The notes beneath the pieces were generated by a model. That model was not told where the DNA came from, searched no databases, and was given only the letters and a program-made list of their open reading frames with translations. Positions 1-35,060 of a stretch of 35,060 bases of DNA are shown in pieces (position 1 is the first letter of the stretch; each line of letters starts with the position of its first letter). The stretch comes from Phycisphaerales bacterium (GTDB lineage: Bacteria > Planctomycetota > Phycisphaerae > Phycisphaerales > UBA1924): positions 1 through 35,060 of the forward strand of contig REET01000139.1 of the NCBI GenBank assembly GCA_007694925.1. Direction: 5' to 3'. The position numbers were made by a program, and so were the translations under genes.

Positions 1-611
1 GTGGGGTGACGCTCGCGTGTCGCGGGGTTACCGATCGGCACATTGTCTGTGTGCCCGACGATGTCGACATCGTACTGGGCGCCCGCGCCCTTGAGCACTT
101 CGGCGAGCTGGCGGATCGAACGCTTGGCCTGGTCGCTCAGGGCGTCGGAGCCGGAGCCGAAGGTCAGGTCGCTTGCGAAACGCAGCATCCCGCGGTCCGC
201 GTCGTAGCTGATCAGATTGGGGTAGCGGGCCGCGAGGTCGGCCAGCGCCCGGTCGGTCACCGGGTCAAGCCGGGTGCCGTCCATCTCGTTGACCATCCGC
301 TCGAAGTCGGCCAGAGCGCGGTCGCGCTCGGAGACCAAGCCGCGGAGACGGTCGATCTCGCGCTGCTGCGTCTGCATCGCCGCGTACGCGTCACCCTCGG
401 CGCCGTCGCGTGCCGAGAGCGTGCTGCGGCAGGACTCGAGCTCCTGCTGCAATCGCAGGTTCTGTTCCTGCAGTGTTCTGTTGGTCTGACGCAGGTCGTC
501 GTAGCTGCCCTGCGTGGCGCACCCGCCGAGCCCCATACCGAGGCCCGAGAGCGCGAGGACCGCCAGCGACAGGCGCCGGCGACGATGGATACTGGACGGG
601 GCTCTGCGCAT
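1..611 (-). CDS. OmpA/MotB-domain lipoprotein (3' end truncated by window edge)
   Basis: Minus-strand reading from the ATG at 611 gives MRRAPSSIHRRRRLSLAVLALSGLGMGLGGCATQGSYDDLRQ... (lipobox LGGC), a coiled-coil stretch, then ...YDVDIVGHTDNVPIGNPATRERHP, typical of the OmpA C-terminal domain. Runs off the window, so it is absent from the ORF track. Confidence 0.85.
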   Translation of the reverse strand, partial: MRRAPSSIHRRRRLSLAVLALSGLGMGLGGCATQGSYDDLRQTNRTLQEQNLRLQQELESCRSTLSARDGAEGDAYAAMQTQQREIDRLRGLVSERDRALADFERMVNEMDGTRLDPVTDRALADLAARYPNLISYDADRGMLRFASDLTFGSGSDALSDQAKRSIRQLAEVLKGAGAQYDVDIVGHTDNVPIGNPATRERHP

Positions 612-806
612 GCGAATACTCCTTTTTCCGCGCCGCTTTCGGCGGCCGGTCCGGCCCGCGGGGCGTGGCTCCGCCGCACCCGGTCAATGATTCCTTGCCG
701 GCCGACACCGGCCCTGCTTGTCCGAGCATAGCCCGCCAGAGCTCCCGCGCCGACCACAAAGGTCATCATCAGACATGCGTCGATCGCGCGCGGCAGCGGA
801 GACACC

Positions 807-2231
807 GTGCCCACCGACAATCCACAGCAAACGACAGCTTTTTCGGATCCCCTCGATCAGGCGGTGTCGGTTGCCGCCCGGTCGCCGATCCTCCTCCGCA
901 TCGACGCCGCCGGCGTGCTCGATCCCGCCGGCGTCGCTCTCGAACCCGGCTCGCTGGTCGTCGAGCTTTCGCCGACAGGGTCGACGCCCACCTACGCCAT
1001 CCGCGTCCTCGCCTGCGATCGACCCGGCGCAATCGACAAGGCCTCCACCTTCGCCGGCGCGATCCGCGTGAGCCTCGCCGACTCGGTCCTGATCCCCGGC
1101 CTGGTCAACGCCCACACCCACCTCGACCTCTCGGGCGTCGGTCCGAGGTCGTTCGACCCGGAGCGCCCCTTCGCCGACTGGCTCTCGATGGTCGTCCGCG
1201 AGCGGCCGAGGACCGACCCGGAGATCGAGGCCGCCGTCAATCTGGGCGTCGACCTGCTGCGTCGGGGCGGCGTCGTCGCGGTGGGGGACATCGCCGGCGC
1301 CCTCGGCCCGACGCCCACCGCCATCCCGTGGAAGACGCTCGCGGCAACCACGCTGCGGGGCGTCAGTTTCGTCGAGAGCTTCGGCATGGGTCCGGGGAGG
1401 ACGACCGCCGCGGCGAGCGTCCGCTCGCTCCTGGATGCTCACCCGGCGGGCCGCAGCGCCGACGCCCCGGTCCGCCTCGGCCTCTCGCCCCACGCGCCCG
1501 TGTCGGTCGACCGGCGGGTCTACGCCGAGCTGGCGGCGCTGGCCCGCGAGTACGGCCTGCCGCTGTGCACGCACCTGTCAGAGTCCCCGGACGAGCACCT
1601 GTTCATCGAGCGGGGCGAGGGCCCGGTCCGGGCGTTCCTCGAGTCGATGCGGCTCTGGGACGAGCAAGGCCCCGACGGCGTCGGCGAGGGCCTGACCCCC
1701 ATCGGGCACATGGCCGAGATCCTCCGCGCCGGGCCGACGATCGCCGTCCATGTCAACGACGCCTCGGATCGCGACATCGAGATCCTGGCCGAAACAGGCA
1801 CGCCGGTGGTCTACTGCCCCCGTGCTTCCTCGTATTTCGGCTTCGACCGCTCGCTCGGCCCGCACCGCTTCCGAGACATGCGGAGAGCCGGCGTCCGCGT
1901 CGCGATCGGGACCGATTCGATCATCAACCTGCCCGCATCGTGCGTGGAGGCGGGAGGTTCGGGCCTTTCGACGCTCGACGACCTTCGTCTCCTCTACCAA
2001 CAAGGCGACTTCTGCCCGACCGGGGGGGAATTGGCCGACCTCCTCTCGATGGCAACAATCGAGGGGGCGGGTCTGCTTGGGCTCGACGCGTCGGGCTTTA
2101 CGCTCAGCGCCGGGTCGAGCCCGCTGGGGATCGTCGCGGTCCCGGTGGACACAAACAGGACCGGAGCATCGGTGTTCGATCGCGTGTTTTCCGGCGATTT
2201 TCCGCCCCGATTGCTGCTGAACGGGAAATAA
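807..2231 (+). CDS. Amidohydrolase family protein (ATZ/TRZ / aminodeoxyfutalosine deaminase-like)
   Basis: GTG start; LIPGLVNAHTHLDLSGVG (HxH metal motif), LGLSPHAPVSV, CTHLSESPDEHLF, VVYCPRASSYFGF, VAIGTDSIINLP. Substrate not determinable from sequence. Confidence 0.85.
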   Translation: MPTDNPQQTTAFSDPLDQAVSVAARSPILLRIDAAGVLDPAGVALEPGSLVVELSPTGSTPTYAIRVLACDRPGAIDKASTFAGAIRVSLADSVLIPGLVNAHTHLDLSGVGPRSFDPERPFADWLSMVVRERPRTDPEIEAAVNLGVDLLRRGGVVAVGDIAGALGPTPTAIPWKTLAATTLRGVSFVESFGMGPGRTTAAASVRSLLDAHPAGRSADAPVRLGLSPHAPVSVDRRVYAELAALAREYGLPLCTHLSESPDEHLFIERGEGPVRAFLESMRLWDEQGPDGVGEGLTPIGHMAEILRAGPTIAVHVNDASDRDIEILAETGTPVVYCPRASSYFGFDRSLGPHRFRDMRRAGVRVAIGTDSIINLPASCVEAGGSGLSTLDDLRLLYQQGDFCPTGGELADLLSMATIEGAGLLGLDASGFTLSAGSSPLGIVAVPVDTNRTGASVFDRVFSGDFPPRLLLNGK

Positions 2232-2315
2232 TCCGCTTCAGCCGAAACTTCATGCGATCCCCTGCCCCGCTCGGCCCTCGACGCGGCGGCCTAGGATCCG
2301 GCGTACGAGGACCTG

Positions 2316-4985
2316 ATGAGCGCCAAGTGGCACCGAAGCAAAGCCTGGGACGACCGAGTTTTCCCGGCTTGGGCTGCGCCCGCCAAGTGGGTCCTCCGCA
2401 CGCTCAGCTCGATCTGGTTTGCCGTGCTCCTGCTGATCGGGGTGAGCATCTACGGCGTTCTGGCGAGCATCCCGATGGGCATGCTCGCGCTGATCCCGAC
2501 CTATCTGATCTACGCGGCCGTCTTCTGCCTGACGGTCGGCGCCGCGCTGGGGCTCGGGCTTTTGAGTCTGCAGCCGTTCGCGCAGATGTGCGGACCGGCT
2601 GGACGCTTTGCGATGCGGTTCCTGGGCGGGATCGTGTTTGCGGCCTGCGGCGTGCTCTTCTTCGCCGGCGTGCTCTGGCCCCGGCTCGACTACGACCCGG
2701 GCACGGGTGAGGGCTTCCGGCTCTTTGCCGCGTACGCCGAGACCTACAAGTCGACGACGCTTCGGCGCCTGCCCGGCATCGAGATGACCGAGCTGGAGTT
2801 CTACACCACCTGGCCGATGCAGCTCATGCTGATCCTGTTTGTGATCAACATGATCGTCGCGACGGTGCGCCGCATCGAGTTCAAGTTCGTCAACATCGGC
2901 GTGCTCTCGGTCCACTCGGGCATCGTGCTGATCGCGGTCGGCAGCCTCTACTACGGCGTCTTCAAGATGGAGGGCGACACGATGCTCGCCTCCGGGCCAC
3001 TCGGTGACAACGGGCTGCCCGAGTCCGGACCCTGGCAGGAGGTCTTCTACGACCGCGAGCGCGTCGCGCTGCACATCCGCAGCGAGTTCTCGGGGTGGTA
3101 CCAGATCCCGCTCGAGCGTGTCCCCAGGTACAACGACTACGGGCTGAATGTCACCGCGGGCCCGACGGCGTGGACGGAGATCGGCGCTCCGGTCGATCGC
3201 CCCGAAGACGGCGGACGCACGCTCTCGATCGACACCGGCCACCCGCGCGAGCAGACGATCGCGCTGGGCGTGCGTTTGTCGCTGGCGCTGGACCGCCTGA
3301 TCGGGCGCGAAACGCCGGAGCTGCCCAACCGCACCCCTCCCGCGACGGACCTGCGTTTCCGCGTCGTCGGCTACACGATGTACGCCGAGGAGCAGCCCCG
3401 CATCGACTGGCTGAAGGTCGACCCGTCCAGCGCGAGCGTCTTCCGGCCGGGCGACACGCTCAACCCGCTGCGCGAGCTGCGTCTGGGCGCCCCGGACTTG
3501 GAGCCCCTGAGCTTCTTCATGCTCCCCCGGATCCCGCGCTGGCGGGTGGCCGAGGTCCCCGACATCGGCATCGAGTACCTCCTCGACCCGAGCGAGGAAC
3601 GCCTCCGCGACCTGCTCGAGCCCCTGCCCGAGAACACCTGGCATGCGCTGATCGCAGAGGTCGAGGAGGCCGACGGCAGCGTCCTCCGGCGCGCCATCCG
3701 CGTCGCCTCCGAAGAGGAACTCTTTGTCAGCCCCGTCCCGATCGGCGAGAGCGGGTTCACGATCGCCGTCGAGGATGTGCTCGACCGCCCGGAACTGCCG
3801 ATCGTGACCGAAGGGTTCGAGGGGGCCGAGAGCAGCCTGCTGAAGGTCCGCGTCAACTCGCCCGAGGGCGAGTCGGTCACGCGCTGGGTCTACCACCGCT
3901 ACCCCGAGATCGCCCAAGACATCGCCGACGAAGTGGGCGACGACGGACGCCCCGCCCGGCGCGACCCCGACCCGCGCCTGCGCCTCGCCCATGTCGACGC
4001 CACCAAGCCCCAGATCTTTATCGTCGAGTTCACCGACCGCGGCGTCGGCCTCATCCTCCGCATGCCCGGCGGACGCGTTTTCTCACGCTTCGACGAGAGC
4101 GGCGAGGGCCGCTTCGACGGCGTGCTCGACGGGCTGACGGTCGAGGTCGGACAGCGCTGGGCCCACGCCGAAGCGTTCGAGCGTCCGGTCCCGAAGAAGC
4201 CCCATCTGCAGGAGCGAGACTTCATCGGCACGCACGATCGCGCGATGCTCGCCGTCGAGGTCACCAGCGAGCTTCTCCCCGAGTGGAAGCGGGTCGTGTG
4301 GCTGCCCTACACGCGCTACCTGCGCGAGCAGTCGGAGCTGACGCGCCGCGCGATCGCGCTGCCCGACGGGCGCCGAGTCTCACTGGCCTTCGGTCGCCAG
4401 TGGCGACGCCTGCCGGGCTTCGAGCTGCGCCTGGAAGACTTCGAGATGATCGAGTACGCCCACCGGGGCGCGCCGCGCGACTATCAGTCGACCGTCAGCG
4501 TCCGCTCCGCGCCGGTCGGGCAGACGGTCCGGATGGAGCCCTTCACCCACATCGCCAAGCTCAACGCGCCGCTTCGGGCGCCGTTCAATGTCTACGACCC
4601 GCCGGGCGGACCCGTGCTCGGCTTTGTCGGGCGCCTGCTCTCTGGGATCAACCCGGGGCAGTTCAAGTTCGCCCAGGCGGGCTGGGACCCCAACACGTGG
4701 AACCGCACGCGCGAGATGGCCGACGCGGGCGAGATCGACCGCCCCTATGTCGCCTTCACCATCCTCCACGCCGGCAACAACCCCGGCATCCACATCATCG
4801 CGTTCGGCGGCATCCTCATGGGCGCAGGCATCCCATGGGCGTTCTATGTCAAGCCGTGGCTGCTCCGGCGGAAGAAGGCCAAGATCCAGCGGGAGCTCGC
4901 CTCGGGCGAGCGACCCGCACCCAAGGCATCGGCGAAACGCCAAAGACCCGACGGGCCCGCGCCCGACGCGGAGGTAACGGCATGA
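2316..4985 (+). CDS. ResB-like cytochrome c biogenesis protein (large planctomycete-type form)
   Basis: N-terminal TM segments (WFAVLLLIGVSIYGVLASIP; LMLILFVINMIVATVRRIEFKFVNIGVLSVHSGIVLIAVGSLYYG), large extracytoplasmic region, C-terminal TM; overlaps the downstream CcsA-like gene by ATGA. Confidence 0.75.
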   Translation: MSAKWHRSKAWDDRVFPAWAAPAKWVLRTLSSIWFAVLLLIGVSIYGVLASIPMGMLALIPTYLIYAAVFCLTVGAALGLGLLSLQPFAQMCGPAGRFAMRFLGGIVFAACGVLFFAGVLWPRLDYDPGTGEGFRLFAAYAETYKSTTLRRLPGIEMTELEFYTTWPMQLMLILFVINMIVATVRRIEFKFVNIGVLSVHSGIVLIAVGSLYYGVFKMEGDTMLASGPLGDNGLPESGPWQEVFYDRERVALHIRSEFSGWYQIPLERVPRYNDYGLNVTAGPTAWTEIGAPVDRPEDGGRTLSIDTGHPREQTIALGVRLSLALDRLIGRETPELPNRTPPATDLRFRVVGYTMYAEEQPRIDWLKVDPSSASVFRPGDTLNPLRELRLGAPDLEPLSFFMLPRIPRWRVAEVPDIGIEYLLDPSEERLRDLLEPLPENTWHALIAEVEEADGSVLRRAIRVASEEELFVSPVPIGESGFTIAVEDVLDRPELPIVTEGFEGAESSLLKVRVNSPEGESVTRWVYHRYPEIAQDIADEVGDDGRPARRDPDPRLRLAHVDATKPQIFIVEFTDRGVGLILRMPGGRVFSRFDESGEGRFDGVLDGLTVEVGQRWAHAEAFERPVPKKPHLQERDFIGTHDRAMLAVEVTSELLPEWKRVVWLPYTRYLREQSELTRRAIALPDGRRVSLAFGRQWRRLPGFELRLEDFEMIEYAHRGAPRDYQSTVSVRSAPVGQTVRMEPFTHIAKLNAPLRAPFNVYDPPGGPVLGFVGRLLSGINPGQFKFAQAGWDPNTWNRTREMADAGEIDRPYVAFTILHAGNNPGIHIIAFGGILMGAGIPWAFYVKPWLLRRKKAKIQRELASGERPAPKASAKRQRPDGPAPDAEVTA

Positions 4986-6784
4986 GAGCATGGTTGACCG
5001 GCGTTGTTTCGGCGTTGCTGCTCTTGGCCTCGCCCGGCGCGCTGGCGCAGGGCTACGCCCCCCAGGGCAACGAGCACCCCGAGTCCTCGTACGACGAAAC
5101 GCCCGACGCCTCGCGCGAGAACCCGTTCGGGCCGATGCTCCACAACCGCGACGGCAGCGCGACCCCCGCCGAGCGTCTGCGAGCCAAGGCCGACTTCGCC
5201 TCGCGCGTCGATCTCTCGCCGCTGCGCGACCTGGCCGTCTTCCACGACGGACGGGTGAAGATCCTCGACACGCTGGCGCGCGAGGTGATGGCCGACATCA
5301 CCGGGCGTCAGGGCTACTTCGACCTGGTCCAGCGTGAGGAGGGCGCCGAGCGATTCGAATTCGACCCGCTCTTTACGCTGCTGGACCTCTCGATCGACCG
5401 CCACTTCTACGCCGACCGCCCGCTGGTGCGTATCGGGTACCTGCCCTTGCGTCGTTCGTTCGTCGAGCGTGCGCTGCCGATCGAGCCGGGCACGAGCGCC
5501 GCCGAGGCCGAGCGGATCGAGCAGGCCCGCGATCGGTACCTGCGGATCGGGCGCATCCCGCCGATCTGGCTGGAGTGGCACCAGCAGGAGCTGTACGCCA
5601 GGTACGAGTTCAGCGACCCCCACCGGAGCGCGTTCTCCGAGCTCGGGCGTGCGGCCCGCGGGCTGATGAACGCCCCGGCGATGTTCAAGGTCGTCGCCCC
5701 GCCGAGAGAGGACCGCCCCTGGTACCACATCTCCGACGACTACCCGCGAGCCGCGGAGGTCCAACCGATCGCGCTGGCGCTGGGCGAGGCCTGGCGCAAC
5801 CATGACGCCGAGGGCGTGAACGCGGCGGCCATTCGCCTCGCCGAGATCCTGCCGACCATCAACGCCGAGGTCTACCCCGACACGCGCCGTTCGCTCGAAA
5901 TGCTCTACAACCGGGCCAACGCGTTCGTGTGGGGGTACTGGATCTACGCCCTCTCGTTCGTGACGCTGCTGCTGGCGTTCGGCACGCAGCGCAGCACGCT
6001 CAAGGTGCTGGGCATGGCGATGCTCCTGGGGGCGGTCGGGCTGCACGCGTTCGGCTTCGTGCTGCGCTGCATCATCGCTGAGCGGTTTGCGATCCAGAAC
6101 CAGTTCGAGTCGATGATCGGCGTGAGCCTCTTCGGCTCGCTCGCGGCGCTCGGGCTGATGGCCTGGCGCAGGCAGCTCCTCTTCGGCGCGGCCGCTGCTG
6201 CGGCGGGCTTCCTCGTGCTCATCACCGCGACCGAGGCCCGCATCCCTGGCCAGGTGATCGGGCGCGAGGCGGCGATCCTCAATACTTCGGTGCTCCTGAA
6301 GTACCATGTCACGATCGTGCTCACCTCGTACGGGCTGATCACGATCGGCTTCATCACCAGCCTGTTCTACCTCGTGGGCAACTACGCCAAGCGGTTCGGC
6401 GTGGGCGAGACGCCGGCGCTCGCCGCGGCCCTCAGCGAGGGCTCCGCTGTCGAGAAGGCGAAGGCCTCGTCCTCGCGCGTGCTGCGCGATCTGGACCGCG
6501 CGACGATGATCGTGCTCCAGCTCGCCTTCTGGACGCTGGGCGTGGGCGTCCTGCTGGGCGCGTGGTGGGCCGACCACTCATGGGGCCGCTGGTGGGCGTT
6601 CGACCCCAAGGAAACTTGGGCGCTCATCACATGGATCGTCTATCTCATCGTGATCCATGTGCGCATGGTCGTGCAGAACCGCGAGCTGGTCACCGCGTGG
6701 CTCAGCGTCGTCGGGTTCTTCGTGATGCTCTGGACCTACTTCGGCGTGAACCTGCTCCTGCCCGGCCTGCACGCCTACGCGTGA
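4982..6784 (+). CDS. ccsA: CcsA/CcmF-type cytochrome c assembly protein
   Basis: In frame with the long ORF 3095..6784, but the real start is the ATG at 4982 (MRAWLTGVVSALLLLASPGALAQG signal peptide). Multiple TM helices and WWD-like motif WGRWWAFDPKETWALITWIVYLIVIH. Confidence 0.8.
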   Translation: MRAWLTGVVSALLLLASPGALAQGYAPQGNEHPESSYDETPDASRENPFGPMLHNRDGSATPAERLRAKADFASRVDLSPLRDLAVFHDGRVKILDTLAREVMADITGRQGYFDLVQREEGAERFEFDPLFTLLDLSIDRHFYADRPLVRIGYLPLRRSFVERALPIEPGTSAAEAERIEQARDRYLRIGRIPPIWLEWHQQELYARYEFSDPHRSAFSELGRAARGLMNAPAMFKVVAPPREDRPWYHISDDYPRAAEVQPIALALGEAWRNHDAEGVNAAAIRLAEILPTINAEVYPDTRRSLEMLYNRANAFVWGYWIYALSFVTLLLAFGTQRSTLKVLGMAMLLGAVGLHAFGFVLRCIIAERFAIQNQFESMIGVSLFGSLAALGLMAWRRQLLFGAAAAAAGFLVLITATEARIPGQVIGREAAILNTSVLLKYHVTIVLTSYGLITIGFITSLFYLVGNYAKRFGVGETPALAAALSEGSAVEKAKASSSRVLRDLDRATMIVLQLAFWTLGVGVLLGAWWADHSWGRWWAFDPKETWALITWIVYLIVIHVRMVVQNRELVTAWLSVVGFFVMLWTYFGVNLLLPGLHAYA

Positions 6785-6788
6785 GCCG

Positions 6789-7546
<758 letters not shown>

Positions 7547-7550
<4 letters not shown>

Positions 7551-7951
7551 GCGGGATGCCTGGAATCGAATGGAAGACGATCCGTGACTCCGCTGGGCCA
7601 TACCCCCAGCAGGCGTTCGAGTTCGTGCGCGAGGGGCTGTCGCACACCGTCGGCCTCGTGCACGGCGAAGGCGCGGCCCCCGACGACGAGAACCGCCACG
7701 TCTCCGGGCAGCAGCTCTGCTTCGGGCTGAAGGACTACGCCGTGCGGAGGTACGGGCTTTTGGCCCGCACCGTGCTCGCCCACTGGTCGATCAACCGGAC
7801 CGACGACTTCGGGCGGATCATCTTCGCGATGATCGACGCCGGACTGATGCGCAAGACCGACGACGATTCCTTCGCCGATTTCCAGGGCGTCTACGACTTC
7901 GACGACGCCTTCGGCACCCTCCAGCCGGCGATGAAAGAGCCGCAGAACTGA
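7547..7951 (+). CDS. Minf_1886 / TIGR04138-like Verrucomicrobia-Planctomycetes-restricted protein
   Basis: GTG at 7547 overlaps the upstream stop (GTGA); alternative ATG at 7556. MPGIEWKTIRDSAGPYPQQAFEFVREGLSHTVGLVHGE...GQQLCFGLKDYAVRRYGLLARTVLAHWSINRTDDFGRIIFAMI. Confidence 0.75.
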
Positions 7952-8062
7952 AAGCAGGACCGAAGCGGCTCGCCCGAGTTCGACGGTCTTCAGACGCCCG
8001 GCCCATCTTGACGCCGGGCGTTGTTTGTGCGCCCGGGCCTCGCCGCGGTACCCTGTGCCCCT

Positions 8063-9538
8063 ATGACCGACGAGGCAGGCCCCAACCAGAACGAGCCCGG
8101 CAACCCCGAGCAGCCCGGAAAGACCCCGCCTGAGGGATCGCCGGCGAGCGACCGGCCCGAGGCGAAGAACCCATGGCTGGACCTGCACCTCTGGCAGATC
8201 CAGCCCGTCCGCGATGTATTGATGGTCGCGGGCGTCATCGCCCTGTTCTGGCTGGGCGCCAAGCTGAGCGTTGTGACGGTGCCGCTGCTCCTGGCGATCC
8301 TGTTCGCCTACCTCTTCGAGCCGGTGGTGCGGCAGATGGTCCGCATCAGCTGGATGACCAGGCGTCTGGCGGCGTTGGTGCTCATCTTCTTCTTCGGGTT
8401 TGTGATCGTGCTGCCCGCGTCGGTCGGGCTGGCGCTCGGGGCTGCACAGGGCGTCGCGTACGCCGCGGGGGTCGCGTCGAACATCGACTCGGTCTTCAAG
8501 TCCTCTGCCGATCCGGAGAACACCGAGCTCTACGACGATCTGCCCGGCGACTTCTGGCGGAGCGTGCACGACATGCTCGTCGAGTGGCGCCGCACCGGCG
8601 AGGGCGACGAGATCCTCCGCGACATCGGCGAGTCGCTCAGAGGCGAGGAGGGCGAGTCTCCGGACGAAGAACGGGATGAGGAACGCGAACGGGAACGCGA
8701 TCAAGCAACGGCCGACGACGAGGGCCCGACCTTCCGCCAGGCCGTCACCGGCGAACGCGAGCACGGCGCCCTCATCGAGCTCGCCCTGAACTGGACCCGG
8801 GCCAACGCCGAGGCCATCGCCGGGCGGGCGGTCAGGACCGGCGCCGGGGCGGTCGAGGCGGCCTTCTCCGGCCTCATCTCGATCGTTTCCTTCGCCTTCA
8901 TGCTCTTCCTGACGGCGTTCTTCTTCCTGTTCATCTCGCCCGGCTTCAAGGGCGTGATCGACTTCGGACGCAGCCTCGTGCCCGAGAAGAACCGGGATCG
9001 AGTGGAAGATCTGGTCGTCCAGATGGACAGGGTCGTCAGCGGGTTTGTCCGCGGACGCCTGACCATCGCCGTGATCCTGAGCGTCTACCTCACGCTCGGC
9101 TACGCGGCGGTGGGGGTCCCCGCGCCCCTGCTGCTGGGGCCGCTGGTCGGCGTGCTCTCGGTCATCCCGTATCTGGGCATGATCGGGCTGCCGATCACGG
9201 TCGTTGCCATGCTGCTCGAGCCCGGGCCGCTCTTCTTCGAGTTCCAGTCGACCTGGTGGTGGGCGGTCATCGGCCCGTATGTCATCTGGCAGATCGCCCA
9301 GGTCGGCGACGACTACTTCCTCACCCCGGTCATCCAGGGCAAGAGCGTCAACATGGACACGCCGACCATCCTCTTTGCCGTCCTGGCGGGCGGGGCCCTG
9401 GCCGGCTTCTACGGCGTGCTGGTGGCCATCCCCGTCGCCGCCTGCCTGAAGATCCTCGTCCGCGAGGTGTTCTGGCCGAGGTTCGAGCGCTGGGCCAAGG
9501 GGGAGGAGAAGGACTTCCTCCCGATCGGCCGCGAGTAA
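8063..9538 (+). CDS. AI-2E family (PerM/YdiK-type) transporter
   Basis: ATG at 8063 (MTDEAGPNQNEPG...). Multiple TM helices; LLAILFAYLFEPVVRQM, GFVRGRLTIAVILSVYLTLGYAAVGVPAPLLLGPLVGVLSVIPYLGMIG, VGDDYFLTPVIQGKSVNMDT. Confidence 0.88.
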   Translation: MTDEAGPNQNEPGNPEQPGKTPPEGSPASDRPEAKNPWLDLHLWQIQPVRDVLMVAGVIALFWLGAKLSVVTVPLLLAILFAYLFEPVVRQMVRISWMTRRLAALVLIFFFGFVIVLPASVGLALGAAQGVAYAAGVASNIDSVFKSSADPENTELYDDLPGDFWRSVHDMLVEWRRTGEGDEILRDIGESLRGEEGESPDEERDEERERERDQATADDEGPTFRQAVTGEREHGALIELALNWTRANAEAIAGRAVRTGAGAVEAAFSGLISIVSFAFMLFLTAFFFLFISPGFKGVIDFGRSLVPEKNRDRVEDLVVQMDRVVSGFVRGRLTIAVILSVYLTLGYAAVGVPAPLLLGPLVGVLSVIPYLGMIGLPITVVAMLLEPGPLFFEFQSTWWWAVIGPYVIWQIAQVGDDYFLTPVIQGKSVNMDTPTILFAVLAGGALAGFYGVLVAIPVAACLKILVREVFWPRFERWAKGEEKDFLPIGRE

Positions 9539-9666
9539 CGCCCTGATCCCGAAAGTCCGGGAACCCCGGATCCAACGCCCCAATCGGCCCGTACTTGTAC
9601 GGCTCGGCGTGCGTGCGGCGGGCGTCCCCTGCCGCCGCACCGGGCGCGAAGTTTTCTGACCGGACC

Positions 9667-9694
9667 TTGCCCAAGGTCGGGTCACGAGTAGAAT
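9667..9694 (+). promoter_or_regulatory. Candidate sigma70-type promoter upstream of 9776..10429
   Basis: TTGCCC (9667-9672), 16-nt spacer, TAGAAT (9689-9694). Motif match only. Confidence 0.3.
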
Positions 9695-9775
9695 AACTTC
9701 CGCACGCTTTATTGTGGAAACACATGGCGACCGCGTGAAGGTTTGGAGGCACCGCGTTCACGGCGACTGCTACGC

Positions 9776-10429
9776 ATGACTTCTCTCCATCGATCCGTCT
9801 GTCTGGCCTCTGCCATCTCGATCGCGTTGCTCGCTCCCGCTTTCGCGGCTCCGATCCCGGTGCTGAGCGAAGGCGTGGGGAGCCTCGCATCGTCGCGCTC
9901 GGCCGACACCCTCATCCAGCGACAGTTGATCGCCGAGATGAGCGATGTCCGCGTGACCTCGATCCGCACGCCCAGCCTCTCACCGGAGCGGCTCGGGGCG
10001 ACCGCGAGGGGCGCGGGGCTCGGCGCGTTCGATGCGTCGAACCCGTTCCACAGCTTCCGGCCGGATTTCCATGACCACTGGAGCGCCGAGCGGGGCGGGC
10101 TGCTCCGCCAGCGGTTCGGGCGAACGGTGTATCCCAACATGCTCGGCGGGTTCGGTGTGTTCGGCGACGCGATCTACGCGGCGCACGGGCGCTTCCGGCC
10201 CGTGTACGAGTCCACCTACGGGACCAACCAACTCGGCGGCTGGTTCGTCGGCGAGTTCGACGAGCTCGCGGAGTTGTTCGACCTGATCATCGGGTCGCAC
10301 CTGGCCGATCCGATCGCGGATCGCTTCCCCGGAACACCGAAGGATTCCATCGTCGCCATCCCGCTCCCGGGATCCGCAGCGATGGCGTTTGCAGGACTCT
10401 TGATTATCGCGTCGCGACGCCGACGCTGA
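9776..10429 (+). CDS. Secreted protein with PEP-CTERM/VPLPA-CTERM-like C-terminal sorting tail
   Basis: MTSLHRSVCLASAISIALLAPAFAAP signal peptide; C-terminus GTPKDSIVAIPLPGSAAMAFAGLLIIASRRRR (IPLP + hydrophobic helix + RRRR). Confidence 0.7.
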   Translation: MTSLHRSVCLASAISIALLAPAFAAPIPVLSEGVGSLASSRSADTLIQRQLIAEMSDVRVTSIRTPSLSPERLGATARGAGLGAFDASNPFHSFRPDFHDHWSAERGGLLRQRFGRTVYPNMLGGFGVFGDAIYAAHGRFRPVYESTYGTNQLGGWFVGEFDELAELFDLIIGSHLADPIADRFPGTPKDSIVAIPLPGSAAMAFAGLLIIASRRRR

Positions 10430-10518
10430 ACGAACAACCGCCGCCATCGCAGCGGCGGAACGGACACGAGGAGGGCGCCGCCACGACGGCGTCAGTGAGG
10501 CGAGAGGAGCGGGAAGGG

Positions 10519-10553
10519 CGCCGGATCTGAAAGGATCCGGCGTCACTTTTTTT
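10519..10553 (+). terminator. Rho-independent terminator after 9776..10429
   Basis: CGCCGGATC-tgaaag-GATCCGGCG hairpin followed by TCACTTTTTTT. Confidence 0.75.
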
Positions 10554-10782
10554 GCCGCCGCACTTTGGGACGCGCCCCTCCGGGCTCGGCATCGGTTCTC
10601 GGTCCGAGCGGTTGCGCAGCGCATCCAATAACCCGCGTCGCGAAGTCCTGAAACAAGAGTTTTCCACGCCGGCCTTCTGCTTGCCTTGCATGGGCGGGGG
10701 CACGGGGTAGATTTGACCACGGCGGGCAGCGCTGCTGCGCAACCGCCGCCCGCGCAACGACGCGCGGGGAGGAGCGTGCACG

Positions 10783-11205
10783 ATGACGAAAGAGAAGATC
10801 GGGCTTGTTGTGATTCTCGGCGCGGCGACATCGGCGATGGCCTCGCCCGTGGCGCCGACCTTCGGCGGGATCGGGCTGGACGCCGACATCGATATCGCGA
10901 TGGAGCTCATCGCCCCCGCGAGCTACGAGCACGCGAACGAACAGGAGCAGGACCTCGATCTCTCCGGCCTCTCGCCGGTGAAAGACCCGCCGACGAGCCT
11001 GCCGAGCCTCCGCTCCCCCGAGCCCGTGTTCGGCTCGAACCCGTTTGCGACGCTGTTCGGATCGAGTGTCTCGACCCAAACCGTCGACGCCTACTTCAAC
11101 ATTGACGGCACGCCCGGCACGACGGTGATCGCCATCCCGCTGCCGGCTGGGGCCGGGCTCGCGACGGCCGGTGTCGGGCTGCTCGCGCTGCGTCGCCGGC
11201 GTTGA
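10783..11205 (+). CDS. Small secreted protein with the same IPLP-TM-RRRR C-terminal tail
   Basis: MTKEKIGLVVILGAATSAMASP signal-like N-terminus; C-terminus GTPGTTVIAIPLPAGAGLATAGVGLLALRRRR, closely resembling the tail of 9776..10429. Confidence 0.7.
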   Translation: MTKEKIGLVVILGAATSAMASPVAPTFGGIGLDADIDIAMELIAPASYEHANEQEQDLDLSGLSPVKDPPTSLPSLRSPEPVFGSNPFATLFGSSVSTQTVDAYFNIDGTPGTTVIAIPLPAGAGLATAGVGLLALRRRR

Positions 11206-11243
11206 GGCGGACGCGGTCCGACTTCCATAGAAGCGCATGAAAA

Positions 11244-11270
11244 CAGCCGGGCCCGCGGTGGGCCCGGCTG
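11244..11270. terminator. Bidirectional intrinsic terminator between convergent genes
   Basis: CAGCCGGGCCC-gcggt-GGGCCCGGCTG hairpin between the plus gene ending 11205 and the minus gene ending 11299; T-rich side on the minus strand (GCTGTTTTC). Confidence 0.65.
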
Positions 11271-11298
11271 TCGTTGATCCTTGAAGCGAAGGAAGCGA

Positions 11299-12330
11299 TC
11301 AGCCCCCGGCGCTGGCCTGCTGCTGGCGGTAGTAGTCGAGCACCTTGCGGTAGTCGTCCTTCTCGGCCTCTTCGGTGGCGGCGTCGACGGCCTTCTGCTG
11401 CATCTCTGCGGCCTTGGCGTTGTCGCCCTTCTCGTAGTAGGCGCGGGCGAGCGTATCGATGATCGACGCGTTCTCCCACTCGGTCAGTTCGCAGGCGCGG
11501 GTCGCGGCGGCGATGGCGAAGTCGGCGTTGCGCTGGTGCACGCCGCGGGCGGTCAGGACCGCCCAGGCGATGCGGTTGAGCGACTCGGGCTGGTCCTTCA
11601 GGTCGGCCTCGAGCAGCGCGTAGCCGAGGGCGTAGCCCTGCTTGGCCTTCGCGTCATCGCCGGCGGTGACATGCTCCCAGATCATCGAGATCCAGGCGTT
11701 GGCCCGGTGGTCGCGCTTGGCGCGTTCGGCCTCGGCTGTCGCGCTGAAGCCGGGCTCGAGCACGCGCTGCAGCGGCTCGTCCATCCGCATCGGATGACCC
11801 ATCCAGGCGATGCGTCCCTCGCGGTCGACGATGAACGCGGAGGGGATGCCCCTGCGCCCGGCCGGAGCCATCCAGTTGTCGGCGACGGTCGTGCCGCGTT
11901 CCTGGACGACGGTGTAACCCATGCGGTCGCCCTGGTCCTCGACGAACTTGGCGATCTCGCTCTCGGACTTGTTGTCCCAGATGTTCACGCCGAGGATCTT
12001 CACATCGCCCTCGTGCTGCTCCTGGAGCTTGGTCAGGTGGGGGAAGGCCGCGATGCACGGGCCGCACCAGGTCGCCCAGGTCTCGACGACATACACGGTG
12101 CCCCGCTGCAGGCCGCCGGAGTGGTTGCCCTTGAAGACCGCGCCGATCTCCAGCTCGGGCGCGGGGTCGCCGATCCAGAGCTGCGGGCGCTCGAACTCGG
12201 GGAGCTGCTCTGCCAGTTGCTCAAGATTGACTTGGCGGGCCATTTCGCGGGCGGGGTCGGCCGTCGCGGTCATCGGCAGCATCGCCGAGCACGCCAGCAC
12301 GAGGGCCGAAACTGTCATCTTCCGTTTCAT
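11299..12330 (-). CDS. TlpA-like thioredoxin-fold protein with C-terminal TPR-like region
   Basis: Start at 12330 (MKRKMTVSALVLACSAMLPMTATA signal peptide); VYVVETWATWCGPCIAAFPHLTKLQE (CxxC), GIPSAFIVDREGRIAWMGHP. Confidence 0.88.
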   Translation of the reverse strand: MKRKMTVSALVLACSAMLPMTATADPAREMARQVNLEQLAEQLPEFERPQLWIGDPAPELEIGAVFKGNHSGGLQRGTVYVVETWATWCGPCIAAFPHLTKLQEQHEGDVKILGVNIWDNKSESEIAKFVEDQGDRMGYTVVQERGTTVADNWMAPAGRRGIPSAFIVDREGRIAWMGHPMRMDEPLQRVLEPGFSATAEAERAKRDHRANAWISMIWEHVTAGDDAKAKQGYALGYALLEADLKDQPESLNRIAWAVLTARGVHQRNADFAIAAATRACELTEWENASIIDTLARAYYEKGDNAKAAEMQQKAVDAATEEAEKDDYRKVLDYYRQQQASAGG

Positions 12331-12521
12331 CGTGAACTCCTTCCCTGAAGGGCCTGCGATGCGTCCGACCGCGTCGACCCACTGGGGTGTCATGCAGCGG
12401 CCCCGATCGCGCAGGGCCAGTCGCGCCACCGAGGCACCTTACCACAACGGCCCTCGGCCCGGAAACCTTCCGGCCCTCAGGTGGAGTTTTTGAGGAGGGG
12501 TCCCCGCCGAAGGCCCAAGGG

Positions 12522-12998
12522 TCAGGCGGCGGGCAGATCCGACTCGCCGAACAGCCGGAATTCCTTGCGACGCAGGATCTGGCCCGCGAGGGTCGGATCA
12601 TCCACGGCCATGGCGATTGTCGGGGTTCCGTTCGGTCGTATCATGAGCGGGTAGGCGAACCGGATGTTCAACTCCGCTCCGAGCAGCGACAGGCAGAGGC
12701 TCGAGAGCGTGTGCCCCTGCGAGAGCTCGACGACCAGCACCGGCACCTCGCCGAAGGCCAGCCCTTCCTGGCGGAGCACATGGCGTGTGACGGCGGCCTT
12801 ATTGGTCACGATGCGGACGACGGCGAAATCGCTCGCCTCGTGCACGCTCAGGGCGCAGATGGCGCATTCCGCTCCGTCAAAGATCTCGACGAGGTCGTGG
12901 AGCTGCCCGACTTTTTGGGGGAGGAACACGCTGAACTGCGTGACCGTCGGCGGGGAGTATCCCTGAGCCGTCGGCATCGCGAGCGGTCCCTGCTCCAT
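12522..12998 (-). CDS. ACT-domain-containing protein
   Basis: VTQFSVFLPQKVGQLHDLVEIFDGAECAICALSVHEASDFAVVRIVTNKAAVTRHVLRQEGLAFGEVPVLVVEL resembles paired ACT domains. GGAAAGGG upstream supports the start at 12998 over the longer ORF start at 13025. Confidence 0.7.
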   Translation of the reverse strand: MEQGPLAMPTAQGYSPPTVTQFSVFLPQKVGQLHDLVEIFDGAECAICALSVHEASDFAVVRIVTNKAAVTRHVLRQEGLAFGEVPVLVVELSQGHTLSSLCLSLLGAELNIRFAYPLMIRPNGTPTIAMAVDDPTLAGQILRRKEFRLFGESDLPAA

Positions 12999-13232
12999 CG
13001 TGCACACCCTTTCCGCCCGGCTCAATAGAGCGGGACGAATCCCATCCCGGGGGCCGCCAGTCGGCCCGCCTCAACGCTGCTGGATATCGGTCATCGCCGG
13101 GGACGACCCAAGGCCGGGTGAGCGTCATGACGCGGATCTTTGCGCTTCGAGAATCGCACTACCCAAGCCCGCAACTCAGTTTACCCGGAACCCGTTCCCT
13201 CGTTCAAGGAATTTCGGGGGCGCGAGACCCGT

Positions 13233-13269
13233 AAAAAAACACGGGCCTCGGCGATTGAGCCGGGCCCGG
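13233..13269 (-). terminator. Intrinsic terminator of the IscA-family gene
   Basis: Minus strand: CGGGCC-CGGC-tcaatc-GCCGA-GGCCCG stem followed by TGTTTTTTT. Confidence 0.65.
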
Positions 13270-13277
13270 TGGGGGAG

Positions 13278-13631
13278 TCAGGCGGAGAAGCTGGAACCGC
13301 AGCCGCAACTGCTGGTTGCGTTGGGGTTCTGGAACACGAACCCGCGTCCCATGATCTCGTCCTTGAAGTCGATGGTCGTGCCGCCGAGGTAGAGCAGGCT
13401 CTTTGGATCGCAGATCACGGTGATGCCGTGGTGCTCGATCGCCTCGTCGGTGTCTTTCTGGCTCTCGGTGAGGTCGAGGATGTAGCTGAAACCCGAGCAT
13501 CCGCCGCCCTTGACGCCGACCCGGAGGCGGACATTGTCCTTGTCGAGTTCCTGCTCTTCGATGATCCTGTGGATCTCTTTGGCGGCGAGCTCGGTGAGAA
13601 TGATTCCTGCGGTGGTATCAGCAACGGCCAT
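13278..13631 (-). CDS. Iron-sulfur cluster assembly/insertion protein, IscA/ErpA/SufA (HesB) family
   Basis: MAVADTTAGIILTELAAKEIHRIIEEQ...LRVGVKGGGCSGFSYILDL...GGTTIDFKDEIMGRGFVFQNPNATSSCGCGSSFSA, with the CxnCGC signature. Confidence 0.95.
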   Translation of the reverse strand: MAVADTTAGIILTELAAKEIHRIIEEQELDKDNVRLRVGVKGGGCSGFSYILDLTESQKDTDEAIEHHGITVICDPKSLLYLGGTTIDFKDEIMGRGFVFQNPNATSSCGCGSSFSA

Positions 13632-13793
13632 GCTGCGTGTCTCCTCGGGAGGGCCCCTCATTGGGCCGTGTCCGGTCAATCCTACGCCGGGGTATCCGCC
13701 CCGGATCAACACTTCTGAACCCGAACTGGACACCGGAATGTTCCCGGACCCAGGGCGGCTGTGCCCGGCGGGCCTGCGTCCGAGAACGGGCGA

Positions 13794-14231
13794 TCAGGCG
13801 TGCTCGCCCTTCGGGCGATAGACCATCTCGATCCGATTGCCCGCCTCGTTGAATTCGACGCGGGTCATGTACGCCCGGATGAGCATGAGGCCCCGGCCCG
13901 AGGGCTTGTCGAGGTTCTCGTCGAGCGTCGGGTCGGCGATGGCGTCGGGGTCGAACCCCGGGCCCCGGTCCTGGACGGCCAGCCGAATGTGATCCGGCGT
14001 GACCTCCGCCTCGGCGAGCAGGGTCAGCGAGGGGTCGAGGCCGGCGTGCCCGTGCTTGAAGGCGTTGGAGACGGCCTCCTCCAGGGCGAGGCGGATCGCG
14101 AAGCGGGCGGCCTTGGAATAGCCCACGCGCTCGGCGGCGCCGACCACCTCGCCGGTGAAGCGGTGGATCTCCCCCGTGTCGCGAGAGAGCTCGGCGCGGA
14201 AGTGCTGCGGGCTTTGGGTGGGCTCGGCCAT
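13794..14231 (-). CDS. RsbW-like ATP-binding (HATPase_c_2) anti-sigma factor/serine kinase
   Basis: FAIRLALEEAVSNAFKHGH (N-box), LAVQDRGPGFDP (G1), PSGRGLMLIRAYMTRVEF (G2). Confidence 0.88.
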   Translation of the reverse strand: MAEPTQSPQHFRAELSRDTGEIHRFTGEVVGAAERVGYSKAARFAIRLALEEAVSNAFKHGHAGLDPSLTLLAEAEVTPDHIRLAVQDRGPGFDPDAIADPTLDENLDKPSGRGLMLIRAYMTRVEFNEAGNRIEMVYRPKGEHA

Positions 14232-14305
14232 CCGGGAGTGATCGGTCGGCGGCAACGGGCCCCGGAGCGTCGGACGCCCGCGGCGGGCGTCGCCGGCGGG
14301 CGGTT

Positions 14306-14665
14306 TCAGCTGAAGCTGGCCATCGCCTGCTCTGCGTCCTCGTGGATCTCGAACAAGTTGACCAGGCGTGTGATCACGAAGACCTCGTGGATCTGCGGGT
14401 CGATGTTGCTCAGCCGGAGCTGGCCGCCGCGGTTTTTGACCTTGTTGTTGATCGTGATCAGCGTGCCCAGGGCCGCAGAGGAGAGGTGGTCGACATTGGC
14501 GAAGGAGATGAGCAGGCGGGGCTTGTCGTCCTCGTCGACGACGCGGGAGATCTCCTCGCCGATCTTCTGGATGTTCGCTTCATCGAGGATGTTGCGATCC
14601 AGAAACTCGACGCGGGAGACGCCGTCGGTCTTGGTGACCCGCAGTCTCGATTCTTCACCTGCCAT
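14306..14665 (-). CDS. STAS-domain (anti-sigma factor antagonist, RsbV-like) protein
   Basis: Start at 14665 (MAGEESRLRVTKTDGVSRVEFLDRNILDE...); ANVDHLSSAALGTLITINNKVKNRGGQLRLSNIDPQIHEVFVITRLVNLFEIHEDAEQAM. Confidence 0.9.
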   Translation of the reverse strand: MAGEESRLRVTKTDGVSRVEFLDRNILDEANIQKIGEEISRVVDEDDKPRLLISFANVDHLSSAALGTLITINNKVKNRGGQLRLSNIDPQIHEVFVITRLVNLFEIHEDAEQAMASFS

Positions 14666-14776
14666 TGAACGCCCTCCTGAGGACCGGCCGTAGAAGAGGC
14701 CCCGGACGCGACCATGATAAGGGCTCTTGCGGCCAAGTCGAGCCCGGGCTCTGGGGCAGTGCCCGTCGGAGGCGAA

Positions 14777-14806
14777 GAAAAAAGGCCGGCCCCAGCGGGG
14801 CCGGCC
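14777..14806 (-). terminator. Intrinsic terminator of the secretin gene
   Basis: Minus strand: GGCCGGCCCC-gct-GGGGCCGGCC stem followed by TTTTTT. Confidence 0.75.
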
Positions 14807-14861
14807 CAAGGATCTCAGAACACGAGGGTGGGGTATGGGGATTTCACCCCTGTCGGTAGTT

Positions 14862-17800
14862 TCAGCCGCCGATGCCCAGCCCGAGCGACTCGGTGATGCC
14901 GGGGAAGTTCTGCTCTTCCTGCTCGTTCTGGATGAGGATGGTGGGCTTGACGAGGATCATGAGCGTCTGCTCTTCCTTGGACATGATCCTGTTGGTGAAG
15001 AAGCGGTTGACGACGGGCAGCTTGGAGAGGACGGGGACGCCGGACTCGACCTCGACCTCGTTGACGATCCGCTGGCCGCCCAGGAGCAGGGTGCCCTGGT
15101 CGGGGACGGTGACGGTCGTGCTGACGCGGGTGACGGTCGTGCGGGGCACCTGGACGAACGACTGGGTGTCGGCGGAGGTGACCAGCTGGCCGCCGGCGAT
15201 GGCGGTGACCGGCTCGGAGCTGAAGCCCTCGATCTGGGCGATGGCGGCGTCGATGTCGAGGATGACATAGCGCCGGTCGGCGGTGATCGTGCCCTCGACG
15301 ATCATGCGGACGCCCTCGGAGATGACATCGATCGTGGGATCGAAGCCGACGGCCGAGTCGGAGACGACGGGGGTCAGGTCGCTGATGAAGCCCTGCTGGG
15401 TGGCGACATAGATGTTGGAGACCTGGCCGTTGGTGAAGGTCAGGCGCGGGGCGGTGAGCTGGACGCTGCGCCGGTCGGCCTGCGTCGCCTGCACGAGGAA
15501 GTCGACCTGGATGTCGTCGAGGAACTGGCCCGAGATGCCCATGGCCGGGGCGCGTCCGAGGACGGTCGCGGCGATGCCCTCTGAAGGCATCAGGGCGCCG
15601 GCGATGCCCAGGGAGTCCTGCACGACGCCGATGGGCGTCCAGCGCGACTGCTGGGGGCCGGGGTTGCCGAAGGAGGTCGGGTCGTCGCCCGTCTGGGTCA
15701 GGCCGCCGGTGACATTTCGCTGGTAGCGTCCGGAAGAGCCGAAGAAGTCGCTGGGGAGGATGGTCGGGTCGAGTGCCTGGGCGTTCTGCACGACATCGCT
15801 GGTGGCGTTGAAGTAGACATCGAGGTCGAAGCCGATCTGCTCGAAGAAGTCCTGGCTGACGAGCAGGAATCGGGTCTCGACATTGATCTGCATCGCGCGG
15901 ACCGAGCGGAGCTTGCTCAGCAGCGAGCGGATCTGGCGGTGGTTCTCGGCGGTCTGGGTGATCAGGAGCTGGCTCTGCCAGTCGTAGATCGCGCCGGTCT
16001 CGCCGGCCTGGTCGCGCCACTCGCCCGGGTCGACGAGCTCGCGGATGATGTCCTTCATCCGGTCGATGCGCTCTTCGAGCGGCATGCGCTCGACATCCTG
16101 GTCGCCCGGGTCCTGGAAGGGGCTCTGCCCGCCGCCGCCGCGACCGCCCTGGAGGATCTGGTTCAGGTCGAACTGCGGGGCGTTGCGGTACTCGGGGATC
16201 TCGACGACCAGGTCGCGGACGTCGTAGATCTCGAGGTAGGTGTTGCGGCGCAGGGCGCGGTCGGAGCTGACGAGCAGGATGCCGTCCTGGACCGTGTACC
16301 ACGCCTTCTCGCCGAAGGCGGGGTCGCCGACGCGGGCGAGGACTCGCTCGAGCACTGCCTGGAGGGGCTTGTTGCGCAGGCTGAGTGTGACGGGGTCGTC
16401 ACGCCGGACATTGATCTCTTCCAGGGCGTCCCAGTCGACGTCGACGTCGATCTGGCCGACGACCTGGACGAACTCCAGCGCCTCCTGGAAGGTGTTGCTG
16501 ATGTCGACCTGCGGGATGCGCTGGGTGCGCAGGCGGGCGAGCACCTGGCGGTTCTCCGCCGGCTCGGAGTAGGCCGTCTGCAGCGTGCGGTTGGCCGACA
16601 GGCTCGGCCAGTCGGGCGGGAACTCGATGATGTCCAGCGGGGGGATCGCGGCCCGCTCGTTCTCGACGCGGAGCTCGCCGGCGTGGCGGTGGAACTCGCG
16701 CGAGTTCTCCGCCGACTCGCGGTAGAGAGCGGTGTCGGCGATGATGTCGCGGAGCAGCTGGCCCTGCACATTGTTCGGATCGACGAAGAGGATCTCCTGC
16801 TCGATGACATCGAGCGCTTCGCGGTAGCGGCGCTGCATCTGCAGGTCGCGGACGCGGAGGATCGCCTCGTTGATCTGGCGACGCCGACGGGCCTCGCGCT
16901 CACGCTCGGCCTCGCGGGCGAGGCGTTCGAGCTGGGTCGCCCGCTCGGCGGCCTCGCGCTGGGCGAGACGCTCCTGGGCGGCCTCGACGCGGCCGGCCAA
17001 GTCGCGGGCCTGGTTCAGGTACCGCTCGTACGACTGCTCGTCGAACACGGCGCGGTTGCGCTCGATGGTGAGGCGGGCGGCCGTCGCGTTGTTGCGGGCG
17101 CCCTCGATGTCGCCGGTGGCGATCGCACGCTCGGCGGCTTCGAGCTGGTTGTTGAAGACCGTCAGGGCCTCCTGGCGCTGACGCTCGCGGGCGGTGATCG
17201 CCCGGTCGAGCACCTGCTCGCCGCTGGGGTCGCCCTGGAGCAGGCGCTGGGTCTCGAAGATCTTCGAGTCCAGCTCGCGTCGCTCGCTCTCGTTCAGCGC
17301 GTCGCGGAGGCGGGTGCGGACATCCTCGTAGGTCGCCAGCGCGTCGTTCAGACGCCGGCCCTGGAAGGCCTCGTCGGCGCGCCGGATCAGGCGGAGGGCT
17401 TCCTCACGCTCGGCGTTGTCGATCACCTCGTCGACCGGGTCGGGCTGACGCTCACGCGTCCGTTCGCCGGTCTGCTCGCGGGGCTCCTCGTCCATCCGGC
17501 GGATGCCCGGCTGGGCGGAAAGGGTCAGGGTGTCGCCCCCGGCGTCGAAGGTGCGGCCGGCGCGGCGCTCGGCGGCGACGATCTGCATCTGCCAGTCGGT
17601 CAGCTGCGAGCGCTGCTGCTGGTTGAGCTCCATCCCGCTGCGGTTCAGCCAGGCGATGTAGACCTTGGCTTCGGCGAGTTCGCCGGCGTCGATCGCCCGC
17701 GAAGCCTCGTCCATCGCGCCCGCGATCATCGGGGCGAGCTGGGCGCGTCGGGCTTCGATGCGATCGCGGAGCTGCTCGGCCCGGACCAGGTTGGCGCCGG

Positions 17801-18200
17801 GGAGGTCGTCCATGTCGAGCACGGCGTCGACCTGTTCGAGGGCCCCGCGGAGGTCGCCCTCCTTCAGGGCCAGCTCGGCCCGCTGGATGCTCAGCTCGTC
17901 GGCGGGCAGGGCGCGGACGCGTCGGCTCGCCTCGGCCAGCAGGCGGTAGCCCCGGTCGCGTTCGCGGTCGGCCAGGGCGGCGCCCCCGCCCTCCATGAGC
18001 TTCATCAGGATGGCCCGTGCCTCGACGGGACGGCCAGTCTCGATCAGGTCGCGGGCGGCGGTCAGCGCCTCGGGGGCGCTCAGCGCGGCACGCTCGTCCG
18101 CCCAGGGCCGCTCAGAACCCGAAGCGATCGCGGGGAGGCCGATCGAGAAAGCGGCAGCGGCCGCCAGAACGGTTCGAACTGTCCGATTGGTGCGCTTCAT
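14862..18200 (-). CDS. Type II/III secretion system secretin (GspD/PilQ-like) with a very long N-terminal helical/TPR-like region
   Basis: Start at 18200 (MKRTNRTVRTVLAAAAAFSIGLPAIASG signal peptide). C-terminal VTVPDQGTLLLGGQRIVNEVEVESGVPVLSKLPVVNRFFTNRIMSKEEQTLMILVKPTILIQ is a classic secretin core. Confidence 0.9.
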   Translation of the reverse strand: MKRTNRTVRTVLAAAAAFSIGLPAIASGSERPWADERAALSAPEALTAARDLIETGRPVEARAILMKLMEGGGAALADRERDRGYRLLAEASRRVRALPADELSIQRAELALKEGDLRGALEQVDAVLDMDDLPGANLVRAEQLRDRIEARRAQLAPMIAGAMDEASRAIDAGELAEAKVYIAWLNRSGMELNQQQRSQLTDWQMQIVAAERRAGRTFDAGGDTLTLSAQPGIRRMDEEPREQTGERTRERQPDPVDEVIDNAEREEALRLIRRADEAFQGRRLNDALATYEDVRTRLRDALNESERRELDSKIFETQRLLQGDPSGEQVLDRAITARERQRQEALTVFNNQLEAAERAIATGDIEGARNNATAARLTIERNRAVFDEQSYERYLNQARDLAGRVEAAQERLAQREAAERATQLERLAREAEREREARRRRQINEAILRVRDLQMQRRYREALDVIEQEILFVDPNNVQGQLLRDIIADTALYRESAENSREFHRHAGELRVENERAAIPPLDIIEFPPDWPSLSANRTLQTAYSEPAENRQVLARLRTQRIPQVDISNTFQEALEFVQVVGQIDVDVDWDALEEINVRRDDPVTLSLRNKPLQAVLERVLARVGDPAFGEKAWYTVQDGILLVSSDRALRRNTYLEIYDVRDLVVEIPEYRNAPQFDLNQILQGGRGGGGQSPFQDPGDQDVERMPLEERIDRMKDIIRELVDPGEWRDQAGETGAIYDWQSQLLITQTAENHRQIRSLLSKLRSVRAMQINVETRFLLVSQDFFEQIGFDLDVYFNATSDVVQNAQALDPTILPSDFFGSSGRYQRNVTGGLTQTGDDPTSFGNPGPQQSRWTPIGVVQDSLGIAGALMPSEGIAATVLGRAPAMGISGQFLDDIQVDFLVQATQADRRSVQLTAPRLTFTNGQVSNIYVATQQGFISDLTPVVSDSAVGFDPTIDVISEGVRMIVEGTITADRRYVILDIDAAIAQIEGFSSEPVTAIAGGQLVTSADTQSFVQVPRTTVTRVSTTVTVPDQGTLLLGGQRIVNEVEVESGVPVLSKLPVVNRFFTNRIMSKEEQTLMILVKPTILIQNEQEEQNFPGITESLGLGIGG

Positions 18201-18357
18201 GGCCGATCTCCATCCCGGTCGCGGGCAACGGACAGCGACGCCCGGTCTGCGACCCATGTGCTTGTCTGTTTGAAGAACCCGGGCTCCGCGTCAACGGGGG
18301 GTGTGGTGCTTCCGCCGAGGGACGCGCGTGCGCCCCTCACCGATTTCGTCCGCGCCC

Positions 18358-18392
18358 GGTGCCGACCGAAGGCAGGTCGTGTGGTCGGCACC
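18358..18392. other. Intergenic hairpin between 18492..19505 and the secretin gene
   Basis: GGTGCCGACC (18358-18367) and GGTCGGCACC (18383-18392) are perfect inverted arms around a 15-nt loop; no clear T tract. Confidence 0.45.
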
Positions 18393-18491
18393 CGGAAGGG
18401 TCTCCGGCGAGACCCCGAGCGGCATTGCCGCCGCGGCCCGGGAAGATACTCCCCCCCGGCCGCCAACGCAACCCGCCCCCGGCGCGATCGG

Positions 18492-19505
18492 TTATCCGAG
18501 CCACCGGACCCGGTGGATCCGCGTATCGGGGAGATCAGAGAGCATTTCCGAAGCCTCCTGCCTCCGCCCCGCCAGCCAGCGCTTGAGGGTTTCGGGCCGG
18601 ACGCGGTCGGCGCTGATGGTGATCAGATCGATCAGCGAGGCCTCGTCGAGCCCGAGCCTCCGGATTGTCGCTTCCTGGCACCCTTCCTCGGCGCACCGGA
18701 AGTTCGGCGCTTCCATCAGCACCTCGGCGTACTTTGGGTCCGGGTTTTCTTCGGTGTTCACCCGCACCAGGCAGCGCCAGGCGGTGACGCCGAGCTCCCG
18801 GCCGTCGTCGTCGGTGTTCGACTCGATGTCGATGTTGAGGGTGAGCCGCCACTCGTCGCGCAGGCGTTCGACGACCTCATCAACGCTGAGGAACTCGGGC
18901 TTGTCTTCGGGGGCGAGCAGGACCGATCGGTGCTCGTGGTCGGCCGCGTCGATCCCGACGGGGTCCTCGATCTGCTCAAGGTCGAAGGAACGGAGGATCT
19001 TCTCGACCCGCTCGCGGTCCTCGGGGGTCACCCGCAGGACGAGGTTTTTGTGCTCGTCGATCACGAGGTAGATGAACGGATCGTCGCACATCGCGCCGAA
19101 GCCGCAGAGCCCGTCCTCATACAGAAAGGGCCGGTAGCGCCGGACGCCGTCGATGAAGCGGTCGAGCCCAACGAGCTCGTAGGAGATGAACGGGTCGATC
19201 TCGCGGTACGCGTCGCGTCCGAGCACATCCAGGATGGGGTAAACCCGTCCGGGCAGCAGGGGCAGCAGCGACGAGACCATCGCCGGCAGCCGCTCGGAAG
19301 AGACCACCACCTCGTAGGCGTAGCGGTCGGGCCACTCCTCCCATTCGGCCCCGTCCTCGGCGCTCTCGCCCCCGTCGGCGGGCTCGAAGCTCACGGCGAA
19401 CCCCGGGCGGGGCGTCAGCTCGCTGGTGGGGAACACCCCAAGCGGATAGCGGAAGCCGGGGACTTCCAGACGGGTCAGCGAGTTGTCGATCACGCACTGC
19501 GGCAT
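18492..19505 (-). CDS. Conserved-looking hypothetical protein, 337 aa
   Basis: MPQCVIDNSLTRLEVPGFRYPLGVFPTSELTPRPGFAVSFEPADGG...; the real start at 19505 lies inside the longer ORF 18492..20426, whose upstream part is antisense to coaX. Family not recognised. Confidence 0.75.
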   Translation of the reverse strand: MPQCVIDNSLTRLEVPGFRYPLGVFPTSELTPRPGFAVSFEPADGGESAEDGAEWEEWPDRYAYEVVVSSERLPAMVSSLLPLLPGRVYPILDVLGRDAYREIDPFISYELVGLDRFIDGVRRYRPFLYEDGLCGFGAMCDDPFIYLVIDEHKNLVLRVTPEDRERVEKILRSFDLEQIEDPVGIDAADHEHRSVLLAPEDKPEFLSVDEVVERLRDEWRLTLNIDIESNTDDDGRELGVTAWRCLVRVNTEENPDPKYAEVLMEAPNFRCAEEGCQEATIRRLGLDEASLIDLITISADRVRPETLKRWLAGRRQEASEMLSDLPDTRIHRVRWLG

Positions 19506-19550
19506 CGGCGGCAAGCCTATATCGGCTCTCGACGCTACGCTCAGCCGGTT

Positions 19551-20330
19551 ATGGAAGCCCCAGCCAGCATCCTCGCCGTTGCGATCGGCAATTCTCGCAC
19601 GCGTCTGGGCCTGTTCGACCCCGAGGGGCTGCACCGGCCCGAGTCGGTGGAGAATTCGGCTCCGTCGGAAATCGCCTCGGCCGTCCGGTCGAGGCTCGAT
19701 GAGCAAGGCGGGGCGATGGTTGTGGTCGCGACGGTGAATCCCGCGCTGGCCGAGGGGTTGGAGCGGGACCTCGGCGAGGTGGGCGGGGGCGTGTACCGCA
19801 TCGGGCGGGATGTCCCGATTCCGCTGCTGCACGATGTCCAGAGCCCCGAGCGGGTCGGGCAAGATCGCCTGCTCAACGCCCTGGGCGCATACTCCAAGTC
19901 CAAGCAGGCCTGCCTGGTGATCGATGCGGGGACGGCGGTGACCGCCGACTTTGTCGATGGCGAGGGGATTTTTCAGGGCGGGGCGATTCTGCCCGGCCTC
20001 TCGATGATGCTGCGTTCGCTGCACGAAGGCACCGCGGCGTTGCCCGAGGTCGCCTTCAGCCCCGTCGGGGCCGACCGCCCCTTCGGCAAGGTGACCGAGG
20101 AGGCGATGCGGCTGGGCGTCTTCGCCGCCGTGCGGGGTGCGGTGCGGGAGCTTCTGGATCGCTACGCCGAGGCGTACGGGGGGTACCCGCGCGTGATCGC
20201 GACGGGTGGCGACGCGCCGGTGCTCTTTGAAGCCGGCGACTCGGTGGTCGAGCACATCGTGCCGGACTTGCAACTGATCGGGATCCACGAGGCCTGCCGG
20301 CGCAACGCCGAGGGCGACGACGGGCCATGA
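19551..20330 (+). CDS. coaX: Type III pantothenate kinase
   Basis: ILAVAIGNSRTRLGLFD, LLNALGAYSKSKQACLVIDAGTAVTADFVDGEGIFQGGAILPGLSMMLRSLHEGTAALP, VIATGGDAPVLFE. Confidence 0.92.
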   Translation: MEAPASILAVAIGNSRTRLGLFDPEGLHRPESVENSAPSEIASAVRSRLDEQGGAMVVVATVNPALAEGLERDLGEVGGGVYRIGRDVPIPLLHDVQSPERVGQDRLLNALGAYSKSKQACLVIDAGTAVTADFVDGEGIFQGGAILPGLSMMLRSLHEGTAALPEVAFSPVGADRPFGKVTEEAMRLGVFAAVRGAVRELLDRYAEAYGGYPRVIATGGDAPVLFEAGDSVVEHIVPDLQLIGIHEACRRNAEGDDGP

Positions 20331-21412
20331 CCGGATCGGGTCGTGGCGGGTGGCGCTTCGGTGTCGCGACGGACCGGTCGCGTCCGGGCGCGATCGGGGT
20401 GGTCGATCTTCTCGGCGAAACTTCAAGGCTCCAAGAGATCGGTCTGCCGCGGGTCGGGCCCGGGTCGATGGTGCTGGCGGACCTTTGGGGCGTGGACCGG
20501 GGGCTGGTGGTCTGCTGGTCGGAGGGGTTGGCGCAGGTGATGCCGCACGGCGGGCCGGCGGTGATGAAGGCTGTCGTTTATGAGCTGCAAGCCCGGGGCG
20601 CGGTCCGGGCCGGGGCTGACGACGAGGCCCTGGCGATCCTGTATCCGGAGGCCAGTGACCTGATCGAGGCGCGGATGCTCGCGGCGTTGGCCGAGGCCCA
20701 GAGCCCGCTGGCGATCGATCTTTTGCTCAGGCAGCCGGAGCTCTGGCGGGCGGGGGGCCAGAGCGATCCGGAACGGGACCGGGTGCTGTCGAGGCTGATC
20801 GAGCCGCCGTTGGTTGCCGCGGTCGGCCCGGCGAACATCGGCAAATCGACCTTGCTGAACACGCTGGCCGGCCGGTCTGTGGCGGCGGTCGCCGACGAGC
20901 CGGGGACGACCCGCGACCATGTCGGGCTGCTGCTGGAGGTCGGGGGCTTGGCGGTGAGGTATGTCGATACGCCGGGGATCCGCGAGGCGGAGGGGGTCGA
21001 GGCTGAGGCGGCGTCGATCGCGGCGGAGGTGGTCGCACAGGCGGACCTGGTGCTCGAATGCTCTGGGGAATGCGGCACTGGCGGATCGGCCGCCAGTGGT
21101 TCGCCACGGGAGTCATCGTTCCACCGACCTCGGCTCGGCGAGGTCGGTGCGTTGGACCCACAACATCGCGGCGGGGACGCAGCGGCACCGACCTCTCAAA
21201 GCAGAGGTCGGTGGCACGGGGGATCGGTGCTCCGTGTCGGGCTGCGGCGGGATCTGGGGCCGCCGGGGGGGGCGGTGGATGTCGAGGTCAGCGCTCAGAC
21301 GGGGGCGGGCATCGAGGAGCTTGCGGGGTTGATCCGCGAGCGGCTGGTCCCGGCCGGGATGCTTGAATCGGGCACGCCGTGGCGGTTTTGGTCGGGCGGG
21401 GGGGCTGGCTGA
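20327..21412 (+). CDS. Divergent MnmE/TrmE-like GTPase, apparently with repeat-derived sequence in the G4 region
   Basis: ATGA overlap with coaX. MnmE-like N-terminus (PGAIGVVDLLG, HGGPAVMKAVV), G1 VGPANIGKSTLLNTLAG, G2-like PGTTRDHV, G3 VDTPGIREAEG, then VSAQTGAGIEELAGLI (G5-like). No clear N/TKxD and no C-terminal C-I-G-K. Confidence 0.75.
   Translation: MTGSGRGGWRFGVATDRSRPGAIGVVDLLGETSRLQEIGLPRVGPGSMVLADLWGVDRGLVVCWSEGLAQVMPHGGPAVMKAVVYELQARGAVRAGADDEALAILYPEASDLIEARMLAALAEAQSPLAIDLLLRQPELWRAGGQSDPERDRVLSRLIEPPLVAAVGPANIGKSTLLNTLAGRSVAAVADEPGTTRDHVGLLLEVGGLAVRYVDTPGIREAEGVEAEAASIAAEVVAQADLVLECSGECGTGGSAASGSPRESSFHRPRLGEVGALDPQHRGGDAAAPTSQSRGRWHGGSVLRVGLRRDLGPPGGAVDVEVSAQTGAGIEELAGLIRERLVPAGMLESGTPWRFWSGGGAG
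21076..21213 (+). repeat. Cluster of three perfect-armed palindromes (REP-like) inside the GTPase ORF
   Basis: 21076-21098 CACTGGCGG-atcgg-CCGCCAGTG; 21122-21149 CACCGACCTCG-gctcgg-CGAGGTCGGTG; 21186-21213 CACCGACCTCT-caaagc-AGAGGTCGGTG. The last two share the CACCGACCTC/GAGGTCGGTG arms. Confidence 0.8.
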
Positions 21413-21568
21413 GGGTCTGGCTGGGGTCTGGGGCGTGAGCGTCGCGGGCGGGGGTGGATCCCTAGCATCGTCTCTCGGGCGTGTTTTCCCGGTTGATGAG
21501 CCGGCGGCGGTCGGTCCCTTGTCGGGGCTTGGACCTTTGCCGGCGCAGGGCAAGAGCAGAGTGAGCTG

Positions 21569-22477
21569 ATGGACGAACGCCAGAGCCAGATCCGGGAAGG
21601 TGCGGGGCTCGAGGAATCCCGGATCAACCAGGATTTCATCGACTTTCTGCGCAAATGGTCGACGCCGGCGCTGCTGGTGATCGCGCTGATTTTCGGCGTC
21701 GTCGCCTACCGCAACTGGTCGACCACGCGCGAGCGTGACCGCATCGACCGGGCGTTCGAGGAGCTGTCGCTGGTGGCCGCATCGGGCGATGCGCTGCCCG
21801 AGCAGTACCTGCGTGTGGCCCGCGAGCGGGGCAATGTCCGCGGGGTGGGCTCGATGGCCAGGCTCGGCGCCGCCGACGCGTGGCTGCGCGCGGCCCGCAA
21901 GGGTGTTGCGCCCGGCGCGGCGATCGGGCCCGACGGCGAGCTCTTGACCGAGGAAGACCTGCTCGACGCCGCGGGTGTCGATCACGCCCTCTCGCAGGCC
22001 GAGGCGCTCTACCGCGAGGTTCTGGAAGCGAACCGGACGCGGAGCGGCGGGACGCTGCACGCCGCGAGCGCGCTCTTCGGGCTCGGCGCGATCGCCGAGT
22101 CGCGGGGGAGCATCGGCGATGCCGAGGGCTTTTATCAGCAGGTGATCGAGCTGGCCGAGACGCGTGCGTTCCCGCAGATCGCGGCGATCGCGCGGGCGCG
22201 GATCGCGGGGCTCGGCGAGCTCGGCGATGTGCCCGAGCCGATGCGTCGGGCGGAGGTTCCGGTCGAGCCGGAGGCTGCCGCCGAGTCCAGAGATGAGCTG
22301 GATTTCGAGATGTTCGGCCCCGGGTTCATGGAGCAGCTTGAGGGCCAGCCGGCGCCGGGGGCTGACGGCGCCGAGGGGGCGCCCGGCCAGGACGGGCAGG
22401 GGGCCGGTGACCAGGGGACTGGTGACGGGGGCGGCGGTGACGGGGAACGCGGCGCTGGCGACGGCGGGGCTGGATGA
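21569..22477 (+). CDS. Membrane-anchored TPR-like (YfgM-type) protein with Gly/Asp-rich tail
   Basis: INQDFIDFLRKWSTPALLVIALIFGVVAYRNWSTTRERDRIDRAFEELS (single TM), alpha-helical repeats (ASALFGLGAIAESRGSIGDAEGFYQQVIELAE), low-complexity C-terminus. Confidence 0.7.
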   Translation: MDERQSQIREGAGLEESRINQDFIDFLRKWSTPALLVIALIFGVVAYRNWSTTRERDRIDRAFEELSLVAASGDALPEQYLRVARERGNVRGVGSMARLGAADAWLRAARKGVAPGAAIGPDGELLTEEDLLDAAGVDHALSQAEALYREVLEANRTRSGGTLHAASALFGLGAIAESRGSIGDAEGFYQQVIELAETRAFPQIAAIARARIAGLGELGDVPEPMRRAEVPVEPEAAAESRDELDFEMFGPGFMEQLEGQPAPGADGAEGAPGQDGQGAGDQGTGDGGGGDGERGAGDGGAG

Positions 22478-23646
22478 ACGCCGGGGCGCCCGGGCCCGGT
22501 CCGACGCCGGACCTCATTCTTCCCGGCGGGCAGGTCGACCAGGAGGCGGTCCGCAAGGCGTGGGAAGAGTCTGACGCGGACGATCCGATCCGCGTCCGGT
22601 TCGAGCTGCAGCGCGACCGCGGGTCGCGGCTGGACAAGTACCTCACACAACGCATCGGGTTCATGAGCCGCACGCAGGTGCAGCGCCTCATCGACGAGGG
22701 CGCGGCGTTTGTGAACGGTGTCGCGTCGCGCGCCTCGACAAAGCTGCGCATCGGCGATGTTGTGGACATTCTGCTTCCGCCGCCCCCGGGCAAGCACATC
22801 CGACCCGAGGAGATGCCGCTGGATGTGCTGTTTGAGGACGCGCACCTGATCGTGCTGAACAAGCGGCCCGATGTCATCGTGCACCCGGCGCGGGGCGAGC
22901 TGATGGGGACGCTGATCAACGGGCTGGCGTGGCACTTCGAGCATCGGTCGGGGGGCTCGCTTTCGGGCGTGGGCGAGGAGTTTGCGAGGCCGGGCGTGGT
23001 GCACCGGCTCGACCGCGACACGACCGGGTGCATTGTCTTTGCCAAGGACGACGAGGCGCACTGGAAGCTCGGGCGACAGTTCGAGCACCGCAAGGTCGAC
23101 AAGCGGTACCTGGCGGTGGTGCAGGGCAGAGTCGAGCCCGACGAGCAGGTGATCGATTTTCCGATCGGCCCGCACCAGAGCCGCGCCAAGGGGTACCGGG
23201 AGAAGCAGGTCGTCCGCCACGACGATTTGGGCAAGCCGGCGATCACGATCTGCCGCGTGCGCGAGCGGTACCGGGTGCACGATCGATCGGTGGGGGATCA
23301 GGATTTTTCGCTTGTGGAGCTGGAGCTCAAGACGGGCAGGACGCACCAGATCCGCGTGCACCTGTCGCACCTGGGCTGGCCGATTGTGGGCGACAGCGTG
23401 TACGGGGGGCGGGTGTTTCAAGGTGTCGGCGGCGAGGTGCTGGCGGGACGCCAGATGCTCCACGCGGCGTTGCTCGCCTTCGAGCACCCGATGACGGACG
23501 AGGCGGTGAGCTTCGCGGCCCCGCCCCCGGCGGACATGCGGGGCCTGATCGAGCATCTGCGGGGCGCGTCGGTCGAAGCGGTGGTGGTCGGGCAGACCGT
23601 GCCGCTGAAGCGGTTCGGGCTCGAACGGACGGGCGGCGGACCGTGA
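22474..23646 (+). CDS. RluA-family pseudouridine synthase
   Basis: S4-like SRLDKYLTQRIGFMSRTQVQRLIDEGAAFVNG; catalytic motif GVVHRLDRDTTGCIVFAKDDEAHWKLGRQFEHRKVDKRYLAVV; KTGRTHQIRVHLSHLGWPIVGDSVYGG. ATGA overlap with upstream gene. Confidence 0.95.
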   Translation: MNAGAPGPGPTPDLILPGGQVDQEAVRKAWEESDADDPIRVRFELQRDRGSRLDKYLTQRIGFMSRTQVQRLIDEGAAFVNGVASRASTKLRIGDVVDILLPPPPGKHIRPEEMPLDVLFEDAHLIVLNKRPDVIVHPARGELMGTLINGLAWHFEHRSGGSLSGVGEEFARPGVVHRLDRDTTGCIVFAKDDEAHWKLGRQFEHRKVDKRYLAVVQGRVEPDEQVIDFPIGPHQSRAKGYREKQVVRHDDLGKPAITICRVRERYRVHDRSVGDQDFSLVELELKTGRTHQIRVHLSHLGWPIVGDSVYGGRVFQGVGGEVLAGRQMLHAALLAFEHPMTDEAVSFAAPPPADMRGLIEHLRGASVEAVVVGQTVPLKRFGLERTGGGP

Positions 23647-23690
23647 GCCGGACTGTAAGCCGGGGCGGAAGATCGAAAGCGAGCGCGGCG

Positions 23691-25748
23691 ATGACAAGCA
23701 TCGGTCGGACCGGTCGGTTTCTGGTGTTCTTCGCAATCGCCCTCGCGGTTGTCGTGGGCGGGCCGTCGGTCTGGCGGTCGATCGCGGGGGCGCAGATCCT
23801 CCGAGATGCGCCGGAGCTGGAGCCGAACCTCGGCTGGCTGAACACCGACCGGCCGCTGCGGCTGTCGGACGAGCTGAAGGGCCATGTCGTCCTGCTGGAC
23901 TTCTGGACCTACTGCTGCATCAACTGCCTGCATGTGATCCCCGACCTGAAGTACCTCGAAGCGAAGTACGCCGACGAGCCGTTCGTTGTGATCGGGGTGC
24001 ACTCTGCGAAGTTCACCGCCGAGGGCGAGCGGGACCGGATCCGCAACGCGATGTTCCGGTACGGGATCGAGCACCCGGTGGTGGTCGACGATTCGTTTGC
24101 GATCTGGCGGCAGTACCGGGCGAGGGCGTGGCCGACCTTCGTGCTGATCGGGGCGGACGGGAAGATCATCGGGCAGACCGCGGGCGAGGGGCGGCGCGAG
24201 CTGCTCGACGAGGCGATCGCCCGGGCGCTGGAGTTTGCCAGAGAGAACGGGACGCTGGCGGCGCGGCGCGTCGAGTTCGACCTCGATGCGCAGGTGCGCC
24301 CCGCGACGGGGCTGAACTATCCGGGCAAGGTGCGCGTGCTGCGCGCTCACGGGGATCGGCCTGCGTTGCTGGCGATCGCCGACAGCGCCAACCACCGCGT
24401 GGTGATCACGACCTATCCGGACGCCGAAGGGCGGGCGAGGGTCGTGCGCGTGATCGGCGGGAAGGACGCGGGCTTCGCCGACGGCGTTGCCGAAGACGCG
24501 AGGTTCCACAAGCCCGAAGGGATGGCGTACGACGCGGCGGGGGGGCGGCTGTTTGTCGCCGACCGGGGCAATCACGCCGTGCGCGCGATCGACATGGCGA
24601 CCTTCAGCGTCGGCACGCTGGTGGGCACGGGCGAGCAGAGCTACGACCGCGCGGGCGGGCGTTCGGGGCTCCAGCAGGGGCTGAGCTCGCCCTGGGACCT
24701 GGAGCTGTCGCGCGACGGGCGGACGCTGTACATCGCGATGGCGGGCCCGCACCAGATCTGGGCGACGGACCTCGAGACGCTGGAGACCCGCGCGATCGCG
24801 GGCTCGGGCATCGAGAACAGCTTCGATGCCGCTGCGCCCGAGGCGGCGCTCGCGCAGCCCTCGGGGCTCGCGCTCTCTCGCGACGGCGGGCGCCTGTACT
24901 TCGCCGACTCGGAGTCTTCGGGCATCCGGGTGGTCGACTTCGGGTCCGACTCGGCGCAGGTGCGGACGGTCGTTGGGTATAGAGCGCCGAGCCTGCGCGA
25001 GAACGGGCTGTTCTACTTCGGCGATGTCGACGGGGTGTACCCCGAGGCGCAGCTCCAGCACCCCTTGTGCGTCACGCTGATTGAGGCCGAGGGAAGCGAG
25101 CTCTTGCTGATCGCCGACAGCTACAACGACAAGATCAAACTGATCGACCCCGCGCAGCAGCGCAGCACGACCTGGGCGGGCGGGGGCGAAAGCCCCGCGT
25201 CGCTGCGCCTGTACGAGCCCGCGGGCGTCGAGTTCAACCCCGACGATTCGGTGCTGTTTGTCGCCGACACCAACAACCACCGTGTGGTGATGATCGACGC
25301 GGGCGAGCCCGGGGAGATCCGCGAGCGGTCGTGGCGCGAGGTGATGATCGCCGGGCTCTCGGGAAGCGCCGAGGCGGAGCCGGAGGGGGCGGCGCGCGTG
25401 ACGGCGGCGGTCGATGTCGGGCGATCGGTCTCGATCGAGATCCGGGCGGACCTGCCCGAAGGGGCGAAGATCAACCCCGAGTTTCCCGCGAGCGTGCGCG
25501 TCCGCACGAGTAGCGAAGGGGACGAGTACAAGGTGGTCGCGCAGCGGACCGTCACGCGTCCGACGCTCCCGCTGGAGGTCGAAGTTCCCGAGGGGTTCGG
25601 CGCAGAGACGCTGATCGTCGAGGCGTCGATGGCGTATTGCTTCGACGACGAGAGCGTCTGCCTGCCGTTGGAGCTGGCGTGGGTCGTGACGCTGGAGCCC
25701 GGGCCGGGGCGGAGCGTGGTGCTGACCGGAGCGCCGAGCGGGCGTTGA
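23691..25748 (+). CDS. Thioredoxin-like + NHL beta-propeller protein (NHLRC2-like architecture)
   Basis: HVVLLDFWTYCCINCLHVIPDLKYLEAKYADEPFVVIGVHSAKF followed by repeated NHL-type units (ALLAIADSANHRVVITT, RLFVADRGNHAVRAID, VLFVADTNNHRVVMID) and a C-terminal beta-rich domain. Confidence 0.9.
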   Translation: MTSIGRTGRFLVFFAIALAVVVGGPSVWRSIAGAQILRDAPELEPNLGWLNTDRPLRLSDELKGHVVLLDFWTYCCINCLHVIPDLKYLEAKYADEPFVVIGVHSAKFTAEGERDRIRNAMFRYGIEHPVVVDDSFAIWRQYRARAWPTFVLIGADGKIIGQTAGEGRRELLDEAIARALEFARENGTLAARRVEFDLDAQVRPATGLNYPGKVRVLRAHGDRPALLAIADSANHRVVITTYPDAEGRARVVRVIGGKDAGFADGVAEDARFHKPEGMAYDAAGGRLFVADRGNHAVRAIDMATFSVGTLVGTGEQSYDRAGGRSGLQQGLSSPWDLELSRDGRTLYIAMAGPHQIWATDLETLETRAIAGSGIENSFDAAAPEAALAQPSGLALSRDGGRLYFADSESSGIRVVDFGSDSAQVRTVVGYRAPSLRENGLFYFGDVDGVYPEAQLQHPLCVTLIEAEGSELLLIADSYNDKIKLIDPAQQRSTTWAGGGESPASLRLYEPAGVEFNPDDSVLFVADTNNHRVVMIDAGEPGEIRERSWREVMIAGLSGSAEAEPEGAARVTAAVDVGRSVSIEIRADLPEGAKINPEFPASVRVRTSSEGDEYKVVAQRTVTRPTLPLEVEVPEGFGAETLIVEASMAYCFDDESVCLPLELAWVVTLEPGPGRSVVLTGAPSGR

Positions 25749-25755
25749 GGCGATT

Positions 25756-26709
25756 TCAGTGTGCGGCGCGTCGGAGGCCGGCGGCGAAGCGTTCCATCTG
25801 CCCGGCTCTGGGGTCGGTGTCCGCCCTGAGGATCGCCAGACGGACGCTTGAGCTGAACGCGACGAGCCCTCGCGCGACATTGAAGGTCGGGATGGTCGCG
25901 ATCGCGACGACGCCGAAGACGAAGTCTGAATCCGTCAGGCGGTCGAGCGTTTCGAGCGAGCGTTCCAGGAAAGCGTCGGCCCGGCGGTGGATCTCGCCGG
26001 CCGCATCGCGGTCGGCGGCGACGCGGATGATCTTTCGTTCAGGCCAGCACGGCGATGTGGCGTCGAGCACGAGGATGCCGGGCAGGCGGGCGTGCTTGAG
26101 GCGGGCGTTGCCTGTTTCGATCGCCTTTTCCAGCGATTCGTCGGAGGCGTCGAGCGTGGCGGCGGCGATGCCGATGCGCCAGCGGTCGAGCTCGACCACG
26201 CCGTCGTGGCCCTCGCCGGGGGTGAGCTCGGTCGGGGGCTCGACCTTGAACTTCGCATTACGGCAGAGCGCGAGGAACTGGAGGCGCAGGGCGCAGTCGG
26301 CGAGGCCTGGCGAGGCCGGGTCTTCGGGTGAGACGAGCGCCCGCACATGCTCGTTGAACTTGCTCCTGGGCTGCGCGAGCGAGGCGACGATCATCGACAG
26401 CCGGCCGACCTCCAGCCCGGTGAGATAGGACGCCGATTCGCTCGGCTTCTTGGAGGCGTCGTCGCTGAGCAGGGCGTCAAGAGTCGCGACGGCGCGGCTG
26501 AGGCGGTCGGCTTTGCCCCGTTCGATGCCCGCTGCGTCGATGATCCCCGCGGCGTTGAGCGCCTGCTGGCGGAGCAGCGTGTAGTCGCTCTTTGAGAACT
26601 CGGGTTCGCTGAGCGACTTGCGTGCGTCGACGGTCTCGCCGGCGAGTTGGGCCTTGCGGTCGGGCGATGCGGGTGCTTTGGAGTCTTTGGTCTTGCTCGA
26701 TGCCGCCAT
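25756..26709 (-). CDS. Hypothetical protein, 317 aa
   Basis: Complete ORF with consistent codon bias in an otherwise unassigned segment; MAASSKTKDSKAPASPDRKAQLAGETVDARKSLSEPEFSKSDYTLLRQQALNAAGII.... Family not recognised. Confidence 0.7.
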   Translation of the reverse strand: MAASSKTKDSKAPASPDRKAQLAGETVDARKSLSEPEFSKSDYTLLRQQALNAAGIIDAAGIERGKADRLSRAVATLDALLSDDASKKPSESASYLTGLEVGRLSMIVASLAQPRSKFNEHVRALVSPEDPASPGLADCALRLQFLALCRNAKFKVEPPTELTPGEGHDGVVELDRWRIGIAAATLDASDESLEKAIETGNARLKHARLPGILVLDATSPCWPERKIIRVAADRDAAGEIHRRADAFLERSLETLDRLTDSDFVFGVVAIATIPTFNVARGLVAFSSSVRLAILRADTDPRAGQMERFAAGLRRAAH

Positions 26710-26768
26710 GGTCGTGCTCCGTCACAAAGTGCTGTCAGCGCCGGCTTCCCGTCACTTGGCCGAAGAAT

Positions 26769-26821
26769 CCGGCTCGGCGAGCCGGGCCACCCAGCGCCCC
26801 GCGCCCTGCTCCCAGCGCCCC
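26769..26821. repeat. Intergenic hairpin plus GC-rich dispersed repeat, copy 1
   Basis: CCGGCTC-ggc-GAGCCGG (26769-26785), then CCCAGCGCCCCGCGCCCTGCTCCCAGCGCCCC; shares GCGCCCTGCTCCC exactly with 31989-32001. Confidence 0.65.
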
Positions 26822-26824
26822 GTC

Positions 26825-27397
26825 TCAGCCCTTCTGCTTGGCGATCGTCTCGGCGAGGGCCTTGCCGACATTCTCGAGCTTGCTGCGCCACTGCTCGTCC
26901 TTGATGCGGCCTTCATCGTCGAGCAGGGTGTCGACCTTGGAGACGGCGAGCATGTTGGGGATCACCGTCACCATGATGTTCTGCAGGATCTCGCGGACAT
27001 GGAAGAGCCCGCGCAGCCCGCCGAGCGCCCCGCCCGATGCGGCGACCAAACCGGCGTGCTTGCCGGCGAAGGCGACCAGCGGCTTCTCGCCCTTCTCGGG
27101 GCGCGTCGCCCAGTCGATGGCGTTCTTCAGGGCGGGGGTGATCGAGCTGTTGTACTCGGGCGAGGCGATGAGCATGCCGTCGTGCTCGATGAGCATCTGC
27201 TTGAACTTCTTCGCGTCGGCGGGGATGCCCGACTTGTCTTCGAGGTCCTGGTCCATCAGGGGGATGTCGAGGTCGGCGAGGTTGACGCGGGTCACCGTCG
27301 CGCCCGCGGCCTCTGCGCCCTCGATCGCGTGGGCGAGAATCTTGGTGTTGAACGATTCTTTGCGGAGGCTGCCCGAGAAGGCGAGGATCTTGGTCAT
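26825..27397 (-). CDS. NADPH-dependent FMN reductase family protein
   Basis: MTKILAFSGSLRKESFNTKILAHAI...DGMLIASPEYNSSITPALKNAIDWATRPEKG; flavodoxin-like FMN reductase signatures. Confidence 0.93.
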   Translation of the reverse strand: MTKILAFSGSLRKESFNTKILAHAIEGAEAAGATVTRVNLADLDIPLMDQDLEDKSGIPADAKKFKQMLIEHDGMLIASPEYNSSITPALKNAIDWATRPEKGEKPLVAFAGKHAGLVAASGGALGGLRGLFHVREILQNIMVTVIPNMLAVSKVDTLLDDEGRIKDEQWRSKLENVGKALAETIAKQKG

Positions 27398-27493
27398 GTC
27401 GGAGTCCCCTGGTTGGTGGTCTGCGTCGGTTGATCTTGCGTGACGGTCTGAACCCCGCCGGGGGCGGGTGTGTTCCGGCGGTCGGACGGCCGG

Positions 27494-28912
27494 TCAGGTG
27501 GCCGGTTCGATCGTTTCGCGCCCGCCGATGTAGGGGCGCAGAGGCTGGGGGATCGTCACCGATCCGTCTTTGTTCTGGTGGATCTCCAGCAGCGGGATGA
27601 GGATGCGCGGGCTGGCGGCGACGGTGTTGTTCAGGCTGTGGCAGAAGGTCGTCGGCCCCTTGCCCCCCTCGCCCCCGGGCCGGTAGCGCGTGTTCAGGCG
27701 TCGGCACTGGAAGTCGTACAGGCGGCTGGCCGAGTGCGTCTCGCCGAAGCCGCCCGTCGGCCTGCCCTGCGCGTCGAGCTCGCCCCGCCCGGGCATCCAG
27801 CATTCGAGGTCGATCATGTCGGCGTTCTTCATGCCCAGGTCGCCGGTGCAGCACTGCAGCAGGCGGTGGGGCAGGCCGAGCGATCGCAGGAACTCTTCGA
27901 CGAAGCCGATCATCTTCTTGTGCCACGCGCGGCTCTCGGCCTCGTCGGCGCGGCAGACGACCACCTGCTCGACCTTGTCGAACTGGTGGATTCGGTACAG
28001 GCCGGCGGTGTCCTTGCCCGCCGCCCCCGCCTCGCGACGGAAGCAGGTGCTGACGGTGACATAGGTCAGCGGGAGCTGGGCCTCGTCGAGGATCTCGCCC
28101 CCGTGCATGCCCATCAGGGAGACCTCGCCGGTGCCGGCGAGGAAGAGGTCCTCGCCCGAGCCGCGCCGGGTCTCCTCGATGTGGTAGGCCTGGTCGCGCC
28201 CAGCGGGGAAGAAGCCGGTGCCGACCATCATCTCTTCGCGGACGATGACGGGGATGGTCATGGGGGTGAAGCCGTGCTTCTCGGCCATGAAGTCCAGGGC
28301 GTAGCGGAGGACGGCCTGGTGCAGTCGGGCGCCGTGGCCGGTGAGGACATAGTGGCGGGCCCCGCCCAGGCGGACGCCCCGCTCAAAGTCCGCGAGGCCG
28401 AGCTCGTTGACCAGCTCGATGTGGGTCTTGGGGTCGAAGCCCCGGTTGTCCCGGAAGGATTTCGACAGGTCGAAGCCCTCGGGCGACCAGCGGCTGATCT
28501 CGGTGTTGTCGTCGCTGGAGGCGCCGACGGGAACATCCGGATCCGGCGGGAGGGGGATCTCCAGGAGCAGGGCGTGGAGGTCGGGCTCGATCGCCGCGAG
28601 CTCGTGCTCGAGATCCTGGATCTGCTGCTTGAGCTCTTGGGGGCGGGCCTTGAGCTGGGCGACCTCCGCCTCGATCGAGGCCTTCTCGTCGCCCGAGGCG
28701 GCCTTGAGGCGGCCCATCAGCTTGCCGATCAGCGGCCCCGACTCCTTGGCGGCCTTGTTGGCCTCGGCCTGGAGGGTCTGCTGGCGTGTCTGGATTTCGC
28801 GCCGATGGGCGTCGAGCTCGAGGACGCGGTCGATGTCGACGGTGTAGTTTTTCCGAGCCGCGCCCTGGCGGAAGCGGTCGGGATCTTCGCGGAGCAGCTT
28901 CAGGTCGATCAT
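27494..28912 (-). CDS. serS: Serine--tRNA ligase
   Basis: MIDLKLLREDPDRFRQGAARKNYTVDIDRVLELDAHRREIQTRQQTLQAEANKAAKESG (coiled-coil arm), TYVTVSTCFRREAGAAGKDTAGLYRIHQFDKVEQVVVC (class II motif 2), C-terminal motif 3 region. Confidence 0.97.
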   Translation of the reverse strand: MIDLKLLREDPDRFRQGAARKNYTVDIDRVLELDAHRREIQTRQQTLQAEANKAAKESGPLIGKLMGRLKAASGDEKASIEAEVAQLKARPQELKQQIQDLEHELAAIEPDLHALLLEIPLPPDPDVPVGASSDDNTEISRWSPEGFDLSKSFRDNRGFDPKTHIELVNELGLADFERGVRLGGARHYVLTGHGARLHQAVLRYALDFMAEKHGFTPMTIPVIVREEMMVGTGFFPAGRDQAYHIEETRRGSGEDLFLAGTGEVSLMGMHGGEILDEAQLPLTYVTVSTCFRREAGAAGKDTAGLYRIHQFDKVEQVVVCRADEAESRAWHKKMIGFVEEFLRSLGLPHRLLQCCTGDLGMKNADMIDLECWMPGRGELDAQGRPTGGFGETHSASRLYDFQCRRLNTRYRPGGEGGKGPTTFCHSLNNTVAASPRILIPLLEIHQNKDGSVTIPQPLRPYIGGRETIEPAT

Positions 28913-28964
28913 GGGAGGGGAGTGTAGTGGGGGCGGGCGGGGCGAGTCGCGCGGGGCGAGCCGT

Positions 28965-29378
28965 CTACAGGGTGTTCGTGGGCGAGATCGTTTCGAGTTT
29001 GTTCTTCTTTCCGGGGATCTTGAAGACCGTGGGGGCCCTCGTCCGTTCGACGGCCTCCCGGATGCGCGGCCACATCTTCACACCGTGGACGGCCTGCAGT
29101 TCCCAGCTCAGGTTACAGAAGCCGTCCGCGAAGAGGAAGAAGTGCGTCGGTATCCCCCGGAGGATCTGCCGCTCGGCTTGGTTCTTGAGGATCCTGCCAT
29201 CGCCAGAGACGAGCACGGGCAGCGGGTCCCAAGACGATGCAATCTCGCTCAGCCAGACGCTGTCCGGTGAGTTCTGCGGGAAGTGCTCGTCAAGGAAACT
29301 CACCTCGTCGTCGGGGTGATAGTGGTTGAGCATCAACGCGAGGCGTCGGGGCACATTCCGATCGAACAGGTAGAGCAT
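28965..29378 (-). CDS. PIN-like toxin, VapC45-like
   Basis: MLYLFDRNVPRRLALMLNHYHPDDEVSFLDEHFPQNSPDSVWLSEIASSWDPLPVLVSGDGRILKNQAERQILRG...; PIN-like acidic residues (FDRN, VSGDGRI). TAATG overlap with the upstream gene. The longer ORF start (30053) lies antisense-frame inside the antitoxin gene. Confidence 0.75.
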   Translation of the reverse strand: MLYLFDRNVPRRLALMLNHYHPDDEVSFLDEHFPQNSPDSVWLSEIASSWDPLPVLVSGDGRILKNQAERQILRGIPTHFFLFADGFCNLSWELQAVHGVKMWPRIREAVERTRAPTVFKIPGKKNKLETISPTNTL

Positions 29379-30031
29379 TAGGCGGCGTTGTTGTAGTGCC
29401 GCTCGAACTCGACGGCGGTCCGGACGGATTCGGGGCTCACGCCGTAGAGGTCGGCGACCAGCGAAGTGTCGTGTCCGTTGGCCTCGAAGGCAGCGGCAAG
29501 CACATGGGTCGACGGGCCTTCGTCGACCGTCGGCTTCCCGAACGATCGGGCCGGGTCGAGCACGACGCCGGGGCTGATCCGCCAGCGTCTGGCGACATCG
29601 CTGTCGTACTCGATCTCTTTCAGGAACCGTTCGAGGATCTGGGGCATGGCGTTCTGGCCGGACCTGATCTCTTCGAGGCGTCGGTCGCCGAACTCGTCGC
29701 CGACCTCCCAGAAGATCTCCTTGCCGTCGGTCAGCAGGCGTTGGCTGGCGAAGGGGTGGTCGTGGCCGAGCTTGTCCTGCAAGCGGGTGTACACCCTCCG
29801 GATGGTCTGCAGTGAGACACCTTCGCTCCGCAAGCGCCCGACAACAAACAACTCGACGAGGTCCAGAAACGAGACAGCCTTCCGCCCGCCGACCTGAGGA
29901 AGATCCGGCTTGAGGACGCGGCCGCTGAGCCAGCGGGAGGCGGTCTGCGGCTGCACACCGGCCAGACGGGCGGCTTCGGGCAACCCGTAGGCCCCGGCCC
30001 CGATGAGTTTGGGCTCGTTCTTCTGGATCAT
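29378..30031 (-). CDS. VapB45-like antitoxin: HTH + DUF433 domain
   Basis: Start at 30031; YGLPEAARLAGVQPQTASRWLSGR (HTH) and C-terminal ISPGVVLDPARSFGKPTVDEGPSTHVLAAAFEANGHDTSLVADLYGVSPESVRTAVEFE (DUF433). Confidence 0.78.
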   Translation of the reverse strand: MIQKNEPKLIGAGAYGLPEAARLAGVQPQTASRWLSGRVLKPDLPQVGGRKAVSFLDLVELFVVGRLRSEGVSLQTIRRVYTRLQDKLGHDHPFASQRLLTDGKEIFWEVGDEFGDRRLEEIRSGQNAMPQILERFLKEIEYDSDVARRWRISPGVVLDPARSFGKPTVDEGPSTHVLAAAFEANGHDTSLVADLYGVSPESVRTAVEFERHYNNAA

Positions 30032-30216
30032 CCCGGACTCCTTGCGTCGACAAGCAAGTCTATCGACGGCTGCCAACGCGCGGCCCAAGGTTTGGTTGAT
30101 TTTCAGTCGAGGCGGCGTCGAGCGTCCGGATCAGCCCGCGAATCGGGAACCAATTCGGCCCTCGTGCGTCTGTCGATACCATGGGCAGCAGAGAACAGTC
30201 GCTGTATGGGGGTGCG

Positions 30217-31872
30217 ATGGGAAATCGATCCATGCCCGAAGGGGATACCGGAACAGGTCTGCGGCTGCGCCCGGAGCACGGGCGGGGGCGTCCGATCGCG
30301 TTGGGGGATGAGCCGATCACCTTCGGCCGCCACCCGGACAACACCGTCTGCCTGAAAGACGAGAAGGCGAGCCGGTTTCACTGCGTGGTCGAGCCGGTCG
30401 AGGGGGGGTACCAGGTCCGCGACCTCGAGTCTCGCAACGGGACGAAGGTGAACGGGGCGAAGATCCAGTCGGTGCGGCTGCACCCGGGCGACACGATCCA
30501 GGTCGGCAAGAGCCTGTTCTTCGCCGAGCGGGAAGGGGCGGCGGACTTCGACCCCCAGCTCCAGGGGGAGATCTCGGGCGCAGCGCCGGTCTGGCTGCTG
30601 GAGCTGAACCGGATCCTCAAGGAGCTCCCGCCCGAGGGGGCGGGCAAGGAAGAGATCGTGCTCCTGGCGGCCGACGGTCGCCCGACGGATGTGCTCTCGG
30701 CGGCCGGCGACGGCTCACGGGCGCTGAAGTACCTGCTGCGCGTCGCCTCCAAGGCGCGGGCGACTGATATCCACATCGAGCCCAAAGGCGACGCGTACCA
30801 CACGCGGATGCGCGTCGACGGGCAGATGGTCTGGATCGCAGAGCTGCCCGCCAAGACCGGCGAGTTCGTGCTCGGCATCGTGCGTGCGGCGTGCCACATG
30901 AAGCAGGCGGCACGCGACGCGATGCAGGAGGGGCACTTCTCGGCGAAGTACTCCGGCGGCGTGCTGGACCGGCGGGTCGAGTTCCGCGCGAGCCTGACAC
31001 CAAGCACGCACGGGCAGAAGGCGGTGCTCCGCGTGCTCGACGCGCTGAACGCCCCGCACGCGACCGAGGAGCTCGGCTTGCTCCCGTACATGCACCAGCG
31101 CCTGCGCCGAACGGTGCGGATGGACGCGGGGCTCGTGCTCAGCTGCGGGCCGACGGGCTCTGGCAAGACGACGACGCTGTACAGCATCCTGCGCGAGATC
31201 GACCGCAACGCGAAGAATGTCGTGACGATCGAGGACCCCGTCGAGTACCAGCTCGACGGGACGACGCAGCTGCCCGTCGATGATCAGCGGGGCAAGGGCT
31301 TCGGGGAGCTTTTGCGGTCGGTGCTCAGGCAGGACCCCGATGTGATCCTTGTCGGCGAGATCCGCGACGAGGAGACAGCGCGGACGGCGATGCAGGCCGC
31401 GATGACAGGGCACCTGGTTCTTTCGACGGTGCACGCGAAGGACTCGATCGCGGCGATCTTCCGGCTTTTGGACCTGAAGGTCGAGCCGTACCTGGTGGCC
31501 AACTCGCTGGATGTGGTGATCGCGCAGCGCCTGGTCCGCGTGCTCTGCCCCAACTGCAAGGAAGAGGTGCGGCTGCTGCCGGGGCAGGTCACCAAGATGG
31601 GCAAGCACCTGGGCGGCAAGACCAAGGCGTACCACGCCGTCGGGTGCAAAAGGTGCCTCAAGACCGGGTACTTCGGACGCCGCGCGATCTTCGAGATGCT
31701 CGACTTCAACGACGACCTGCGCGACATCGTGCTCAACGAGCCGAGCGTGCAGGCGATGAAGAAGGTGATCGCGGGAGGCCTGTTCACGACGCTCGCGCAG
31801 TTCGGCTTCAGGCTCGTCGCCGACGGCGTGACAAGCGTCGAAGAAGTCGAGCGCGTGGCGGAAGAGTTGTGA
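30217..31872 (+). CDS. FHA domain fused to GspE/PilB-type secretion ATPase
   Basis: FHA: ITFGRHPDNTVCLKDEKASRFHCVVEPVEGGYQVRDLESRNGTKVNG. ATPase: LSCGPTGSGKTTTLYSILREID, VVTIEDPVEYQLDGTTQ, DPDVILVGEIRDEETARTAMQAAMTGHLVLSTVHAKD; C-terminal CPNCKEE...CKRCLKTGYFGRRAIFEML. Start could be 30181, 30217 or 30232. Confidence 0.93.
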   Translation: MGNRSMPEGDTGTGLRLRPEHGRGRPIALGDEPITFGRHPDNTVCLKDEKASRFHCVVEPVEGGYQVRDLESRNGTKVNGAKIQSVRLHPGDTIQVGKSLFFAEREGAADFDPQLQGEISGAAPVWLLELNRILKELPPEGAGKEEIVLLAADGRPTDVLSAAGDGSRALKYLLRVASKARATDIHIEPKGDAYHTRMRVDGQMVWIAELPAKTGEFVLGIVRAACHMKQAARDAMQEGHFSAKYSGGVLDRRVEFRASLTPSTHGQKAVLRVLDALNAPHATEELGLLPYMHQRLRRTVRMDAGLVLSCGPTGSGKTTTLYSILREIDRNAKNVVTIEDPVEYQLDGTTQLPVDDQRGKGFGELLRSVLRQDPDVILVGEIRDEETARTAMQAAMTGHLVLSTVHAKDSIAAIFRLLDLKVEPYLVANSLDVVIAQRLVRVLCPNCKEEVRLLPGQVTKMGKHLGGKTKAYHAVGCKRCLKTGYFGRRAIFEMLDFNDDLRDIVLNEPSVQAMKKVIAGGLFTTLAQFGFRLVADGVTSVEEVERVAEEL

Positions 31873-31914
31873 CGGGGCGCTGGGCGCTGGGGGCTGGGTG
31901 CGGGGCGCGGGGTT
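31873..31914 (+). repeat. G-rich repeat with G-quadruplex potential, dispersed repeat family copy 2
   Basis: GGGGCGCTGGGCGCTGGGGGCTGGGTGCGGGGCGCGGGG, with six runs of at least 3 G; shares GGGCGCTGGGC with the reverse complement of 31984-31994. Confidence 0.7.
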
Positions 31915-31983
31915 TCCGCTCGGCGATTTTGAGCGCATCACAGATCGAGGGCTGAAGTGGATCCGCTTGCGCGGCCTCCCTAT

Positions 31984-32010
31984 GCCCAGCGCCCTGCTCC
32001 CCGCGCTCCC
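31984..32010 (-). repeat. GC-rich dispersed repeat family copy 3 (inverted relative to copy 2)
   Basis: GCCCAGCGCCCTGCTCCCCGCGCTCCC; shares GCGCCCTGCTCCC with 26801-26813. Confidence 0.65.
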
Positions 32011-32041
32011 AAAAAAACCGACGGGCCTTTCGGCCCGTCGG
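32011..32041 (-). terminator. Intrinsic terminator of the DUF11 lipoprotein gene
   Basis: Minus strand: CCGACGGGCC-gaaa-GGCCCGTCGG stem followed by TTTTTTT. Confidence 0.85.
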
Positions 32042-32070
32042 GTCGTTTCACCTGGATGTCTCGGCCCGTC

Positions 32071-33651
32071 TTAGCGGAAGAGGCGTGTGGCCTCGGTGGC
32101 GCGGACGGGGCTGGTGAGGTTGTCGCTGATCATCTCGACCGCGAAGCGGACGTCGCCCTCGTCGATCGCGCGGACGCGGACGCGCCATTCGGCGACCTGG
32201 CGGGCGCCGAGGCGTCCGAGGGGCTCGAAGGTCAGGACGCCGTTCTCGAGCGTCGCCTCGGTGGGGCCGGCGGTGCTGACGAGCTCGAACTCCGGCGGGA
32301 TCTGGCAGCGGATGGCGATGTTGGTGTCCGCCCTGGAACCCTGGTTGGTGATGGTGATCACATAGGTCTCGGTCTGGCCGACCTCGACCGGGTCGTTGAT
32401 GTCGATGAGCTCCATCAGGATGGCGGGGATGCCGATGATGTTCGAGCTTGCCTCGGCGTTGGCGGCGGTCTCGACGCAGTCGCCGTTGGCGGTGGCGCGG
32501 CTCCGGACGCGTACGTCCTCGGTGTGGCGGAGGCTGACGGAGACTTCACGCTCCTGGCCCGCGGCGAGGGTGCCGACATTGAACAGGACGCGCTCGCCAT
32601 CGACTTCGCCGCCCTCGGAGTGCTCCATGAGCTCGGGGCCGGTGGGCAGTGCGACAGCGACGATGGTGTTGTGGCTGGGGGCGTCGCCGGTGTTGCGGAC
32701 GGTGTAGCGGTGCGTGAAGCTGCGGAAGAGGTACGCCTCCTGCGGGGCCGAGGCTTCCAGCTCGAGCGTCGGCTGGGTCACGAGGGTGACCGTCGCGTCG
32801 GACTCGGCGCGGAGGTCGCCGTCGGCGGTCGCCACCGCGGCGCTCTCGAACTCGCCGACGCGTGAGGCCTCGGCGACGATCTCGAACTCGCGGCACTCGC
32901 CGGCGGCCAGGTCGCCGACGGGGATGTTGATCTCACGCCGTCCCTCGACGCTGAGGCCTTGGGGCAGCGTGTCGCGGATGCGGACATTTCGGGCGACGCC
33001 GGAGCCGGTGTTGCAGACGGTGTAGGTGATCATGACGCCGTCGCACCGGATCGCCTCGGGTGTGGCGGTCTTGGCGAGGGTGAGCTCGGGCTGCACGATC
33101 GGAACGACCGAGCAGAGGAAGTTGTTGTACGAGACGCTGACGCAGTTCCCGGCGGTGCCGGTGCTGCCGGCCTCGGCGACGACGCGGATGACACGCGTCT
33201 GACGCGGGCCGAGCTCGCCCAGGGCCCAGAAGAGCTGGTCGTTGCCCGCGGCCCGCTGGGCCTCGGGGTTGGACCGGGTGACGCTCAGGTTCTCGGCGCT
33301 CTCCTGGAGGACCGCGACATTCTGGAGCGTGTTGTCGGTGAGATTGGTGACATGGTACTCGTAGTTGAACGCGGCTCCGGGCGTCGCCGAGCCGGGCATC
33401 ACCGTGTGCAGCAGGATGGCGCTGGTGCGCTCATCGCCGGTCGGGAAGGCCAGGTGCGCAACGACCTGATCGCCGGTGGTCTCCGGGCGGTAGGTCCGCC
33501 TGGCCGGAGTCTGGCGTTCGGGCTGCGGCTGCTCGGCGCGGGGCTCGGGCTGCGTGGTCTGGGCGGGCTCACGCTGGGATGCACAGCCAGCCAAGGCGAG
33601 GCATCCGAGCACAGCGAGCACGCCGGCGAGGTTTCGTCGGCTCTGGTTCAT
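32071..33651 (-). CDS. DUF11-repeat lipoprotein
   Basis: MNQSRRNLAGVLAVLGCLALAGCASQ (lipobox LAGC), then repeated beta-sandwich units of DUF11 type: FNYEYHVTNLTDNTLQNVAV, ITYTVCNTGSGVARNVRIRDTLPQGLSVE, HRYTVRNTGDAPSHNTIVAVALP, YVITITNQGSRADTNIAIRCQIPPEFELV. Confidence 0.9.
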   Translation of the reverse strand: MNQSRRNLAGVLAVLGCLALAGCASQREPAQTTQPEPRAEQPQPERQTPARRTYRPETTGDQVVAHLAFPTGDERTSAILLHTVMPGSATPGAAFNYEYHVTNLTDNTLQNVAVLQESAENLSVTRSNPEAQRAAGNDQLFWALGELGPRQTRVIRVVAEAGSTGTAGNCVSVSYNNFLCSVVPIVQPELTLAKTATPEAIRCDGVMITYTVCNTGSGVARNVRIRDTLPQGLSVEGRREINIPVGDLAAGECREFEIVAEASRVGEFESAAVATADGDLRAESDATVTLVTQPTLELEASAPQEAYLFRSFTHRYTVRNTGDAPSHNTIVAVALPTGPELMEHSEGGEVDGERVLFNVGTLAAGQEREVSVSLRHTEDVRVRSRATANGDCVETAANAEASSNIIGIPAILMELIDINDPVEVGQTETYVITITNQGSRADTNIAIRCQIPPEFELVSTAGPTEATLENGVLTFEPLGRLGARQVAEWRVRVRAIDEGDVRFAVEMISDNLTSPVRATEATRLFR

Positions 33652-33869
33652 GACCTTCTTCCCCTATTTGAGGCGTTGCTTCCCGGCCATCGGGACACCG
33701 CCATCAGCGATTCGGACAGGTTGTTCGTGCGGCCCCACATTGGCGTCCAGCCTAGGCGCAATGGATGCGGACCGCAATACTGCGCGGGTTCCGGTCGGCG
33801 TGCGCACGCCGCTTTGTCCACAGTTTGCGCGATTTCAACCCGTTCCGCACTTCGACAGGTCGGCGGGGC

Positions 33870-34703
33870 TCAATCCGGGCGATCGGTGCGCGTCGGGTCG
33901 GGGCGGTCGCCGACGGGGATCCGGCGGTCGCGGAGCGCCGGAAATTGCTTTCGCCACGCCCGGATATGGGGGGTGTCGATCTCGATCGAACAGACACCCT
34001 CGTTGTCGCCTAATTCGCCGAGGATCTCGCCCTTTGGGCCCACGCCGATCGTGCCCCCGGCGTATTCGAGGTAGGGGTCGCTGCCGCAGCGGTTGACGGC
34101 GAGGACACAGGCCTGGTTCTCGATGGCTCTGGCGATGGCGAGTGCGCGCCAGTGGGCTGCTCTGGCGGCGGGCCAGTTGGCGCCGAGCACGAAGACCTCG
34201 GCGCCCAGATCGACGAGCGCTCTGAAGAGCTCGGGGAAGCGCAGGTCGTAACAGACGGCGCAGCCGACGGTGGTCTGGCGGTCGGGGTCGTCGGGCGAGG
34301 CGTTCCAGAGATAGGTGGCGGTGCGGTCGCCCCCGACGAAGTGGTCGGACTCTTTGCCGAAGCTGAAGGGGTGGATCTTGGCGTATTCGGTGAGGATCGT
34401 GCCGTCGGGCCCGGCGATGGTGGCCATGTTTCGGGCCATGGGTTCGCCCGGGGCTCTGAGGGTGCGTCCGGCGTGGAGGTAGACGCTCCGGTCGGCGGCG
34501 AACCGCTGGATGAACGCGAGGGTGCGTCCCTCGCGGTCGGCGGTCCGCTCGGTGTTCATGCTGAAGCCCGAGTCGAAGAGCTCGGGGAGGACGACGAGGT
34601 CGCCCGGGTCCGGCTCGGCGGCGTCGACGAGGTCGATCGCCTTGGCGAAGTTCCGCTCTGGGTCTTCCCAGGCGAGATCGAGCTGGACGAGGTGGGCCCG
34701 CAT
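33870..34703 (-). CDS. Carbon-nitrogen hydrolase (nitrilase / omega-amidase-like)
   Basis: Start at 34703 (MRAHLVQLDLAWEDPERNFAKA). Glu-Lys-Cys triad contexts: VVLPELFDSGFSMN, LTEYAKIHPFSFGKESDHF, VGCAVCYDLRFPELFRAL. Confidence 0.92.
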   Translation of the reverse strand: MRAHLVQLDLAWEDPERNFAKAIDLVDAAEPDPGDLVVLPELFDSGFSMNTERTADREGRTLAFIQRFAADRSVYLHAGRTLRAPGEPMARNMATIAGPDGTILTEYAKIHPFSFGKESDHFVGGDRTATYLWNASPDDPDRQTTVGCAVCYDLRFPELFRALVDLGAEVFVLGANWPAARAAHWRALAIARAIENQACVLAVNRCGSDPYLEYAGGTIGVGPKGEILGELGDNEGVCSIEIDTPHIRAWRKQFPALRDRRIPVGDRPDPTRTDRPD

Positions 34704-34745
34704 GCGCGATGGTACGGCCCGCGGGGGTTGTAGACTTCCCTCCAG

Positions 34746-35060
34746 ATGCACGGAGCGCAGGCGAGCAAGGACGCGGGGATCGGGGCTGCGCGAGGGGTGC
34801 GTCTGGTCTTGGCGAGCCGCTCGGCCAGGCGTCGCCTGCTGCTTGAAGATGCTGGGATCGAGCACGAGGCGATCGATCCGAGCGTCGACGACGGGGAACT
34901 CTCGCCGGGCGAGGTCGGGCCCGAGGCGTGGGTCGCGGCCCTGGCGTGGCTGAAGGCGAGGGCGGGGGCCGAGGCGATCGGCGAGGCGGGCGAGGGCGTG
35001 CTGGTGCTCGGGGCGGACACGGTCTGTGTGATCGAGGATGCTGGCGGCACACGGATCATC
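34746..35060 (+). CDS. maf: Maf-family nucleotide pyrophosphatase (partial, runs off window)
   Basis: MHGAQASKDAGIGAARGVRLVLASRSARRRLLLEDAGIEHEAIDPSVDDGE...GVLVLGADTVCVIEDAGGTRII; Maf signatures LVLASxSxRRRxLL and GADTV. Confidence 0.88.
   Translation, partial: MHGAQASKDAGIGAARGVRLVLASRSARRRLLLEDAGIEHEAIDPSVDDGELSPGEVGPEAWVAALAWLKARAGAEAIGEAGEGVLVLGADTVCVIEDAGGTRII

Follow-up and report, generated by a model that had tools for sequence, protein, structure and literature searches.

A MnmE-like GTPase gene in the genome of a Phycisphaerales bacterium very probably carries an in-frame REP/REPIN-like insertion that is read as a disordered loop on an otherwise intact GTPase, a REP-B unit having arrived first and a REP-A doublet later. 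The gene lies in a window of 35,060 nucleotides, the whole stretch of DNA that was analysed (Table 1). In the proposed history, REP-B would have entered a variable loop between two core strands, 5′ of the G4 strand, before the split from the closest congener, G001. A REP-A doublet, consisting of two inverted REPs around a 36-nt spacer, would have been gained afterwards in this species. Since the repeat arms are stop-free and the net difference in length from G001 (90 nt) is divisible by three, the element would be translated into a loop of some 45 disordered residues while leaving the GTPase otherwise intact.

Table 1. Coordinates in the window of the GTPase gene, its motifs and the repeat units within it
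Feature	Position	Strand	Basis or remark
MnmE-like GTPase ORF (361 aa)	20327..21412	+	open through all three hairpins
G1/P-loop GPANIGKST	20825..20851	+	sequence, alignment
G3 DTPG	20966..20977	+	sequence, alignment
REP-B unit, first hairpin, GGCACTGGCGG-ATCGG-CCGCCAGTG	21074..21098	+	decayed version common to congener G001; arms 21076-21084/21090-21098, 9 bp, perfect
Translated insert, residues 251-295, predicted disordered (pLDDT < 50)	21077..21211	+	AlphaFold2
REP-A left unit of doublet, 5′ tag CGTTC (consensus CGTGC)	21122..21149	.	pattern search; arms 21122-21132/21139-21149, 11 bp, perfect
Doublet spacer, 36 nt, related to other 36-nt doublet spacers of the genus	21150..21185	.	comparison
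REP-A right unit of doublet; inverted tag GCACG at 21214-21218	21186..21213	.	pattern search; arms 21186-21196/21203-21213, 11 bp, perfect
G4-position motif LRRDLG, family form of N/TKxD, intact; Asp309 invariant	21242..21259	+	alignment
G5-like SAQTG	21290..21304	+	sequence, alignment

The host GTPase and its G4 motif

The G domain alone is recognised by Pfam and NCBIfam in the 361-aa ORF. The NCBIfam MnmE alignment spans this domain with a score far under the MnmE cut-off, and the top Foldseek matches of the GTPase model are MnmE structures (9hiq, 1xzq, 3geh). The protein thus resembles the tRNA-modification GTPase MnmE/TrmE in its G-domain alignment and best structural match, but its G4 is degenerate, its ORF has no match to Pfam TrmE_N, and it lacks the C-terminal helical domain with CxGK, ending in WRFWSGGGAG. 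The canonical MnmE of this genome (G000) is encoded separately (G000:C294) and has the C-terminus CVGK. A protein search of relatives found orthologues of the GTPase to be widespread at both family and order level. Among public records, the closest are MAGs that carry the label Phycisphaerales; one of these stems from isolate CSSed16, presumably of soda-lake sediment origin. The upstream neighbour (19509-20330, + strand) is presumably a type III pantothenate kinase (CoaX)-like gene, judging from its sequence.

The three perfect-armed hairpins described in the initial annotation are present (21076-21098, 21122-21149, 21186-21213), and the frame runs across them without interruption. The same annotation placed the insert on the G4 position and, as one of two readings, considered the gene a decaying paralogue with guanine specificity abolished. 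Alignment with orthologues and with canonical MnmE sets G4 3′ of the insert instead. The canonical N/TKxD is absent from the GTPase at this position; the form found across the family is LRxDLG with an invariant Asp, and two sampled members have TKCD or NKAD. Because LRxDLG is family-wide, the non-canonical G4 is an old trait that owes nothing to the insertion, and its intact presence downstream speaks against a loss of guanine specificity.

It is accordingly quite improbable that the gene is a decaying paralogue, or pseudogene, in which the insertion did away with guanine specificity. The absence of canonical N/TKxD, the non-native codon usage of the insert, and the loss in both this species and G001 of the Asp that follows the preceding strand (LLCGD in relatives) would suit such decay. 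However, LRxDLG is retained, the ORF has neither stops nor frameshifts, its tail past the insert is 90% identical to that of the congener, and gene order around it matches that of G001. Outside the insert, dN/dS against G001 is 0.13 (11 nonsynonymous and 30 synonymous differences), contrary to the suggested decay; the value fits a gene still under purifying selection, and is one by which any relaxation begun with the REP-A insertion could not be dated.

An AlphaFold2 model built from 22 aligned sequences has a mean pLDDT of 80.5 and a confident core. The pLDDT falls below 50 at residues 251-295, while the flanking strands (241-246 and 300-305) are intact, which is why the insert is regarded as a predicted disordered loop on a folded core. 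The insertion would amount to about 40 extra, probably floppy residues in a surface loop of the GTPase. We infer that the GTPase is made and working, and that the loop is near-neutral.

The insertion site in relatives

In the alignment, more distant orthologues join the strand ADLVLLCGD to the pre-G4 strand by a linker of roughly 10-15 aa. Measured from LEC to VLRVGL, this linker is 55 aa in this species versus 25 aa in G001. The excess at the site is exactly 90 nt compared with G001 and about 120 nt compared with distant orthologues, short of the 140-160 nt that had been anticipated. The reading frame is kept because the net change relative to G001 is 90 nt. A protein insertion conserved among orthologues without the palindromes, which the initial annotation had named as evidence against an invading repeat, was not found.

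The G001 locus lies on one contig, with 95-97% DNA identity to either side of the site. It has no REP-A doublet there; a decayed REP-B (GTGGCACTGGCTGCTTGGCCGC) is followed by GGGGTGTGGGG-type GC-rich repeats, in frame. In the second congener, G002, contigs break within the GTPase gene, and the right-hand contig starts at the insert with the same GC repeat (GGGGTGTGGGG) as in G001. The polarity of the insertion is read from two congeners, of which G002 is broken at the site, and all three genomes are incomplete MAGs. No target-site duplication was identified at the insertion.

The site may alternatively be a hotspot that a composite of REP-B and REP-A entered before the split, G001 (perhaps also G002) having then lost the REP-A part and acquired GC-rich repeats in its place. 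We regard this order of events as a possible but unlikely one. Loci C37 and C230 of G000 repeat the B-A-A′ arrangement, B and A being 21-22 nt apart, and a decayed REP-B is retained in G001, as composite entry would predict. Such a history nevertheless calls for an additional deletion, plus a gain, in G001, while the GGGGTGTGGGG repeat at the right edge is common to G001 and G002 and perfect doublet arms are in keeping with a recent arrival. These points favour stepwise entry, with the doublet added after REP-B.

GC-rich low-complexity repeats (CACCCCACGCC / GGGGTGTGGGG) adjoin REP inserts inside two genes, RodA of G000 (L189, C294) and the GTPase of G001 (L023), where they seem to expand or contract in frame.

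A highly improbable explanation is an assembly artefact, in which a REP copy from elsewhere was bridged over a repeat. The MAG consists of 320 contigs, several REPs lie close to contig ends, and G002 is broken in the GTPase gene. Both flanks nonetheless match one contiguous congener locus, and the ORF is in frame. The doublet also matches no other sampled copy above about 85% across its length, and its spacer differs from theirs.

Shuffles of the window give an expectation of 0.00 for the REP-A pattern, and the single-stranded DNA fold of the hairpin stretch has z = -6.6 against shuffles; in it, the two REP-A units pair to form a single long hairpin. A search for an Rfam identity returned only sub-threshold microRNA-hairpin look-alikes, dismissed as chance matches to long stems. 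The strong fold would suit hairpins that act on RNA or DNA, through attenuation, mRNA stability, or gyrase or IHF binding, with their coding location either incidental or selected for regulation. Most copies of the repeats are also separated from genes by distances of tens to a few hundred bases, like REPs with proposed RNA roles. Such a regulatory function is improbable at this locus, however, as the doublet is not conserved in G001 and unrelated repeats occupy the site; nor did the analysis turn up direct evidence of regulation.

The repeat families, their possible mover and other host genes

Exact copies of REP-A (CACCGACCTC-loop-GAGGTCGGTG) number 29 in this MAG, where a reversed-pattern control gives 0; G001 has 41 copies, G002 has 22, and another 58 genomes from the family and order have 0-3. 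For REP-B (GTGGCACTGGCGG-CTTG-CCCGCCAGTG), the exact pattern matches about 45 times in this MAG and is common in both congeners too; these counts refer to exact patterns with perfect arms, so that decayed copies are missed. The palindrome family thus recurs elsewhere in the genome. Together with the missing doublet in G001 and the shorter linkers of orthologues, this bears out the earlier proposal of a gene invaded by a repeat module that is now translated as a linker.

REP-A copies often form inverted doublets with outer tags CGTGC...GCACG, about 30 in number, the commonest spacer being 36 nt; spacers of this length are related in sequence. With such tags, the doublets fall outside the GTAG and CGTC superfamilies. 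They do have the features of REPs and REPINs: a short palindrome in many copies, mostly extragenic, forming inverted doublets with a preferred spacing. The spacer is a multiple of three in 24 of the approximately 30 doublets (33, 36, 42, 51, 54, 63 or 96 nt; G000, G001 and G002), nearly all of them intergenic, though shared descent means that these spacers are not independent. REP-A arms contain no stops in any frame.

Y1/HUH transposases, or RAYTs, are the presumed movers of REP doublets (PMC3116915). By analogy, the repeats may have spread as single-stranded hairpins via such an enzyme, since lost or not assembled. No Y1/RAYT gene (PF01797) was found in this MAG (89.5% complete) or in G002, an absence that is provisional in incomplete MAGs. 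The look-up for a RAYT proposed in the initial annotation thus came back empty for this genome, while the sole PF01797 gene of the genus, in G001, has a different, GTAG-tagged repeat (REP-C) on both sides rather than REP-A or REP-B. No cognate transposase for REP-A and REP-B was found in their own or relatives' genomes. The mover may have been lost, may be unassembled, or may be the REP-C enzyme acting in trans. The name 'REPIN-like' is used here because a RAYT flanked by the same REP was not found.

The G001 locus (L273, G001:C83, 2156-3322) encodes a Y1/IS200-like transposase in a 224-codon open frame amid GTAG-tagged REP-C (GTAGCCACGGGTGGAGCG...GCGCAACCCGTGG). The 18-base head of REP-C, allowing up to 1 mismatch, occurs in approximately 17-28 copies per genome. 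The transposase and REP-C look like a REPtron.

The fetched loci contain 158 distinct REP-A/REP-B clusters, 22 of them with short flanks, which were scanned frame by frame for coding potential. The scan flags as intragenic the GTPase, RodA and a GH20-like gene, plus two weak isolated matches in other genera. The latter (L055 and L056) were set aside, with coding scores that are low or a frame that ends soon past the repeat, as was L156, whose call came from an over-extended start. Neither gene calls nor the scan of the 158 clusters gave any convincing sign of an intragenic position for the remainder.

In each of the three congeners, RodA (PF01098) contains a REP-A doublet that is not present in relatives. 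The insert occupies a loop close to the N-terminus that in relatives is a short variable linker, and its reading, HRPL..EVGA..GRWH, uses the same frame as in the GTPase. The GH20-like hydrolase (PF00728, PF02838) has one REP-B near its N-terminus, read as CGTGGSPASGS in the frame used in the GTPase, and a second near its C-terminus, read as NTGGQAASAT; related REP-B readings occur in 3/3 congeners. The N-terminal loop of the GH20-like protein in G001 (L202, G001:C81:88311-90155) contains an additional translated repeat, HGRDARAT, beside REP-B. The alignments of the GTPase, RodA and the GH20-like protein each reveal an in-frame insertion in a conserved gene that is absent in relatives, as in Rickettsia palindromic elements (RPEs).

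The congeners therefore display stages of the process, with a recent insertion in the GTPase and older, genus-wide ones in RodA and the GH20-like gene. RodA belongs to a core cell-shape protein family and keeps its insert in three species, so that tolerance or use of the loop is directly testable. One might go further and suppose that in this genus the REP-A doublet is suited to intragenic life, whether by adaptation or by filtering, because spacers are mostly multiples of three, arms are stop-free, and independent intragenic copies share a frame. We give this idea little credence; if true, the REP-A doublet would be a recurrent donor of disordered protein linkers.

Relation to known intragenic repeats

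Intragenic REPs of the GTAG/CGTC families have been described in Opitutus terrae (Verrucomicrobia), Rickettsia conorii, Thauera and others. REPs are mostly intergenic with a minority in ORFs, and over half of the intragenic ones are dimers or groups, adding 20-30 aa, or 43-82 aa in the case of clusters; some of the genes concerned have two inserts (PMC3733652). The Phycisphaerales repeats are alike in being mostly intergenic with an intragenic minority, in forming dimers, and in having placed two inserts in one gene. They differ in their tags (CGTGC for REP-A, GTGG for REP-B) and in their hosts, and the in-frame change is here directly visible by comparison of congeners.

RPEs, the classic example, are palindromic selfish DNA of about 150 bp, translated in frame in unrelated proteins, with nearly half of the copies in ORFs (Ogata et al., 2000, 2002, as reviewed in PMC10969869). 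The mode is the same here, as palindromes enter unrelated genes in frame and become part of the encoded proteins. In contrast to RPEs, REP-A and REP-B copies are nearly all intergenic, and few genes are hit.

REPINs, which are REP doublets forming hairpins (PMC3116915), share with REP-A the inverted pair around a short spacer and a genome-wide, mostly extragenic distribution. Unlike in REPINs, no RAYT was found beside REP-A or REP-B, and the GTPase copy is intragenic.

The GTPase insertion works in the way of known intragenic REPs and RPEs; it differs in the tags, the host lineage and the polarity read at the level of congeners. Phycisphaerales, and REPs outside the GTAG/CGTC families, thereby join the few lineages with palindromic mobile DNA in proteins.
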